From Kribbella sp. ALI-6-A (lineage in GTDB: Bacteria > Actinomycetota > Actinomycetes > Propionibacteriales > Kribbellaceae), in contig NZ_MTQN01000010.1 in NCBI RefSeq assembly GCF_001984195.1, forward strand, positions 124,001-188,000: 64,000 nucleotides of DNA, in the 5' to 3' direction. Of this stretch, positions 1-64,000 are shown in pieces. The notes below the pieces were generated by a model. It did not search any database. It had not been told where the DNA came from and worked only from the letters and a program-made list of their open reading frames with translations. Position 1 is the first letter of the stretch. Each line of letters starts with the position of its first letter. The translations under genes were made by a program, and so were the position numbers.

Positions 1-1063
1 GGCCGATCAGTCCGATCGCCCGCAAGCCCGTGTACCAGGCGATGACCAGCTGGGCCCAGCGGTGCGCGGTGTCGAGCTCCAGCCAGTCGTCGTACGAACC
101 GGTCGGCAGCCACAGGTCGTTGGTCCCCACCTCGACGGAGGCGAGCAGTCCGGCGGCGTACGCGATCTCCAGTACGGCGCCTGCGGTCTGCTCCTCCACA
201 CCGATCCGCCCGGCGAGTGCACGCAGCTCACGAACTCCGATGCCACCCGTCCGCAGTACCGGCGGCGGCTCGGTGCCCAGCTGCTCCAGGGCACGGTCGA
301 CCAGGCGGACCAGGTCCAGCGCGGCGCCGGCGGCGGCCCGGTCGGCGATGGACGCGGACACTTGCTTGCCGTCCAGCGGCGGGGGAGTCGGCCGGGTCGA
401 CGCCAGCACACGTCCGCGCCGCAGGTGCAGACCGATCTGCCGAGGCAGTACGACGGTCGTCGGGTCCTTCGGTACGACGAGTCCGCGGGCCAGCAGGCGC
501 TCCACGGGAGTCTTGGCCGAGGCGATCGTCACCGGGCGCTCGGCCTTCTCCACCGTGCCGGTCGGCGGACCCCAGGTGAGCTTGGCGAGCACCTCCTGCG
601 CCTCCGGCCCGGCCTCCTCGATCAGCTTGTCGAGGTCGCCGAAGTGCCGGGTCGTCACGGGACCCAGTCCGGCCGGTGTCGGGCCCAGCAGCTCGTGCAC
701 GGCCCGGATCGGGCGCAGGTCGTCCTCGGTGCCCCAGACCAGGGCCAGCGCGAGCAGCTCGGTCACCCGGGGCTGGACGACCTCGACCGGCTGGCCGACG
801 CCGGCCGCGATCGCGGCGAGGTCCACCGGTTCGGGCAGGGCCGACAGTGCTTCCAGCAGGTCGACGCCGAACTCGTCCAGCCGGTTGATCGCGCGGGCGG
901 CGGAGGCGTTGGTGGTCGCTCGCGCCGCGAGCTGGCCGGTGTCGGCCGGGATCGGCGTCGCCAGGTCGGGCCGGTGCCGCAGCAGGTGCCCGAGAGCAGC
1001 GTCGTCCCAGCTCCTCAGCGCCTCGGCGAGGGTACGTGGGCGGGTCCGCTCGGTGTTGCTCAT
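1..1063 (-). CDS. Helicase-associated protein, XPB/Ssl2 N-terminal-like (3' end cut by window edge)
   Basis: The frame starts at ATG 1063-1061 and stays open to the window edge, so 354 N-terminal residues are present and the C-terminus is missing. It begins MSNTERTRPRTLAEALRSW and has leucine-rich helical repeats, with segments such as DLATPIPADTGQLAARATT and LLEALSALPEPVDL. This matches the actinobacterial helicase-associated family related to the N-terminal region of XPB/Ssl2 helicases, usually about 700-800 residues and often near the DNA repair helicase XPB. No Walker motif is visible in the part seen, as expected for this family. Role in DNA repair or transcription coupling is inference from the family. 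Confidence 0.75.
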   Translation of the reverse strand, partial: MSNTERTRPRTLAEALRSWDDAALGHLLRHRPDLATPIPADTGQLAARATTNASAARAINRLDEFGVDLLEALSALPEPVDLAAIAAGVGQPVEVVQPRVTELLALALVWGTEDDLRPIRAVHELLGPTPAGLGPVTTRHFGDLDKLIEEAGPEAQEVLAKLTWGPPTGTVEKAERPVTIASAKTPVERLLARGLVVPKDPTTVVLPRQIGLHLRRGRVLASTRPTPPPLDGKQVSASIADRAAAGAALDLVRLVDRALEQLGTEPPPVLRTGGIGVRELRALAGRIGVEEQTAGAVLEIAYAAGLLASVEVGTNDLWLPTGSYDDWLELDTAHRWAQLVIAWYTGLRAIGLIG

Positions 1064-1125
1064 CCCTCCAACCGTACGGCCATCGGGCCGGCCGGGACGA
1101 CCCGCGGCGGAATCTTGTCCGGGAT

Positions 1126-1320
1126 CTACCGGCCGAAGGAGACCGCGTCCGGATCGACGGGCAGATCCACGGGCCGGCCGAGGTCGGTCAGGATCCCGCG
1201 CCAGCACGGCGTCCTGGCCGGTGTGCTGGTCGAAGACGTGCTGGTCCACCCCGGGCATGAGCGTCTCCTCGAACGGGATGCGTCGCCGTAGTCGACGCAG
1301 TAGCGCGCGTTCAGCCGATC
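1126..1320 (-). pseudogene. Possible decayed gene fragment with frameshifts
   Basis: This short gap holds no intact gene, but on the minus strand protein-like text continues only if the frame is changed twice. One frame reads NARYCVDYGDA near 1300-1270, another reads IPFEETLMPGVDQHVFDQH then TGQDAVLAR down to about 1198, and a third reads ILTDLGRPVDLPVDPD then AVSFGR and a stop at 1126-1128. The pieces have normal amino-acid composition and join smoothly, which suggests the 3' end of a decayed gene. I do not recognise the family. The reading could be chance in GC-rich sequence. Confidence 0.3.
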
Positions 1321-1341
1321 AGCCTGGCTCGATGCTGCTCG

Positions 1342-2127
1342 TCACTCGGCGGCACCCGCGTGGCCGATGCGGTGGAAGCCGACGCGCTCGTACACGGCGG
1401 CGACCGCGTCGTTCTGGGCGGACAGCAGGACCAGGTCGACGCCGTTGGCGAGGGCGTGCTCGACCAGGCAGCTGGTCACCGCCGCGCCGAGCCCCTGGCG
1501 GCGCGCAGCAGGCAGCGTCGCGACTCCGACGACCTCACTGGTCGCACCAACAGGCTGATGTACGCCGGACGCCAGCATCCCCTCGTCGCCGAAGGCAGCC
1601 GCCGTCACCGAGACGCCGGACTCGGCCCGCTCCAGCAGCGCCCGATCGGTCTCGTCCGAGACATCGGCAAGCGCCTCGTCCCGCGCTGCCACGCCACTGT
1701 CGCCCACGTCCGTCCCAGGGTTGCTGAAACCGACCGCCGCGACAGCCCGGGCCTGCCGCAGCAGCTCCGCGTCAGCCGGAAGGATCTCGCAGCGCACCGG
1801 CCCGGCGTACGGCTTGAAGTCGTCTCGCTCGAGCACGAGCAGCGGGTACTCGACCACTGTCAGCCCAGCCGCGGCAGCAGCGGCTCCCATCGACGGGCAG
1901 GTCTCCACCACCCACTCGAAGTTCAGCGGCAGCTCCAGCTCGGCGCACCGCTCCCGCACCCGCTCGACGTCGGCCGGCTCGACCTGACCGGTCCCAGGCA
2001 CCGGCCGCGCGTAGTACGGCCAGATGGTGGTCGACCGGAACAGGGTGAACGGCCCCACCTGCTCCGGAGTGGCCCCGGAGAGCGGAGCTGCGTGCAGGTA
2101 CTCGTCGACGCGCGTGAGGTAGGACAT
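1342..2127 (-). CDS. GNAT family N-acetyltransferase
   Basis: A 261-residue protein from ATG 2127. The C-terminal half carries the GNAT acetyl-CoA site, seen as VVGVATLPAARRQGLGAAV, with the RRQGLG pyrophosphate loop, followed by LVLLSAQNDAVAAVYERVGF, typical of motif B. The N-terminal half (MSYLTRVDEYLHAAPL...) is a separate domain that probably supplies the acceptor site. The frame is open upstream to 2262, but that would run through the divergent hydrolase start, so MSYLTR is preferred. It is divergent from the hydrolase at 2228, with 100 bp between starts. The substrate cannot be read from the sequence. Confidence 0.8.
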   Translation of the reverse strand: MSYLTRVDEYLHAAPLSGATPEQVGPFTLFRSTTIWPYYARPVPGTGQVEPADVERVRERCAELELPLNFEWVVETCPSMGAAAAAAGLTVVEYPLLVLERDDFKPYAGPVRCEILPADAELLRQARAVAAVGFSNPGTDVGDSGVAARDEALADVSDETDRALLERAESGVSVTAAAFGDEGMLASGVHQPVGATSEVVGVATLPAARRQGLGAAVTSCLVEHALANGVDLVLLSAQNDAVAAVYERVGFHRIGHAGAAE

Positions 2128-2227
2128 CGCCCGCAGTGAACCAGTCTGCCCGGCACCACGCCAAGTGAATATGTCGAGCCCCGCCCACCGGCTCCGACGT
2201 AGCTCCAGACCACCAGGGAGGACAGAC

Positions 2228-3010
2228 ATGGAATACGTCGTATCCGCGGACGGCACCCGCATCGCCTACGAGCGCTCGGGCCAGGGCAGCCCGCTGATCC
2301 TGATCGGCGGCGCACTGTGCGACCGGACCGCCACCCGTCCGCTGGCTCAGGCGCTGGAGCGGGACTTCACCGTCGTCTCGTACGACCGGCGCGGCCGGGG
2401 CGACAGCGGAGACACCGCCCCGTACGCCGTGGCCCGCGAGGTCGAGGACCTGGCCGCACTGGTCACCGCGCTCGGCGGGACGGCCGCGGCGTACGGGCAC
2501 TCGTCCGGCGCGGGTCTGCTCGTGGAGGCCGCCGCCAGCGGTCTGCCGCTCAGCAGCGTGGTGCTGCACGAGCCGCCGTACGGGCCGGACGACGTGGAGG
2601 CGCAGCGGGAGTCCGATGCGGGAGCCGCGATCGTCGAGGGATTCATCGCCGAGGGACGCGGGCTGGAGGCCGTGACGGCGTTCCTGCAGCTGACGGGCCT
2701 GCCGGAGGACGCCGCGAAGGAGTGGGCGGCTACGCCCGGCCTCGCGGAGCTGGCGCCCACGCTGCGCTACGACTTCGCCGTCATGGACAGCTCACCGGGC
2801 GGCACGGTGCCGTTCGGCCGGCTGGCTCAGATCACCCAGCCGGCGCTGGCGGTCTGCGGCAGCGTCAGTCCGCCGTTCATGCTCGATGCCGCCCGCCTGG
2901 TCGCCAAGGCGCTGCCGCACAGCCAGTACGTCGAGCTGGACGGCCAGCACCACGTCGTACCGCCCGAGGTGCTGGCGCCCGTGCTGCGCGACTTCCTCAG
3001 TCGGCGATGA
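2228..3010 (+). CDS. Alpha/beta fold hydrolase
   Basis: A 260-residue cytoplasmic hydrolase starting at ATG 2228 behind GGGAGGACAG. It opens MEYVVSADGTRIAYERSGQG, has the oxyanion region LIGGALCD, the strand VVSYDRRGRGDSG and the nucleophile elbow GHSSG (serine near residue 97). A histidine in GQHHVV near the C-terminus can complete the triad. Length and order fit the small single-domain alpha/beta hydrolases (haloperoxidase or esterase-like). Substrate is unknown. Its last 14 bases overlap the convergent DUF427 gene, so the two transcripts collide tail to tail. Confidence 0.85.
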   Translation: MEYVVSADGTRIAYERSGQGSPLILIGGALCDRTATRPLAQALERDFTVVSYDRRGRGDSGDTAPYAVAREVEDLAALVTALGGTAAAYGHSSGAGLLVEAAASGLPLSSVVLHEPPYGPDDVEAQRESDAGAAIVEGFIAEGRGLEAVTAFLQLTGLPEDAAKEWAATPGLAELAPTLRYDFAVMDSSPGGTVPFGRLAQITQPALAVCGSVSPPFMLDAARLVAKALPHSQYVELDGQHHVVPPEVLAPVLRDFLSRR

Positions 3011-3374
3011 TCTCCAGGTCGACCAGCTCGGTGTAGAAGGCGACGTGGTCGCGGATGTCGGCGACCGCGTCGTACGGCTGCTCGTAGGTCCAGACGGCGT
3101 TGATGCCGGTCTTGTCCAGCGGCAGCACGCTGTAGTACGACGCCTCACCCTTGTACGGGCAGTAGGTGGTGTACTCGGTGCGCTCCAGCAGGTTGAAGTC
3201 GACGTCGGCGCGCGGGATGTACTGGACCGCCGGGTAGCTCGACTCCTGCAGCGACAGCGCGGACCGGGAGTCCGCGAGGACCTGGCCGTTGACCTTCACC
3301 ACGACCCGGTCGGGGTTCTTGCGCACCGTGATCGGGTGGTCCGGGCCAGGAATCTTGACCGGCTTGTCCGACAT
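2997..3374 (-). CDS. DUF427 domain-containing protein
   Basis: A 125-residue protein made of one DUF427 domain. Characteristic stretches are VNGQVLADSRSALSLQESSY, PAVQYIPRADVDFNLLERT and TYCPYKGEASYYSV. This beta-rich domain is common in actinobacteria. Its biochemical role is not established as far as I know. ATG 3374 is the natural start, with MSDKPVKIPGPDHPI at the N-terminus. It overlaps the convergent hydrolase by 14 bp and lies 58 bp downstream of the metallophosphoesterase on the same strand, so it may share that transcript. Confidence 0.85.
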   Translation of the reverse strand: MSDKPVKIPGPDHPITVRKNPDRVVVKVNGQVLADSRSALSLQESSYPAVQYIPRADVDFNLLERTEYTTYCPYKGEASYYSVLPLDKTGINAVWTYEQPYDAVADIRDHVAFYTELVDLEIIAD

Positions 3375-3432
3375 GTTCGTCTCCGCTCCGCAGGCAATCG
3401 TCCATCAACGAGCAACCGCGGCGGCGGACCGA

Positions 3433-4230
3433 TCATTCCCCGAGCGGATCGAGCTCCACGACCAGCGACGGGCCGCCGTCGAAGGTGCCGGCGTCGATGC
3501 CGAGCACCAGGTCGTCGCAGTACAGCAGCGGGCCGGTCACCCAGGCCGGGTCGATGCCCATCTGGTCGGCGACGATGCTGTGCCCGTGCACGATGCGACG
3601 GCCGCCGAGGTGCTGCAGCAACGTACGGGCGATGGCCGGCCCGTCCGGTCCGCGGAAGGCGTAGCGCGACGTCATCCGCCGCCAGATCTCCCACCAGACG
3701 GTGATGTCGTCGCTGTGCAGGTCGGCCCGCGCGGCCGCGTTGATCTCGGCGATCGTGCTGCCCCACTCGACGTACTCGGCCGTGTCGGAGTGCATCAGCA
3801 GGTGCCCGGCGTCCAGGCCGAGCATCGGCTGGTCGATCAGCCAGGCGACGTCGTCGTCGGTGAGCAGCTCCTGGTCGCGGTCGATGCCGCCGTTCAGCGC
3901 CCAGCTGCGCTCGAAGCTGCGCAGCGTGATGCCGTCGTGCGGCACTGCCTCGTCGCCGAACTTGTGCATGCCGAGCGCGAGGATCTCGTGGTTGCCGAGC
4001 AGCGTGCGGACCTCGCCGGTGCCCTGCGACGCCTGCGCGGTCAGCCGCTGCACCAGCCGCAGGACGCCGATCCCGTCCGGTCCGCGGTCGAAGAAGTCGC
4101 CGAGCAGCCACAGCCGGGCGTCCCGGCCGGACCAGTTGCCCTCGGCGTCGACCAGGCCGGCCTCGTGCAGCGACGCGGCCAGCTTGTCCGGGTGGCCGTG
4201 CACGTCGCTGACCACGAACGACGCGGTCAT
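3433..4230 (-). CDS. Metallophosphoesterase (serine/threonine phosphatase-like)
   Basis: A 265-residue calcineurin-type phosphoesterase. The metal-binding signatures appear in order: SDVHGH near residue 8, GDFFDRGPDG near 46, GNHEILALG near 79 and HGHS near 220. These supply the Asp/His/Asn ligands of a dinuclear metal centre, so the protein should hydrolyse a phosphomonoester, phosphoprotein or dinucleotide polyphosphate (substrate inferred from family only). The start ATG 4230-4228 lies one base past the stop of the Nramp transporter, which indicates translational coupling. Coupling to a divalent-metal importer fits an Mn-dependent enzyme, but that link is inference. Confidence 0.85.
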   Translation of the reverse strand: MTASFVVSDVHGHPDKLAASLHEAGLVDAEGNWSGRDARLWLLGDFFDRGPDGIGVLRLVQRLTAQASQGTGEVRTLLGNHEILALGMHKFGDEAVPHDGITLRSFERSWALNGGIDRDQELLTDDDVAWLIDQPMLGLDAGHLLMHSDTAEYVEWGSTIAEINAAARADLHSDDITVWWEIWRRMTSRYAFRGPDGPAIARTLLQHLGGRRIVHGHSIVADQMGIDPAWVTGPLLYCDDLVLGIDAGTFDGGPSLVVELDPLGE

Positions 4231-4231
4231 G

Positions 4232-5467
4232 TCACCCTCGCAGCGTCAGCACGATCAGTACGACGTTGAGGACCGAGACGGCGGTGGCTACCAGACATGC
4301 GGTGAGAGTAGTCGGCAACCGGTTGACCAGGCTGCCCATGATGCGCCGTGTTGCGGTCAACTTGACCAGCGGCCACAACGCGCACGGGATCCCGAAGCTC
4401 AGCACGACCTGCGAGACCACCAGCGCCCGGCTCGGGTCGATGCCGATCGCGAGGATCACCAGCGCGGGCGCGAGCGTGATCAGCCGCCGGACCGCGAGCG
4501 GCACGTGCCGCTGCCAGAACCCTTCCAGGATGACCGATCCGGCGTACGTGCCGACCGAGGACGACGCGAACCCCGAAGCGAGCAAGGCCAGCGCGAACAG
4601 CAACGCCGGCAGCTGACCCAGTCGCTCACCGATCGCCCCGTGCGCCGCGTCGAGCGAGTCGGCGCCCGATCCGCTCAGCGCCGCCGCGGCCAGCACCACC
4701 ATCGCCAGGTTCACCGCGCCGGCCAGCGCCATCGCCACCGCCACGTCGACCCGGGTCGCCCGCAGCACCCGCTGCTTGCCCGCGGTCGAGCGGAGCGCCT
4801 TCCCGTGCCGGTCGGTGACCAGGGCGCCGTGCAGCCAGATGGCGTGCGGCATCACGGTCGCGCCGAGCATTCCGGCCGCCAGCACCAGCGACTCCGTCCC
4901 GTCCAGCCGCGGCACCAGACCACCGACGACTCCCGCGGCGGACGGCTGCGCCTGGACCGTCGACACCACGAACCCGACCAGCACGACGGCCAGCAACCCG
5001 ATGATCGCCGCCTCGAACGGCCGTTGCCCGCGCTTGGACTGGTAGACCAGCAGCCCGAACGAGACCGCCCCGGTGATCACCCCACCCAGCAACAGCGGTA
5101 CGCCGAACAGCAGGTTCAGCGCGATCGCCCCACCGACCACCTCGGCCAGATCGGTCGCGACGGCGACCAGCTCGGCCTGCGCCCACAGCCCGCGCGACGT
5201 GGAGGCCCGGAAGTGCTCCCGGCACAGCTGCGGCAGCGTCTTGCCGGTCGCGATGCTCGCCTTGGCCGCGAGGTACTGCACCAGCACGGCCATCAGGTTC
5301 GCCCCGACGACCACCCAGCACAGCAGATAGCCGTACGACGCGCCGGCCGCGATGTTGGTCGCGAAGTTGCCGGGGTCCACGTACGCCACCGCCGCCACGA
5401 AGGCAGGGCCGAGCAGCAACAGACCCGAACGGTTCAGCTGACGACGAAGCGGCGCCGGTGCGTACAT
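4232..5467 (-). CDS. mntH: Nramp family divalent metal (Mn/Fe) transporter
   Basis: A 411-residue inner-membrane transporter with about 11 hydrophobic helices. The hallmark TM1 motif DPGN is at residues 31-34 within AAVAYVDPGNFATNI, and the TM6 motif appears as VMPHAIWLHG at about 205-214. The usual MPHN is MPHA here, so the family Asn is replaced while the metal-binding Met and His remain. Proton-coupled Mn2+ or Fe2+ uptake is expected for the family. The gene sits 58 bp downstream of the SIMPL gene and touches the metallophosphoesterase, so the three probably form one transcript. Confidence 0.88.
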   Translation of the reverse strand: MYAPAPLRRQLNRSGLLLLGPAFVAAVAYVDPGNFATNIAAGASYGYLLCWVVVGANLMAVLVQYLAAKASIATGKTLPQLCREHFRASTSRGLWAQAELVAVATDLAEVVGGAIALNLLFGVPLLLGGVITGAVSFGLLVYQSKRGQRPFEAAIIGLLAVVLVGFVVSTVQAQPSAAGVVGGLVPRLDGTESLVLAAGMLGATVMPHAIWLHGALVTDRHGKALRSTAGKQRVLRATRVDVAVAMALAGAVNLAMVVLAAAALSGSGADSLDAAHGAIGERLGQLPALLFALALLASGFASSSVGTYAGSVILEGFWQRHVPLAVRRLITLAPALVILAIGIDPSRALVVSQVVLSFGIPCALWPLVKLTATRRIMGSLVNRLPTTLTACLVATAVSVLNVVLIVLTLRG

Positions 5468-5525
5468 GGGAGAACTATGGCCGACGCGGGGGACACGCGC
5501 GCGGCGTGTCCTGGGTCGACACCGG

Positions 5526-6149
5526 TCAGGCCCAGTTCCAGCGCACCTCGAGGGTCACGTCGACGGTCTGCTCGCCGGGCGTGACGCCCAGGTCCGCGGC
5601 GAAGCCACCGCCGGCGCTGACGGCTTTGGCCGACATCTCCCGCAGCGGCACGTAGCCCTGCGTCTCGCTGACCGCCGCGATCCCACCGATCGCCTGACCG
5701 GTCAGCTCGGCCAGCTGCTCCGCCTTCTGCCGTGCCTGGGTGAACGCCAGCTTCCGCGCCTTGTCCACCAGCGCGCCCTTGTCGGCCACGTCGAACTGCA
5801 GGAGGTCCAGTCCCAGGCTGTTGCCCACCGCGGCGACGGCCGCGTTCAGCAACCGGCCGAAGCCCGTCAGGTCGCGGGTGGTCACCGCCATCGAGTGCGA
5901 CGCCCGGTAGCCCGTCACGGTCATCGACTCGCCGTACTGGGGGTGCACCGACACCGCACTGGTCGCGATGTCGTCGGCGGCGACACCTTCGGCCAGCAGC
6001 GCGGCCATCACCGCCGCCGTCCGCTCGGCGACCTGTGCGACGGCGTCGGCGACGTCGGGCGCGTCCTGCCCGACGCTGAGCGTGAGCCGCAGCAGATCGG
6101 CCGGCGCGGTGGCCTGACCGGTCCCGGTGACAGTGATCCCAGAGTCCAT
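5526..6149 (-). CDS. SIMPL domain-containing protein (DUF541)
   Basis: A 207-residue protein with the SIMPL/DUF541 fold from end to end: ITVTGTGQATAPADLLRLTL at the start, then VHPQYGESMTVTGYRAS and GGFAADLGVTPGEQTVDVTL. Members are often periplasmic or surface proteins of unclear function. This copy lacks an obvious signal peptide (it begins MDSGITVTG). ATG 6149 is the only good start. It is the first gene of a leftward set with mntH and the metallophosphoesterase and is divergent from the DUF6454 gene, with 116 bp between starts. Confidence 0.82.
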   Translation of the reverse strand: MDSGITVTGTGQATAPADLLRLTLSVGQDAPDVADAVAQVAERTAAVMAALLAEGVAADDIATSAVSVHPQYGESMTVTGYRASHSMAVTTRDLTGFGRLLNAAVAAVGNSLGLDLLQFDVADKGALVDKARKLAFTQARQKAEQLAELTGQAIGGIAAVSETQGYVPLREMSAKAVSAGGGFAADLGVTPGEQTVDVTLEVRWNWA

Positions 6150-6265
6150 GCGCGCCAGTCTGACACTTCACCCGGCGCACAGCCTCTGGTCAGCTGGTGT
6201 CGGCCGTGCCTTCTCCAGCTGGGCACACGCTGCCCGGAACCACCCCACCGCAACGGGAGACCACC

Positions 6266-7207
6266 ATGCGCAGGAAGACCTTGCTCGCCACCGTCATGGC
6301 GGGCGCACTGCTCGTCGGACTGACCACCGCCGGGGCGGAGGCGGGCGGACGCGACGACCAGGTCGCCAGAGCCTTCGCGGCGACCACCCGCAGTACGCCG
6401 TGGACGCAGGTGGCCAAGATCCCGCTGAAGTTCCCGACGTACCACCCGCAGGGTTTCGCGCTGGTCGGCGACCTGATCTACCTGTCCAGCGTCGAGGTGC
6501 TGGAAGCGCCGGTGCGCTACCCGCAGCCCGTCGACGGGTACGACCGCAGTCCAGGCAAGGGGATCGGGCACCTGCTCGTGCTGGACCGGCAGGGCCGGCT
6601 GAAGAAGGACATCCGGCTCGGTGAGAGCACCGTCTACCACCCGGGCGGCATCGACTTCGACGGCGAGAACGTCTGGGTTCCGGTCGCGGAGTACCGGCCG
6701 AACAGCAAGGCGATCGTCTACAAGGTGGACCCGAAGACCTACCGGGTCAGCGAGCAGTTCCGCGTTCGCGACCACGTCGGCGGAGTCGTGCGCGACCGGC
6801 GTACCGGCCTGGTGCACGGAGTCAGCTGGGGCTCGCGGACTCTGTACCAGTGGAGCCCCTCCGGCAAGCAGCTGGACGCCCAGCCGAACCGGAGCCACCT
6901 GCTCGACTACCAGGACTGCGACTACGTCAGCCGGAGCAAGCAGCTCTGCGGCGGAGTCACCGGGCTGCCGACGGCGACCGGCGGCGGCTACGAGCTCGGC
7001 GGACTGGCCCTGCTCGACCTGAAGGACGACAACCGGATCCTGCACGAGATCCCGTTCCCGGCGTTCTCCTCGGCCGGGCACAGCGCGACCCGCAACCCGG
7101 TGGCGCTGGAGGTGGACGGCAAGAAGCTGCGCCTGTTCACCGCACCCGACGACGGCGAAGAGGTCAACGGCACCGAGCTGACCGTGTACGAGTCGCCGAT
7201 CAGCTAG
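6266..7207 (+). CDS. Exported DUF6454 family protein
   Basis: A 313-residue exported protein. ATG 6266 follows ACGGGAGACC and gives a signal peptide, MRRKTLLATVMAGALLVG, cleaved near AEAGG. The body has beta-propeller-like repeats (HPQGFALVGDLIYLSSVEV, HPGGIDFDGENVWVPVAEY, LVHGVSWGSRTLYQW) and matches DUF6454, for which no activity is known to me. One cysteine pair (DCDYV and QLCGG) could form a disulfide outside the cell. The last 8 bases overlap the convergent endonuclease gene. Confidence 0.8.
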   Translation: MRRKTLLATVMAGALLVGLTTAGAEAGGRDDQVARAFAATTRSTPWTQVAKIPLKFPTYHPQGFALVGDLIYLSSVEVLEAPVRYPQPVDGYDRSPGKGIGHLLVLDRQGRLKKDIRLGESTVYHPGGIDFDGENVWVPVAEYRPNSKAIVYKVDPKTYRVSEQFRVRDHVGGVVRDRRTGLVHGVSWGSRTLYQWSPSGKQLDAQPNRSHLLDYQDCDYVSRSKQLCGGVTGLPTATGGGYELGGLALLDLKDDNRILHEIPFPAFSSAGHSATRNPVALEVDGKKLRLFTAPDDGEEVNGTELTVYESPIS

Positions 7208-8666
7208 CGCGGGGCACGATGCGGGCCGGGATGTCGTGCTGGTGGCACAGCGCGAGCAGCCCGGTCCCGTCGATCAGCTGCAGCGGTTTGCCGTTCGCGA
7301 ACTGGTAGCTGGACGGCCCGAACCCGCTGGTGGTGATCAGGATCCCCTTCGTCGCCCCGGCGTCGACGACGGTGCCGAACAGATCCCGTACGGCGCTGGG
7401 CGGCACGGTCCGCGTGTAGAGCTTCGCCTGGACGACGAACTTGCCCCCGGTGATCGGCCGGGGGTCGTAGGCGACGCAGTCGATCCCGCCGTCGTTGCCG
7501 CTGCGGAACAACCGGGTCTCCAGCCCCATCCGGGTCAGCAGGTTGTGCACCAGGTGCTCGAACTCCTCCGGACTCAGGTCCAGCAGGTTGGGCCGGCTGT
7601 CGAGCTCGCTGACCACGTCGGCCGGTTCCACCGTGCGTGGGTCGGTCAGGTCGAAGTCCAGCACGGGCTCGACCGGCTGCAGCTCCTCGGGATGCCGGGA
7701 GACCTCCGCGCCGAAGTAGTGCCGGACACAGGCGACCGGATCGAGCTGGTCGAGCACCAGCGCGGTGAACTGCTCCCGCGTTGCCCGCAAGGTGATCAGG
7801 CACGGCCGGACCGTCCGTCCGGTGGCCGCGTCGACGGCCTCGACCATCCCGTTGAAGACGACGGTGTCGACCACGCCGTACCGGTCATGGGCGAAGACCA
7901 GGTGCAGCGCCCGCAGCGCGCACTGGGCGACGAGCTGCTGGTAGAGCAGCCGGATCTCCTTCTCCGGCCGCGGTACGGCGTACACGGCATCGGATGCCTC
8001 GTCGTAGCGGTAGGCAGCCGCGGAAGGGATCACACCGACGTCCGGCAGGTCCCACTCCAGCGCGAGCAGCGTCGACTCCGGCACGTACCCGGCCTTGCGG
8101 CGCCGGGGAAAGTCGAGTGGCTCGGGTGTCCGGTCCAGCGCTTTCTGGAAGTACCGGCTGACCGCCTGCCGGTCCTTGGCGCGTACACAGCGCTCGTACT
8201 CGTCGACCCGGGCGTGCTGCTCGGCCGTGGCCTCGTCGAGCCGGCGCTGTTGGTCCGCCTGCTCCCGGACGGCCCGGGCGACTCGCAGCTGCCGCGCCTC
8301 CTCGGCCAGCCGGTGCCGCTCGATCGCCTCGGCGAACCTGTCCTCGGCGTCGCGCAACCGCCGGGCGTAGCGCCGGTTCCCTCCGACCCAGCGCGCGAAC
8401 GGGCCCGGTGGACTCGGCCGGAAAGCTGCCCAGACCGGCCCCGGATGCGGCTGCAGATCCGCCTCCGCCAAGCCCGGTGGAGCCCGGCGCGGCGCCCGCT
8501 TCAGCGTCTGCAGGTCGGTGGCCTGTACTTCCTCTGCCAGCGCTGCGGCGAGCACGCTCTCCAGCAAACGGACATGCTCCCGCGCCGCAGCGGTCCGCTG
8601 CGCCGCCTCGGCGGTCCGTCCGGGCGGACGCTCGCTGCGGGCATGTCGATCCACCGACCAGCCCAT
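7200..8666 (-). CDS. Mrr-type restriction endonuclease domain protein with long helical N-terminus
   Basis: A 488-residue protein. Residues about 365-480 form an Mrr-cat domain (PD-(D/E)xK fold): LSPEEFEHLVHNLLTRMGLE, then GNDGGIDC with Asp396, and KFVVQAKLYT with Gln413 and Lys415. These are the metal and catalytic positions of Mrr nucleases, and all are present. The first 190 residues are rich in Arg, Glu, Gln and Ala (AEEARQLRVARAVREQADQQ) and look coiled-coil. The middle region is unassigned. There is no methyltransferase or ATPase partner nearby, so a stand-alone nuclease cutting modified or foreign DNA is the likeliest role, by family inference. Confidence 0.8.
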   Translation of the reverse strand: MGWSVDRHARSERPPGRTAEAAQRTAAAREHVRLLESVLAAALAEEVQATDLQTLKRAPRRAPPGLAEADLQPHPGPVWAAFRPSPPGPFARWVGGNRRYARRLRDAEDRFAEAIERHRLAEEARQLRVARAVREQADQQRRLDEATAEQHARVDEYERCVRAKDRQAVSRYFQKALDRTPEPLDFPRRRKAGYVPESTLLALEWDLPDVGVIPSAAAYRYDEASDAVYAVPRPEKEIRLLYQQLVAQCALRALHLVFAHDRYGVVDTVVFNGMVEAVDAATGRTVRPCLITLRATREQFTALVLDQLDPVACVRHYFGAEVSRHPEELQPVEPVLDFDLTDPRTVEPADVVSELDSRPNLLDLSPEEFEHLVHNLLTRMGLETRLFRSGNDGGIDCVAYDPRPITGGKFVVQAKLYTRTVPPSAVRDLFGTVVDAGATKGILITTSGFGPSSYQFANGKPLQLIDGTGLLALCHQHDIPARIVPRAS

Positions 8667-8851
8667 GGCCTCACACCTCTCGGATCCAGCCTAAGCGCGT
8701 CTTCACGCTGAGCGACCGACGGTGACGCAGAGTTGGTCATGACATTGCTTGCCGTCCACACCCTGTTCGCCTGCACTCGAACAACCGTTCGCATCCGGTC
8801 CGACAGGCCGCTGGGGTTGTCGGTGCGCTACCGGCGGGTCACGATGTGGCC

Positions 8852-10477
8852 ATGAGCCTGCCTTCCTACGCGTCCGGGGTGTCCGACGTTCCGTTGCTGG
8901 GGGAAACGATCGGGGCGAACCTGCGCCGCACGGTCGCGACGTACGGCGAGCAGGAGGCCCTGGTCGAGGTCGCCACCGGCCGGCGCTGGACGTACGCCGA
9001 GTTCGGCGCGGCGGTCGACACGTTCGCGAAGGGCCTGCTGGCGCGAGGAATTCGCAAGGGCGACCGGGTCGGCATCTGGGCGCCGAACTGCGCGGAGTGG
9101 ACGATCAGCCAGTACGCGACCGCGACGATCGGCGCGATCCTGGTGAACATCAACCCGGCGTACCGGACGCACGAGCTGGCCTACGCGCTGAACCAGTCCG
9201 GCGTACGGCTGCTGATCTCGGCGACCGAGTTCAAGACCAGCGACTACCGGGCGATGGTCGACCAGGTGCGCGGCGACTGTGCGGCGCTGGAGGACACTGT
9301 CTACATCGGCACTGACGACTGGGATGGCGTGGTCGAGGCGGCGAGCGGGATCACCGACGCGCAGCTCGCCGAGCGCGAGGCCGAGCTGAGCTTCGACGAT
9401 CCGATCAACATCCAGTACACCTCGGGCACGACCGGTTTCCCCAAGGGGGCAACGCTTTCGCACCACAACATCCTCAACAACGGCTACTTCGTCACCGAGC
9501 TGATCGGCTTCACCGCGGACGACCGGCTCTGCATCCCGGTGCCCTTCTACCACTGCTTCGGCATGGTGATGGCCAACCTCGGCTGCACCACCCACGGCGC
9601 CTGCATGGTGATCCCGGCGCCGGCCTTCGACCCCGCCGCGACCCTGCGGGCGGTGCAGGACGAACGCTGCACCGGCCTGTACGGCGTACCGACGATGTTC
9701 ATCGCCGAGCTCGGACTGCCGGACTTCGCCGACTACGACCTGACGAGTCTGCGCACCGGGGTGATGGCCGGATCGCCCTGCCCGATCGAGGTGATGAAGC
9801 GCTGCGTCGCCGACATGCACATGGCCGAGGTCGCGATCTGCTACGGCATGACCGAAACCTCGCCGGTGTCGACGCAGACCCGGCGTGACGACGACCTCGA
9901 CCGGCGGACGTCGACGGTCGGCCAGGTGATGCCGCACGTCGAGGTGAAGCTGGTCGACCCGGCGACCGGCCTCGTCGTCCCGCGGGGCGAACCCGGCGAG
10001 TTGTGCACCCGCGGCTACTCGGTGATGCTCGGCTACTGGGACGAACCCGGGAAGACGTCCGAAGCGATCGACCGGGCCCGCTGGATGCACACCGGCGACC
10101 TCGCGGTGATGCGCGACGACGGCTACGTGAACATCGTCGGCCGGATCAAGGACATGGTGATCCGCGGCGGCGAGAACGTGTACCCGCGCGAGATCGAGGA
10201 GTTCCTCTACACCCATCCCGACATCGCCGACGTCCAGGTGATCGGCGTACCCGACGCCAAGTACGGCGAGGAGCTGTGCGCCTGGATCAAGCTGAAGGAC
10301 GGCGCCGCGCCGCTCGACGCCGCCCAGCTCAAGCAGTTCGCCACCGGCAAGCTCGCCCACTACAAGATCCCGCGCTACGTCCTGCTGGTCGACGACTTCC
10401 CGATGACGGTGACCGGCAAGATCCGCAAGGTCGAGATGCGCGAGAAGTCCGTCGAACTGTTGGGGCTCACCAACTGA
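8852..10477 (+). CDS. fadD: AMP-binding fatty-acyl-CoA synthetase family protein
   Basis: A 541-residue adenylating enzyme that activates a carboxylic acid with ATP and CoA. The P-loop [11 protein letters not shown] is near 189-199, followed by [15 protein letters not shown] and [16 protein letters not shown]. The catalytic lysine lies in TGKIRK near the end. The pattern is closest to medium/long-chain acyl-CoA synthetases of the FadD group. Two starts are possible, GTG 8846 or ATG 8852, and the ATG is chosen. It is a single gene convergent with a LysR gene, with no beta-oxidation neighbours, so the substrate stays open. Confidence 0.85.
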
Positions 10478-10508
10478 TCCTCGTCCGGCGATAAGTCGAC
10501 AAATCGCG

Positions 10509-11393
10509 TTACTGCTCGTCCAGCAAGGCGCCGGCGAACGTCCGTAGCCATGGAGTGTCCTCACCGCGCCGCCAGACCAGCCCGAGCGCCGAGTCCGGCA
10601 GCCCGGTCACCGGGACGTGCACGATGTCGGCGCGCTGGTTCAGCTCGGCGGTCGGCCGGCACAGCAGCATGCCGCCGCGGTTCGCGGCGATCATCGACAA
10701 GCCTTCCTGCAGTGTGCGGACCTCAGGACCGCGGTGGATCAGCGCGCCGGACGGCGTCTGGGTCGGAGCCTGCACCTGACGCCAGTAGCCCGGTGCCGGC
10801 GGCGCGACCGAGATCAGCACGCTGCCGGCCAGTTCCTCGACGTCCAGGCTCGACCGGTCGGCCAGAGGGTGCTTGACCGAGACCGTCAGGGCCGGTGGCT
10901 GCTCGGAGAAGACCGGTCCGAGCGCCAGGTCGTCCTCGGCCACCGGGAGCAGGACCACCGCCGCGTCGACCTCACCCCGCCGCAGCGCGCTGAACGGATC
11001 GTTCAGCGGCAGCTCCATCACCTCGACCAGGAAGCCCGGATGCTGCTCCTGGAAGCCGCCGACCGCCGCGAGGATCTGGTCGTTCGCCGTTCCCTGGAAG
11101 CCGATCCGCAGCTGCCCACCGCTCCCCGCCGCCTTCTGCTGAGTGCTGGCGACCACCCGCTCCAGCGCCGCGTACGCCGGCCGCAGCGACTCCACGAACT
11201 CCTGCCCCAGCGGCGTCAGCGACACCCGGCGACTCGTCCGCTCGACCAGCTGCCCGCCGATCCGGTGTTCGAGCGCACGCAGCAGCTGACTCACCCTGCT
11301 CTGGGTCAGGTAGAGCCGCTCGGCGGTACGGCCGAAGTGCAGTTCCTCGGCCAGGACGAGGAAGCACTCCAGTTCGCGGATCTCCAGGCTGAT
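10509..11393 (-). CDS. LysR family transcriptional regulator with no canonical start codon
   Basis: A full LysR protein of about 294 residues is encoded if translation begins at 11393. The N-terminal helix-turn-helix reads SLEIRELECFLVLAEELHFG, RTAERLYLTQSRVSQLLRAL, followed by an effector domain ending near WLRTFAGALLDEQ. Where ATG should stand, the codon is ATC, placed 5 bases after GGAGG. No ATG, GTG or TTG occurs in frame before GTG 11294, which would delete most of the HTH. Either ATC or CTG (11387) initiates, or the gene has lost its start. It is divergent from the MFS gene at 11483, which it probably controls. Confidence 0.7.
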   Translation of the reverse strand: MSLEIRELECFLVLAEELHFGRTAERLYLTQSRVSQLLRALEHRIGGQLVERTSRRVSLTPLGQEFVESLRPAYAALERVVASTQQKAAGSGGQLRIGFQGTANDQILAAVGGFQEQHPGFLVEVMELPLNDPFSALRRGEVDAAVVLLPVAEDDLALGPVFSEQPPALTVSVKHPLADRSSLDVEELAGSVLISVAPPAPGYWRQVQAPTQTPSGALIHRGPEVRTLQEGLSMIAANRGGMLLCRPTAELNQRADIVHVPVTGLPDSALGLVWRRGEDTPWLRTFAGALLDEQ

Positions 11394-11482
11394 GACGACC
11401 TCCGTGATCGATGAGTACGGCTAATCCAAGGATGAGCACATCGTCGTTGTTCCCGTCGAGCGGTGCGCAGTTGGCTGGAAGC

Positions 11483-12667
11483 ATGACAAGCACCTGCCTC
11501 GACGCGACGCCGCCCCGCACCACGGCCCAGGGCTGGGCGGCCGCGATCACCATGGCCGTCACGATCTTCACCGTGGTCACCGCCGAGATGCTGCCGGTCG
11601 GACTGCTGACGCCGATGGGCGCGGCGCTCGGCATCAGCGAGGGGACGGCTGGGCTCAGTCTGACCGTCACCGGTCTGGTCGCGGCCGTCTCGGCGCCCGT
11701 CCTGCCGCTGCTGCTCGGCAAGCTCGACCGCCGGACCGTCCTGGTCGCGCTGATGATCGTGCTGGCCGCGGCCAGTCTGCTGGCCGCCTGGTCGCCGAAC
11801 TTCGGCGTCCTGGTCGTCGCCCGGATCCTCACCGGCATCGCGATGGGCGGCGTCTGGCTGCTGACCGTAGGGCTGGCTCCGCGGCTGGTCCCGCCGGAGT
11901 CCGCCGGCCCGGCGACCGCACTGATCTTCAGCGGCATCGGTATCGCCTCGGTCCTCGGCATCCCCGCCGGCACGTACGTCGGTGAGCTGGTCGGCTGGCG
12001 CTGGGCCTTCGCGTCGATCGGCCTGCTGTCCGTCGTACTGGCGGTCGCTCTCGCGCTGCTCCTGCCGAGGCTGCCCGCGTCGGCGCCGGTCCGCCTGGCC
12101 GATGTGGCGGCGGCGCTCGAGCTCCGGCAGGTCCGCGTCGGCCTGCTCCTGGTCGCGCTGCTGGTCACCGCCCACTTCTCGGCGTACACCTATGTGCGCC
12201 CGATGCTGGAGCACTTCGCCGGCATCGGTCCGGCGCTGATCGGCACACTCCTGCTCGCGTACGGCGTCGCCGGCGTCACGGGGAACTTCGTCGCCGGCTC
12301 GGTGAAGTCCTACCGGCGCATGCTCGGCCTGATCGCCGCACTGGTCGCGTCGTCGGTGCTCGCCCTCCCGCTGCTCGGCACGAGTGTCCCCGGAGCCCTT
12401 GTCCTGCTGCTGATCTGGGGCTTCGGGTACGGCGGCGTCAGCGTCACCACCCAAGCCTGGACGCTCGCGGCGGCCCCCAGAGCGCCGGAGCCCGCCTCGG
12501 CCCTGCTGGTCGGAGTCTTCAACGCCGCCATCGCTTTGGGCGCCCTCACCGGCGGCCGAATCGTCGACCACGGGGGCCCAGCCGCGGTCTCCTGGCTGAC
12601 GGGGCTACTCGCGCTCACCGCCCTCGCCGTACTCCTCAGCCAGCGTCCGAAGAACCCGAGACTGTAG
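11483..12667 (+). CDS. MFS transporter (DHA1-like efflux)
   Basis: A 394-residue, 12-helix major facilitator. ATG 11483 follows TGGAAG and opens MTSTCLDATPPRTTAQGW. An earlier in-frame ATG at 11411 would add 24 unlikely residues. Family features are the TM1 region FTVVTAEMLPVGLLTPM, the loop KLDRRTVL after TM2, and RILTGIAMGGVWLL. These resemble AraJ/arabinose-efflux and purine-efflux types of the DHA1 group. It is divergent from LysR with 89 bp between the proposed starts, a classic regulator/efflux arrangement. Substrate is unknown. Confidence 0.83.
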   Translation: MTSTCLDATPPRTTAQGWAAAITMAVTIFTVVTAEMLPVGLLTPMGAALGISEGTAGLSLTVTGLVAAVSAPVLPLLLGKLDRRTVLVALMIVLAAASLLAAWSPNFGVLVVARILTGIAMGGVWLLTVGLAPRLVPPESAGPATALIFSGIGIASVLGIPAGTYVGELVGWRWAFASIGLLSVVLAVALALLLPRLPASAPVRLADVAAALELRQVRVGLLLVALLVTAHFSAYTYVRPMLEHFAGIGPALIGTLLLAYGVAGVTGNFVAGSVKSYRRMLGLIAALVASSVLALPLLGTSVPGALVLLLIWGFGYGGVSVTTQAWTLAAAPRAPEPASALLVGVFNAAIALGALTGGRIVDHGGPAAVSWLTGLLALTALAVLLSQRPKNPRL

Positions 12668-12691
12668 CGCACAGTTCTTCGGACGCTGCGT

Positions 12692-13654
12692 TCAGCGTAC
12701 GGCGGCCAGGGCGGCGGAGTCCTCGGCGCCGAAGTCGTCTTCCAGCTTCTCGGGGGAGTAGTCGAGGTCGATGCCGGCGACGTCGGCGCCGAGGGCGGAC
12801 TCGATCGCGCCGAGGCGACGAGTGGCGCGGTCGCCGGCGTACGTCATCAGGGCGGTGGGATCGATCTCGGGCGGAAGCTCGGGGGAGTTCTCCATCGCCC
12901 ACTGGATTTGGACGAGCGCGTGCGGGAGCAGCTCCTCCATCGTGTCGGTGACGACCTTCCAGTTGGACGCGTCGGCGGCGACGTGCCGGCGGCAGGTGAA
13001 AGTGCCCCAGGCCATGTGGCGGCGTTCGTCGTCACCGATCCGGCGGATCAGTTCCTGCATGCCGGGCAGGATCCCCCGACCGGTGCAGAGCAGGTTCCAG
13101 GCGTGGTAGCCGGTCAGCGCCAGCGTGCCTTCCACGACGTGGTTGTAGGTGACCGAGGCGCGCACCTGGTTGGCCGGCGACGGGTCGTCGGCCAGCGACT
13201 TGAGTGCGACCGGCAGGGCTTCGTAGAAGATCGCGCGGTAGCCCGGGTTGTGCTCGACGTACCGGTGCAGGTCCTCGGTGACGCCGACCGCGTCCAGCCA
13301 GAGCCGGAACACCGCGGTGTGCTTGGCCTCCTCGAAGCAGAACTGGGTCAGGTACATCTCGTCGCCGAAGCGGCCCTCCGCGGCCATCGCCTGCAGGAAC
13401 GGCTGCAGGTCCTCGGTGACCGCCTCCTCGCCGGCGATGAACTGCGCGCACAGCATCATCGCGTTGTCCTTCTCGTTCGGCGTCAGCCGCTGCCAGTCCT
13501 CGGCGTCGCGGCTGAAGTCGATGTCGCGCGGGTTCCAGAACTTGCGGTTGCCCTTGTCGAACAAGCGCAGCGGCAGCGCGTCCCAGTGGAAGCCGCCCTC
13601 GCGCAGCGAGTTGAAACCCTTGCGGTGCAGGGGATTCGCGGTCGTCGTGGTCAT
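12692..13654 (-). CDS. R2-like ligand-binding oxidase (R2lox, Mn/Fe)
   Basis: A 320-residue ferritin-fold protein related to ribonucleotide reductase R2. All metal ligands of R2lox are visible at a constant +8 offset from the M. tuberculosis protein: Glu76, Glu109, His112, Glu175, Glu210 and His213. The Tyr170 and Val79 pair, which forms the tyrosine-valine ether crosslink in this family, is also present (GEEAVTED and TYNHVVEG). The cofactor is a mixed Mn/Fe site with a bound long-chain ligand in known members, and the physiological substrate is unknown. It overlaps the TetR gene by 4 bp (ATGA), so the two are co-translated. Confidence 0.92.
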
Positions 13655-14238
13655 GCCTGCCTCCTGCTGCTCAAAAACGGACCCAGCACCTGGGCCACCT
13701 GGACGGCGACGACCGCGGGCGCGGCGCCGGGATTCACGATGTGACTCAGCACGACGCGCAGCGCGATGTCCACGCAGGTGGTCGCGTCCTCGCCCGGTAC
13801 GTCGGGCCAGTGCTGCCGGACGTGGGCGTCGAGCCGCTGGTGACTCAGCTCGAGGACGTGCTGGCCCCGGGTGGTCAGCAGCTGACTGGCCTGGTCCGAA
13901 CCGGGTTGCCCGAGCGCGGCCTTCACCAGCGGGTTGTCCGCCGCCAGCGTCAGCGCGCGCTCGACCGCGGCCCGCAACCCGTCGATCGGGTCGTCGTGCT
14001 GGGCGAGCGCGGCGTTCACGTCGACCAGGAACTGCTCGGTCTCGCGGGCCGCCACCGCTTCGAGCAACCCCCAGCGGTCCTTGAACTCGTTGTAGACGGT
14101 CTGCCGGGACACCCCGACCCGGCGGCCGACGTCGGCCATCTTCAGGCCGTCGTAGCCGCCGGACACCAGGAGGTCGTACGCCGCGTCGAGCAACTCGTCG
14201 TGCAACCGGCGCTTGGTCCGCTCGGCGAAGGTGTCCAT
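13651..14238 (-). CDS. TetR family transcriptional regulator
   Basis: A 195-residue repressor with an N-terminal [43 protein letters not shown], then EFKDRWGLL. The C-terminal helical domain is unassigned and should bind a small ligand. Its stop overlaps the R2lox start by 4 bp, so it probably controls R2lox and itself. An inverted repeat CATTTGC/GCAAATG lies 15-53 bp upstream of its start. The TauD dioxygenase gene ends 55 bp upstream on the same strand and may belong to the same regulon. Confidence 0.88.
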
Positions 14239-14253
14239 GCGGTCCAGGGTTTA

Positions 14254-14291
14254 CATTTGCCTCCCGGATGTCAAGAGACCGAACGCAAATG
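14254..14291 (-). promoter_or_regulatory. Putative TetR operator and promoter upstream of tetR-R2lox
   Basis: Arms CATTTGC (14254-14260) and GCAAATG (14285-14291) form a perfect 7-bp inverted repeat with a 24-bp spacer. On the minus strand a TTGACA lies between them (14274-14269) and TGTAAA overlaps the distal arm. This is where a -35/-10 pair for the tetR gene would be expected. Binding by the adjacent TetR protein is inference. A second TTGACA at 14302-14297 falls inside the end of the dioxygenase gene. Confidence 0.45.
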
Positions 14292-14293
14292 GA

Positions 14294-15223
14294 CTAACTG
14301 TCAAGTAAGGAGAAGTGCGCCGCGTCGCCCGTCCGCGGCGTACTGCGGACTCCGTCGACGCTCACCGGGACGTCTCCGGCCAGCGTGATCCGGTGCAGTC
14401 GGCGCGGCTGGTCGTCGTAGTCGGCGACGCCGTAGTGCTGGGTCGCGCGGTTGTCCCAAATCGCCAGGTCACCCGGCTGCCACTGCCAGCGGACGGTGTT
14501 GTCCAGGTTGGTCACCCGGTTCTGCAACAGCTGGAAGAGCTGACTGGTCTCGGCGGCGGTGAGCCCGACGAAGCGCCGGACGAAGTGCCCGAGCACCAGC
14601 GAGCGCTCGCCGGTCTCCGGGTGCACCCGCACCACCGGGTGCTCGGTTTCGAACAGTTGCGAGACGAACTGGTCGTGGTACTGCTGGAACTTCACGTCGA
14701 TCCCGCCGACCCGCGACTCGTCCAGCCGCCCGGCGTAGTCGTACACGTTGCTGTGCACCGCCCAGAGCCGATCGACCAGCGCCTTCAACGCCACCGGCAG
14801 GTTCTCGTACGCCGTGACCGTGTTCGCCCAGCTCGTGTTGCCGCCGTACGCTGGCAGCGTGACCGCGCGCAGCAGGCTGATCGCGGGGATCCGGTCGACG
14901 AACGTCACGTCGGTGTGCCAGCTGTTCGCCTTGCTGTAGTCGGAGTCGATCGGCAGGACGTTGCTCGCGCCGTCGATGCTCTTGGCCGTGGGGTGAGCCA
15001 GGGTCGGTGTGCCGAGCAGCTGGGCGAACGCGAGCTGGCCGGCGTCGTCCAGGTGCTGCTGGTCGCGGAAGAAGATCACCTTGTGGGTGAGCAGGGCCTG
15101 CCGGATCGCGGTGACGGTCGCCGGGGCGAGCTCACCGCCGAGCTGGACGCCGCCGATCACGGCTCCGAGGGCGCTGCCGACCTTCGTCACAGTCACGGTG
15201 GGTGCTTCGAGTTGAGTCGTCAT
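14294..15223 (-). CDS. TauD/TfdA family Fe(II)/2-oxoglutarate dioxygenase
   Basis: A 309-residue mononuclear iron dioxygenase. The 2-His-1-carboxylate triad is visible: HTD at 103-105 in SWHTDVTF and the distal His263 in [12 protein letters not shown]. The 2-oxoglutarate-binding arginine is in [11 protein letters not shown] (275-278). The spacing is normal for taurine or aryloxyalkanoate dioxygenases. With no sulfur-transport genes nearby, the substrate is open. It may modify a lipid or xenobiotic together with R2lox downstream, which is speculation from position. ATG 15223 is the start, preceded by AT-rich sequence. Confidence 0.85.
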
Positions 15224-15308
15224 AACTTCTATATTCCAGCCAATTTACTCGACTTTGAAGCTGGTTCGGCATCTGAGACGAAGTCCCTGACACCGTAGGG
15301 TTGGGGAT
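15224..15308. promoter_or_regulatory. AT-rich divergent promoter region between TauD and HAD-LarE genes
   Basis: This 85-bp gap is clearly AT-rich against a GC-rich background, with TATATTCCAGCCAATTTACT on the plus strand. Read on the minus strand, GAATATAGAAG could hold a -10 element for the dioxygenase. The GTG of the HAD-LarE gene directly follows TTGGGGAT. No clear operator palindrome is visible. Confidence 0.35.
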
Positions 15309-16778
15309 GTGTCAACCGCCGAGATGCAGTCCAAGACCACCGTCACCGACGTCCCCGAGCTCGTGGTCGGGTTCGACCTGGACATGACGCTGATCGACTC
15401 CCGGCCGGGCATCCAGGCGGTCTGGGACCTGCTGGTCGCCGAGACCGGGGTCCCGATCGACACCGATCTCGTGGTCAGCCGACTCGGGCCGCCGCTGCGC
15501 TGGGAGATGGCGCACTGGTTCCCCGAGGAGCAGATCGACGCGATGGTCGAGCGCTACCGCGAGCACTACCCGCAGCACGCGATCGCCGACAGCCTGCCGC
15601 TGCCCGGGGTGACCGAGTCGCTGGCCGCCGTCCGGGCGCTGCGCGGGCGGTCCGTGGTCGTCTCGGCGAAGTACACCCCGAGCGTGAAGCTGCACCTGGA
15701 CCACCTCGGCCTCGACGTGGACGAGCCGATCGGTGACCTGCACGGCGCCGAGAAGGGCATCGCGCTGCGCGAGCACCAAGCGATGATCTACGTCGGCGAC
15801 CACACCGCCGACATCGACGGGGCGCGGGCCGCCGGCGCCGTCGCGGTGAGCGTGGCGACCGGTCCGTTCACCGCCGACGAGCTGCGCGCGTACGGGGCGG
15901 ACGTCGTACTGAACGACCTGACCGAGTTCCCGGCCTGGCTGGACGCGTACGTGCTGGAGCAGCGGCTCGAGGCGCTGATGGCGCGACTGGCGTCGTACCC
16001 GAGTCTGGTGGTCGCGTTCAGCGGCGGTGCCGACTCGGCGTTCCTGCTGGCGGCCGCGGCGCGGGCGATCGGTCCCGCGAACGTGGTCGCGGCGACGGCG
16101 GTCAGCCCGAGCCTGCCGGTCGCGGAGTTGGAGCCGGCCGCCCGGTTCGCCGACGGGCTCGGCGTCCGGCACGTCACGCCGCACACGCACGAGATGGACC
16201 GCGAGGGCTACCAGGCCAACGCCGGCGACCGGTGTTACTTCTGCAAGGCCGAGCTGGTCGAGACGCTGCAGCCGATCGCGGACGAGTTCGGCATCGCCGC
16301 GATCGCGACCGGTACGAACGCCGACGACGCGATCGCCGGGTTCCGGCCGGGGATCCGGGCCGCGTTCGAGCGCGGGGCGATCACGCCGTTGCGCGACGCG
16401 CGGCTGACCAAGGCGCAGATCCGTGAGGCGTCGCGCAGCTGGGGCCTGGAGACGTCGGACAAGCCGGCCGCCGCGTGCCTGTCCAGCCGGATCGCCTACG
16501 GGATCCGGATCACGCCGAACCTGCTCGCCCGGGTCGACCGCGCCGAGCAGGCGGTCCGCGCGCACCTGGCGCCGTACGGGGTGCAGAACGTGCGAGTCCG
16601 CGACCTCGGCGAGTCCGCGAGCATCGAGATCGACGCCGAGCTGCTCGGCACGGTCGACAGTGGCGCGTTGGTCGAACTGGTCCGCGCCGAGGGCTTCACC
16701 GCGGCCGCCGTCGACCCTCGCGGATTCCGGTCCGGTTCGATGAACGAGCGGCTCAAGGAGCCCGAAAAGTATCGCTGA
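15309..16778 (+). CDS. larE: HAD hydrolase - LarE sulfur transferase fusion
   Basis: A 489-residue two-domain protein. Residues 18-215 are a HAD phosphatase like phosphoglycolate phosphatase: motif I FDLDMTLIDS (Asp23, Asp25), motif II Ser119 in VVSAKY, and motif IV GDHTADIDGA (Asp164). Residues 217-489 are LarE, the ATP-dependent sacrificial sulfur transferase of nickel-pincer cofactor synthesis: PP-loop SGGADS (238-243), CYFCK at 309-313 and Cys390 in KPAAACLSSR, the position of the sulfur-donating cysteine. No larB or larC is in the window. GTG 15309 is used, and ATG 15324 is possible. The HAD domain may dephosphorylate a cofactor intermediate, which is inference. Confidence 0.85.
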   Translation: MSTAEMQSKTTVTDVPELVVGFDLDMTLIDSRPGIQAVWDLLVAETGVPIDTDLVVSRLGPPLRWEMAHWFPEEQIDAMVERYREHYPQHAIADSLPLPGVTESLAAVRALRGRSVVVSAKYTPSVKLHLDHLGLDVDEPIGDLHGAEKGIALREHQAMIYVGDHTADIDGARAAGAVAVSVATGPFTADELRAYGADVVLNDLTEFPAWLDAYVLEQRLEALMARLASYPSLVVAFSGGADSAFLLAAAARAIGPANVVAATAVSPSLPVAELEPAARFADGLGVRHVTPHTHEMDREGYQANAGDRCYFCKAELVETLQPIADEFGIAAIATGTNADDAIAGFRPGIRAAFERGAITPLRDARLTKAQIREASRSWGLETSDKPAAACLSSRIAYGIRITPNLLARVDRAEQAVRAHLAPYGVQNVRVRDLGESASIEIDAELLGTVDSGALVELVRAEGFTAAAVDPRGFRSGSMNERLKEPEKYR

Positions 16779-17015
16779 CGGGTCCGTCGGCGGGGATCAA
16801 CCGCCCGGCGCTCGGGGGACCGTTCCATCGGCGACCCGGTCGCAGCAGGCGACGACCCGGAAATACGAGACCGGGGAGTGCGGAATCACTGTGCGATCAG
16901 ATAGTTTCCCAGAGGCGCGGCGCATCCGGTTCACGTACGCTGGGTAGCCGGCCCGGGCAACCTGTCCGGTCCCCCTTTCCGTCCTGTTCCGTCGATGACA
17001 CTCGAAGAGGTTCCC
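16779..17015 (+). promoter_or_regulatory. Long leader and promoter region of the cold-shock gene
   Basis: This 237-bp gap has no credible gene. A promoter-like stretch, GGTTCACGTACGCTGGGTAG, lies about 16929-16948, and GAAGAGG precedes the GTG start by a few bases. Cold-shock genes often have long 5' leaders that fold differently with temperature. That such control acts here is inference only. Confidence 0.35.
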
Positions 17016-17399
17016 GTGCCTGTTGGCAAGGTCAAGTGGTATGACTCCGAGAAGGGGTTCGGCTTCCTCAGCAAGGAGGAGGGCGGGGACGTTTACGTGC
17101 GCGCCGAGGCCTTGCCGGCCGGAGTGACCAGCCTGAAGCCGGGCCAGAAGGTCGAGTTCGGCGTGGTCGAGGGCCGCAAGGGTGAGCAGGCGCTGCAGGT
17201 CCGGCTGATCGACCCGCCGCCGTCGGTGGCCAAGGCGATGCGTCCGAAGCCCGAGGAGATGGCGCTGGTCGTCGAGGACCTGATCAAGCTGCTCGACAAC
17301 CTCGGCGAGGGCTACCGCCGCGGCCGCCACCCCGACGGCAAGGCCGCCCGCCAGGTCGCCACGGTGCTGCGAGGAGTCGCGGACCGCCTCGACGTCTGA
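17016..17399 (+). CDS. Cold-shock domain protein with C-terminal helical extension
   Basis: A 127-residue protein with an N-terminal CSD of about 67 residues: VGKVKWYDSEKGFGFLSKEE contains RNP1 KGFGFL, and DVYVRAEAL takes the RNP2 place. It should bind single-stranded RNA or DNA. The remaining 60 residues (MRPKPEEMALVVEDLIKLLD...) form a helical tail typical of the longer actinobacterial Csp-like proteins. GTG 17016 gives VPVGKVKWYD, matching the usual family start, and is preferred to an upstream ATG at 16995. A perfect hairpin terminator follows at 17411. Confidence 0.88.
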   Translation: MPVGKVKWYDSEKGFGFLSKEEGGDVYVRAEALPAGVTSLKPGQKVEFGVVEGRKGEQALQVRLIDPPPSVAKAMRPKPEEMALVVEDLIKLLDNLGEGYRRGRHPDGKAARQVATVLRGVADRLDV

Positions 17400-17410
17400 C
17401 CCGGTAGGCC

Positions 17411-17436
17411 GCCCGCGCCGCTTTTGCGGCGCGGGC
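17411..17436. terminator. Perfect stem-loop terminator after the cold-shock gene
   Basis: Arms GCCCGCGCCGC (17411-17421) and GCGGCGCGGGC (17426-17436) pair perfectly over 11 bp around a TTTT loop. It lies 11 bp after the csp stop and directly abuts the stop of the convergent tetR remnant, so it can serve both strands. There is no long U-tract, as is common in actinobacteria. Confidence 0.8.
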
Positions 17437-17726
17437 TCAGTGGTTTCGCCGGTCGATGAGTCGCTGGATGCCGTCGAGTACGACGTTCAGCCCGACCTGG
17501 AACTCGTCGGCCGTGTAGTCCGCGTCGAAGTCCTCGAGCCGGCCGCCGCCGAGGTTCGCCGCGATGCCGGGAAACCGGTCCGGCGTCGCGAGCATCGCCA
17601 GCCGTTGCGCGTACAACCGGTCGGCTTCCTGGACCGCGGCGTCGCCGGTCAGCAGATTGGCCGTGAGCTGCAGGTAGGGCCGGGCCCGCTGACCAGCCAG
17701 CTCGCCCAGCCGATGAGCGGCTCGAC
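17437..17726 (-). pseudogene. TetR family regulator, C-terminal fragment only
   Basis: The frame encodes a TetR-type C-terminal domain: LGELAGQRARPYLQLTANLL, EADRLYAQRLAMLATPDRF, then ADYTADEFQVGLNVVLDGIQ and a stop at 17437. The N-terminal DNA-binding HTH is missing. The protein-like text begins exactly where a 22-bp inverted-repeat arm (17726-17747) ends. A GTG at 17739 inside that arm would allow a 100-residue product, but it could not bind DNA as a TetR. I read this as a gene truncated by insertion or recombination of the repeat element. Codon use is normal, so the event may be recent. Confidence 0.65.
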
Positions 17727-17826
17727 GGACGTGCACCACTCACCAACGGCCGATCACCGGTCGCCTGCCTGCGTGAAAGCGCCTGCTTCCCGGGCGATGC
17801 CGGTGTTGGTGAGTGGTGCACGTCCG
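17726..17826. repeat. Hairpin element copy 1 (22-bp perfect inverted repeat)
   Basis: The arms at 17726-17747 and 17805-17826 are perfect reverse complements over 22 bp, the left arm beginning CGGACGTGCACCACTC. The stem continues inward with CACCGG-TCGCC against GGGCGATGCCGGTG, leaving a loop near 17765-17795. The whole 101-bp unit would fold into one long hairpin. Its arm sequence is closely related to copy 2 at 17977-18065. The element ends exactly where tetR homology starts. Confidence 0.8.
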
Positions 17827-18347
17827 CCCGTCGCCGAAGGACGCGCGGCGCACGCGGCACTCGCCGTTCGCCGCTGCCGTCGTGGTCGCTGCCGCTCCCG
17901 CTGCTCTGGCTGCCGCCGGCGACGGGGCCGAGTCGAGCTGGGCCGGTGTGGGGGCGACGCTTTGTGCGTCCGGTCTCGACCTCCACCACCCACCAACTGC
18001 CCACTGCTGGCGTGGCCACGCCTGGCACTTGGCCCGATCTGGGGCTTAGTCGGTGGTGGAGGTCGGCCTCGGCGGGCGATGCGCACCGACGCGGCGCCCG
18101 CCGGTCTGAACGGCTTCGGACTCGAGCGGGCGGCGAGCTGGCGTGCGGACCTGAGCCAGCGACGTGCGCTACGCGGTGAACGGAGGCGGCGGGGCGTCGG
18201 CGAACCGACCAGGTGCGCGGCAGTCGCTGGGTCAGCGTTCCAGCTGCGGTAGAAGGAAGGGTGCTGCTCGACGCCGGGACCGCGGCCGGTGGAGGACGCG
18301 GCGGCGCCGGTCGAGGCTGGCGAACTGCGCCACGCGCGGGACTCGTG
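17740..18347. other. Gene-free region of about 610 bp with two hairpin repeats
   Basis: Between the tetR fragment and the stop of the MFS gene no frame on either strand looks like protein: the translations are low-complexity Arg, Pro, Gly and Ser text. The left 330 bp hold two related hairpins and their joining segment. The right 280 bp (18070-18347) show nothing I can support beyond GC-rich sequence. In this conserved genomic neighbourhood a gene might be expected between csp and the MFS gene, so loss by deletion is possible. Confidence 0.6.
17977..18065. repeat. Hairpin element copy 2 (imperfect inverted repeat with palindromic centre)
   Basis: Arms CGACCTCCACCACC (17977-17990) and GGTGGTGGAGGTCG (18052-18065) pair over 14 bp, with a mismatched continuation inward. 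Near the centre is a perfect 14-bp palindrome GGCGTGGCCACGCC (18009-18022). The left arm GACCTCCACCACCCACCAAC matches GACGTGCACCACTCACCAAC of copy 1 at 17 of 20 positions. Two related hairpins 150 bp apart suggest an interspersed REP- or MITE-like family. Confidence 0.7.
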
Positions 18348-20597
18348 TCAGCGGTTGCGGCGGCGGAAGAAGCTGGGGCGGCGCTCGACGCGGGTCTCGT
18401 CGTTGGGGGCGACGCCACCGCGGGGCGACGGGTCTTCGGCCGGGCGCGGATCGCGGCGGCCGGACGTCGGTTGCTCGGCGGTGCGTTCGACGGTTGGTTC
18501 CTCGGACCAGGTGGTCGGCTCGGCGACGGTGTCGTCGTCGTCCGGCTGGCCGCTCCACCAGCGGCCTGCGGTGGGGGAGGTTCCGGGGCTCCGGTTGCCG
18601 GTGGGTGCAGGGGTGCCTGGAGAGCCTGTGGTGGAAGGGGAGTCCCCGACCGGCGCGGGCCTGCCGTGGGGGTCGAGGCGGAGTTCTACGGTGGGCTCGG
18701 TGTAGCGGCCGGAGTTGTCGGGGCGCGGGCCGCGGGTTCGGACCTCGCTGATGCGGGTCGGGTCCTGCGGGCTGGTCAGCACCGTGCCCTCGGCGCGGGT
18801 TTCGTCGGTACGGCGGGCGGCTGCATCGGCCCGGAACTCGTCCGCGTCGGGGTGTCGGGCGGCTGCGTCGGCGCGCGAGTCCTCCGAGCCGGGGCGCCGG
18901 ACCGGACGAGTCGCCTCGTGCGGGGACGGAGTGCGAGGACCCGACGGGGCGGCGTTCGGCGTACGAGGTTGGGGTGCGGGTTTATGGCGGACGACCAGGA
19001 AGATGACCACCAGCAGGACGGCGGCCAGGAAGCCGAAGCCCAGGCGGGGGATCAGGGGCAGGATGATGCCGCAGCCGCCGCCGATCACCCAGGACAGTTG
19101 CAGGACGGTTTCGGAGCGGGCGAACACCGACGTCCGCACGGTTTCCGGTACGTCGCGCTGGATCATCGCGTCCAGCGACAGCTTGCCGAGCGAGCTGCAC
19201 AGGCCGGCGACCAGGCCGAGCACGATCAGGGTCGGGAAGCCGTAGAGGATCGCCACGACGACCGCGACGGCGGCGTCGGCGAGCAGCACGACCAGGACGA
19301 CGATCTCCGGTTTTCTTGCCTTGAGCAACGATCCGGTCAGGGTTCCCAGGCTGTTGCCGATGCCGGCCGCCGCGATCACCGCGCCGGCCGCGATCGCACC
19401 GTCCAGCCCGGCGATCGGTTTGTCGCGCAGCAGGAACGCCAGGTACATGGTCAGGAACCCGGACACGAACCGCAGGCCGAGGTTGCACCGGATACCCCGG
19501 GACACCGCCGCGGTGATCGCCCGCCGGCGCGCCTCGCGCCCGGCCGAGCCGGTCATCTCCTCACCGGCCGGCGAGTCCACCCGGCTCGGCAACCGGATCG
19601 CCAGGATCAGGCCGACCGTGTAGACCAGCGCGGCCCACCGCAGCGACCACTCCGGCCCGATCGCCGCGAACGCGCCTGCGATGCCGGCGCCGATCGTCGC
19701 CCCGGCCACGCCGGCCAGGGAGATCCGCGAGTTGGCGGTGACGAGCGTGATCTCCTTAGGCAGCAGCCGGGGAACCGCCGACGCGCGCGTCACGCCGTAC
19801 GCCTTGGAGGCGACCAGGCAGCCGAGGGCCGCCGGGTACAGCCAGGTGGAGCTGTCGTGGATCGACGCGGCCAGGCTCCACACGAGGAAGCCACGCAGGC
19901 CGAGTGTCGCGCCGATCGCCCAGCGGCGGCCGTGCCGGAAGCGGTCGAGGATCGGGCCGATCAGCGGTGCCATCAGAGCGAACGGCGCCATCGTCAGCAG
20001 CAGGAACAACGCGACCCGGTCGCGCGCCTGCTCACTCGGTACGGCGAAGAACACGGTGCCGGCCAGGGAGACCGCGAAGGCGGTGTCGCCCGCGGCGTTC
20101 ACCGCGCCGAGCTCGATCAGCCGGGACAGCCCGGACTCGCGCGCACCTTGCGCGCCGGTCAGTCCCTGGATCCGCCGCCCGGTCGCCTTGCCCACTCGCC
20201 CGGTGACGCCGGCGGTCTTCCGCGAGATCGACGCGAACCCGCTGGCCCCGACCTTCGACGCGTGCCCGACCTTCTTGCTCGCACTGCCGAGCCGCTGCCC
20301 GGCAGCCCCGAGCCGCTCACCGGCCGACTTCTTCCCGGGACCCGGTCCGCCGGCGCCGGCACCGCGCCCACCCGGGGCACCGTCCGAGCCTTCACCACGC
20401 GCACCACGCGCACCGCTGGAGCCCTCACCACGCGCACCGCTGGAGCCCTCGCCACGCGCACCCCGCGTACCGCTGGAACCCCCACCGCGCGCACCCGTCG
20501 TACCGGTCGAGCCCGTGCTCGACCCGGCGGAGGGATCCTGGCCAGGACGCCTCGGCTGCTCGCTGCGCGGCCGGTCCGCGGGGTCGGGACTCTCCAT
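18348..20597 (-). CDS. MFS transporter with long disordered N- and C-terminal extensions
   Basis: A 749-residue protein. Residues 1-75 are low complexity with collagen-like GARGEGSSGARG repeats. Residues 75-130 are basic and repetitive (KKSAGERLGAAGQRLGSAS). About residues 135-530 form a 12-helix MFS core (NAAGDTAFAVSLAGTVFFAV; GPILDRFRHGRRW; LAGVAGATIGAGIAGAFAAI). A charged, Pro- and Asp-rich tail of over 200 residues ends SFFRRRNR. ATG 20597 is chosen because the frame further upstream overlaps the divergent DUF3027 gene. Transported substrate is unknown. The csp / MFS / DUF3027 neighbourhood is common in actinobacteria. Confidence 0.8.
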   Translation of the reverse strand: MESPDPADRPRSEQPRRPGQDPSAGSSTGSTGTTGARGGGSSGTRGARGEGSSGARGEGSSGARGARGEGSDGAPGGRGAGAGGPGPGKKSAGERLGAAGQRLGSASKKVGHASKVGASGFASISRKTAGVTGRVGKATGRRIQGLTGAQGARESGLSRLIELGAVNAAGDTAFAVSLAGTVFFAVPSEQARDRVALFLLLTMAPFALMAPLIGPILDRFRHGRRWAIGATLGLRGFLVWSLAASIHDSSTWLYPAALGCLVASKAYGVTRASAVPRLLPKEITLVTANSRISLAGVAGATIGAGIAGAFAAIGPEWSLRWAALVYTVGLILAIRLPSRVDSPAGEEMTGSAGREARRRAITAAVSRGIRCNLGLRFVSGFLTMYLAFLLRDKPIAGLDGAIAAGAVIAAAGIGNSLGTLTGSLLKARKPEIVVLVVLLADAAVAVVVAILYGFPTLIVLGLVAGLCSSLGKLSLDAMIQRDVPETVRTSVFARSETVLQLSWVIGGGCGIILPLIPRLGFGFLAAVLLVVIFLVVRHKPAPQPRTPNAAPSGPRTPSPHEATRPVRRPGSEDSRADAAARHPDADEFRADAAARRTDETRAEGTVLTSPQDPTRISEVRTRGPRPDNSGRYTEPTVELRLDPHGRPAPVGDSPSTTGSPGTPAPTGNRSPGTSPTAGRWWSGQPDDDDTVAEPTTWSEEPTVERTAEQPTSGRRDPRPAEDPSPRGGVAPNDETRVERRPSFFRRRNR
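20403..20460 (-). repeat. 24-bp tandem repeat encoding the Gly/Ser/Ala/Arg N-terminus
   Basis: The unit ACCACGCGCACCGCTGGAGC plus CCTC occurs twice exactly (20403-20426 and 20427-20450), and a third diverged copy follows from 20451. It encodes the SSGARGEG repeats of the MFS protein. Such repeats can change copy number by slippage without breaking the frame. Confidence 0.75.
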
Positions 20598-20682
20598 ACG
20601 ACCATCCTGCCTTGTGCGGGGGACAGAGCGCAGTCGCGGCACGGTTCGATCTGTGTGGTACGACGTGCGAGAATGACCGACT

Positions 20683-21597
20683 GTGACTCCCGTCAAAGCT
20701 CCGGAACCGGTCCGCGCCAAGCCCGACGCCGTCTGCGTCGCGGCGGTGGAACCTGCCCGCGACGCCGCGATCGAGGAAGCCGGCGCCGCGCAGGTCGGCG
20801 AACACCTGGGCCACCTGGTCGAGGGCGAGCGGCTGGTCACGCACTACTTCGCCTCCACCCACCCCGGGTACAAAGGCTGGCGCTGGGCGGTGACGGTCAC
20901 CCGCGCGTCGCGGGCCAAGACCGTCACGATCAACGAGGTCGTGATGCTGCCGGGCGGCGAGGCGATCGTGGCGCCGGAGTGGGTGCCGTGGTCGGAGCGC
21001 GTCCAGCCGGGTGACCTGCGGCCGGGCGACCTGTTCCCGACGCTGCCGGACGACCCGCGGCTCGAGCCCGGCTACACCGACACCAGCGGCGCGCCCGACG
21101 AGGTGCTCGCGGTCGTCGAGGAGCTCGGGCTGGGACGCGAGCGGGTGCTGTCGCCGGCCGGCCGGGAAGACGCGGCCGAGCGCTGGTACGCCGGGGACTT
21201 CGGTCCCGGCTCGGCGATCGCGCAGGCCGTGCCGTTCAAGTGCCACTCCTGCGGCTACTGGATCCGGCTGGCCGACAGCCTCGGCCAGGCCTTCGGCGCC
21301 TGCGCGAACGAGATGGCGCCGGGCGAGGGCCGGGTCGTCGCCTACGACTACGGCTGCGGCGCGCACTCCGACGTGGTGATCGACGCACCGGACCACCCGT
21401 CGACCGAGCACGCCTTCGACACCACCGGGTACGACGAGCTGGCGATCCCGTCCGACCCGACCCCGACCGAGGCGGTCGACGAGATCGCCGAGGCCGACGC
21501 CGTCCAGGCCGAGGTCGAGGCCGCTGCCGAGCCCAGCTCGGACGACGAGGTGGAAGAGGTCGCCGCCGCGACCGAGGAGATCGTCGAGCAGGACTGA
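20683..21597 (+). CDS. DUF3027 domain-containing protein
   Basis: A 304-residue protein from GTG 20683. DUF3027 covers most of its length: HYFASTHPGYKGWRWAVTVT, NEVVMLPGGEAIVAPEWVPW and PGDLRPGDLFPTLPDDPRLE. A cysteine-rich part, FKCHSCGYWIRLADS then FGACANEMAP and DYGCGAHS, has four or more Cys that could bind zinc. The last 50 residues are acidic (EVEEVAAATEEIVEQD). Function is not established. It is divergent from the MFS gene with 85 bp between starts. Confidence 0.85.
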   Translation: MTPVKAPEPVRAKPDAVCVAAVEPARDAAIEEAGAAQVGEHLGHLVEGERLVTHYFASTHPGYKGWRWAVTVTRASRAKTVTINEVVMLPGGEAIVAPEWVPWSERVQPGDLRPGDLFPTLPDDPRLEPGYTDTSGAPDEVLAVVEELGLGRERVLSPAGREDAAERWYAGDFGPGSAIAQAVPFKCHSCGYWIRLADSLGQAFGACANEMAPGEGRVVAYDYGCGAHSDVVIDAPDHPSTEHAFDTTGYDELAIPSDPTPTEAVDEIAEADAVQAEVEAAAEPSSDDEVEEVAAATEEIVEQD

Positions 21598-21627
21598 CGT
21601 TCCGAGCCGGACCTTGACCACCTCCTC

Positions 21628-21653
21628 CCCGGGCGGTCGATCCGCCTCGGGGC
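21628..21653 (+). terminator. Hairpin terminator after DUF3027
   Basis: CCCCGGGCGG (21628-21637) and CCGCCTCGGGG (21643-21653) pair with one bulged base around TCGAT. It lies 31 bp after the stop and has no U-tract. The remaining 150 bp up to the histidine kinase start show no gene. Confidence 0.6.
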
Positions 21654-21801
21654 TCGATGGTCAGGAGCCGCGCACAGGGTTTCGGCGCGTCGCTCGCGAA
21701 GGCGGCCCAGCCGGCGCAGGCCTCGAGTCAAGACCCCAGCCGGGCGCCGACACCGCCGCTGGACTTCTTTCGGGCGATGGCGGCTGACTTATGGTCTGAC
21801 C

Positions 21802-22971
21802 ATGAGCAAGGAGCGACCACCGGTACGACGGATGGACCCGTGGGCGGTCTGGGGTGTGCTCGCGGCGGCGGTCTCGCTGATCGTCGGCGCGGTGTCCGCC
21901 GTTGCCGGCGAACACGCTGGTTCCACGACCTTGTGGATCATCCTCGGCCTGGGGACGGCCGGTCTCGCCCTGTCCGCGCGGGCATCGATCCTGACCGCCG
22001 TCGTGGCCGTGCTCCTGGCCGCTCTGGAGGTGCGCGATCCTGCCCCCTGGGGCACGTGGGCCGTCGGTGGGGCGCTGTTGTTCCTGTTCGCACTGCGCCG
22101 GCCCCGCTTCGACGCGGTAGCTGCCGGAGTGGCGTTCGCGGGGGCTGCGATGGCTGCGGTGTACGTCCCGTGGCTCGGTGGTGGCGGCAGCGGAGCCTTC
22201 GGGCTGATCGCGCTCGCCGCTGCGATGGTCGGGGTGGGCCAGTGGGTGCAGGCGCAGCGGCGCTACGTGGTCGCGGAGGTGGGCCGGCGGCGGCAGGAGA
22301 CCGAGCGGAGGCGGGAGGAAGTGGCTCGCCACGTGGCCGAGGAACGACTGCGGATCGCCCGCGAGCTGCACGACAGCGTTGCGCACCACCTTGCGGTGGT
22401 CAGCGTCCACACCAATGTCGCGAGGGCGAACCTGCTGCGGTCTCCGCAGGTCGCTGAGCGAGCTCTCGACGACGTCCAGGTCGCCACGCAGTCGGTGCTG
22501 GAAGAGCTGGGAGTCGTGCTCAACGTCCTTCGGGCCTCAGAACCCGAGGTGGTCCCGTCCACTCCGGTCGACGCCGGCATGATCGACGAGCTGCTCGGGA
22601 GCTTCGAGGGCATCGGGCTGAGGATCCGTACCGAAGGGCTGGACCACCTGTTCACGCTGGCACCGGTCGCCCGCACCGCGGCCCAGCGACTCCTCCAGGA
22701 AGCTCTGACCAACGCGCAGCGCCATGGCGACGGCACCGCCCAGATCGTCGTCGGTGCTCCCGTGAACGGGTACGTCACCCTGTCGATCCGCAACGGCCGG
22801 CCGGCGCACGCGACGACGTCGGCCGGGAACGGGCTGGGCCTGGTCGGCATGGAGGAACGGGTCCACCTCCTGGGCGGCACTTTTCAAGCGGGTCCGGAGG
22901 GCGACGGGTTCACGGTGACCGCCCAACTGCCGGCGACCGCGCCGCGGAGCGCAAAGGAGACGCTCGCATGA
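21802..22971 (+). CDS. NarL-type sensor histidine kinase
   Basis: A 389-residue membrane kinase. Five or six hydrophobic helices fill residues 15-145, without a large extracellular loop, so it probably senses a membrane or envelope signal. A coiled linker (RRRQETERRREEVARHVAEE) leads to a HisKA_3 domain with His190 in RELHDSVAHHLAVV. The ATPase domain shows the N-box EALTNAQRHG and NGLGLVGMEERV. It overlaps the response regulator by 4 bp (ATGA), and an exporter gene follows, suggesting that the pair controls it. Confidence 0.9.
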   Translation: MSKERPPVRRMDPWAVWGVLAAAVSLIVGAVSAVAGEHAGSTTLWIILGLGTAGLALSARASILTAVVAVLLAALEVRDPAPWGTWAVGGALLFLFALRRPRFDAVAAGVAFAGAAMAAVYVPWLGGGGSGAFGLIALAAAMVGVGQWVQAQRRYVVAEVGRRRQETERRREEVARHVAEERLRIARELHDSVAHHLAVVSVHTNVARANLLRSPQVAERALDDVQVATQSVLEELGVVLNVLRASEPEVVPSTPVDAGMIDELLGSFEGIGLRIRTEGLDHLFTLAPVARTAAQRLLQEALTNAQRHGDGTAQIVVGAPVNGYVTLSIRNGRPAHATTSAGNGLGLVGMEERVHLLGGTFQAGPEGDGFTVTAQLPATAPRSAKETLA

Positions 22972-23654
22972 GCGCCGTTCGCGTCCTCGTCGTCGACGAC
23001 CAGCCCATGATCCGCTCCGGGATCCGCGCGCTGCTCGAGACCGGCGAGGGAGTGGACGTCGTCGGCGAGGCGGCCGACGGCCATCGGGCCGTCGGTATGG
23101 CCCGTGCCCTGGTGCCCGACGTCATCCTGCTGGATCTCCGGATGCCGGTGCTCGACGGCGTGGGAGCGATCGTCCAGCTGCGATCCGATCCCACCACCGC
23201 CGGCATCGGCATCCTGGTGCTGACCACCTTCGACACCGACCAGAACGTGCTCGCCGCCCTGAAGGCCGGGGCCAATGGTTTCCTCGGCAAGTCCGCCGAC
23301 CACGAGGAGCTGATGCAAGCGGTGAACCGGGTTGCCGCCGGAGGCGCGTCACTGTCCGCTGTCGCGACCAACACGGTGGTCGGGCATCTGGCCGGCACGG
23401 CGAACAAGCCCCCGCTGCACGAGCAGGCCTCCGCTGAGGACCTCCGCAAAGTCGCATCCCTGACCTCCCGGGAACGCGAGGTCGTCACGCTGGTCGCCCG
23501 GGGCCTGAGCAACGACGCCATCGCCGAGCACCTGTTCATCTCGCCGATGACGGCGAAGACCCATGTCAATCGAGCCATGAGCAAGCTGCACGTGTCGGAC
23601 CGGGCCCAGCTTGTCATCGCCGCGCTTCGGGCCGGCCTGCTCGGCGAGGACTGA
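22968..23654 (+). CDS. NarL/LuxR family response regulator
   Basis: A 228-residue regulator. The receiver domain has Asp10/Asp11 in VLVVDDQPM and phospho-acceptor Asp56 in VILLDLRMP. The LuxR-type HTH is at about 162-215: LTSREREVVTLVARGLSNDA then IAEHLFISPMTAKTHVNRAM. The receiver-HTH linker is longer than usual (about 40 residues including HLAGTANKPPLHEQASAE). It is translationally coupled to the kinase and stands 155 bp upstream of the MMPL exporter, its likeliest target. Confidence 0.92.
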   Translation: MSAVRVLVVDDQPMIRSGIRALLETGEGVDVVGEAADGHRAVGMARALVPDVILLDLRMPVLDGVGAIVQLRSDPTTAGIGILVLTTFDTDQNVLAALKAGANGFLGKSADHEELMQAVNRVAAGGASLSAVATNTVVGHLAGTANKPPLHEQASAEDLRKVASLTSREREVVTLVARGLSNDAIAEHLFISPMTAKTHVNRAMSKLHVSDRAQLVIAALRAGLLGED

Positions 23655-23809
23655 CACCCCGGACCGGCCAAGTCGCGGCCGGCGCAATACCGCGGATGCG
23701 GTACGCCGCTACCGCGTCCGGACGACGCTCAGCAGGTACTCCGCGGGCGAAGGTAAGGCAACGAGTCCGCACCGGCGGCCTTCGTACCGACCTCGTCCAG
23801 GAGATTCGC

Positions 23810-26044
23810 ATGTCTCGGTTCTTGTCCAGGGTCGGTGCCTTCAGCGCCGCCCACCGTCTCGTCGTCGCCGGCGCCTGGATCGTGGTGACCGCGGTTTTCG
23901 CCGTCCTGACGATCAGCGGAGCGAAGTTCTCCGATGCCGCGTTCAGCATCGCAGCAGCCGAGTCGACCACGGCGCTCGCCACGATGAACAAGGCGTTCCC
24001 GGCGGCCGCCGGCCCGGAGTCGGGCGAGCTGATGCTGGTCGTCGAGGCGCCGGACGGCACGTCGGTGACCGACCCCGGCGGCAAGCAGCTGGTCACGGAC
24101 CTGGTGTCGCGCATCGACGATCTCCCGGACGTCTCGTCCGCCTCGGATCCGTACGACGTACGGCGCCCCTTCGTGTCCGAGGACGGTTCGGTGGCCGTCT
24201 CGACGCTCGCCGTCGACCTGGCGGCCGATCAGGCCGTCGTCGAGGACAACGTTCGGAAGGCGTCGGCGGACCTGGCCGGTGCGGGCTACACGATCGAGCT
24301 CGGCGGCTCCCTCGACGACGGACCGCCCGAGATCGCCAGCATCACCGAAGCGGTGGGTGTGGTGGTCGCCTTCGTCGTGCTGTTGCTGACGTTCGGCTCG
24401 TTGGTCGCGGCCGGCGCGAACCTGCTGACCGCCTTGTCCGGTGTCGTCGTCGGCGTCCTCGGCGTGCTCGCCTGGTCGTCGGTCGGTTCCGGCATCCAGT
24501 CCACCACACTGATCCTCGGATTGATGCTGGGATTGGCAGTGGGCATCGACTATGCGCTGGTGATCCTGTCGCGGTTCCGCGATGAGCTCCGCCGTGGAGC
24601 CGGCGTCACAGCGGCCGTGGCTCGGGCCTCCGGCACTGCGGGCACCTCCGTGGTGGTCGCCGGAACCACCGTGGTCATCGCCTTGGCGGGGCTGGCGATC
24701 GTACGGATCTCGTTCATCACCGAGATGGGCCTGGGCGCGGCGTTCGCGGTGGTCGTGGCCGTGGCCGTCTCGCTCACCGTCGTGCCGGCCGTGCTGAAGA
24801 CCCTTGGCCACAAGGTGCTGCCGCGGAAAGAACGTCCGGCCACCGACCAGGCGGGCGAGCAGTCGGCGGCTGCGGTGGTGGAGGATCACCGCCCGGCAGA
24901 CTCGCGGTCCGGCTTCCTGCGTCACTGGGCCCGAACGGTGGTCAATCGCCCCGTGCTCAGCATGCTGATCGCCACGACGGCCGTCGCCGCGCTCGCTGTG
25001 CCGGCCCTGTCGCTCGAGACCGAGCTGGATCCTCCGGGTGGGCCCGACCCGGCCAGCTCCCAGCGTGCCGCCTACAACACCGTGAGCGACGCGTTCGGTG
25101 CCGGTGAGCAGAACCCCCTGATCGTGCTCTTCGAGGGCGTAGCCGCAGCTGACACCGCAACCCGGGCGACAACGGAGATCGCGGCGCTCGACGGGGTTGT
25201 GGACGTCAGCCCTGCCCAGCCCGCCGCGAGCGGGGATGTCGCCTTCTTGGCAGTCACTCCCGAGTACGGCCCGACCGACGTGCGGACCGGCGAGCTGGTG
25301 AATTCACTGCGCGCCGCCGTGGCCGGCACCGACGGCGCAAAGGTCTCGGTGACCGGGCAGACAGCGGTCGACGTGGACGTCGACTCACAGCTTTCGTCCG
25401 GTCTCATCACCTACCTGATCTGCGTGGTAGGGCTCTCGCTGCTCTTGCTGATGCTCGTGTTCCGGTCCATCGCGGTGCCGCTGCTGGCCACGGCCGGGTT
25501 CCTCATGTCCCTGGCCGCGGGCCTCGGAGTGACGGTGGCGGTCTTCCAATGGGGCTGGGCGGGCCGGCTGGTCGGCCTTGACGAAGCCCGGCCGCTGGCC
25601 AGTCTGATGCCCCTCATCGTGGTCGGCGTGCTGTTCGGATTGGCGATGGACTACCAGGTGTTCCTGGTCTCCCGTATGTACGAGGCCCACCGGCGAGGAC
25701 TGCACACCCGGGCAGCGGTACTGCGCGGATTCGGCCAAGCCGCCCCGATCGTCGTCGCCGCGGCCACCATCATGGCAGCGGTGTTCGCGGGCTTCGCGTT
25801 CAGCGGTGGCGACGCGATGGTCGCGTCGGTCGGCCTGGCCTTGACCGTAGGCGTCCTGGTGGACGCGCTCCTCGTCCGCATGGTCCTGGTTCCGGCCGCC
25901 CTGCAACTCCTCGGCGAAGCCAGTTGGTGGCTGCCACGCCGGCTGGACCGGGTGCTTCCGAACGTCGACACCGAGGGCGGACACGTCGAACAGGACGAGC
26001 CGGCCCAGAGCCACGAACGAACCAGCTCGTCCGCAAGGGCGTAG
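23810..26044 (+). CDS. MMPL family RND-type exporter
   Basis: A 744-residue transporter with the MMPL layout: TM1, an extracytoplasmic loop, a block of helices, then a second half repeating the plan. The proton-relay Asp-Tyr motifs appear twice: GIDYALVILSRFRDELRRG near 245 and GLAMDYQVFLVSRMYEAHRR near 610. Members export lipids, siderophores or drugs. ATG 23810 (MSRFLSRVGAFSAAHRL) follows CAGGAGATTCGC and is preferred to an upstream in-frame ATG at 23696. It follows the two-component pair, and a hairpin at 26050 follows it. Cargo is unknown. Confidence 0.9.
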   Translation: MSRFLSRVGAFSAAHRLVVAGAWIVVTAVFAVLTISGAKFSDAAFSIAAAESTTALATMNKAFPAAAGPESGELMLVVEAPDGTSVTDPGGKQLVTDLVSRIDDLPDVSSASDPYDVRRPFVSEDGSVAVSTLAVDLAADQAVVEDNVRKASADLAGAGYTIELGGSLDDGPPEIASITEAVGVVVAFVVLLLTFGSLVAAGANLLTALSGVVVGVLGVLAWSSVGSGIQSTTLILGLMLGLAVGIDYALVILSRFRDELRRGAGVTAAVARASGTAGTSVVVAGTTVVIALAGLAIVRISFITEMGLGAAFAVVVAVAVSLTVVPAVLKTLGHKVLPRKERPATDQAGEQSAAAVVEDHRPADSRSGFLRHWARTVVNRPVLSMLIATTAVAALAVPALSLETELDPPGGPDPASSQRAAYNTVSDAFGAGEQNPLIVLFEGVAAADTATRATTEIAALDGVVDVSPAQPAASGDVAFLAVTPEYGPTDVRTGELVNSLRAAVAGTDGAKVSVTGQTAVDVDVDSQLSSGLITYLICVVGLSLLLLMLVFRSIAVPLLATAGFLMSLAAGLGVTVAVFQWGWAGRLVGLDEARPLASLMPLIVVGVLFGLAMDYQVFLVSRMYEAHRRGLHTRAAVLRGFGQAAPIVVAAATIMAAVFAGFAFSGGDAMVASVGLALTVGVLVDALLVRMVLVPAALQLLGEASWWLPRRLDRVLPNVDTEGGHVEQDEPAQSHERTSSSARA

Positions 26045-26049
26045 GACCG

Positions 26050-26079
26050 ACGGCGGGCTCCCACCAGGGAGCTCGCCGT
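26050..26079 (+). terminator. Stem-loop after the MMPL gene
   Basis: ACGGCGGGCTCCC (26050-26062) and GGGAGCTCGCCGT (26067-26079) pair over 13 bp with a single mismatch around ACCA. It lies between the MMPL stop and the DUF2306 start, so DUF2306 may be partly uncoupled from the exporter. Confidence 0.65.
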
Positions 26080-26129
26080 TCGTCCGTCGACTTCCTTCCC
26101 TCATCCGACCTGTAGACAGGACTTTCGCC

Positions 26130-26927
26130 ATGACGAATGCGACGGATTCAGCAACCCCGCCTCCGGCGCCCCCGCGCACCGTGTCCCGTTCGCGTCCCGC
26201 GCGCAACGGCCGGATCAGCTGGGTCGTGGTGGCACTGACCAGTTTGGCGATCGTCGGCTACGTCATCGCGACCTACGCCCAGGGCAGCCTGGCTACGCTC
26301 GCGCAGAACGAAGCGGGGCTGGCGACCGCCTATGCCGATCGGGCCGCGCCGGTGCGAGCCGCGTTCTACGCTCACATCATCTTCTCCGCGCTGGCGCTGG
26401 GGATCGGCCCGGTGCAGTTCGCGGGCACGGTACGGCGGCGCCGGCCGCGGCTGCACCGCTGGGTCGGCCGGGTGTTCCTGATCTCGGTGGCGATCGGCTC
26501 GGTCTCCTCGTTGATCATGGCCTGCTTCAACACGGCGGCCATCAACGGGTTCTTCGGGTTCGGTTCGCTCGCGGTGCTGTGGGGATGGACCGCGTGGCGC
26601 GGCTGGCGCGCAATCCGCGCCGGTGATCACCTCAGCCATCAGGCCTGGATGATCCGGTGCTTCGCGCTGACCTACGCCGGGGTCACCTTGCGGTTGTGGC
26701 TCGGGATTCTGATCGGTGTCCAGCTGCCGTTCGCCGGCCCCACCGTCGATGCGGAGCGGGTCTTCGACACCGCCTACGCGGTTCTGCCGTTCCTGTGCTG
26801 GCTGCCCAACATCGTCGTTGCCGAACTGCTGCTTCGGCGGCGCGGCCTGCCGTCGTTGGCCCTGACGCCCTCCCGAACCGCGTCGTCCGGCACCGACCGA
26901 CGTCCTCCGGGGGTGTCCGCGCGATGA
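26130..26927 (+). CDS. DUF2306 membrane protein
   Basis: A 265-residue integral membrane protein. After a Pro/Ala-rich cytoplasmic start it has about seven hydrophobic helices. The DUF2306 pattern is visible: FYAHIIFSALALGIGPVQFA, RRPRLHRWVGRVFLISVAIG and HLSHQAWMIRCFALTYAGVT, with conserved histidines that could bind haem or metal. Function is unknown. It follows the MMPL exporter by 85 bp with a hairpin between them. Confidence 0.82.
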   Translation: MTNATDSATPPPAPPRTVSRSRPARNGRISWVVVALTSLAIVGYVIATYAQGSLATLAQNEAGLATAYADRAAPVRAAFYAHIIFSALALGIGPVQFAGTVRRRRPRLHRWVGRVFLISVAIGSVSSLIMACFNTAAINGFFGFGSLAVLWGWTAWRGWRAIRAGDHLSHQAWMIRCFALTYAGVTLRLWLGILIGVQLPFAGPTVDAERVFDTAYAVLPFLCWLPNIVVAELLLRRRGLPSLALTPSRTASSGTDRRPPGVSAR

Positions 26928-26959
26928 GCGCACCCTGAGCGTGGTGCTGATCTGACCGG

Positions 26960-27277
26960 TCAGTCCTCGGTTGCGGAGCGGTGCCCGGCCTGGATGCTCG
27001 ACCAGCGGCGCTTGCAGTAGGCCAGGCCGATCCAGCCCAGGCCGAAGCCGGCGACCGTGACCCACAGCCACCACTCGTTACCGGACCGCTTCAGGTCGTC
27101 GTGGAAGATCAGCACCGCGACGAAGGCCAGCGCCCAGGCGATGATCCCGGCGATCACGGTCGGGATCCCGGACAGGTCGAGCGGCTTGACCTCGGCGTGC
27201 ACCAGCTCGCCGCGCGCCAGCTGACTGGTCGGATCGTTGCGCTTCTTCGACACCGGCGCCGGCTTGTCGTCTGCCAC
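26960..27277 (-). CDS. DUF2530 membrane protein
   Basis: A 105-residue protein with two membrane helices (TVIAGIIAWALAFVAVLIFH and WLWVTVAGFGLGWIGLAYC) and the conserved N-terminal RGELVHAEVKPLDLSGIPTV typical of DUF2530. The cytoplasmic ends are charged. No function is known. It is divergent from the NCS2 permease, 71 bp between starts, an arrangement often seen in actinobacteria. Confidence 0.85.
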   Translation of the reverse strand: MADDKPAPVSKKRNDPTSQLARGELVHAEVKPLDLSGIPTVIAGIIAWALAFVAVLIFHDDLKRSGNEWWLWVTVAGFGLGWIGLAYCKRRWSSIQAGHRSATED

Positions 27278-27348
27278 GTGATCACCTTAACGCGTCGGGC
27301 CGGCCAGATCGCTCGCGCGGGCCCGGCCCGAACTGGCACGATGCGGTC

Positions 27349-28815
27349 ATGAGCACGCGCCCGGCTGTTGCCTCCCGCCCAGGCTTCCTGGACTCCTTCT
27401 TCAAGATCACCGAGCGGGGCTCGACCGTGCCCCGGGAAGTTCGCGGTGGTCTGGTCACGTTCTTCACGATGGCCTACATCGTCGTGCTGAACCCGCTGAT
27501 CATCGGCACGGTCAAGGACAGCACCGGCCAGTACGTCGGTGGCGGCACCGACCCGACCGCCTCGATCGCCAAGGTCGCGGTCGCCACCGCGCTGATCGCG
27601 GGCGTGATCACGATCCTGATGGGTCTGGTCGCGAACTTCCCGCTGGCGCTGGCCACCGGCCTGGGCCTGAACGCGTTCCTGGCCTACTCGATCGCCTCGA
27701 AGATGACCTGGGCCGACGCGATGGGCCTGGTGGTGCTGGAAGGCATCATCATCCTGGTCCTGGTCCTGACCGGCTTCCGCAGAGCGGTGTTCGAAGCCGT
27801 TCCACGCCAGCTGAAGGTCGCGATCAGTGTCGGCATCGGCCTGTTCATCGCGTTCATCGGTGTGATCGACGCCGGCTTCGTCCGCCGCCCGGCCGCGCCG
27901 ACCGGTCCGCCGGTCGAGCTGGGCATCGGCGGCAGTCTGCGGGGCTGGCCGGTGCTGATCTTCGTGGTCGGGCTGGTGCTGATCGTCACGCTGTACGCGC
28001 GCAAGGTGAAGGGCGCGATCCTGATCGGCATCCTGGCCGCGACCGTGCTGGCGATCGTGGTCGAGGCGATCACCGACGTCGGCGCCCGTACGACGGACAA
28101 CCCGGCCGGCTGGGGCCTGAGCGTGCCCTCGTTGCCGGACAACTGGTTCAGCAAGCCGAACCTGGACCTGCTCGGCGAGTTCAACCTGTTCGGTTCGTTC
28201 GAGCAGGTCGGGGTGGTGTCGGCGATCCTGCTGATCTTCACGCTGATGCTGGCCGACTTCTTCGACACGATGGGCACGATGACCGCGATCGGCGCCGAGG
28301 CCAACCTGCTCGACGCCGACGGCAACCCGCCGAACGCGCAGCGGATCCTGATCGTGGACAGTGTCGCCGCGGCCGCCGGCGGCGCCGCCTCGGTGTCCAG
28401 CAACACGTCGTACATCGAGTCCGCCTCGGGGGTCGGCGAGGGCGCCCGGACCGGTCTGGCCAGCGTGGTCACCGGGATCTGCTTCCTGATCGCGATGGTG
28501 GTCGCGCCGCTGGTCACGCTGGTCCCGTACGAGGCGGCGACGCCGGCGCTGGTGCTGGTCGGGTTCTTGATGATGACCCAGGTCAAGGGCATCGACTTCG
28601 ACGACATCGAAGTGGCGATCCCGGCGTTCCTGACCATCATCCTGATGCCGTTCACGTACTCGATCACGGCCGGCATCGGCGCCGGGTTCGTCTCGTACGT
28701 GCTGCTGAAGGTGGTCCGCGGCAAAGCCCGGCAGGTGCACCCGCTGATGTGGGTGGTGTCGGCGTTGTTCGTGGTGTACTTCGCGATCGGCCCGCTGGGG
28801 GACTGGCTGACCTGA
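27349..28815 (+). CDS. NCS2 family purine permease (AzgA/PbuG-like)
   Basis: A 488-residue transporter with about 13 helices. Family signatures include GLVTFFTMAYIVVLNPLIIG near the N-terminus, LGLNAFLAYSIASK, and the substrate-loop region LMLADFFDTMGTMTAIGAEA, followed by SSNTSYIESASGVGEGARTG. This pattern marks the adenine/guanine/hypoxanthine branch of NCS2, so proton-coupled purine uptake is expected. ATG 27349 is the start. It is followed by a nested inverted repeat before the S9 peptidase gene. Confidence 0.9.
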   Translation: MSTRPAVASRPGFLDSFFKITERGSTVPREVRGGLVTFFTMAYIVVLNPLIIGTVKDSTGQYVGGGTDPTASIAKVAVATALIAGVITILMGLVANFPLALATGLGLNAFLAYSIASKMTWADAMGLVVLEGIIILVLVLTGFRRAVFEAVPRQLKVAISVGIGLFIAFIGVIDAGFVRRPAAPTGPPVELGIGGSLRGWPVLIFVVGLVLIVTLYARKVKGAILIGILAATVLAIVVEAITDVGARTTDNPAGWGLSVPSLPDNWFSKPNLDLLGEFNLFGSFEQVGVVSAILLIFTLMLADFFDTMGTMTAIGAEANLLDADGNPPNAQRILIVDSVAAAAGGAASVSSNTSYIESASGVGEGARTGLASVVTGICFLIAMVVAPLVTLVPYEAATPALVLVGFLMMTQVKGIDFDDIEVAIPAFLTIILMPFTYSITAGIGAGFVSYVLLKVVRGKARQVHPLMWVVSALFVVYFAIGPLGDWLT

Positions 28816-28827
28816 CCTGAACCGGGG

Positions 28828-28880
28828 ACCCGAAGAGTCCGGTGAACCGCGCGGTTGCTAAGCTGTTGATCTCTTCGGGT
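28828..28880 (+). terminator. Nested inverted repeat between NCS2 permease and S9 peptidase
   Basis: Outer arms ACCCGAAGAG (28828-28837) and CTCTTCGGGT (28871-28880) are perfect 10-bp complements. Inside is a perfect 12-bp palindrome AACCGCGCGGTT (28845-28856). It may end the permease transcript or form part of the peptidase leader, since it stops 60 bp before that ATG. Confidence 0.5.
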
Positions 28881-28939
28881 TCTCCGACTTCACACCATCC
28901 CCTCTCGCGGTCGCTGCTACGACGCCCAGAGTCTCGGTT

Positions 28940-30991
28940 ATGGACAACAAGCGCTCGTACATCGACAGCTATCCCACCCTGGCGGCCCGGACCCAACGCT
29001 TCACCCTCGGCCTGCCGAAGGCCTTCGCCGCTTCTCCGGACGGCGAGCGCGTGCTCTTCCTGCGCACCCGCGGACCGGAGGACCGGGCCGGCTGCCTGTG
29101 GCTGCTGGACGGCGACGAGGAGCGGCTGCTCGTCGCGCCCGAAAACCTCGGCGCCGACGGCCCGATCCCCGAGGCCGAGCGGATCCGTCGCGAACGCACC
29201 GGGGAACGCAGCAGCGGCATCGTCGCCTTCTCCGCCGACGAAGCACTCTCCGCGGCGGTCTTCGCTCTCAACGGAACGCTCTGGCATCTCGACCTGCCCA
29301 CCGGCGTACTACGAAAGCTCGACACCGCCGGCGCCGTCGTCGACCCTCGGCTGGATCCCACCGGCGACCGCGTCGCCTACGTGACCGACGGCGCCCTGCG
29401 CGTCCTGGAACTTGCCGATGGCAACGACCAGGAGATCGCCGCGGACGACAGCCCGGATGTCGCCTGGGGCTTGGCCGAGCACGTCGCCGCCGAGTCGATG
29501 CACCGGACGCGCGGCCACTGGTGGTCGCCCGACGGCACTCGGCTTCTCGCCACCCGCGTGGACCAGACGCCGGTCCAACGCTGGTGGATCGCCGATCCGG
29601 CCGACTCCGGCGCTCGCCCCCGCGAGGTCGCGTATCCGGCCGCGGGGACCGCGAACGCGCTGGTCAGCCTGCACGTCTTCGATCTGCACGGCGGCAGCAC
29701 GGAGATCGTCTGGGGCGACTTCGAATACCTGCCGACCGTCGCGTGGGACGCGCACGGCGTACTGATCAGCGTCCAGTCCCGCGACCAGAAGACCGTGCAG
29801 GTCCTCGCCGCCGATCCCGCCACCGGCCGGGCCGAACTCCTGCACGAACAGCACGATCCCGCGTGGGTCGAGCTCGTCCCCGGCACCCCGGCGCGCACCG
29901 CGTCGGGCAAGCTGGTGGTTGCCCACGACACCCCCTCCACGCGCCACCTGATGATCAACGGCCGGCCGGTGACCCCGGAGGGCCTCCAGTTGCGCGCGGT
30001 CGTCGACGTCACCGGCGAGACCGTCCGGTTCCAGGCCAACGACGAGCCGACGGAGCGCCACCTCTGGGTGCACGACCCGACCGGGCTGCGCCGGCTCACC
30101 GACACCCCTGGCGTCCACAGTGCCGTCGGTCCCGTCGTCGTCTCCAACACCGAGACCGGCCAGACGTTCGCCGTACGACGTACTGGCCGCCAGATCCGGT
30201 CGCTGGCCGCCAAGCCGGCGCTGGCGCCACGCATCACCTGGCTGCAGGCGGGGGAGCGGCAACTGCGGACCGCGCTGATTCTCCCGTCCTGGTACGAGCC
30301 CGGCATGACGCTGCCCGTCCTGATGTCCCCCTACGCCGGCCCGGCGCTGCAACTCGCCGTCCGCGCCCTGACCCCGATGTACCCGACCGCGCAGTGGTAC
30401 GCCGAGAACGGTTTCGCCGTTGTCATCGCCGACGGCCGCGGTACGCCGGGCCGCGGACCCGCCTGGGAGAAGACCGTGTACGGCGACACGCTGTCGCTGC
30501 CGCTCGAGGACCAGATCGTCGCTCTGCACGCCGCGGCCGAGCACAATCCGGATCTCGACCTGACCCGCGTCGGCATCACCGGCTGGAGCTACAGCGGCCT
30601 CCTGGCGACCATCGCGGTCCTGCGTCGGCCGGACGTCTTCCACGCGGCGGTCGCGGGCGCCGGTCCGCACGACGCGAGGCTCTACGACACGCACTGGCGT
30701 GAGCGCTTCCTCGGCCACCCGGACGAGAACCCGGAGGCCTACGACCGGAGCTCGTCGATTCCGGAGGCGGCGAAGTTGTCCCGTCCGCTGCTGCTGGTGC
30801 ACGGACTGGCTGACGACAACGTGGTGGTCGCGCACACGCTGCGCTTGTCAGCGGCTCTGCTGGCCGCGGGGAGGCCACACCAGGTCCTGCCGCTGTCGGG
30901 CGCGACGCACATGCCGACGGACGAGGCCACGGCCGAGGGGCTGATGCGCCACCAGCTGCAGTTCCTGAAGGGTGCGCTCGGGATGGAGTGA
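28940..30991 (+). CDS. S9 family prolyl oligopeptidase / dipeptidyl peptidase IV-like
   Basis: A 683-residue serine peptidase without a signal peptide, so cytoplasmic. The N-terminal part (to about 430) is a propeller of the DPP-IV type with GLAEHVAAESMHRTRGHWWS, including the EE-like helix that positions substrate amines. The C-terminal hydrolase has the nucleophile Ser550 in GITGWSYSGLLAT, an Asp in LLVHGLADDNV and a His in GATHMPTDE. The motif is GWSYS rather than the usual GWSYG. It should remove N-terminal dipeptides, by family. It stands alone downstream of the purine permease. Confidence 0.88.
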   Translation: MDNKRSYIDSYPTLAARTQRFTLGLPKAFAASPDGERVLFLRTRGPEDRAGCLWLLDGDEERLLVAPENLGADGPIPEAERIRRERTGERSSGIVAFSADEALSAAVFALNGTLWHLDLPTGVLRKLDTAGAVVDPRLDPTGDRVAYVTDGALRVLELADGNDQEIAADDSPDVAWGLAEHVAAESMHRTRGHWWSPDGTRLLATRVDQTPVQRWWIADPADSGARPREVAYPAAGTANALVSLHVFDLHGGSTEIVWGDFEYLPTVAWDAHGVLISVQSRDQKTVQVLAADPATGRAELLHEQHDPAWVELVPGTPARTASGKLVVAHDTPSTRHLMINGRPVTPEGLQLRAVVDVTGETVRFQANDEPTERHLWVHDPTGLRRLTDTPGVHSAVGPVVVSNTETGQTFAVRRTGRQIRSLAAKPALAPRITWLQAGERQLRTALILPSWYEPGMTLPVLMSPYAGPALQLAVRALTPMYPTAQWYAENGFAVVIADGRGTPGRGPAWEKTVYGDTLSLPLEDQIVALHAAAEHNPDLDLTRVGITGWSYSGLLATIAVLRRPDVFHAAVAGAGPHDARLYDTHWRERFLGHPDENPEAYDRSSSIPEAAKLSRPLLLVHGLADDNVVVAHTLRLSAALLAAGRPHQVLPLSGATHMPTDEATAEGLMRHQLQFLKGALGME

Positions 30992-31010
30992 CCCGCCGCG
31001 TCCCGCCTGC

Positions 31011-32099
31011 TCAGGTCGAGCTGGGCAGGCGGGACCGCAGGTCGAGGTACTCGGCGCGGGCGGTGAAGAGCGTGCGCAGTTCGTCGGAGACGTTGTCCAG
31101 GAACTCGGCCCGGTAGGTCGCGTCGGTCATCAGCGAGATCGAGTAGTACAGACCGGTGAAGTTCGCGATGCCGATGGCGACCTTGATCAGTGCCGCGCTG
31201 ATCAGCACGGGGTGGTCGAGCAGCTGGAACTGGTAGGACCACGCGCCGCGGTCGATGCCCCACTCCTCGTAGAGGTGCCCGCTGATCGCCAGCATGCCGA
31301 ACGCGACGAAAAACGCGCCGACCCCGGCGCTGACCACCAGGACCTGCATCCACTGCCGGACCACCAGGCTGACGCTCAGGTTCAGCCGCTGGATCCGGCG
31401 CAGCGGCGGGCCCGATCCGCCGGCGTCCGCCTCGATCCGGTCCAGCTCCTGCGGCAGGCGCAGCACCAGGAACAGGTCGCTGAGCAGCGCGAACGCGATC
31501 GCCGAGAGCACGATGAAGGCGACCGGCATGCCCGCGAAGACCTGCCACATCTCGGTGTTCACGAACAGGACCAGTGAGAAGACCAGTAGCAGCGGCAGCG
31601 CCCGGATCAGGCTGGCGACGGAACTCGCCAGCTCTTTCGCGAGGCGGCGTACGCCCCAGATCGTCGTACCGATCAGGCCGTAGCCGACCACGACGTACAC
31701 GAGACCGATCAGCACCAGGTTGCTGAGCGCGACGCCGAAGAACTGCTTCCACTGGAAGTGCGACATCACCGGGAGCAGCGCCGGCAGCAGGACGAAGACG
31801 GCGAGCTCGGGCGTCCCGAACCGGGTCGGGAAGGACCAGAACGGCCGTCCGCGCATCCCGTTCAGCAGGCCGAAACCGCCGATCAGGACGGTCAGCCCGC
31901 CGAGCACGGCCAGCGCGTTCTGCCACCACGGCCAGGTCAGCTCGATCGCGCCGAGCACCTCGGCGACGAACACCAGCGCCAGCACCGGCGTGGCCCGGGC
32001 GAAGATGTCGTGCGTCGGCGAGAAGTCCTCGATGAACAACGGCAGTCCGGCCCGCCGAAACCGCTGCTCGTACCTGTCCAGCTCCACCGGTGTTCCCAT
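31011..32099 (-). CDS. Polytopic membrane protein of unknown function
   Basis: A 362-residue protein with about 8-9 hydrophobic segments, for example ATPVLALVFVAEVLGAIELT, LAVFVLLPALLPVMSHFQW and PVAFIVLSAIAFALLSDLFL. The N-terminal 35 residues and the C-terminal 60 (DNVSDELRTLFTARAEYLDL) are soluble. ATG 32099 (MGTPVELDRYEQRF) is chosen, and an upstream in-frame ATG at 32144 adds 15 unlikely residues. I do not recognise the family. It is divergent from MarR with the operator in between, so MarR could also affect it. Confidence 0.7.
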   Translation of the reverse strand: MGTPVELDRYEQRFRRAGLPLFIEDFSPTHDIFARATPVLALVFVAEVLGAIELTWPWWQNALAVLGGLTVLIGGFGLLNGMRGRPFWSFPTRFGTPELAVFVLLPALLPVMSHFQWKQFFGVALSNLVLIGLVYVVVGYGLIGTTIWGVRRLAKELASSVASLIRALPLLLVFSLVLFVNTEMWQVFAGMPVAFIVLSAIAFALLSDLFLVLRLPQELDRIEADAGGSGPPLRRIQRLNLSVSLVVRQWMQVLVVSAGVGAFFVAFGMLAISGHLYEEWGIDRGAWSYQFQLLDHPVLISAALIKVAIGIANFTGLYYSISLMTDATYRAEFLDNVSDELRTLFTARAEYLDLRSRLPSST

Positions 32100-32187
32100 G
32101 GCCGCACACCCTATGGGCTCACCGGTTCCCGCCGACCGCTCCATTGCCGGTCCGGTCCGCAGGGTGGAATAGAAACCTGATCGTTTT

Positions 32188-32217
32188 CGTTAGCAAAGGT
32201 AATGAGTTATGCTAACG
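32188..32217. promoter_or_regulatory. MarR operator, CGTTAGCA...TGCTAACG
   Basis: Perfect 8-bp arms CGTTAGCA (32188-32195) and TGCTAACG (32210-32217) surround an AT-rich core AAGGTAATGAGTTA. It lies 2 bp before ATG 32220 of marR and covers the in-frame ATG at 32202. The symmetry and placement fit autorepression of the marR-MFS operon. Binding by this MarR is inference. Confidence 0.7.
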
Positions 32218-32219
32218 AC

Positions 32220-32669
32220 ATGCCCGAAGTCGTAGCCCAGCAGGTGAAGACCGACGTCGGCCTGGCCAGCGCGCTGCGGTCGTCGACCCTGCGGTTGTCC
32301 CGGCAGATCCGCCGGCAGCGCGAGCAGGGGCACGACCTGACCGCCAACCAGCTCGGCGTACTGGGTGCTCTGGGCAAGCACGACGCGATGACGATCGGTG
32401 AGCTGGCCGCCCACGAGCAGGTCAAGCCGCCGTCGATGACGCGGATCGTGTCCAACCTGGAGGACGCCGGCCTGGTGGCCCGCCGCCCACACGCGACCGA
32501 CAAGCGCCAGATCGTGGTCGAGCTGACCGACGCCGCGCACGCGCTGCTGCGGGCCAACCGCCGGCGCCGCGACGAGTGGCTGCAGACGAAGCTGAAGAAA
32601 CTGACCCCCGAGGAGCGCGACATCCTGCGTAAGGCAGCACCTGTTCTCGAACGTCTGGCGGGCGCGTGA
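32220..32669 (+). CDS. MarR family transcriptional regulator
   Basis: A 149-residue winged-helix repressor. The fold reads DLTANQLGVLGALGKHDAMT, IGELAAHEQVKPPSMTRIVS (recognition helix), NLEDAGLVARRP and wing DKRQIVVELTD. ATG 32220 is preferred over ATG 32202 because the earlier codon lies within the operator palindrome. No clear RBS precedes it, so the message may be leaderless. Its stop overlaps the GTG of the MFS gene by 4 bp, which makes that exporter the probable target. Confidence 0.88.
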   Translation: MPEVVAQQVKTDVGLASALRSSTLRLSRQIRRQREQGHDLTANQLGVLGALGKHDAMTIGELAAHEQVKPPSMTRIVSNLEDAGLVARRPHATDKRQIVVELTDAAHALLRANRRRRDEWLQTKLKKLTPEERDILRKAAPVLERLAGA

Positions 32670-33967
32670 GTCCCACCTTCCGGGCCTTCAAGGTCCGCAA
32701 CTTCCGGCTGTACGCGACCGGAGCGATCATCTCGAACGTCGGCACCTGGATGCAGCGGGTCGCCCAGGACTGGCTGGTCCTGGAGCTGACCCACTCCGGG
32801 ACGGCGCTCGGCATCGTGACCGGCCTGCAGTTCCTCCCGGCCCTGCTGTTCGGCCCGTACGCCGGGCTGGTGGCCGACCGCTTCCCCAAGCGCCAGGTCC
32901 TGACCGTCACCCAGCTCGCGATGGGTTCCGTCGCGCTGGTGCTGGGCACGATGACCGTGACCGGCGTGGTCGAGGCGTGGCACGTCTACCTGCTGGCCCT
33001 GCTGTTCGGTGTCGGGACGGCGTTCGACGCGCCGACCCGGCAGGCGTTCGTGGTCGAGATGGTCGGCCGCGACGAACTGTCGAACGCGGTCGGCCTGAAC
33101 TCGGCGTCCTTCAACGCCGCCCGGCTGCTCGGCCCGGCGCTGGCCGGTCTGCTGATCCACTGGATCGGCACCGGACCGGTGATCATGATCAACGGCTTCA
33201 CCTACGCCGCGGTGATCGTGTCACTGCGGCTGATGCGGGTCGGAGAGCTGTACTCGCCGACCCCGGCCGCCCGCGAGAAGGGCATGATCCGCGACGGCAT
33301 GCGCTACCTGTGGCGCCGGCCCGACCTGATGATGGTGCTGGTCGCGGTGTTCTTCGCCGGCACCTTCGGGCTGAACTTCCAGCTCACCTCCGCGCTGATG
33401 GCGACGAGCGAGTTCGGCAAGGGCGCGGGGGAGTTCGGCATCCTCGGCTCGATCCTGGCGATCGGCTCGCTGGCCGGTGCGCTGATGGCGGCCCGCCGGG
33501 TGCGGGTCCGGGCGCGGCTGGTGATCGGCGCGGCGCTGATCTTCGGGTTGTCGGTGGTCGCGAGCGGTCTGATGCCCAACTACATCTCGTACGCCGCGGT
33601 GCTGCCGCTGGTCGGTTTCGCCTCGCTGACGATGCTGACCGCGGCCAACGCCACCATGCAGCTCGGCATCGAGCCGACCATGCGCGGCCGGGTGATGGCG
33701 CTGTACATGACGGTCCTGATGGGCGGTACGCCGATCGGCTCGCCGTTCATCGGCTGGGTCGGCCAGGAGTTCGGTGCCCGCTGGTCGCTGATCGTCGGCG
33801 GCGCGCTCACCGTGATCGGCACGACCGCCTCGGTGATCTACTTCTCCCGCCGCCGCGGTTTGGCGATCCGCCCGCACCTGCTGCCGCGGCCGCGGCTCGA
33901 GGTCCTGCCGCAGAGCGAGATGCTCGCGGACAAGGCGACCGTGGACTCCAACCCCAAGGTCGCCTGA
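32666..33967 (+). CDS. MFS transporter (EntS-like), MarR-controlled
   Basis: A 433-residue exporter-type MFS protein with 12 helices. It begins SPTFRAFKVRNFRLYATGAI then ISNVGTWMQRVAQDWLVLEL, the pattern of the EntS/MFS_3 group, and has the loop GLVADRFPKRQVL and the segment FGVGTAFDAPTRQAFVVEMV. GTG 32666 overlaps the marR stop, so the genes are co-translated. Drug or siderophore efflux is expected from family and regulator type. Substrate is not known. Confidence 0.87.
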   Translation: MSPTFRAFKVRNFRLYATGAIISNVGTWMQRVAQDWLVLELTHSGTALGIVTGLQFLPALLFGPYAGLVADRFPKRQVLTVTQLAMGSVALVLGTMTVTGVVEAWHVYLLALLFGVGTAFDAPTRQAFVVEMVGRDELSNAVGLNSASFNAARLLGPALAGLLIHWIGTGPVIMINGFTYAAVIVSLRLMRVGELYSPTPAAREKGMIRDGMRYLWRRPDLMMVLVAVFFAGTFGLNFQLTSALMATSEFGKGAGEFGILGSILAIGSLAGALMAARRVRVRARLVIGAALIFGLSVVASGLMPNYISYAAVLPLVGFASLTMLTAANATMQLGIEPTMRGRVMALYMTVLMGGTPIGSPFIGWVGQEFGARWSLIVGGALTVIGTTASVIYFSRRRGLAIRPHLLPRPRLEVLPQSEMLADKATVDSNPKVA

Positions 33968-33970
33968 GCT

Positions 33971-34010
33971 CGACCGCTCGACCGCTCGACCGCTCGACCG
34001 CTCGACCGCT
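33971..34010. repeat. 8-bp tandem repeat CGACCGCT x5
   Basis: Five exact head-to-tail copies of CGACCGCT fill 33971-34010 and end in CTCGAG. The array begins 4 bp after the MFS stop and lies 25 bp before the stop of the convergent racemase-like gene. It contains no long palindrome. Copy number may vary between strains. Confidence 0.85.
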
Positions 34011-34035
34011 CGAGCCGCGTGGATCGCCGGGGAGC

Positions 34036-34686
34036 TCAGCTCCGCGCGACCGCGGCCAGCAGCGCCGCGATCCCGCCGGCCGGCGAGGTGAACGTGCGAA
34101 CGTCCAGCTCAGCCACGGCCTGAGCCATCGACGCCTGGGCGAGCACGACGGCGTCCGCCTCAGCACTCTCGACCGCCGCGCGGACCAGACGATCGTGCTC
34201 GTCCTGGTCGCCCGCCGCCCGAGCGTCGGTCGCGCCGTCGACGACCGTCGCCTCGACCGTCACACCGGTGCCGGCCGCCGCACGCTCGAGCAGCCGCCCA
34301 GTCGGGCCGAGCGTCGCCCGAAGCGTCGCGAGCACCGCGATCCGCCCACCTTCGCCGGCCGCCCGCACCGCTTCCTCGGCCATCGGCGCATCAACTCGCA
34401 ACACAGGCACCTCGGCGTCGGTCGCCGCTGCCTCAACGGCCTCGCCGATCGAGGAGCAGGTCACCAGCACGGCCGCCGCGCCGTCCTCGATCAGGTACCG
34501 CACGTGCTGCCGTACCCGCGCGAAGACCTCCTCGGTCACGCCGTCACGCACAGCCGTCGCCAGCAGTTCCGCGTCGGCGACGTGGACCTGACGCAAGGCG
34601 GGCTCCTGCCGAGCGACGAGGTCCTGGAAGGTGCCGGCCAGGGCGGGCACGGTGTGCAGAAGGCCGACCTTGCGCTGCGCAGTCAT
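34036..34686 (-). CDS. Aspartate/glutamate racemase-like protein
   Basis: A 216-residue protein of the Asp/Glu racemase fold. The first catalytic-region cysteine is present in VLVTCSSIGEAVEAA. At the second, usually a Cys in a CTH-type motif, the sequence reads VVLAQASMAQAV, so classical two-base racemisation is unlikely. ATG 34686 opens MTAQRKVGLLHTVPALAGTF. The divergent DeoR / sugar-acid kinase / aldolase genes suggest a role in acid-sugar catabolism, perhaps an isomerase or decarboxylase-like step (inference). It has a palindrome 11 bp upstream of its start. Confidence 0.78.
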   Translation of the reverse strand: MTAQRKVGLLHTVPALAGTFQDLVARQEPALRQVHVADAELLATAVRDGVTEEVFARVRQHVRYLIEDGAAAVLVTCSSIGEAVEAAATDAEVPVLRVDAPMAEEAVRAAGEGGRIAVLATLRATLGPTGRLLERAAAGTGVTVEATVVDGATDARAAGDQDEHDRLVRAAVESAEADAVVLAQASMAQAVAELDVRTFTSPAGGIAALLAAVARS

Positions 34687-34696
34687 GTGGCCAAGT

Positions 34697-34714
34697 TTGT
34701 GCGAATTCGGACAA
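34697..34714. promoter_or_regulatory. Palindromic operator TTGTGCGAATTCGGACAA
   Basis: This 18-bp sequence is symmetric except at one position pair (TTGT-x-CGAATTCG-x-ACAA). It lies 11 bp upstream of the racemase-like gene and 58 bp upstream of deoR, in the shared promoter region. On the plus strand a TTGACA at 34737-34742 may be the -35 of the deoR operon. DeoR binding is inferred from position. Confidence 0.55.
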
Positions 34715-34772
34715 CACCGCAATTGATGTGCGGCGATTGACAACCGGTACGCCGTCAGGTTGAGGTGGTCGC

Positions 34773-35534
34773 GTGCGTTACACAGGAGCGACCGCCAGGC
34801 GTGACGAGCTGATCCGGCGGCTGACCGCGGACGGCTACGTCTCGTCGGCTGGAGCCGCCCTCGACCTCGGGGTGTCGGAGATGACGATCCGTCGAGACCT
34901 ACGGCGACTCGACCTGGACGGCCTCGCCCGGCGGGTGACGGGTGGCGCAAGTCTCCCGACCGCAGGCGACGGAGAGCCGTTCGACCAGCGCAACCGCGCC
35001 GGCAGATCGGACAAGCGGGCAATCGTGGCCGCCTGCGCGGAACTGCTGACCGACGCGGCCACCATCGCCCTGGACGCCGGTACGACGGTGGCGCCGCTCG
35101 CGGCTCTCGTACCGAAGGACGTCACGGTGGTGACGCACTCCCTGCCGGTGATCAGCACGTGCGCGGCCCGCGACGACGTCGAACTCGTCGCGCTGGGCGG
35201 TACGTACCAGGCCGACACGCGATCCTTCACCGGACCGGCGACCGAGGCCGGAGTCGCCAGCCTGTCGGTCGACGTCGCCGTACTGTCGGCGACGGCCGTC
35301 GATGCCTCAGGACTGCTGTGCAGCAAGGCGTTGGACGCGAGCATCAAGCAGCGACTGGCCGAGGTCGCGCAGCGGACCATCCTGTTGGTGGACCATCGCA
35401 AACTCGGTGGACGGGCCCCGATCCGGTTCGGCCGGCTCGACCTCGTCGACGTCGTGGTCACCGACTCGGGATCGACCGCCGAGCAGCGGGAGCTGCTGGG
35501 CAGCGGCGGCGCCCGCGTGGTGGTGGCGCCATGA
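34773..35534 (+). CDS. DeoR/GlpR family transcriptional regulator
   Basis: A 253-residue regulator. The N-terminal HTH is RRDELIRRLTADGYVSSAGA then ALDLGVSEMTIRRDLRRLDL, followed by the DeoR hinge RRVTGGAS. The C-terminal sugar-phosphate-sensing domain has IALDAGTTVAPLA and LLVDHRKLGG. GTG 34773 is the start. It overlaps the acid-sugar kinase by 4 bp, so it probably responds to a phosphorylated intermediate of that pathway and represses the divergent promoters. Confidence 0.9.
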   Translation: MRYTGATARRDELIRRLTADGYVSSAGAALDLGVSEMTIRRDLRRLDLDGLARRVTGGASLPTAGDGEPFDQRNRAGRSDKRAIVAACAELLTDAATIALDAGTTVAPLAALVPKDVTVVTHSLPVISTCAARDDVELVALGGTYQADTRSFTGPATEAGVASLSVDVAVLSATAVDASGLLCSKALDASIKQRLAEVAQRTILLVDHRKLGGRAPIRFGRLDLVDVVVTDSGSTAEQRELLGSGGARVVVAP

Positions 35535-36820
35535 GAGCCGCAGCGTGGTCGCCTGAGCTGCGCGGCCCGGGTCCCCTGCTGGGCGTGGTCGCGGACGACC
35601 TGACCGGCGCCTGCGATCTGGCCGGCGGCGTCGCGCACGCCGGACTGACAACCTCGGTGACGCTCGGCGTACCGACCGAGCCGATCCCGTCCGACGTCGA
35701 CTGCGCCGTCGTCGCGCTGAAGTCCCGGACGAACGACCCCGCCGAGGCGGTCCGGGACTCGCTCGCAGCCGCCCGAGCACTTCGGGACGCGGGAGTCCGG
35801 TACGTCTACCAGAAATACTGCTCGACGTTCGACTCGACCGACCGGGGCAACATCGGTCCGGTCGCCGATGCGCTGGTCGACCTGCTCGGCCCGGACGCGA
35901 TCAGCCTCGGTACGCCGGCCACGCCGCAGGTCGGCCGGACGCAGTACCTGGGCCACTTGTTCGTCAACGGCCAACTGCTGTCGGAGTCGTCGCTGCGCGA
36001 CCACCCGTTGACGCCGATGACCGACGCGAATCTGGTCCGCGTGCTCGGGCGGCAGACCACTCGATCGGTCGGGTTGGTTGATCACTCGGTCGTACGCCGT
36101 GGCGCGGCGGCGATCGCGGCCGCGGTGAAGGCGGCCGCGGTCAAGGCGTCGGCGGTGAAGACGGCCGCGGTGAAGGCGTCAGCGGTGCAGGCGTCGGCGG
36201 GTGCGGCCGGACACCGCGCCATGCTCGAGGCCGAGCACGTCGATGCAGTCCACCGTCACCTCCTGGTCGACGCGGTGGAGGATGCCGATTTGGACCGGCT
36301 CGCCGAGGCGATCGCGCTGCTCGACGTACCGGTCGTGCTCGGCGGTGGTGCCGGGCTCGCGGTCGCTCTCGCGCGCTCGATGGCCGGTGCCGCCGAGCGG
36401 GGACCGGAGGAGCTTCCGCCGATCGAGGCCGGTGCGCGGCTGATCATCTCCGGCAGCGGGTCGGAACGGACCCGTGCGCAGGTCGGGGCGTTCCAGGGGC
36501 GGGTCATCTCGGTCGATCCGCTCGCCCTGGCGGCCGACGGGTCGGCGTCGGTGATCAACCGGCTGGTCCGGGAACTGGCCGAAGCCATCCGCGCCGTCGA
36601 CGACCTGGGCGTCCGGCGCATGATCGTCGCCGGTGGCGAGACGTCCGGCGCCGTCGCGGCGGCGCTCGGCGTGAAGACCGTCCGGATCGGCGCCCTGGCC
36701 GCGCCCGGCGTGCCCTGGACGTACGCGACGGTGCGCGATCGCCCGATCGCACTGCTGCTGAAGTCCGGCAACTTCGGCGGCCCCGATCTGTTCGACACTG
36801 CCTGGGAGGTCGCTCCGTGA
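35531..36820 (+). CDS. Four-carbon acid sugar kinase (DUF1537, OtnK-like)
   Basis: A 429-residue kinase. The N-terminal domain starts GPLLGVVADDLTGACDLAGG, the DUF1537 signature with DDLTGA, then YQKYCSTFDSTDRGNIGPVA. The C-terminal nucleotide-binding domain has ARLIISGSGSERTRAQVGAF, IVAGGETSGAVAAALG and LKSGNFGGPDLF. Known members phosphorylate 3-oxo-tetronates or threonate. Between the domains, residues 196-223 are an Ala/Val/Lys repeat (AAVKA-type) not expected in the family. ATG 35531 overlaps the deoR stop, and the aldolase GTG overlaps this stop, giving a tight three-gene operon. Confidence 0.88.
   Translation: MRAAAWSPELRGPGPLLGVVADDLTGACDLAGGVAHAGLTTSVTLGVPTEPIPSDVDCAVVALKSRTNDPAEAVRDSLAAARALRDAGVRYVYQKYCSTFDSTDRGNIGPVADALVDLLGPDAISLGTPATPQVGRTQYLGHLFVNGQLLSESSLRDHPLTPMTDANLVRVLGRQTTRSVGLVDHSVVRRGAAAIAAAVKAAAVKASAVKTAAVKASAVQASAGAAGHRAMLEAEHVDAVHRHLLVDAVEDADLDRLAEAIALLDVPVVLGGGAGLAVALARSMAGAAERGPEELPPIEAGARLIISGSGSERTRAQVGAFQGRVISVDPLALAADGSASVINRLVRELAEAIRAVDDLGVRRMIVAGGETSGAVAAALGVKTVRIGALAAPGVPWTYATVRDRPIALLLKSGNFGGPDLFDTAWEVAP
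36116..36200 (+). repeat. 15-bp tandem repeat inside the acid-sugar kinase gene
   Basis: Five units of 15 bp, first unit GCGGCCGCGGTGAAG, run from 36116 to 36190 with a partial sixth to 36200. They encode Ala-Ala-Ala-Val-Lys style pentapeptides. Units differ at only a few bases, which suggests recent expansion. The frame is kept. Confidence 0.85.
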
Positions 36821-37449
36821 TTGCCGACAGCCTGACGGAGATCCGGGAACAAGTCGTCGCGGCCTGCCGGCACCTGGCCGCCGCCGGCCTGTCCCCGGGA
36901 AGCTCCGGCAACGTCAGCGTGCGCGTCGGCGATCAGGTGCTGATCACGCCGACCGGCTCGGCGCTGCGGCGCGTGCAGGCCGAGGACCTTGCGCAAGTGC
37001 CTGTCGACGGCCAGACGAGCAACAGTGCGCCCAAGCCGTCCAAGGAACTGCCCGTCCATCTCGCGGTCTACCGGCAACGCCCGGAGGCGACCGCCGTCGT
37101 CCACCTCCATTCGCCGTACGCGACTGCCTGCGCTTGCCTTCCGCCGGACGAGAGCGGCTTGGCGCAGTTGCCGCCGCTCACGCCCTACCGGGTGATGCGG
37201 CTGGGGGACGTCCCGCTGGCGCCGTACGCGAAACCTGGCTCCAGCGAGCTCGGGGACGGAGTGGAGCGGCTGGCCGTCCGCCATCACGTCATCCTGCTGG
37301 CGAACCACGGATCGGTCGTCGCAGGCACCTCGCTCGACGCGGCCGTCGAGTTGGCGGAAGAGCTCGAGACGGCCGCGCACCTGAGTCTGCTGCTGCGTGA
37401 CCTGCCGCACGTCCAGCTCACCCCGGCTCAGGCCGCCGTGCTCCGCTGA
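36817..37449 (+). CDS. Class II aldolase/adducin family protein (OtnC-like)
   Basis: A 210-residue zinc aldolase-fold protein. Visible signatures are SPGSSGNVSVRVGDQVLITP near 25-45, the catalytic Glu in KPSKELPVHLAVY, the zinc histidines in VVHLHSPYATAC and a third in ILLANHGSVVAG. In acid-sugar pathways this family decarboxylates 3-oxo-tetronate 4-phosphate to dihydroxyacetone phosphate, which fits the kinase upstream. GTG 36817 overlaps the kinase stop by 4 bp. The dehydrogenase and isomerase of the classical pathway are not in the window. Confidence 0.87.
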   Translation: MIADSLTEIREQVVAACRHLAAAGLSPGSSGNVSVRVGDQVLITPTGSALRRVQAEDLAQVPVDGQTSNSAPKPSKELPVHLAVYRQRPEATAVVHLHSPYATACACLPPDESGLAQLPPLTPYRVMRLGDVPLAPYAKPGSSELGDGVERLAVRHHVILLANHGSVVAGTSLDAAVELAEELETAAHLSLLLRDLPHVQLTPAQAAVLR

Positions 37450-37530
37450 CGGCGGTCGGCGACCTTTCGGCTCGCGAACGGCTGACCGGGGTCGGGGTGG
37501 TCGGCCTTGTCGTCAGGGTCAGAATGGGGT

Positions 37531-38931
37531 GTGACTCATTACGACTTGGTGATCGTCGGCACCGGCTCCGGGAACTCGATCCTCGACGGGCGGTTCGCGG
37601 ACTGGAAGACGGCGATCGTCGAACGCGGCACCTTCGGCGGGACCTGCCTGAACGTCGGCTGCATCCCGACCAAGATGTTCGTGCACACCGCCGACCTGGC
37701 CAGGACGCCGTCGATCAGCTCCCGGTACGGCGTCGACGAGCAGCTGACCGGCGTGCGCTGGCCGGACATCCGGGACCGCATCTTCGGCCGGATCGACCCG
37801 ATCGCCGCCGGCGGTTCGGAGTACCGGCGGCACCACGCCGACAACGCGAACGTCACCGTGTACGACGGCACCGGCCGCTTCACCGGGACCAAGGAGCTCA
37901 CCGTGACGGCCCCCGACGGGCAGGCCCGGGTGATCACCGCCGACCGCTTCGTGCTGGCCGCGGGGAGCCGCCCGAACATCCCGTTCGTGCCCGGGCTGGC
38001 CGAGGTCGGCTACCACACCTCGGACACGATCATGCGGCTCGGCGAGCTGCCGGCCCGGCTCGGCATCATCGGCAGCGGTTTCGTCGCGGCCGAATTCGCG
38101 CACGTGTTCTCCTCGCTCGGCGTCGAGGTCACGCTGATCGCGCGCTCCGGCCTGCTGCTGCGCCACGAGGACACCGAGATCGCCACCCGCTACACCGAGC
38201 TGGCCACCACCCAGTACGACGTCCGCCTGAACCACGAAACGGTCAGCGCCACCCGGCGCGCCGACGGCGCGATCGCGCTGGAGACCCTCAGCCCCGGCGG
38301 CCGCGACGAGATCGTCGTGGACGAGGTGCTGGTCGCGATCGGCCGGCGCCCGAACTCCGACCTGCTCGACCCGGCGGCGACCGGTGTCACGGTCGACGAG
38401 GACGAGCGGGTCGTCGTCGACGCCCACCAGCAAACCGTTGTCGAGGGCATCTATGCGCTCGGCGACCTGTCCTCGCTGTACCAGCTCAAGCACGTCGCCA
38501 ACCACGAGGCCCGCGTCGTCCAGCACAACCTGCTGCACCCCGACGACCCGATCGAGTCCGACCACCGCTACGTCCCGTCCGCCGTCTTCGGCTCGCCGCA
38601 GATCGCGTCCGTCGGACTCACCGAGGAACAGGCGCAGGAGCAGAACGTCGAGTACGTCGTCGGCCGGGCCGAGTACGCCGGCATCGCCTACGGCTGGGCG
38701 ATGGAGAACACCAGCGGCTTCGCCAAGGTGCTCGCGGATCCGAAGACCGGTCTGCTGCTCGGTGCCCACATCATCGGCCCGCAGGCCAGCTCGATCCTGC
38801 AACCGGTCATCCAGGCGATGAGCTTCGGTCTCGACGCGCACACGATGGCTCGTGGTCAGTACTGGATCCACCCGGCGCTGCCGGAGCTGGTCGAGAACGC
38901 CTTGCTGAACATCCCGCTCGGCAAGAGCTGA
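37531..38931 (+). CDS. mtr: Mycothione reductase
   Basis: A 466-residue FAD/NADPH disulfide reductase. It has the FAD loop DLVIVGTGSGNSI, the redox pair Cys39/Cys44 in GTCLNVGCIPTKMF, the NADPH motif LGIIGSGFVAAEFAHVFSSL and the C-terminal His-Glu dyad in HPALPELVENAL. The CLNVGCIPTKMF form and the length match actinobacterial Mtr, which recycles oxidised mycothiol in the cytoplasm. GTG 37531 gives VTHYDLVIVG, the usual start. An earlier in-frame start at 37507 is less likely. It is a single gene, convergent with the kinase-LLM fusion. Confidence 0.9.
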   Translation: MTHYDLVIVGTGSGNSILDGRFADWKTAIVERGTFGGTCLNVGCIPTKMFVHTADLARTPSISSRYGVDEQLTGVRWPDIRDRIFGRIDPIAAGGSEYRRHHADNANVTVYDGTGRFTGTKELTVTAPDGQARVITADRFVLAAGSRPNIPFVPGLAEVGYHTSDTIMRLGELPARLGIIGSGFVAAEFAHVFSSLGVEVTLIARSGLLLRHEDTEIATRYTELATTQYDVRLNHETVSATRRADGAIALETLSPGGRDEIVVDEVLVAIGRRPNSDLLDPAATGVTVDEDERVVVDAHQQTVVEGIYALGDLSSLYQLKHVANHEARVVQHNLLHPDDPIESDHRYVPSAVFGSPQIASVGLTEEQAQEQNVEYVVGRAEYAGIAYGWAMENTSGFAKVLADPKTGLLLGAHIIGPQASSILQPVIQAMSFGLDAHTMARGQYWIHPALPELVENALLNIPLGKS

Positions 38932-38964
38932 TCGTTGCCTCCGGCCCCGGTCTGGTGCGCCGGG

Positions 38965-40431
38965 TCAGCGGAAGGCGCTGATCACCTCGCCGGCGGTGTC
39001 CAGCGGGCTGAGGTCGTCGTCGAGGTTCGGCAGGCTGAACATCACCTCGGCGGCGCCGGCCTCGGCCAGCGCGCGAAAGCGTCCGACCTGATCGGTGATC
39101 GTGCCGGCGTTGGCCGTCGCGGCGTACCGGGCCGGGTCCTGGTTGCGCGGCCGCAGTTGGTTGACCAAGGCATCGACCTCGCGCTGATCCCGGCCGATCA
39201 GCGTCGTCGACAGATGGGTGAGCTCGATCTGCCGCGGCTGGGCCTTCAGGTACTCGGCCTTCTCCCGCACGCGGGTGACATCGCCGAAGACGTTCGCCGC
39301 GTCGGCGTACCGGGCTGCCAGTCGTAGGGTCCGCGGTCCGCTCCCGCCAACCAGCAACGGCACGTTGTCCTGCAGGGGTCGTGGATAGCAGGTCGTGTCC
39401 GGCACCTCGAGCACCTTGCCGCTGAACCCCTTGTTTCCCGCGCCCCACAGCACCGGCAGCACCTGCAGCGCGTCTTCGAGCAACGCGTATCGCTCGGCCG
39501 TCGACGGGAACTCCCACCCGTACGCCTTGTGCTCGGCCTCGAACCACCCGAGCCCGACCCCGCACACCGCACGCCCACCACTGAGAACGTCCAGCGTGGC
39601 AACGATCTTGCCCAGATGCGCGACGTTCCGGTACGTGATGCCCGTGACCAGCGTGCCGAGCCGGACCCGCTCCGTGCAGGCCGCGAGGTACGCCAGCGTC
39701 GTCCAGCTCTCCAGGAAGTCCTCCCAGGCCCGCCCGACCTGCGGGATCTGCCGGAAGTGGTCCATCACGTAGATCGCGTCGAACCCCGCCGCCTCCGCCC
39801 GCGCCCCGACCTGCCGGATCCATTCGCCGGTCGTCTTCCGCCCGCCCTTGTGCGTGTAGCTGCTCACCTGCAACCCGAACCGCAACCCGCGCGGCGCCGC
39901 GTCCTCCCGCCGTACCGCCGCATCCGCTTGGACAAACGCCTCCGGTACGACGCGAACCTCCGTCGCCGCCTGCAGCACTTCGTCGAATCCCTCGCCCGGC
40001 AGCTCCTTCTTCACCCGGTTCCACGTCGTCAACTGCGCCGCCAGCGCGTCGGCCGGAATCCGCTTCACCCGCTCACGATTCCGCCGCCGGCACTCCGCCG
40101 CCGGGGTGTCGAAAGCCACCGCCACACAGGGCATCCCGTGCTCCCGAGCCAACGCCAACCACCGCAGCCGCCGCTCCCGATCCAGCCCCAACGTGTCGAT
40201 CACGGTCGTCAGCCGCCGCCCGATCCGCTGCCGAACCACCGCCTCCAGCAAGTCGAACGCATCCGCACTCGCCGCCAGATCGTCCTCCCCGGCCCCCACC
40301 AACGCCCGCAGCCGATCACTGGACACCACCAGCTCGCCCGCGAACCTCTCCCCAGCCCACGTCGACTTCCCCGCCGCCCCCGGCCCCACCAGCACCACCA
40401 CACACGGCGAAGGCAGCTTCCGCTCGTCCAT
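38965..40431 (-). CDS. P-loop kinase fused to LLM-class F420-dependent oxidoreductase
   Basis: A 488-residue fusion. Residues 1-175 are a polynucleotide-kinase-like P-loop domain: Walker A GPGAAGKST (16-24), SSDRLRALVGAG and a lid-like RRRNRERVKRIP. Residues 183-488 are a luciferase-like TIM barrel: LRFGLQVSSYTHKGGRKTTG, EAAGFDAIYVMDHF, RVRLGTLVTGITYRNVAHLG and LLVGGSGPRTLRLAARYAD, the pattern of F420-dependent members. One ATG at 40431 starts both, with no internal stop. The kinase may phosphorylate what the barrel reduces, or act on nucleic acid; both are inference. Confidence 0.85.
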   Translation of the reverse strand: MDERKLPSPCVVVLVGPGAAGKSTWAGERFAGELVVSSDRLRALVGAGEDDLAASADAFDLLEAVVRQRIGRRLTTVIDTLGLDRERRLRWLALAREHGMPCVAVAFDTPAAECRRRNRERVKRIPADALAAQLTTWNRVKKELPGEGFDEVLQAATEVRVVPEAFVQADAAVRREDAAPRGLRFGLQVSSYTHKGGRKTTGEWIRQVGARAEAAGFDAIYVMDHFRQIPQVGRAWEDFLESWTTLAYLAACTERVRLGTLVTGITYRNVAHLGKIVATLDVLSGGRAVCGVGLGWFEAEHKAYGWEFPSTAERYALLEDALQVLPVLWGAGNKGFSGKVLEVPDTTCYPRPLQDNVPLLVGGSGPRTLRLAARYADAANVFGDVTRVREKAEYLKAQPRQIELTHLSTTLIGRDQREVDALVNQLRPRNQDPARYAATANAGTITDQVGRFRALAEAGAAEVMFSLPNLDDDLSPLDTAGEVISAFR

Positions 40432-40458
40432 ACCTCAGTGTGCCCCGACCGGCGCCGC

Positions 40459-41190
40459 CTAGAGCTGCACCACGAACCACTCCCGAGCATCGTCGAACCG
40501 GACGAAGGCCCGGTCGTCACGGCACACGACCTGCCGCGGCTGCCCTGGCGGCTCACTCCCGTCCGGCATCGTCAATGGGACCTTGCGCTCGACCAGAACG
40601 TCGTCGCCGTCGTCGCTCCAGCCGATGCTGACTGTTACCTGCCGACTGGGGGCGGTCCGACGCCGGTCGTGGCGGTAGTCGTCGTACTCGCCGAGAAAGG
40701 CCACCAACGGCCCGGAAACCAGGAGCCCGCGAGCGCCTCTGACGCTGGTTCCACGGATGCCGCGCACCCCCTTCCGATCAACGGTCACCAGCGGGAACTC
40801 GTGGTAGAGACAGCCCCACGTGAGTTCCTCGCCGACGTTGAGGGCGTAGCAATCCATCCATCCGACACCGTCGTACGCCGGCAGCCAGGCGAGACTGCCG
40901 TCCGACTTCCACCGGTTCCGTGCGTCCGCCACGACGAAACCGTCGCCCAGGGCATCGATCATCGGGTACTCGGCGTCGAGCGGTTCGAGCTCCACATCGA
41001 TGGTGACGTCCGAAGGGCCGACGACCACCGCACGGGCTCGGTACGGTCGATCCACGGCGGCTGGAGTCACCGCATCGGCGATCAAGGCGATCAGACGACC
41101 GTCGAGGTCGACAGAACTGGCGACGAACTGCTCGTCGCTGAAGCGGAAGTCGGTTGGGGGTGACGGGCCCAACTGGCAGTCTGTTCCCAT
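40459..41190 (-). CDS. Hypothetical protein
   Basis: A 243-residue soluble protein with normal composition and no signal peptide or helix for the membrane. It is beta-rich, with segments such as DGFVVADARNRWKSDGSLAW, DCYALNVGEELTWGCLYHEF and VSIGWSDDGDDVLVERKVPL. I do not recognise a family. Its ATG (41190-41188) overlaps the divergent thpR ATG on the sequence CATG, so one of the two starts may lie further in, or both messages are leaderless. It ends 27 bp before the kinase-LLM start on the same strand. Confidence 0.65.
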   Translation of the reverse strand: MGTDCQLGPSPPTDFRFSDEQFVASSVDLDGRLIALIADAVTPAAVDRPYRARAVVVGPSDVTIDVELEPLDAEYPMIDALGDGFVVADARNRWKSDGSLAWLPAYDGVGWMDCYALNVGEELTWGCLYHEFPLVTVDRKGVRGIRGTSVRGARGLLVSGPLVAFLGEYDDYRHDRRRTAPSRQVTVSIGWSDDGDDVLVERKVPLTMPDGSEPPGQPRQVVCRDDRAFVRFDDAREWFVVQL

Positions 41191-41752
41191 GCGATTGTTC
41201 GTGGCCGTTGTGCCGCCTGTGGAGGTTGTCGAGCATCTGAGTGAGTTCGTGGAGCCGCGTCGGTCTCATCCGGACGAGGACGTTCGGTGGGCCAGTGACG
41301 AAACCTGGCACATCACCCTCGCGTTCCTGGGGGAGGTGCCGGAGTGGAAGACCGATGATCTGGGGGAGGGGCTGGAGCGGGCCGCCGCCAGGCAGAAGCC
41401 GTTCGATCTGCGGCTGGGGGGAGCGGGCGCGTTTCCCGGCGTACCGGATGCTCGGGTGTTGTGGACCGGGGTGCACGACGAGACCGGGTCGCTCAAGCAC
41501 CTGGCGATGACGACGCGGTCGGCGGCGAACAAGGCCGGTGTCACCGTCGACGGGCGCAAGTTCACGCCGCATCTGACGCTGGCCCGGATGCGCCGGCCGA
41601 TGGACGTCGTGCGCTGGGTCCGGGTCTTCGACGAGTACCAGGGACCGGCCTGGACGGCGGAGAGTCTGCAGTTGATCTCGTCGCGGCTGGGCGAAGGGCC
41701 GAGCCATGGTGCGGCGTACGACACAGTGGGCGAATGGGATTTCTTAGGTTAA
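41189..41752 (+). CDS. thpR: RNA 2',3'-cyclic phosphodiesterase (LigT family)
   Basis: A 187-residue 2H phosphoesterase. The two catalytic HxTx motifs are at His41 (WHITLAFLG) and His128 (FTPHLTLAR). It opens MRLFVAVVPPVEVVEHL, the classic ThpR start, so ATG 41189 is well supported. The enzyme hydrolyses 2',3'-cyclic phosphate ends of RNA to 2'-phosphates. Its stop lies inside the iron-type operator of the following efeUOB operon. Confidence 0.9.
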   Translation: MRLFVAVVPPVEVVEHLSEFVEPRRSHPDEDVRWASDETWHITLAFLGEVPEWKTDDLGEGLERAAARQKPFDLRLGGAGAFPGVPDARVLWTGVHDETGSLKHLAMTTRSAANKAGVTVDGRKFTPHLTLARMRRPMDVVRWVRVFDEYQGPAWTAESLQLISSRLGEGPSHGAAYDTVGEWDFLG

Positions 41753-41777
41753 CCTTCCGAAGGTTAGACAACCCTAA
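41744..41777 (+). promoter_or_regulatory. IdeR/DmdR-like iron operator upstream of efeUOB
   Basis: TTAGG (41744) and CCTAA (41773-41777) flank a perfect palindrome TAACCTTCCGAAGGTTA (41750-41766, single central C). The stretch GAAGGTTAGACAACCCTAA (41759-41777) agrees at 14 of 19 positions with the IdeR/DmdR consensus TTAGGTTAGGCTAACCTAA. It ends 17 bp before the efeU ATG. Repression by an iron-loaded DtxR-family protein is the natural reading. The regulator itself is not in the window. Confidence 0.8.
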
Positions 41778-41794
41778 GCTCCAGGAGTACCGCC

Positions 41795-42631
41795 ATGCTC
41801 GCCAACTACCTCATCGGACTGCGTGAGGGACTGGAGGCGTCCCTGGTGGTCAGCATCCTGGCCACGTTCCTGGTGAAGTCCGGGCACCGGGACCGTCTCA
41901 AACTGGTCTGGGCCGGAGTGGCCGCGGCGGTCGCCGTCGCGGCCGCCGGCTGGGCCCTGCTGCAGTTCATCACCGCGCTGACCGCGAAGTCGTTCACCAC
42001 CCAGGAGACGATCGGCGGCGTGATGTCGATCATCGCGGTCGGCTTCGTCACCTGGATGATCTTCTGGATGCGCAAGGCGTCCCGCACGATCGCCAAGGAC
42101 CTGCGCGACCGGATGGACGTCGCACTGCAGATGGGCCCGGCCGCGGTCGTGCTGCTCGCCTTCCTGGCGGTCTTCCGCGAAGGCATCGAGACCGCGTTCA
42201 TCGTCTACGCCTCGGCGGCGACCGCGACCACCGCGACGCCGTTCGTCGGGGTGCTGCTCGGCCTGATCACCGCCGTCGGACTGGGCTTCGCGATCTACCG
42301 CGGCGCGGTCAGGATCAACCTTGGCGTGTTCTTCAACTGGACCGGCGCGCTGCTGATCCTGGTCGCGGCCGGCATCTTCGCCTACGGCTTCCACGACCTG
42401 CAAGAGGCCAACCTCCTGCCCGGTCTGCACAACCTGGCCTTCGACATCTCCGCGGTGATCCCGCCGGACAGCTGGTACGGCGTACTGCTGAAGGGGATCT
42501 TCAACTTCACCCCGGCCCCGACCGTGATCGAGCTGACCGCGTGGCTGGTCTACCTGATCCCGGTCCTCGTGCTCTACCTCCGTCCGGTCAAGCGCCCGGC
42601 GGCACCACCCGCAGTGCCTGCTCAGGCCTGA
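41795..42631 (+). CDS. efeU: Ferrous/ferric iron permease EfeU (FTR1 family)
   Basis: A 278-residue, seven-helix permease. The two iron-binding REGxE motifs are REGLE at 10-14 and REGIE at 128-132. Other FTR1 features are VGFVTWMIFWMRKASRTIAK and NWTGALLILVAAGIFAYGFH. It imports iron across the membrane together with EfeO and EfeB. CCAGGAG precedes ATG 41795 by 9 bp. It is the first gene of efeUOB, directly behind the iron operator. Confidence 0.93.
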   Translation: MLANYLIGLREGLEASLVVSILATFLVKSGHRDRLKLVWAGVAAAVAVAAAGWALLQFITALTAKSFTTQETIGGVMSIIAVGFVTWMIFWMRKASRTIAKDLRDRMDVALQMGPAAVVLLAFLAVFREGIETAFIVYASAATATTATPFVGVLLGLITAVGLGFAIYRGAVRINLGVFFNWTGALLILVAAGIFAYGFHDLQEANLLPGLHNLAFDISAVIPPDSWYGVLLKGIFNFTPAPTVIELTAWLVYLIPVLVLYLRPVKRPAAPPAVPAQA

Positions 42632-42669
42632 CCACTCCGGCCTCGACGGCCCCCCGAGAAAGAACACCG

Positions 42670-43812
42670 ATGAACCCGATCACCACCCGCCGTGGTCTCG
42701 CGGCCGGCACCGTCCTGCTGCTGGCCGCCCTGACCGGTTGTGCCGAGGAGACCCCGGCGGCCGCGCCCGGCGACGACACCGGTCCGGTCACCGTCAAGGC
42801 CTCCGACGACGGCTGCGACCTGAGCCGCCGGGACGTGAAGTCCGGCACCAGCACCTTCTCGGTGTCCAACGGCGGCAGCAAGGTCACCGAGTTCTACGTG
42901 TACGCCGAGGGCGACCGCGTGATGGGCGAGGTCGAGAACATCGGCCCCGGCCTGAAGCGCGACCTGATCGTCGAGCTGCCGACCGGCAAGTACCAGGCGG
43001 TCTGCAAGCCCGGCATGGTCGGCGACGGCATCCGCGGCGACCTGACCGTCACCGGTGAGGCGGCCGCGCAGGTCGACACCGACACCGCGCTGAAGGACGC
43101 CACCGTCAGCTACCAGCGCTACGTGAACTCGCAGGCGATCGCGCTGGAGGAGAAGACCACCGAGTTCGTCGCCGCGGTCAAGGCGGGCGACGTGGCCAAG
43201 TCCAAGGCGCTGTTCCCGGTCTCGCGCACGTACTGGGAGCGGATCGAGCCGGTGGCGGAGTCGTTCGGCGACCTCGACCCGAAGATCGACGCCCGGGTGA
43301 ACGACGTCGAGCCGGGCACCGAGTGGACCGGGTACCACCGCATCGAGCAGGCGCTGTGGGAGAAGAACAGCACCGCCGGCATGACCAAGTACGCCGACCA
43401 GCTGCTGGTCGACGTGAAGACGGTGGTCGCCAAGGCCAAGACCGTGCAGCTGAACCCGCTGCAGCTGGCCAACGGCGCCAAGGAGCTGCTGGACGAGGTC
43501 GCCACCGGCAAGATCACCGGTGAGGAGGACCGCTACTCACACACCGACCTGTGGGACTTCCAGGCCAACGTCGAGGGCTCGCAGGCCGCGATCCAGGCGC
43601 TCCGCCCGGCTCTGCAGCAGCGCGACGCCGCGCTGGTCACCACGCTCGACACCAACTTCAAGGCGGTCTTCGCCGCGGTCGACAAGTACCGCGTCGGCGA
43701 CGGCTTCAAGCCCTACCGGCCGACCGAGGCCGAGCGCCGCGAGCTCGGCAACGTCGTCGACGCCCTGGCCGAACCGGTCAGCAAGGTCGCCGGGGTCATC
43801 GCGAAGAAATGA
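42670..43812 (+). CDS. efeO: Iron uptake lipoprotein EfeO (cupredoxin + imelysin/M75)
   Basis: A 380-residue lipoprotein. The signal peptide ends in lipobox LTGC with Cys24. An EfeO cupredoxin-like domain spans about residues 38-135 (SGTSTFSVSNGGSKVTEFYV and KYQAVCKPGM). The M75/imelysin domain follows, with the metal-binding HxxE motif in TGYHRIEQALW and GEEDRYSHTDLWDFQANVEG. It delivers iron to EfeU. ATG 42670 is chosen on the lipoprotein signal. The stop overlaps efeB by 4 bp. Confidence 0.93.
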   Translation: MNPITTRRGLAAGTVLLLAALTGCAEETPAAAPGDDTGPVTVKASDDGCDLSRRDVKSGTSTFSVSNGGSKVTEFYVYAEGDRVMGEVENIGPGLKRDLIVELPTGKYQAVCKPGMVGDGIRGDLTVTGEAAAQVDTDTALKDATVSYQRYVNSQAIALEEKTTEFVAAVKAGDVAKSKALFPVSRTYWERIEPVAESFGDLDPKIDARVNDVEPGTEWTGYHRIEQALWEKNSTAGMTKYADQLLVDVKTVVAKAKTVQLNPLQLANGAKELLDEVATGKITGEEDRYSHTDLWDFQANVEGSQAAIQALRPALQQRDAALVTTLDTNFKAVFAAVDKYRVGDGFKPYRPTEAERRELGNVVDALAEPVSKVAGVIAKK

Positions 43813-45077
43813 GTGAGCCGAAGAAGGGCATCTCCCGCCGTGGGCTGTTCGGCGCGGCGGGGGCTGCCGTTGCCACCGGTGTCGCCGGGTACGCCGCGCA
43901 CTCCGTCCTCAGCAGTGAGGAGTCGCAGGCTGCCGACACCAGTGGGCCGGTGGAGTTCCACGGGCAACACCAGGCCGGAATCGTCACCCCCGCGCAGGAC
44001 CGGCTGCACTTCGCGACGTTCGACGTCACCACCGACAAGCGCGACCAGGTGATCGCGCTGCTCAAGGAGTGGACCGCGGCCGCCGCGCTGATGACGGCCG
44101 GACGCGACATCGGCCAGTACGGCGCGGTGAACGGCCCGGCCGAAGCGCCGCCCGAGGACACCGGCGAAGCCGTCGGTCTGCCGCCGGCCCGGCTGACGCT
44201 GACGATCGGCTTCGGCCCGAGCTTCTTCCAAGATGCCAAGGGCAACGATCGCTTCGGCTTGAAGGCCCGTCGCCCGGCCGCCCTGGTCGACCTGCCGCAC
44301 TTCATCGGCGACAACCTCGACCCGGCCCGCAGCGGCGGCGACATCGCCGTCCAGGCCTGCAGCGACGACCCGCAGGTCGCCGTGCACGCGATCCGCAACC
44401 TGGCCCGGATCGGCTTCGGCACCACCGCCGTGCGCTACTCCCAGCTCGGTTTCGGCCGGACGTCGTCCACCTCGCGGGCGCAGACCACGCCCCGCAACCT
44501 GTTCGGCTTCAAGGACGGCACGAACAATCTCAAGCTCGAGGACACCGCCAAGCTGGAGCAGCAGCTCTGGGTCCAGCCCGAGGACGGCCCGGACTGGATG
44601 GTCGGCGGCTCGTACCTGGTCGCCCGCCGGATCCGGATGACGATCGAGACCTGGGACCGTACGTCGCTCAGCGAGCAGGAGCTGATCGTCGGCCGCGGCA
44701 AGGGCACCGGCGCCCCGCTGGGCAAGTCCGAGGAGTTCGACCCGATCGACTTCGAGGCCAAGGGCGCGGACGGCGAACTCAAGATCGCCAAGGACGCGCA
44801 CATCCGGCTCGCGCATCCCCAGTTCAACAACGGCGCCGAGCTGCTCCGCCGCGGCTACAACTTCGTCGACGGCTCGGACGGCCTGGGCCGCCTCGACGCC
44901 GGCCTGTTCTTCCTGGCCTACCAGCGCGATCCGCGCAAGCAGTTCATCCCGATCCAGCGGCAGCTGGCCCGCTCCGACGTGATGAACGAGTACATCCGCC
45001 ATGTCGGCTCTGGCATCTTCGCCTGCCCCGGCGGCGTACCGGCGGGCTCGTTCTGGGGCGAGAAGCTCTTCGGCTGA
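43809..45077 (+). CDS. efeB: Deferrochelatase/peroxidase EfeB (DyP-type)
   Basis: A 422-residue haem peroxidase. A twin-arginine signal (SRRGLFGAAGAAVATGVAGY) sends it out folded. The DyP motif GFKDG is at 233-237 with Asp236, and the haem-ligand histidine is probably His336 in RLAHPQFNNG. EfeB oxidises ferrous iron for the EfeUO importer and has been reported to release iron from haem. ATG 43809 overlaps the efeO stop (ATGA), so it is translationally coupled. Confidence 0.93.
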   Translation: MSEPKKGISRRGLFGAAGAAVATGVAGYAAHSVLSSEESQAADTSGPVEFHGQHQAGIVTPAQDRLHFATFDVTTDKRDQVIALLKEWTAAAALMTAGRDIGQYGAVNGPAEAPPEDTGEAVGLPPARLTLTIGFGPSFFQDAKGNDRFGLKARRPAALVDLPHFIGDNLDPARSGGDIAVQACSDDPQVAVHAIRNLARIGFGTTAVRYSQLGFGRTSSTSRAQTTPRNLFGFKDGTNNLKLEDTAKLEQQLWVQPEDGPDWMVGGSYLVARRIRMTIETWDRTSLSEQELIVGRGKGTGAPLGKSEEFDPIDFEAKGADGELKIAKDAHIRLAHPQFNNGAELLRRGYNFVDGSDGLGRLDAGLFFLAYQRDPRKQFIPIQRQLARSDVMNEYIRHVGSGIFACPGGVPAGSFWGEKLFG

Positions 45078-45102
45078 ACCACCGGGTCACTACATTGTGG
45101 CG

Positions 45103-45966
45103 GTGAGCAACCAGCAGAACGGCCATCCGGGCCAGCCGCCGTACGGTCAGCAGCCGCAGCAGCCGCCGTACGGGCCGCCGCAGCAGTACGGGCAGCCGCA
45201 GTACGGCCCGCAGTACGGCGGCTACCCGCCGCCTCCGCGCCGCTCGAGCAAGGCCGGCGTGATCGTGCTCAGCATCGTCGGCGCCTTGGTCCTCGTTGCC
45301 GGTGGCCTCTTCGCGGTCATCAGCTTCACCGGCGGCTCCGACGACAGCGCCGGCGACTCGACCCGGCCGGCCGCGCCCCAGCCCTCGAACGACGCGCCGA
45401 CGTTGCCCACCGACAGCCCCACGACCGGCACGAGCCCCGACGCGCCGCCCAGCTCGCCGGCCGTCCCTCCGGCACGGACCGTCTGCAACGGCTGCTTTCC
45501 CGGCATCACGGTCAGCGGCCTCGTCGGCACGCTGAAGTCCAAGGGGTACGTCTGCACGGAGGACCGGGTCCTCGGCATCGAGTGCACCAAGGGCAAGCTC
45601 GAGGTCGGCATCGATCGCGACTACACCCAGAAGAACTTCGTTGAGAGCGTCGACGTCGGCGGCCGCGCGGGCGGTGCCGGCGAGTTCCCCCAGGGCCCAG
45701 GCCTGGCGTTCGCCACGCTGAAAGCCGGCCTGCCCGGCGTCCTGCCGCTGGTCATCAAGGACGCGGCGGTGCGGCAGCAGATCACCTCCTTCACCGCGCA
45801 GCACGCCGGCCAGGCCGACGGCGGTCCGGCGACGGTGAAGGACGCCAGGTTCGGCGGCTACCGGGTCTCGATCCACGGCGTGAGCGGCGCGACGATCCGC
45901 AAGAACGGCCGGTCGGCGTCCAGCTTCTCGACGTCGGTGAACATCTACGGCCCGTCCGACTACTGA
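45103..45966 (+). CDS. Membrane-anchored protein of unknown function, Pro/Gln/Tyr-rich N-terminus
   Basis: A 287-residue protein 25 bp downstream of efeB. The first 48 residues are PYGQ/PQYG repeats. A single helix (AGVIVLSIVGALVLVAGGLF) follows, then a Thr/Pro/Ser linker. The extracellular domain from about 125 contains CNGCF, GYVC and IECTKG, four cysteines able to form disulfides. GTG 45103 is used, and GTG 45097 is also possible. The close spacing suggests membership in the efe transcript, ended by the hairpin at 45974, but no family link to iron is visible. Confidence 0.72.
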   Translation: MSNQQNGHPGQPPYGQQPQQPPYGPPQQYGQPQYGPQYGGYPPPPRRSSKAGVIVLSIVGALVLVAGGLFAVISFTGGSDDSAGDSTRPAAPQPSNDAPTLPTDSPTTGTSPDAPPSSPAVPPARTVCNGCFPGITVSGLVGTLKSKGYVCTEDRVLGIECTKGKLEVGIDRDYTQKNFVESVDVGGRAGGAGEFPQGPGLAFATLKAGLPGVLPLVIKDAAVRQQITSFTAQHAGQADGGPATVKDARFGGYRVSIHGVSGATIRKNGRSASSFSTSVNIYGPSDY

Positions 45967-45973
45967 GCTCTTC

Positions 45974-46025
45974 TACGTCGAAGCGCCCGGCCCCGGGGAG
46001 ATCCGGGACCAGGCGCTTCGTCGTA
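45974..46025. terminator. Bidirectional stem-loop terminator
   Basis: TACGTCGAAGCGCC (45974-45987) and GGCGCTTCGTCGTA (46012-46025) pair over 14 bp with one mismatch, with further C/G-rich pairing inside (CCCGG against CCGGG). It separates the convergent ends of the 45103 gene and the sugar permease gene. Confidence 0.75.
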
Positions 46026-46035
46026 CGGGGTACTG

Positions 46036-46875
46036 CTACTTCACGGCACCCGCGGTGACGCCGGCGACGAAGTGGCGCTGGGCCAGCAGGAAGCCGATCA
46101 CGACCGGGATGCTGACCACGAGGGCCGCGGCCATGATCTGGTTCCAGTAGACGTTGGTCTGCGTCGAGTACTGGCGCAGACCGACCGACAACGTCCGGTT
46201 GGCCTCGGTCGTCATCACCGACGCGAACAGCACCTCACCCCACGCGGTCATGAAGGAGTAGATGGCGACCGCGATCACCCCCGGCCGGGCGGCGGGCAGG
46301 ACGACGCGCCACAGCGCGCCCATCGGGCCGCAGCCGTCGACCAGCGCGGCCTCGTCGAGCTCGCGCGGGATGCTGTCGAAGTACCCGGCCAGCATCCAGA
46401 TCGAGAACGGCAGGCTGAAGGTCAGGTAGGTGATGATCAGCCCGAGCCGGGTGCCGACCAGCTGGACCCCGGTGGAGTTGTTGATGTTCACGAAGATCAG
46501 GAACAGCGGCAGCAGGAACAGCACGCCGGGGAACATCTGCGTCGACAGCACGGTGGTGCTGAACACCGTCCGGCCGCGGAAACGGAACCGCGACACCGCG
46601 AACGCGGCCAGGATCGCGATCGCGACCGAGAACGCCGTCGCGGCCACCGACACGATCGTGGAGTTCACGAAGTACCGGGCCAGCGGCACCGTGCGCCACA
46701 TGTCCACGAACGGGTCGAGGGTGAGGTTCGACGGCCACCAGGTGAAGGCGCCCTGGACGTCGCTCAGCGGCTTCATCGACGACGTCACCATCACGTACAG
46801 CGGGACCAGTACGAACAGGCCGAGCACGGCCAGCACGACCGCCCGGTAGATCTTGAATCCCTTGGTGTCACGCAC
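46036..46875 (-). CDS. Carbohydrate ABC transporter permease (MalG type)
   Basis: A 279-residue permease with six helices. The cytoplasmic EAA loop that docks the ATPase reads ELDEAALVDGCGPMGALWRV, then VLPAARPGVIAV. The order and length fit the MalG half of sugar importers. Its start overlaps the MalF-type gene by 8 bp. No ATPase subunit is encoded here, so a shared MsiK-like ATPase elsewhere must power it, as is usual in actinobacteria. Confidence 0.92.
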   Translation of the reverse strand: MRDTKGFKIYRAVVLAVLGLFVLVPLYVMVTSSMKPLSDVQGAFTWWPSNLTLDPFVDMWRTVPLARYFVNSTIVSVAATAFSVAIAILAAFAVSRFRFRGRTVFSTTVLSTQMFPGVLFLLPLFLIFVNINNSTGVQLVGTRLGLIITYLTFSLPFSIWMLAGYFDSIPRELDEAALVDGCGPMGALWRVVLPAARPGVIAVAIYSFMTAWGEVLFASVMTTEANRTLSVGLRQYSTQTNVYWNQIMAAALVVSIPVVIGFLLAQRHFVAGVTAGAVK

Positions 46876-47851
46876 GACGCGACCTCCTTCCGGTGACGAG
46901 CAGGTAGGCGCCGGTGACGATCATCAGGAAGATCAGCAGCAGTACCGACATCGCGGCACCGGAGCCGAAGTTCCAGGTCAGGAACGACGCGTTGTAGATG
47001 TGGAAGGTGATCAGGTCACCCGCGGGCGGCTGCGCCGTACCGAACAGCACGTACGGGGTGTTGAAGTCGCTGAACGTCCACAGGAACAGCACCAGGACCA
47101 GCACCAGGTTGACCGGTCGCAGCGACGGCAGCGTGATGTGGCGCCACTGCCGGACCAAGCCCGCGCCGTCCACCGAGGCGGCCTCGTAGACGTCGTTCGG
47201 GATGCTCTGCAGTCCGGCCATCAGGGTCAGGAACGCGAACGTCCACAGCTTCCAGACCGCGACCGTGATCAGCGAGATCAAGGCGTTGCCGCCGATCAGC
47301 CAGAACGGCCGGTCCGAGGTCAGCCCGAGGTTGTCGACCAGGACGTGGTTCACCGCGCCGGTGTCGCGCTGGAGCATGAAATTCCAGGTCAGGATGCCGG
47401 CGTACGCGGGCAGCGCGTACGGGACCAGGAACAGGGTCCGGACGATGCTGCGGCCCTTGAACGCCGGCTGCAACGCGACCGCCGCGGCCATGCCCAGCGC
47501 CCAGGACAGGGCCAGTGTGACCGCGGAGAAGATGATGGTGACGCCGAACGACTTGAGCAGGCCCTCACCGACGGCGTTGTTGATGTCGACAGCCACCTTG
47601 TAGTTGTCGAACCCGGCCCAGGGGGCCGCCGACCAGTTGGCGATGAAGAACTTGGTCAGCTTGACGAAACTCATCCAGATGCCGACCAGCATCGGGATGA
47701 TGTGGATCAGCAGTTCGAGCAGGACCGCGGGGGCGAGCAGCAGGTACGGCAGGCTCCGGCTCAGCCCGGGCCGGCGGTCCGGTCCACGCTTCTTCTTCGG
47801 GCGTGGGGTCGCGCCCGCGGTGACGGGCGTTTCGTGTGTGGCGACGGACAT
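46868..47851 (-). CDS. Carbohydrate ABC transporter permease (MalF type)
   Basis: A 327-residue permease with six main helices and a basic N-terminus (RPKKKRGPDRRPGLSRSLPY). The EAA loop is visible in YEAASVDGAGLVRQWRHITL then PSLRPVNLV. It pairs with the MalG-type protein encoded immediately downstream. The gap of 83 bp to the binding-protein gene contains GGGCAACGTTGCCC, a palindrome that may attenuate the permease message relative to the binding protein. Confidence 0.92.
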   Translation of the reverse strand: MSVATHETPVTAGATPRPKKKRGPDRRPGLSRSLPYLLLAPAVLLELLIHIIPMLVGIWMSFVKLTKFFIANWSAAPWAGFDNYKVAVDINNAVGEGLLKSFGVTIIFSAVTLALSWALGMAAAVALQPAFKGRSIVRTLFLVPYALPAYAGILTWNFMLQRDTGAVNHVLVDNLGLTSDRPFWLIGGNALISLITVAVWKLWTFAFLTLMAGLQSIPNDVYEAASVDGAGLVRQWRHITLPSLRPVNLVLVLVLFLWTFSDFNTPYVLFGTAQPPAGDLITFHIYNASFLTWNFGSGAAMSVLLLIFLMIVTGAYLLVTGRRSRRA

Positions 47852-47896
47852 CCGGCGCCTCCTGTCTGTGGATCGCGGGGTCGACGGCGACGAAAG

Positions 47897-47924
47897 GTGG
47901 CCCGGGCAACGTTGCCCGGGCCAC
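47897..47924 (-). terminator. Stem-loop between binding-protein and permease genes
   Basis: GGTGGCCCGGGCAAC and GTTGCCCGGGCCACC (47897-47926) are a near-continuous perfect palindrome. Positioned 10 bp after the binding-protein stop, it can act as an intercistronic processing or partial terminator hairpin, which commonly makes the binding protein more abundant than the permeases. Confidence 0.65.
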
Positions 47925-47934
47925 CGTTCGCGGG

Positions 47935-49254
47935 TCAGCTACTCGCCGCGACCTGGTCCTCGGCGGTCTTCAGGGCCGCCTTGACCTCGTCGGCGGTGAC
48001 CGTGCCACCGGTCGCGATCTTGGCGAACATCGAGTTCATCGCCTTGCCGACGGTGCTCTCGTACTGGTCCTCGGCCGGCACCAGCGGCAGCGGCTTGGAC
48101 TTGGTGTTGTAGATGTCGGAGAAGGTCGCCGCCTCGGCCGCGTCGGAGGTGAAGGCCGGCTTGGCGTCCTTCAGCACCGGCAGCGACGCGAACGGCTTGC
48201 CCAGCGTGGTCTGGGTCGGCGCGTCGGTCATGTACTTGACGAACTTCAGCGCCGCGTCCTTGTTCTTGGTGGTCTTGAAGATCGACAGGTTGATGCCGGC
48301 CACGTGGCTGGCCACCTGCTCGCCGCCGGCCGGCGCCGGGAACGGCACGACGCCGTACTCGCCGGGCTTCATGCCGTTGGCAACGATCGAGGAGTTGGCG
48401 TTGTTCTGGTTGATCACCATCGCGACCTTCTTGGTCGCGAAGTCGTTCACCGCCTTGGTGCCGTTGTCGTACTGCGCGTTCGACGGGTTGGCGACCTTGT
48501 CCTTCTGCATCAGGTCGAGGTACCGCAGCACACCCTGCACGTTGCCGTCACTGGTGAAGGTCGGCTTGCCCTCGGCGTTGAACCACTCGGACTTGTTCTG
48601 CGCGGCGTTGATGAACGCGAAGTGCACGTTCTCGGTGTAGCTGCCGGCCGCCAGCGCCATGCCCCACTGGTTCTTGGCCGGGTTGGTCAGCTTCTTGGCC
48701 GCGGCGACCATCTCTTCCCAGGTCTTCGGCGGCTGCAGGCCGGCCTGCTGGAACATCGCCTTGTTGTAGTACAGGCCGTAGGCCAGACCGTAGAGCGGGA
48801 CCGAGGTCGGGTCGGTGCCTTCCTTGCCGCCGGTCGCCAGAGCCGTCGGCACGAACTTGTCCTTGCCTCCGATCGCGGTCATCGCGTCGCCGTCGAACGG
48901 CAGGAACGCGTCGGTCGCCTGCAGCGAGGCGGCCCACGTGTTGCCGATGTTGACGACGTCGGGCGCCTGGCCGGAGGTGATCGCGGTCTGGATCCGGGTC
49001 TGCAGGTCGTTCCAGCCGATCACCTCCAGGTTGACCTTCACGCCGGTCTCCTGGGTGAACTTCTCCAGTACCGGGGTCAGGACCTGCTTGTCGTTGTCCA
49101 GGCTGGTGCCCTGGTTGCTGGCCCAGTAGGTCAGCGTGGCGTCTCCACCGCCACCACCGCCGGAGGAATCACCGGAGTCGCTGCCACCACAGGCGGCCAA
49201 GCTGATTCCCAAGGCGGACACCGCTACTGCGGCTACAAGCGAACGCAGTCTCAC
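47935..49254 (-). CDS. Extracellular sugar-binding lipoprotein (ABC transporter)
   Basis: A 439-residue solute-binding protein. GTG 49254 gives a lipoprotein signal, RLRSLVAAVAVSALGISLAA followed by the lipid Cys and a Gly/Ser linker. The mature part is of the family-1 sugar-binding type: DATLTYWASNQGTSLDNDKQ, SGQAPDVVNIGNTWAASLQA and YGLAYGLYYNKAMFQQAGLQ. It passes a sugar or oligosaccharide to the two permeases downstream. Two AACCGGTT palindromes lie 66-100 bp upstream. The exact sugar cannot be read. Confidence 0.92.
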   Translation of the reverse strand: MRLRSLVAAVAVSALGISLAACGGSDSGDSSGGGGGGDATLTYWASNQGTSLDNDKQVLTPVLEKFTQETGVKVNLEVIGWNDLQTRIQTAITSGQAPDVVNIGNTWAASLQATDAFLPFDGDAMTAIGGKDKFVPTALATGGKEGTDPTSVPLYGLAYGLYYNKAMFQQAGLQPPKTWEEMVAAAKKLTNPAKNQWGMALAAGSYTENVHFAFINAAQNKSEWFNAEGKPTFTSDGNVQGVLRYLDLMQKDKVANPSNAQYDNGTKAVNDFATKKVAMVINQNNANSSIVANGMKPGEYGVVPFPAPAGGEQVASHVAGINLSIFKTTKNKDAALKFVKYMTDAPTQTTLGKPFASLPVLKDAKPAFTSDAAEAATFSDIYNTKSKPLPLVPAEDQYESTVGKAMNSMFAKIATGGTVTADEVKAALKTAEDQVAASS

Positions 49255-49320
49255 GTCGGACTCCCTCGTCCCATCGAGCCTCCGGCAGGGAAGCAGAGGC
49301 TGGTCCGGCCCATAGTGGCC

Positions 49321-49353
49321 TAACCGGTTAAGTTCGTAAACCCGAACCGGTTC
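49321..49353. promoter_or_regulatory. Paired LacI-type operators, TAACCGGTTA and GAACCGGTTC
   Basis: Two perfect 10-bp palindromes with a central CG, TAACCGGTTA (49321-49330) and GAACCGGTTC (49344-49353), have centres exactly 23 bp apart. On the minus strand a possible promoter is TTTACG / CACTAT with 17-bp spacing, overlapping the first site. Both lie between the binding-protein start and the LacI gene. The adjacent LacI regulator is the probable ligand. Confidence 0.75.
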
Positions 49354-49466
49354 AGTCAAGCCTGCTTCGTTACTGCTATGTGACCTGAGCGGAACCGTGT
49401 GCGGGTAATTGGCAGCTTCGCGCACGAGTGCGCACACCGCGGTTGCGGCGGTGTTGCGGTTTCGAA

Positions 49467-50552
49467 CTAGTGCGGGGCTCGGGCGCTGGACTCCCGCGGC
49501 CGCAGTACCCCGGCCGGTGCCTGCACATGCAGCTCGGAGCCACCGGCCGCGATCCGGAAGAGCAGGTCGGCCGCGGCCCGGCCGCGTTCCATCGTCTGCT
49601 GGTCGACCGCGGTGATGCCCGGCCGGGCAAGCTCGCACAGCGGCGAGTCGTCCCACGCCACGATCGACAGCTCGTCCGGTACGACGGTGCCGAGCTCGGT
49701 GGCGACCCGGAGCGCCGCGACGGCCATCAGGTCGTTGCCGAGGACCAGTGCGGTCGGCCGGTCGCTGTCGGTGAGTATCTGGCGGGTGATGTCCGCGCCG
49801 TCCTCGTACCGGTAGCTGCCCTCGTAGTGCCGGACGCGGACGCCACGGCGTACGGCGTGCTCCTGGAACAGCTGGACCCGCAGCTGCTCGTGCACGAAGT
49901 GGAACGGGCCGCTGACGTGGGCGATGTCCCGATGGCCCAGCGCGACCAGGTGGTCCAGCAGCAGAGTCACGGTCTCGTCCGGCGAGCTGATCAGCCGGCC
50001 GACGCCGTCCGTCGGCGCGTTGGAACTGACCACGACGCTGGGAACGCCGAGCTCCTTCAGCAGCGCGATGCGCGGGTCCTGCTGGTGCTCGTCGAACAGG
50101 ATGAACCCGTCCACCCGGCCCTGCCGGCTCCAGCGCCGCAGGACGTCCAGGTCCTCGCCGTGCTCGCCGGTGAGCCGCAGCAGCAGGGAGGAGTCGACCT
50201 CGTTCAGGTACTGCTCGATGCCGACCAGCGTGCGCATGTAGAACGCTTCGGTGGAGATCAGCGCGGGGTCGCGTGCGATCACGATGCCGATCGTCCGGGT
50301 CCGGCTCGCGGACAGCGCGACGGCGGCCGAGTTCGGGTGGAAGCCGAGCTCCTCGGCGAGCTCGAGCACGCGCCGGCGGGTCTCCTCGCTGACGCCGGAC
50401 CGGCCGTTCAGCGCGTAGGAGACTGAGGCCTTCGAGATGTCCAGGCGGCGGGCAAGATCGGTGATCGTGACCCGGCGGCCCGGGCGCACGGCACCGCCGG
50501 CCGGGGTCTCGTCCGCGGTCTGCTCGCCGCCCAAGGACCCGGTCTCGGTCAT
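49467..50552 (-). CDS. LacI family transcriptional regulator
   Basis: A 361-residue regulator. The LacI HTH with hinge is at about residues 28-80: VTITDLARRLDISKASVSYA, LNGRSGVSEETRRRVLELAE, ELGFHPNSAAVALS. The periplasmic-binding-protein-like effector domain follows (RTIGIVIARDPALISTEAFY; FDEHQQDPRIALLKELGVPS). ATG 50552 adds an unstructured 27-residue start. It lies upstream of the sugar transporter genes on the same strand and is divergent from the acyltransferase fusion, with 97 bp between starts, so it probably regulates both. Confidence 0.92.
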   Translation of the reverse strand: MTETGSLGGEQTADETPAGGAVRPGRRVTITDLARRLDISKASVSYALNGRSGVSEETRRRVLELAEELGFHPNSAAVALSASRTRTIGIVIARDPALISTEAFYMRTLVGIEQYLNEVDSSLLLRLTGEHGEDLDVLRRWSRQGRVDGFILFDEHQQDPRIALLKELGVPSVVVSSNAPTDGVGRLISSPDETVTLLLDHLVALGHRDIAHVSGPFHFVHEQLRVQLFQEHAVRRGVRVRHYEGSYRYEDGADITRQILTDSDRPTALVLGNDLMAVAALRVATELGTVVPDELSIVAWDDSPLCELARPGITAVDQQTMERGRAAADLLFRIAAGGSELHVQAPAGVLRPRESSARAPH

Positions 50553-50634
50553 CTGTGTCTCCCGCCCCGCATGTCCCGGAGAGTAGCAGCGCGTCTCAGC
50601 GACCGGCCGTCGTACAGCGCCGGTCCCGAGTTGC

Positions 50635-50648
50635 GGATAGCGTTATCC
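50635..50648 (+). promoter_or_regulatory. Central-CG palindrome and probable leaderless promoter of the acyltransferase fusion
   Basis: GGATAGCGTTATCC is symmetric at 12 of 14 positions around CG, the form of a LacI-family site, but differs from the AACCGGTT pair. It ends 1 bp before ATG 50650. TAGCGT within it fits a -10 (TANNNT) at the distance expected for a leaderless message, so a bound repressor would block the promoter. Confidence 0.5.
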
Positions 50649-50649
50649 C

Positions 50650-52425
50650 ATGGTCGATCGTCTGGATTTCCTGCCCTGGGAGTACGCCCGTCGTGCCACC
50701 GCCGAGCAGCGTGCTGAGCAGGCCGAACGGCACCAGGCGCTGGGTGGCGAGGTCGAGCTCGCCGACGACGTGTACGTCGCCTCGTCGGCAGCGGTCTTCT
50801 GTGACGAACTCCGCATGGGGGAGCGGTCCTACCTGGCCGCGCACAGCTACGTGACCGGCGAGATCAGCATCGGCTCGGACTCCACGGTCAACCCGTACGC
50901 CGTGGTCCGCGGCAAGGTCAGCATCGGCGACGGGGTCCGGATCGGCGCGCACACCTCGCTGCTGGCCTTCAACCATGGCTCGGACCGGACCGACCAGCCG
51001 ATCTTCCGCCAGCCGCACACCGCCCGCGGCATCACCGTCGGCGACGACGTCTGGATCGGCTCGAACGCGATCGTCCTGGACGGCGTCACGATCGGCCCGC
51101 ACAGCATCATCGGTGCCGGTGCGGTGGTCACCAAGGATGTGCCCGCGTGGTCGGTGGCCGCGGGGAACCCGGCGCGGGTCCTCCGCGACCGCCGGGCTGC
51201 GAACTCCGCGCCTGCCGCCGGCCCCACGCCTGCCGCCGGGCCCACGCCCGTCACCGCTCCCGCGCCCGTCACCGCTCCCGCGCCCGTCACCGGTCCCGCG
51301 CCCGCCACGAGTGTGGCGCCCGCCACTGCCCCGATCTCCGCGAGTCTTGATCTCTCGGAACGCCTGGCGGCCTTCGCCGCTCGGGCCCGCGACCAGGTCG
51401 GCGACCTGCTCAACCGGTGTTTCGACGGTGAACGCTTCGTCGACCGCCCCGGCATCGCCGCCGAACCCGCGATCCGCCCGTGGTGCGACGCGATCGAGAT
51501 CTCCGACCTGCTCGTCCGCCGTACCCCCGACGGCCACACTGCCGACGACCTCGTCCGCCGGCTCCGCTCCCGCCAGGATCCGGCGACCGGCCTGGTCGCT
51601 CCCGGCGATCTGGCGGCGGACGACAAACCCGACTTCACCGGCCTGTCGGTGCTGCAGGGTCCGGCCAGCTACCACATCCTCTGCGTCGGCTACGCCCTCC
51701 AGGTCCTCGGCAGCAGCTTCGAACACCCCATCGCCCTGCCGCCGGACCTGCCCGCGAAGCTCGATGCATTGCCGTGGGCAAGGAACTCCTGGAGCGCCGG
51801 CAGCGGACTCGATGCCCTGGGCACCGCGATGGCCCGGAACATCCTTGATCACAACGAAGATCCGGGCGACACCTTCTTCACCACCTTCGGCTGGCTGACC
51901 GCCCGGGCCGACCCGAAGACCGGTGCCTGGGGCAGGCATCACCCCGACGACGGCTGGCTCCAGGTCGTCAACGGGTTCTACCGGCTGACCCGCGGCACCT
52001 ACGCCCAGTTCGGCCTGCCGCTGCCGTACCCGGAGCAGGCGATCAAGACCGTGCTCACCCATGCCCAGGACCGCGCGGTCTTCACCGGCGACGGCTACAA
52101 CGCCTGCAACGTACTCGACGTCATCCACCCGCTCTGGCTGGCCGGCAAGCAGACGTCGTACGGGCGCGCCGAAGGCGAGCGCTGGGCCGCGGACGTCCTG
52201 GACGGCCTCCTGAACCGGTGGGTGGACGGCCAGGGCTTCGCCTTCGCTCCGGACGGCAGCGACGACCGGTCGATCCCGGGCCTGCAGGGCACTGAGATGT
52301 GGCTGTCCGTCGTCTGGCTGCTCGCCGACTACCTCGGTACTGCGGAGTCCCTCGGCTACAAGCCCCGCGGCGTACACCGGCCCGACCCGCTCGTCACGCC
52401 GCCCGGAGGCCATCTACTAGCCTGA
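50650..52425 (+). CDS. Hexapeptide acyltransferase fused to a helical C-terminal domain
   Basis: A 591-residue fusion. Residues 1-185 are a left-handed beta-helix acyltransferase like maltose/galactoside O-acetyltransferases: hexapeptides GEISIGSDSTVNPYAVVRGK, the catalytic-type His in LLAFNHGSD, and ITVGDDVWIGSNAIVLDGVT ending AAGNPARVLRDR. Residues 190-235 are a Pro/Ala/Thr linker with PVTAPA repeats. Residues 240-591 look all-helical with Trp-rich repeats (GDTFFTTFGWLTARADPKTG; DVIHPLWLAGKQTSYGRAEG), perhaps an alpha/alpha toroid; I cannot name the family. No signal peptide. Divergent from LacI and the sugar importer, so a cytoplasmic role on the imported sugar is inferred. Confidence 0.8.
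   Translation: MVDRLDFLPWEYARRATAEQRAEQAERHQALGGEVELADDVYVASSAAVFCDELRMGERSYLAAHSYVTGEISIGSDSTVNPYAVVRGKVSIGDGVRIGAHTSLLAFNHGSDRTDQPIFRQPHTARGITVGDDVWIGSNAIVLDGVTIGPHSIIGAGAVVTKDVPAWSVAAGNPARVLRDRRAANSAPAAGPTPAAGPTPVTAPAPVTAPAPVTGPAPATSVAPATAPISASLDLSERLAAFAARARDQVGDLLNRCFDGERFVDRPGIAAEPAIRPWCDAIEISDLLVRRTPDGHTADDLVRRLRSRQDPATGLVAPGDLAADDKPDFTGLSVLQGPASYHILCVGYALQVLGSSFEHPIALPPDLPAKLDALPWARNSWSAGSGLDALGTAMARNILDHNEDPGDTFFTTFGWLTARADPKTGAWGRHHPDDGWLQVVNGFYRLTRGTYAQFGLPLPYPEQAIKTVLTHAQDRAVFTGDGYNACNVLDVIHPLWLAGKQTSYGRAEGERWAADVLDGLLNRWVDGQGFAFAPDGSDDRSIPGLQGTEMWLSVVWLLADYLGTAESLGYKPRGVHRPDPLVTPPGGHLLA
51247..51300 (+). repeat. 18-bp tandem repeat encoding the PVTAPA linker
   Basis: Three head-to-tail units of CCCGTCACCGCTCCCGCG (51247-51264, 51265-51282, and a one-base variant at 51283-51300) encode Pro-Val-Thr-Ala/Gly-Pro-Ala. 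They form the flexible linker between the two domains of the acyltransferase fusion. Confidence 0.85.
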
Positions 52426-52429
52426 GCCG

Positions 52430-52516
52430 GTGGACCCCCGGACCCGACGGCTCGTCACCTCTGTCGTACTGCTGGCTCTTGTCGCCATCGTGGTGATCGC
52501 CGCCCTCGTCGGCTGA
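52430..52516 (+). CDS. 28-residue single-helix membrane protein
   Basis: GTG 52430 opens a short frame reading MDPRTRRLVTSVVLLALVA then IVVIAALVG and a TGA at 52514. It has a basic start (RTRR) and one uninterrupted membrane helix with positive-inside orientation. It sits between the acyltransferase fusion stop (4 bp before) and the next membrane-protein gene (19 bp after). Very small proteins of this type, beginning DPRTRR, occur in related actinobacteria as far as I recall. Function is unknown. Confidence 0.6.
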   Translation: MDPRTRRLVTSVVLLALVAIVVIAALVG

Positions 52517-52535
52517 CGCGCTACTCTGGCGCGCC

Positions 52536-53648
52536 ATGAGCACCCCGACGCGGTCGCCGTACCTGCTGCGGGTGGGGCTGGTCCGTAACGTCCGCAGCGG
52601 CGAGCACCTGACGACGTTCGTGGTGTCCGGGGTGGCGACCGTGCTGATCACCCGGCTGATCCTCGGGCTCAGCGGCTACCCGCAGATCGGTGGCAAGGGC
52701 CTGCACATCGCGCACGTCCTGCCCGGTGGGCTGCTGATGCTGGTGGCCATCGTCCTGCTGCTCGCGTACGTCGGTCCGGTGGTCCGGCCCGCGGCGGCGC
52801 TGATCGGCGGGGTCGGGTTCGGCCTGTTCATCGACGAGGTCGGCAAGTTCGTCACCTCCGACAACAACTACTTCTACCAACCCACCGCCGCGATCGTGTA
52901 CGTCGTGTTCGTGCTGATCGTGCTGGGCAGCCGGTTCGTCACCACCCGGCGGCCGATCGACCCGCGCGAGCAGTTGGCCAATGTGGTCGACCATGCCGTC
53001 GAGGGAGTCGCCGGTGGGCTGTCCCGACGCCGGTTGGCTCAGGCGTCGGAGCAACTGCGCGAGGTTTCGCCGCAGGTTGCTGGTCGCCGGGAGACCCGGG
53101 CCCTGCTCGCCGCGGTCGAGCCGGACGAGGTGGAGCTGGCCGCGCCGGTCGACGCGGCCTGGCGGGCGCTGAAGCGAGGCTTCGATCGGCTGTCGACGCA
53201 TCCGCTCGCGCCTCGCGTTGCGGTCGGCGTACTGGCTCTGCAGGCGTTGCTGGCTCCGGCGATCGCGGCCGGGATCCGTTTCGACAGGGGGCAGTTGCTG
53301 ACCGACTTTCCCGTGCTGGGGGTTGTCGCGGGAAGCGTGCTGTCGGCCACCTTCACGGTGCGCGGCTGGCTGCGGCTGCGGGTCGGTGACCGGGCTCGTG
53401 CGGTGCGGCTGTTCGAGCTCGCCGTACTGGTGTCGCTGCTGGTGACTCAGGTGTTCCAGTTCGCCGGGACGCAGTTCGCCGCGGTCGGTGGGATGTTGCT
53501 CGACCTGGTGCTGCTCGGTCTGCTCGGGGCGGAGCGGGACCGGCTGCGGCGCGAGGCCGAGCCCAGTGTCACTGCGGCGGCGACGAAGCTGTTGCCGCCT
53601 CTTCCGGACGGTCCCCGGTTCCCGGAGGACCCGAACGACCCCGTCTAG
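52536..53648 (+). CDS. Integral membrane protein of unknown function
   Basis: A 370-residue protein. The first 125 residues hold four helices with conserved-looking polar patches: GLHIAHVLPGGLLMLVAIVL and GFGLFIDEVGKFVTSDNNYF, where the His, Asp, Glu and Lys lie at helix ends. A soluble, basic middle section (RRRLAQASEQLREVSPQVAG) is followed by four more helices. I do not recognise the family. The last 80 bp overlap the convergent MFS gene, a long tail-to-tail overlap. Confidence 0.72.
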   Translation: MSTPTRSPYLLRVGLVRNVRSGEHLTTFVVSGVATVLITRLILGLSGYPQIGGKGLHIAHVLPGGLLMLVAIVLLLAYVGPVVRPAAALIGGVGFGLFIDEVGKFVTSDNNYFYQPTAAIVYVVFVLIVLGSRFVTTRRPIDPREQLANVVDHAVEGVAGGLSRRRLAQASEQLREVSPQVAGRRETRALLAAVEPDEVELAAPVDAAWRALKRGFDRLSTHPLAPRVAVGVLALQALLAPAIAAGIRFDRGQLLTDFPVLGVVAGSVLSATFTVRGWLRLRVGDRARAVRLFELAVLVSLLVTQVFQFAGTQFAAVGGMLLDLVLLGLLGAERDRLRREAEPSVTAAATKLLPPLPDGPRFPEDPNDPV

Positions 53649-54888
53649 GCTGCCGGCCGCCCCAGTTCTCGCCGTGCCCGAAGACCAGCGGGGACATGGT
53701 GGCGACGAAGTAGATGGCACCGGCTGTCACCAGTGCGGGCGCCAGACCGATCGCTGCGATCATCGCGCCGGCCACCACACCACCCAGCGGTACGCCGGTC
53801 CAGGCCAGGGCGTCGCCGAGCGAGTTCACCCGGCCCAGGAGCGGGCGCGGGATGCGCTCGATGAACAGTGCGCCGAGGACCGGGTTGATGAAGCCGGCGC
53901 CGACGCCGGCGACTGCCGCCACCGCGGTCACTGCCCACAGGGGTGAGTCGAACGCCATGACCAGGAACCGCGGTGCTCCGCAGATCAGAAAGGCGACGGT
54001 GAACACCAGTTTGCGGGGGAGCTTGTCGCCGATCGCCGAGGCGAGTGCGGCGAACAGGGTGGCCGTCACGCTGAAGGCGCCCAGGATCAGGCTGATCTCG
54101 GTTGGGCCGTACCCGTGGTCCCTGATCCAGACCGGCAGCATCACCGCGGCGTACGCCATGTCGAACAGGTTGGTGACCGCGATCATGATCACCAGCGGCA
54201 GGAGCAGCCGGTCGCCGCGGAGGAACCGCCAGCCCTCGTGCAGCCGCTGCCGGTAGCTGCCTTCGTCGTCCTGCTCGCCCTTGGTCCGCTGGTGGGCGGA
54301 GGGAATCCAGCGGCGGATCAGGAGTGCGCAGAGACCGAACGACGCCGCATCGATCCACAGGGCGTTGACCGCACCGACCAGTGCGATGAGCGCACCGGCG
54401 ACACCGAAGGCGATCAGGCCGGCCAGGCGTTCGGTGGTGCTCTCCAGGCCGGTGACTCGTTCCAGCGGGACCTTGGCCGCCGTGGCGATGTCGGGGACGA
54501 GCGTGCCCTTCGCCGCATCACCGGGTCCGCGGAGTGCGCCCGCGACCGCGACAACCGCGAGCAGCAAGGGAAAGCTCAGCAGGTGCAAGGTGTGCAGCAG
54601 CGGGACCAGCGCAACCACGAACATGCTGGCGGTGTCGGCGAGCACACTGATCCGCTTCGGCCCGACCCGGTCGATCAGCGGACCGCCGACCGCCTTGCAC
54701 ACCACCAGCGGCAGCATCTCGGCCAGCGCGACCAGACCGGTCTTGACCGGCGAGCCGGTCGTCGTCAGCACGAACCAGGGAATGGCGATCGTGCTCAGCC
54801 GGGTCCCGCAGATCGACACCACGTTCGCGACGAGGAAGGCCACCAGCGGCGCCCGGTACGGCGTACTGGAGGGCGGTGCGGGGCTCAT
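53569..54888 (-). CDS. MFS transporter, ArsR-controlled
   Basis: A 439-residue transporter with 12 helices. Signatures include VANVVSICGTRLSTIAIPWF in TM1, the loop GPLIDRVGPKRISVLADTAS and RIPRPLLGRVNSLGDALAWT later on. The pattern is that of drug or macrolide exporters of the MFS_3/DHA3 group. It is co-translated with the ArsR-type regulator upstream (4-bp overlap). The C-terminal tail (PRRGRSGPPGTGDRPEEAAT) overlaps the convergent membrane-protein gene by 80 bp. Confidence 0.87.
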   Translation of the reverse strand: MSPAPPSSTPYRAPLVAFLVANVVSICGTRLSTIAIPWFVLTTTGSPVKTGLVALAEMLPLVVCKAVGGPLIDRVGPKRISVLADTASMFVVALVPLLHTLHLLSFPLLLAVVAVAGALRGPGDAAKGTLVPDIATAAKVPLERVTGLESTTERLAGLIAFGVAGALIALVGAVNALWIDAASFGLCALLIRRWIPSAHQRTKGEQDDEGSYRQRLHEGWRFLRGDRLLLPLVIMIAVTNLFDMAYAAVMLPVWIRDHGYGPTEISLILGAFSVTATLFAALASAIGDKLPRKLVFTVAFLICGAPRFLVMAFDSPLWAVTAVAAVAGVGAGFINPVLGALFIERIPRPLLGRVNSLGDALAWTGVPLGGVVAGAMIAAIGLAPALVTAGAIYFVATMSPLVFGHGENWGGRQPRRGRSGPPGTGDRPEEAATASSPPQ

Positions 54889-55451
54889 TCGTGCTCCCAG
54901 GTGAAGGCCTGGATCTGGACGGTGACCTTCTGGGTGCCCTCAGGCGCCGGCTGGGTCAGGTCGGTCTTGTACTTGTCGAACACGGCCATCACTTCGCTGG
55001 TCAGCGCGGTCAGCTGCTCCGGGGTCAGGTGGAAGGCCCAGTCGGACAGCAGGGTCGCCTCCCGCCACTCCGGGTCGAGCGTCTGCCAGCCGTCGATCGC
55101 GCGGAACATGTTCTCGGCGTAGGTCTGGCCGATGCCGTGCAGGAAGCCGAGGGTGAGCTCGGGCTCGGTCTGCAGCAGCGCGGCGGCGTCGAACTCGGTG
55201 CCCTGGTGGGAGGCCTTCCACCAGCGGTCGCGGGCGTTGCCGCGGCTCTCGTCCTCCTCCACCAGACCGACCTCGGCCAGTTGGCGCAGGTGGTAGCTCG
55301 TGGCGCCGGTGTTGACGCCGAGCCGGCCGGCCAGGGTCGTGGCGGTCTGCGGGCCGTGGATCCGCAGCAGGCCGACGATCCGGTTGCGCATCGGGTGCGC
55401 GAGGGCGCGCAGGATCCGTCCGTCCAGGTGAACGATCTCGTCTCCGGTCAT
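54885..55451 (-). CDS. ArsR-type winged-helix transcriptional regulator
   Basis: A 188-residue regulator. The winged HTH reads LDGRILRALAHPMRNRIVGL, LRIHGPQTATTLAGRLGVNT, GATSYHLRQLAEVGLVEEDE. The C-terminal 110 residues are an effector or dimer domain of the type found in longer ArsR relatives, without a CxC metal site. ATG 55451 is chosen, and the long open frame upstream carries the operator repeats. It overlaps the MFS gene and should repress it until an inducer binds. Confidence 0.87.
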   Translation of the reverse strand: MTGDEIVHLDGRILRALAHPMRNRIVGLLRIHGPQTATTLAGRLGVNTGATSYHLRQLAEVGLVEEDESRGNARDRWWKASHQGTEFDAAALLQTEPELTLGFLHGIGQTYAENMFRAIDGWQTLDPEWREATLLSDWAFHLTPEQLTALTSEVMAVFDKYKTDLTQPAPEGTQKVTVQIQAFTWEHE

Positions 55452-55479
55452 GCGAGTCACCCTAGGACTGCACAATCGG

Positions 55480-55515
55480 TTTGCAAAGGGGTTTTGCAAA
55501 AACTGTTTGCAGTCG
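55480..55515. promoter_or_regulatory. ArsR operator array TTTGCAAA
   Basis: Two perfect palindromes, TTTGCAAA (55480-55487) and TTTTGCAAAA (55492-55501), have centres 13 bp apart. A third imperfect site, ACTGTTTGCAGT, follows at about 55502-55513. They lie 29-62 bp upstream of the regulator start, where its promoter should be. Autorepression by the ArsR-type protein is inferred. Confidence 0.72.
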
Positions 55516-55638
55516 GTTGTCCACAGCTTTGGAACTCGGCTCCGCGCGGGGCCGCGATCCCGGCACCTTGTCCGTGACAGGGGAAACCCGAGACGGTCCG
55601 ACCGAGGCCGGCGGCTCCCCGGAACTGGAGGCTGGACC

Positions 55639-56004
55639 ATGCTGCGGGTGATGCTCGAGGACGCCGACTACTGCGACGTCCCGGCCGATCTGATGACGTT
55701 CGACGACGGGGTGGTCGTCTTCTGGCGCGACGGCGAGGAGGTCGGCCGCCATCGCCAAGCCCGGATCCGCTCGCTGGAGCTGATCGCCTCGCGTTCGATG
55801 ACCCGCCGGATCGAGGAGGCCCGCAAGGCCCACCCCAACGCGTTCCGCGTCTGGACCCAGGAGCAGGAGGACCTGCTCACCAAGATGTGGCACGAGAAGG
55901 CCACCCTCGACGAGCTCGTCACCGCGCTGGGCCGCCAGCCCGGCGGGATCGCCACCCGGCTCAGAGCCTTGGGCCTGCTCGGCGAGGACGAGAAGATTAC
56001 CTGA
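55639..56004 (+). CDS. Small protein with C-terminal HTH-like motif
   Basis: A 121-residue protein. ATG 55639 follows TGGAGGCTGG. The N-terminal half (MLRVMLEDADYCDVPADLMT then FDDGVVVFWRDGEEVGRHRQ) is beta-rich. The C-terminal half, RVWTQEQEDLLTKMWHEKAT, LDELVTALGRQPGGIATRLR, ALGLL, resembles a Myb/SANT or sigma-region-4-like helix-turn-helix used in many actinobacterial proteins. DNA binding is plausible but not shown. It is divergent from the ArsR operon and 151 bp from the methyltransferase gene. Confidence 0.72.
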   Translation: MLRVMLEDADYCDVPADLMTFDDGVVVFWRDGEEVGRHRQARIRSLELIASRSMTRRIEEARKAHPNAFRVWTQEQEDLLTKMWHEKATLDELVTALGRQPGGIATRLRALGLLGEDEKIT

Positions 56005-56155
56005 CCGGCCCTTCGACGGGTCCGTCGGTCACGCAGCTGCCCGGTGCTGACAGCAGCCCGTGACCGCCTGTCGGGAGCGACCCGGCGAAGGGCCCGCAGA
56101 CACTCCGGACGAGACCCTTTTGTGATGCAAGGAGGTGGTCGGCGACAATGGCGCG

Positions 56156-57421
56156 ATGCAAGCGGAGCTGGAGCCGGAATCGAGGCCGGACATGAACCCG
56201 GAGGGGACCGACGACGAGTCGGGTCCACTCGGGGCGGTCCGCGCTGCCCTGCTCTCCTCGCAGAGTCTGGTTCGCGCGATCGGATCGGGCCGTCGCCGGG
56301 GTGCCGAAGCGCCGACGTACCACCGGGTGGAGATCCGGTACGTCGACCTCAAGGCCGGGCGGCACCTGCAGATCGCGGAGTTCGACGAGCGGCAGTCGCA
56401 CACCCGGAACGCCCCGGCCGACAGTGCCGAGGCAGAAGAGGTCGTCGACGAGCTGCTGCGCGCGCCGTACGGGAACTGGCATGTCGAGACGACCGGTGAG
56501 ACGCTCCGGCTGCGGTACACCAAGAAGGGCAAGCTGCTGCTGCACCGCGAGCAGGAGACGCGCGAGCAGTGGACCGACCACGACCGGACCAAGCAGCGGG
56601 TGCTGGACCCGGCCGCGCCGTTCCTGGTCGAGCTCGGGATCAGCGACCACCACGGCCGGGTGAAGCCGTCGCGGCAGTCGAAGTACAAGCAGATCGAGGA
56701 GTTCTGCAAGCTGCTCGCGCCGGCGCTCGACGAGGCGATCGCGGCAGGCCGGATCGCGACCGGACGGCCGTTGCAGGTGGTCGACCTGGGCTGCGGCAAT
56801 GCCTACCTGACGCTCGCGGCGTACCACCTGCTGACGGCGACCGGCCACGACGTGCGGATGACCGGCATCGATCACAACCCGGCAGCTCGTGCGCGGAACA
56901 CCAAGCGGGTGGCCGCTCTGGGGTGGCAGGATCACCTGCGGTTCGTCGACGCGACCATTGCCGACGCGCAGCTGGACGTGCGGCCGGACGTCGTACTCGC
57001 GCTGCACGCCTGTGACACCGCGACCGACGACGCGCTGGCTCGTGCGGTCGGGTGGGAGGCGCCGCTGGTGCTCGCGGCACCTTGCTGCCACCACGACATC
57101 CAGAAGCAGCTGAAGAGCGTCGAACCACCGGCGCCGTACGGCGCGCTGACGAGATATGGCATCGTTCGGGAGCGGCTCGCCGACATGTTGACGGACTCGT
57201 TGCGTGCGGCGGTGTTGCGCCAGGTCGGCTACCGGGTGGAGGTCGTGCAGTTCGTGGACAGTGAGCACACGCCACGCAACCTGTTGCTCCGCGCCGCCCG
57301 GACCGGAGCGACCGCGGGACCCGAGGTCCGGGCGGAGTACGAGGAACTCGTCGGCGCGTGGCAGGTCACCCCGCGCCTGGCGACGCTGGTTCAGGAACTC
57401 GACCGCGAGGCGGTGTCGTGA
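56156..57421 (+). CDS. Class I SAM-dependent methyltransferase (Methyltransf_32 type)
   Basis: A 421-residue protein. The SAM loop is VVDLGCGNAYLTLAAYHLLT near 207-226, then MTGIDHNPAARARNTKRVAA and the motif LAAPCCHHDIQKQLK, typical of the Methyltransf_32 group that includes RNA-associated enzymes. The N-terminal 190 residues (YHRVEIRYVDLKAGRHLQIA; KKGKLLLHREQETREQWTDH) are a separate domain probably for substrate binding. ATG 56156 is used, and GTG 56135 is possible. It overlaps the next gene by 4 bp. Substrate, probably RNA, is inferred. Confidence 0.82.
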   Translation: MQAELEPESRPDMNPEGTDDESGPLGAVRAALLSSQSLVRAIGSGRRRGAEAPTYHRVEIRYVDLKAGRHLQIAEFDERQSHTRNAPADSAEAEEVVDELLRAPYGNWHVETTGETLRLRYTKKGKLLLHREQETREQWTDHDRTKQRVLDPAAPFLVELGISDHHGRVKPSRQSKYKQIEEFCKLLAPALDEAIAAGRIATGRPLQVVDLGCGNAYLTLAAYHLLTATGHDVRMTGIDHNPAARARNTKRVAALGWQDHLRFVDATIADAQLDVRPDVVLALHACDTATDDALARAVGWEAPLVLAAPCCHHDIQKQLKSVEPPAPYGALTRYGIVRERLADMLTDSLRAAVLRQVGYRVEVVQFVDSEHTPRNLLLRAARTGATAGPEVRAEYEELVGAWQVTPRLATLVQELDREAVS

Positions 57422-58542
57422 GCTTGCTGCGCACAGTCCTGACCGTGACGGCGGCATCGCTGCTCAGCCTCACCGGCGCCGCCCTTCCCGCGGGTGCCAT
57501 ACCGACCTCCGCCACCACCGGCGCTGCCGGGCTGGTCGGCGCCGAGCGCGCGGCAGATCCGCCGCCGGCCCCAAAGAGGCGGTTCACGATCCGCGACGAC
57601 CGGGTGGACGACTCCTCCGGTCTGGCCAGGAGCCAGAAGTACGAAGGCATCTGGTGGACGGTGAACGACGCCGGCGAGAACGCCGTGGTGCACGGCATCG
57701 ACGCCACCGGCAAGGTCCGGGTGGAGCTCGGGCTGAAGGCGACGGTGAAGGACGTCGAGGCGATTTCGGTCGACCGCAACGGCACGATCTACGTCGCCGA
57801 CATCGGCGACAACAAGAAGAACCGCGACATGATCGAGGTCTACACGATCCCCGAGCCGTCCGCGCTCGAGGACGAGTCGGCGGTGCGGCCCCGCCGCTAC
57901 GACTTCGAGTATCCCGACGGCGCGCACGACGCCGAGACGATGCTGATCGATCCCGGCACCGGCCGGCTGTTCTTCGTCACCAAGGTCGCCTCGGGCAAGT
58001 CCGGCATCTACGCCGCCCCCGAGCAGGCCTCGCGGGAAGGCACCAACGAGCTGACCAAGATCGCCGACGGCCCCGCCGGGGTGACCGACGGCGTCTTCCT
58101 GCCCGACGGCAGCCAGGTCGTCCTGCGCAGCCTCACCGACCTCGCCACCATGGAGTGGGGCGACGAGCCCAACGTGATCGCCCGGACCGCCACCCCGAGC
58201 GCCCAGGGCGACGCGGTCGGCCTCAGCGACTCCGGCGACTCGGTACTCATCGGCAGCAAGACCTCCGCCGTCTACGACATCGCCGTCCCCAGCCGCAAAC
58301 CGGCCGCCGCCCCCACCAGCCCCAAAGCAACCCCGGCCCCCGCCGCCGCCTCGGACTCCGGCGAGACCAAGAAGAACCACAACCTCCGCTGGATCATCGT
58401 CGGCGCCGCCCTGTTCGCCATCCTGATCACCTTCCTCACCTTCCCGCCCGGCCGCCGCGAACGCCTCGACCGCATGGCCGAAAACGCCCGCCTCACCGGC
58501 CAGCCCCCACCAGACCCCCACGGCCGCCGCCGCGCGGCCTGA
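57418..58542 (+). CDS. Exported beta-propeller-like protein with C-terminal membrane anchor
   Basis: A 374-residue protein from GTG 57418, coupled to the methyltransferase stop. Signal peptide: SLLRTVLTVTAASLLSLTGA to about residue 28. The extracellular domain has propeller-like repeats (DDSSGLARSQKYEGIWWTVN; AISVDRNGTIYVADIGDNKK; DAETMLIDPGTGRLFFVTKV). A Pro/Ala linker leads to one helix (LRWIIVGAALFAILITFLTF) and a basic cytoplasmic tail. No catalytic motif is recognised. It may sense or bind a surface ligand, which is inference. Confidence 0.78.
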   Translation: MSLLRTVLTVTAASLLSLTGAALPAGAIPTSATTGAAGLVGAERAADPPPAPKRRFTIRDDRVDDSSGLARSQKYEGIWWTVNDAGENAVVHGIDATGKVRVELGLKATVKDVEAISVDRNGTIYVADIGDNKKNRDMIEVYTIPEPSALEDESAVRPRRYDFEYPDGAHDAETMLIDPGTGRLFFVTKVASGKSGIYAAPEQASREGTNELTKIADGPAGVTDGVFLPDGSQVVLRSLTDLATMEWGDEPNVIARTATPSAQGDAVGLSDSGDSVLIGSKTSAVYDIAVPSRKPAAAPTSPKATPAPAAASDSGETKKNHNLRWIIVGAALFAILITFLTFPPGRRERLDRMAENARLTGQPPPDPHGRRRAA

Positions 58543-58715
58543 GCACGCACCCGACCTGCCAGCGCGGCCAGCGGGCAGGGTTCCGTCCGTGCGGGTGAGC
58601 GTCCCGATCGACCAGGTCCACCCGACGCCCGCCGGCTGCTCTCCCGAACCAACCGGCAGGTGCCCTTCGACGCGGGGCCACGTGGAGTTGCGTCGTCCGC
58701 AATCCCCAGTCGGGT

Positions 58716-59096
58716 TCAGAGGTACTGCGCCTCGCCGTGGCCGAACGACCAGTCGGGGTCGCTGTTCTCCGTGGCGGTGATCAGGACGTTGCGTGGGTCT
58801 GTACCGGCGTACTCGTGGATCAGTTCCGCGATCCGCCGGTACATCGCCTGCTTCACCTCGGCCGATCGTCCGGCGCGCAGGGTGACGGCGACGAAGACGA
58901 TGTCGTCGTCCCGTTCGATGCCGAGGAAGTTCCCGTACCGCAGCGTGCTGGTGGTGCCGTCGTGGCTGGTCAGCACTTGGAACAGGTCGTCGGGCGGGAT
59001 GTCGATCGTCTCGACCAGAGCGTCGTGCACCGCCCGACCCAGCGCGGCGAGACGATCGGGATCAGCCCGGAGAGCGTCGATGCGGACCAGAGGCAT
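58716..59096 (-). CDS. Tautomerase family protein
   Basis: A 126-residue protein of the 4-oxalocrotonate tautomerase/MIF superfamily. After removal of Met it exposes the catalytic Pro1 (MPLVRIDALRADPDRLAALG). The rest, VHDALVETIDIPPDDLFQVL and RSAEVKQAMYRRIAELIHEY, follows the double beta-alpha-beta plan of the longer, fused-length members. It should catalyse keto-enol tautomerisation or dehalogenation; the substrate is unknown. On the minus strand TAGTAT, within the palindrome TACTAGTA (59104-59111), lies just upstream of its start. Confidence 0.85.
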   Translation of the reverse strand: MPLVRIDALRADPDRLAALGRAVHDALVETIDIPPDDLFQVLTSHDGTTSTLRYGNFLGIERDDDIVFVAVTLRAGRSAEVKQAMYRRIAELIHEYAGTDPRNVLITATENSDPDWSFGHGEAQYL

Positions 59097-59220
59097 GCCG
59101 ACATACTAGTAGGTACAGCGGTTCGGCGACGTGATTATCAACGTGCTGCCGGCGACGCGATCGCGAGGACAGCACACCGATCGCCGGGTCGGCCTCGGAG
59201 TCGCTCTCGTCCGCGTTGTT

Positions 59221-59724
59221 TCAGGCCGTCGTGGGTTCGCCGCGGACCGCGGCCTGGTACGCGGCGAGAGCTTCGGGGTCGTCGACGCTGCCGTGGTGGT
59301 GGAACTGCAGCCAGCGGCCCTCGTGGTAGCGCAGGTACCGCGTGGTGCGGAAGGTGATCGGTACCGCGGGACCGTCGTCGACGGCGTACTCGGCGGTCTC
59401 GCGGCCGGCGAAGACAGCGTGGTCGGCGCCGAGGTACTCGACGATGTCGCCGAAGGTAACGGTCAGCCGAACGCGGCCGTGGAAGACCTTGTCGTAGAGG
59501 TCGGCGATCGCTTCGGTGCCGCGCAGGATGCCGCCGACCGGGTTGTTGAGCTGCGCGAGTGGATCGGCGGGCCAGACGCGGACCAGGGTGTCGAGGTCGC
59601 GCTGGTTGAGGGCGGCGTAGAACGTCTCCAGCGCGGCGAGGGCGCCGGTTCGCCCGGCGTCGGTGGTCTCGTCGAAGCGGACGCGGGCGTCAGGGCCGAA
59701 GGTGTCGATCAGCAGGTCGGGCAT
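59221..59724 (-). CDS. SnoaL-like / NTF2-fold protein
   Basis: A 167-residue protein of the NTF2-like fold: ALAALETFYAALNQRDLDTL, VRVWPADPLAQLNNPVGGIL then RGTEAIADLYDKVFHGRVRL and YLRYHEGRWLQFHHHGSVDD. ATG 59724 follows GAGGAG by 6 bp, which decides the start over in-frame codons upstream. The family includes small isomerases, hydrolases and binding proteins, so no reaction is assigned. Confidence 0.82.
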   Translation of the reverse strand: MPDLLIDTFGPDARVRFDETTDAGRTGALAALETFYAALNQRDLDTLVRVWPADPLAQLNNPVGGILRGTEAIADLYDKVFHGRVRLTVTFGDIVEYLGADHAVFAGRETAEYAVDDGPAVPITFRTTRYLRYHEGRWLQFHHHGSVDDPEALAAYQAAVRGEPTTA

Positions 59725-59887
59725 CTGGTTCTCCTCGGTCGGAGTGTTCGAAGTTGGAGTGTTCACAGGGGCCTCCAACTGTCGTACGTCCAGAAGCGGC
59801 GAATTCTTCCCGAACTAGTCGCCCTCGGCGCACATCCGTCGGCCTGCTCGACTTGTCCGCCAAGGCCGACGGCGCGACCGGACAGCA

Positions 59888-59920
59888 CGAAGCCCCCGCC
59901 CAGAAGAGGCGGGGGCTTCG
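59888..59920. terminator. Strong stem-loop terminator after serC
   Basis: CGAAGCCCCCGCC (59888-59900) and GGCGGGGGCTTCG (59908-59920) are perfect 13-bp complements around CAGAAGA. It lies 7 bp past the serC stop and faces the SnoaL-like gene's upstream region. Confidence 0.88.
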
Positions 59921-59927
59921 GGAGGAG

Positions 59928-62550
<2,623 letters not shown>

Positions 62551-62629
62551 CCCAACTCCCTTCGGTGCCTCTAGTCTGTAAGTCGACAAGACGACCGGCG
62601 ACGGACGATCGACGCAAGGGGTTGAACTT
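62551..62629. promoter_or_regulatory. Divergent promoter region of PhyH and AraC genes
   Basis: The 79-bp gap contains TAGTCTGTAAGTCGACAAGA, the most AT-rich stretch here, with possible -10/-35 sequences on the minus strand, and the strong RBS GAAGGGAG for PhyH. AAGGGG precedes the TTG start of the AraC gene. No clear direct repeat for AraC binding is visible. Confidence 0.35.
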
Positions 62630-63424
62630 TTGACGCACCCCATCGGATTGACCGGCAGGGTCCGCCTGTTGTCCCCGCCCACGTTCTGGCGGTGCGAGCC
62701 GAGCTGGACGTGGGTGTCGCGACCGCTCGCGGACCACCTGCTGTGGTGCGTGCTGGACGGAATCGGCCGGCTGGAGCTCAACGGTCAGGTCAAGGAGTTG
62801 ACGCCAGGGACGTGCGCGGTCTTCGCACCCGGCGACGCACCGACCGCGGGCCACGACCCGAAGCGGCGGCTGCTGGTCTTCGGCATGCACTTCGAGCCGG
62901 TCCGCAGGGCCTGGCGTACGGCGGACGTCGTCCCCGGGTCGCGCTGGGGCGAAGTGCAGGACCGGGTGTTGCTGGGAGCGCTCGCGAAGGCGGCGGACGC
63001 GGCGTACCGGCGGCAGGACGCACTGGGGGACAGGCAAACAGAACTTTGCCTGGAGCAACTACTCGCCACGGTGTGGGAAGCCGCGCACGACAAGGGCAGG
63101 ACAGCGGGCGACCAGGTGATCGACGAGGTGGCGCAGGCGATTCGGCAGGACCCGGGCCGGGACTGGTCGGTCGGCGGGCTGGCCCGGGACGCGGCCCTGT
63201 CCCGGGCGCAGTTCACCCGCCGGTTCGTGGCGCGGCACGGCAGTACGCCGGCGCAGTACGTGATCCAGGCGCGGATCGACCGGGCGCATCAGCTGCTCAC
63301 GGAGTCCGGCATGACCGTGACTCAAACCGCGGCCGCGCTCGGCTACACCGACGTGCCGTATTTCAGCCGGCAGTACAAACAACGCACCGGCCGGTCGCCG
63401 AGCGACGACCGGCCGGTGCGGTGA
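62630..63424 (+). CDS. AraC family transcriptional regulator
   Basis: A 264-residue regulator. The N-terminal cupin-like domain (LADHLLWCVLDGIGRLELNG; LTPGTCAVFAPGDAPTAGHD) should bind a ligand. Two C-terminal HTHs follow: WSVGGLARDAALSRAQFTRR and VTQTAAALGYTDVPYFSRQY then KQRTGRSP. TTG 62630 is used as start, supported by AAGGGG 9 bp upstream and by MTHPIGLTGRVRLLSPPTFW continuing into the cupin. It probably activates the divergent PhyH gene. Confidence 0.87.
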   Translation: MTHPIGLTGRVRLLSPPTFWRCEPSWTWVSRPLADHLLWCVLDGIGRLELNGQVKELTPGTCAVFAPGDAPTAGHDPKRRLLVFGMHFEPVRRAWRTADVVPGSRWGEVQDRVLLGALAKAADAAYRRQDALGDRQTELCLEQLLATVWEAAHDKGRTAGDQVIDEVAQAIRQDPGRDWSVGGLARDAALSRAQFTRRFVARHGSTPAQYVIQARIDRAHQLLTESGMTVTQTAAALGYTDVPYFSRQYKQRTGRSPSDDRPVR

Positions 63425-63434
63425 CGAGCAGGCC

Positions 63435-64000
63435 TCAGGCCCAGGCGTCGTTCCAGCCCTCGATCGAGGTGGCCGGGCGGGTCGCCGGTCCGGAGTAGAC
63501 CGCGGACGGACGGATCAGCCGGCCGGTGCGCTTCTGCTCCAGCACGTGAGCGCTCCAGCCCGCCGTCCGGGCGCAGGTGAACATCGAGGTGAACATGTGC
63601 GGCGGCACCTCGGCGAAGTCGAGCACGATCGCGGCCCAGAACTCCACGTTGGTCTCCAGCACCCGGTCCGGGCGGCGTTCGCGCAGCTCGGTGAGCGCGG
63701 CCTGCTCGAGCGCCTCGGCGACCTCGTAGCGCGGAGCGTCCAGCTCACGCGCGGTCCGGCGCAGCACGCGGGCGCGCGGGTCCTCGGCCCGGTAGACCCG
63801 GTGGCCGAAGCCCATCAGCCGCTCGCCGGCGTCCAGCAGCCCCTTCACGTACGACCGGGCGTCGCCGCTCTTCTCGACGCCCTCGATCATCGTCAGTACC
63901 CGGGCCGGCGCACCGCCGTGCAGCGGGCCGGACATCGCGCCGACCGCACCGGACAGCGCCGCGGCGACGTCGGCGCCGGTGGACGCGATCACCCGGGCGG
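63435..64000 (-). CDS. Citrate synthase, C-terminal part (5' end beyond window)
   Basis: The frame ends at 63435 and is still open at the window edge, giving the last 188 residues. Citrate-synthase signatures are present: SGPLHGGAPARVLTMI with an active-site His, LMGFGHRVYRAEDPRA with the second His, and IVLDFAEVPPHMFTSMFTCA with the catalytic Asp region. The closing RPSAVYSGPATRPATSIEGW is like citrate synthase 2/CitA of actinobacteria. It condenses oxaloacetate with acetyl-CoA (or propionyl-CoA in methylcitrate synthases, which cannot be excluded). Confidence 0.9.
   Translation of the reverse strand, partial: ARVIASTGADVAAALSGAVGAMSGPLHGGAPARVLTMIEGVEKSGDARSYVKGLLDAGERLMGFGHRVYRAEDPRARVLRRTARELDAPRYEVAEALEQAALTELRERRPDRVLETNVEFWAAIVLDFAEVPPHMFTSMFTCARTAGWSAHVLEQKRTGRLIRPSAVYSGPATRPATSIEGWNDAWA

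Follow-up and report, generated by a model that had tools for sequence, protein, structure and literature searches.

A P-loop kinase nearest to Pnkp kinases is joined to a luciferase-like oxidoreductase in one protein of Kribbella and other Actinomycetota

A single frame encodes a kinase and a luciferase-like barrel

The window that we analyzed is a stretch of 64,000 nucleotides from Kribbella sp. ALI-6-A. It contains a gene whose product joins, in a single chain, an N-terminal P-loop kinase that is nearest to Pnkp kinases and a C-terminal luciferase-like oxidoreductase (Table 1). Pfam profiles place AAA_33 (PF13671) at residues 11–139 (profile positions 1–138 of 143; E 1.2e-24; 87.7 bits against a cut-off of 27) and Bac_luciferase (PF00296) at residues 204–459 (profile positions 24–283 of 314; E 1.4e-39; 136.8 bits, cut-off 27.9), both in one open frame. 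Both domains are essentially complete, and a first-pass annotation that had described a Walker A kinase and a luciferase-like barrel within one reading frame is confirmed by these scores. Searches with Pfam and NCBIfam profiles detected no phosphatase or ligase domain in the protein. We consider the ATG start to be sound because the nearest relative found (L021, 87% identity to the window protein) has a stop codon two codons upstream of the equivalent start. On the downstream side the fusion gene meets a convergent pyridine-nucleotide disulphide reductase (37507–38931).

Table 1. Positions of the fusion gene, its parts and two upstream genes within the window
Feature	Position	Strand	Remarks
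Whole fusion gene, 488 aa + stop	38965..40431	-	ATG start
Kinase domain, residues 1-154	39970..40431	-	AAA_33; clade beside Pnkp kinases
Walker A, residues 16-23 (GPGAAGKS)	40363..40386	-	Alignment of 85 fusions
SSDRLR, residues 37-42	40306..40323	-	Alignment of 85 fusions
DTLG, residues 79-82	40186..40197	-	Replaces DATN of Pnkp kinases
Lid R-N-x-x-R, residues 117-121	40069..40083	-	Alignment of 85 fusions
Interdomain linker, residues 155-183	39883..39969	-	Length and sequence variable across the family
Luciferase-like TIM barrel, residues 184-488	38968..39882	-	TIGR03560-like
Asp224-His225 in the barrel	39757..39762	-	Aligns with Asp-His of Mer and Fgd1
Orphan ORF, 243 aa	40459-41190	-	No Pfam match; 27 bases upstream of the fusion gene, same strand
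LigT-type phosphoesterase (PF02834)	41162-41752	+	Pfam; divergent from the fusion gene

The two domains stay together across the family

Searches with this fusion family gathered 234 locus records, most of them 3–17 kb long, which overlap in part and represent 86 distinct fused proteins (85 full length). In 110 records, the profiles of both domains match within a single frame, and no record has them in two different frames; the remaining 124 hold one domain or neither. The erroneous merging of two adjacent genes is thereby ruled out, and the pattern that the first-pass annotation had named as contrary to a true fusion, homologues that are always separate adjacent genes, was not seen in any of the 234 records, although a split version that is too divergent, or whose halves lie too far apart, could have escaped these searches. 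Domain profile scores across the records are bimodal. Fused barrels score at least 402, except for one cut contig that is present twice (L077 = L098, 348), and the scores of unfused barrels reach no higher than 325, with L069 (459) as the exception; fused kinases score at least 168 and other kinases at most 137, except for L071 (252). L069 and L071 are the sole single-domain family members seen, and both are cut by contig ends, so that single-domain members were seen only where the assembly stops. In an alignment (A4) that included 23 of the 27 named fusions along with 22 of the 53 loci that have a barrel only, Bac_luciferase matches all 46 members and AAA_33 matches 24, which is the number of fused rows. 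Among the matches listed, all 27 named full-length loci (L092–L118) have both domains in one frame. One genome that is 78% complete (G115) holds two copies of the fusion kinase, a full fusion on contig C134 (L052) and the contig-cut L071 on C343.

Within the genus, the gene is full length and in a single frame in 32 of 36 other genomes, as well as in its own. Three of the 37 genomes (G004, G021 and G030) have no copy, and in G011 (L234, G011:C1:888700-890800) a frameshift interrupts the kinase domain while the barrel frame is still open, which could be either a sequencing error or a real loss; in view of this frameshift and these absences, the fusion gene seems to be dispensable. Further afield, the fusion was found in 20 of 394 genomes of a class sample (one more, G389, has a family barrel cut by a contig end) and in 10 of 396 genomes of a phylum sample, bearing in mind that these counts include the own genome in each sample and G103 in both, and that matches were listed to E 1e-55. 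Closer looks at one other genus and one other order found carriers among 10 of 12 and 7 of 30 genomes, respectively. Among the matches listed, carriers bear the labels (of MAGs or isolates) Nitriliruptorales, Acidimicrobiia, Pseudonocardia, Antrihabitans, Kineosporia, Dactylosporangium, Nocardioides, Pedococcus, Terrabacter and Intrasporangium; single MAGs labelled Dormiibacter and Acidobacteria also carry the fusion. This distribution is patchy, and transfer of the fusion between lineages is therefore likely.

Seven residues, K22, D39, R42, D79 and R121 of the kinase and D224 and H225 of the barrel, are invariant in all 85 distinct full-length fusions. Loss of Walker or F420 residues in orthologues, the second pattern singled out by the first-pass annotation, is thus absent at K22, D39, R42, D224 and H225. 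The Walker A residues G16 and G21 are likewise invariant (85/85), position 23 is Ser in 78 proteins and Thr in seven, and R117 and N118 of the lid are each kept in 84 of 85. We take D39 and R42 of the SSDRLR motif to have the catalytic roles known from Pnkp work. Furthermore, Ka/Ks values for nine pairs within the genus are 0.12–0.30 for the kinase, 0.14–0.23 for the barrel and 0.32–0.98 for the linker: purifying selection acts on each of the two domains in this genus, and the linker is under looser constraint. A gene-prediction artefact or chance reading frame is ruled out by the domain scores, the conservation and the selection.

Each domain of the fusion forms one clade

Of the 85 full fusions, 60 entered the barrel tree, after 25 of the 31 rows from the genus had been dropped, together with 75 of 76 other barrels. 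In this tree, made by a quick method and with a long-branch warning among the unfused rows, all fused barrels group in a single clade with L069, the barrel cut by a contig end (SH-aLRT 100). A kinase tree, for which these 60 fusions were combined with every one of the 39 other kinases, likewise unites the fused kinases and the contig-cut L071 (97/93). Beside them lies a clade that contains the Pnkp kinases (99/93), and the two clades together are supported at 97/90; as the trees are drawn midpoint-rooted, this adjacency is not a proven sister relationship. Because each domain forms one supported clade, these trees suggest that the fusion most likely arose once and was followed by joint descent, with both active sites kept. 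Pairwise kinase and barrel distances are correlated (r 0.78; best of 500 permutations 0.12), as would be expected of any pair long inherited together.

The kinase resembles Pnkp kinases and differs on the acceptor side

The kinase of Clostridium thermocellum Pnkp (4gp6/4jst/4mde) has the same Walker A, SSD..R and RN..R lid motifs. When the kinase profile was compared with the PDB, 4gp6 was the best match at 124 bits, and T4 polynucleotide kinase scored 39; the structure listing labels the 4gp6 protein a metallophosphoesterase, and we take its species to be C. thermocellum. TIGR04075, the profile for bacterial Pnkp, matches the fusion over the kinase part only (residues 5–161, aligned within the first 161 positions of the profile; 112 bits, against a full-length cut-off of 750). 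K22, D39, R42 and R121 are common to the fusions and to 13 kinases that we took as Pnkp on the strength of their clade and open-frame length (at least 854 aa in 12 cases; in the other one, L218, the frame is short and a neighbouring gene looks like Hen1 on inspection by eye); of these 13, the one in the own genome was the only one scored with TIGR04075.

On the other hand, the fusions have neither the phosphatase nor the ligase part of bacterial Pnkp, and their kinases form a separate clade. The DATN motif of Pnkp is replaced by DTLG: T80 and L81 are present in more than 90% of the 85 fusions, compared to A and T in all 13 Pnkp kinases, and at the fourth residue at least 95% of fusions have G, compared to mostly N in Pnkp. 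In addition, F25 of Pnkp kinases is W in the fusions, and Gln52, present in 13 of 13 Pnkp kinases, occurs in 12 of the 85 fusions. These altered positions presumably lie near the acceptor in Pnkp, and their divergence leads us to infer that the fused kinase has a changed acceptor. The label 'polynucleotide-kinase-like' in the first-pass annotation therefore holds for overall similarity, with the Clostridium Pnkp kinase as nearest solved structure, and fails for the acceptor-side motif. As judged from its sequence, the fused kinase is nearest to the Pnkp kinases; we make no claim that it belongs among polynucleotide kinases.

These comparisons bear on whether the fusion heals nucleic-acid ends, that is, whether its kinase acts on 5'-OH RNA or DNA as Pnkp does, with the barrel as a redox partner or a detoxifying reductase in the same stress response. 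The adjoining Pnkp clade and the nearest solved structures would fit such a role, but the altered DATN motif and Gln52, and a chain devoid of phosphatase and ligase domains, argue against it. Moreover, the own genome encodes a separate full Pnkp (TIGR04075, 1393.7 bits, cut-off 750) beside Hen1 (666.7 bits, cut-off 340), so that the RNA-repair job is already filled. A LigT cluster offers slight encouragement: across 49 loci in which neighbours were clustered (10 of the genus, 39 outside), it lies directly next to the fusion, in divergent orientation, at 7 of the 10 genus loci and within the flanks at 9, but it accompanies none of the 39 outside loci, and the pairing may accordingly be plain synteny. 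All told, we judge end healing to be distinctly improbable.

The barrel is likely to use F420

TIGR03560, a family of F420-dependent LLM oxidoreductases of the Rv1855c type, is the best NCBIfam family for the window barrel, which scores just under its cut-off (222.3 versus 231.4 bits). L110 also falls below that cut-off (205.3), and L094 (246.6) and L092 (244.5) lie above it. All four fused proteins with a full listing of family matches have TIGR03560 as their best family, and it matches 24 of 24 in alignment A1. Twenty invariant positions are common to the fusions and their unfused relatives. From the TIGR03560 family the fusions differ in the attached kinase, in their separate barrel clade and in the sub-threshold score of the window protein.

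The nearest solved structure by sequence is 3rao, a luciferase-like protein. Mer and Rhodococcus Fgd1 have an Asp-His that lines up with the Asp224-His225 pair, but 3rao does not preserve this pair. Fgd1 resembles the window protein in its TIM barrel, in this pair and in structure (Z 29.9); the two differ in that the window protein reaches 57 bits against an Fgd cut-off of 420, and in that Fgd1 is not known to have a kinase domain. In a structure comparison, F420-dependent Mer (Z 31.6) and FMN-dependent SfnG (31.3) are tied, with RutA and SsuD close behind; barrel matches fill these whole-model PDB lists, which barely test the kinase part.

Carrier genomes also have the F420 gene CofD: it is over the cut-off in 32 of 33 carriers, the own genome included (the exception is an 82% complete assembly), compared to 107 of 198 genomes of a phylum sample (Fisher p 4e-7; kinship is not corrected for, and the 198 include six or more carriers). 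The three genus genomes that do not have the fusion also have CofD. Taking the TIGR03560 match, the Asp-His pair and CofD together, and considering that F420 and FMN enzymes are tied by structure, we conclude that F420 use is likely, and no more than that. The first-pass annotation had called the barrel 'F420-type', a label that is in keeping with family similarity and with CofD co-occurrence. That the kinase is instead fused to an FMN-dependent enzyme would be in keeping with the position of SfnG, RutA and SsuD, yet the best family in the fused proteins is of the F420 type, the Asp-His pair is that of Mer and Fgd1, and CofD is nearly universal in carriers; an FMN cofactor is, in our estimation, highly improbable.

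Domain packing and a possible link between two reactions

The AlphaFold2 model of the window protein is confident throughout, linker included (pLDDT 95.7, pTM 0.92; alignment of 46 rows). For L110, a distant member modelled from 24 rows, confidence is lower (pLDDT 87.1, pTM 0.64), and the linker stretch falls under 50. A fixed interface is thus predicted for the window protein and not for L110. Across the family the linker varies from 22 to 77 residues, and in several members it is rich in Ala, Pro, Gly, Ser and Thr. The interdomain tunnel that the first-pass annotation had suggested seeking by structure prediction finds no backing here: in view of the L110 model and the variable linkers, a conserved rigid interface or tunnel is not supported. 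Furthermore, the N-terminus of a TIM barrel lies on the side away from its active site, and this topology disfavours a direct channel within a single chain.

Tethered to a single oxidoreductase, and packed confidently against it in the predicted structure of the window protein, the kinase domain might be a nucleotide sensor that tunes the barrel and not a metabolic kinase. However, not one of the 85 fusions varies at Asp39, Arg42 or the lid Arg121, a degree of conservation beyond a sensor's expected need, and a fixed interface is not predicted for the distant L110; we view a sensor as rather improbable. Another possibility is that two active enzymes with no common substrate were fused for the sake of joint expression or stability. 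A variable linker, often rich in Ala and Pro and poorly ordered in the L110 model, would be compatible with this, as would the absence of recurrent operon partners. Against it, the 234 locus records yielded no separated version, and both domains have been kept under selection across several families. Fusion for expression or stability alone is, we believe, unlikely.

The reading that we prefer, to which we give somewhat under an even chance, is that of a bifunctional enzyme serving one pathway, with a substrate that is probably not nucleic acid. In such an enzyme, the kinase would transfer phosphate from an NTP to the hydroxyl of a metabolite, probably not to a nucleic-acid end, and the barrel would perform hydride transfer with F420 or F420H2. 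The two reactions may follow one another on a single compound or within one pathway, and the intermediate would pass by diffusion between the tethered sites, not through a tunnel. We propose more tentatively, as a possibility well short of probable, that this is a new class of bifunctional F420 enzyme, in which a repurposed kinase of the Pnkp lineage puts a phosphate tag on a small metabolite that the tethered barrel oxidises or reduces, or in which these steps occur in reverse order; the module would have been invented once and would occur throughout Actinomycetota and, going by how single MAGs are labelled, in other phyla too.

Many luciferase-like F420 enzymes of actinobacteria have no known substrate, and a long-kept fusion narrows the search, since its substrate should suit both a kinase and a hydride transferase. 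In addition, both halves can be switched off separately within the same chain. The family also points to a kinase lineage beside the RNA-repair kinases with a seemingly changed acceptor. The protein is a new arrangement of known domains, and we found no description of a kinase–F420 barrel architecture or family in the literature searched, a scope that excluded most subscription papers. One review tabulates 'other' LLHTs with function unknown and describes a bifunctional precedent in F420 biosynthesis: FbiC, a CofG-CofH fusion whose domains appear to work by diffusion (PMC8498797). FbiC differs from the kinase–barrel fusion in that its domains are radical SAM domains with other chemistry (PMC8498797).

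Genes around the fusion

We also surveyed mobile and defence-related sequences. Among 20 matching plasmid records, none had 80% of the fusion protein in one place; PADLOC defence systems gave one match, to the barrel, at 45 bits; and 18 viral-contig matches cover the kinase part alone. Six phage records matched, one of which (L091, MT836289.1) holds 94% of the protein. On these plasmid, PADLOC, viral-contig and phage results we reject a mobile or defence gene. L091 is an unverified faecal-sample scaffold labelled 'Bacteriophage sp.', with a full fusion and with neighbours that look bacterial by eye; it is probably a mislabelled bacterial scaffold.

When the two closest genes on either side are considered, every cluster is confined to 4 or fewer of the 38 outside loci in which the fusion was called (in L208 the fusion escaped the simple gene caller and was recovered by the domain profiles). 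The most frequent outside cluster is acyl-CoA-dehydrogenase-like (L093, L114, L115 and L202). Since no neighbour recurs across the family, the context gives no pathway. Close relatives do have neighbours in common, namely L116 with L117, and L092 and L098 with L206. An acyl-CoA-dehydrogenase-like gene lies near or beside the fusion in L069, L115, L202, L114 and L093, most of which are Nocardioides-like; its identity was checked with Pfam at L069 alone.

Of 38 other relatives, 3 partially match the orphan frame upstream of the window's fusion gene; one of these three, G019, has fragmentary pieces of it just upstream of its own fusion gene. Elsewhere in the window, positions 34773–37449 hold a DeoR-type regulator and a four-carbon-sugar-kinase-like ORF (both by eye) together with a class II aldolase (Pfam), and positions 41795–45077 hold an FTR1 iron permease (Pfam), followed downstream by ORFs that resemble EfeO and EfeB by eye.
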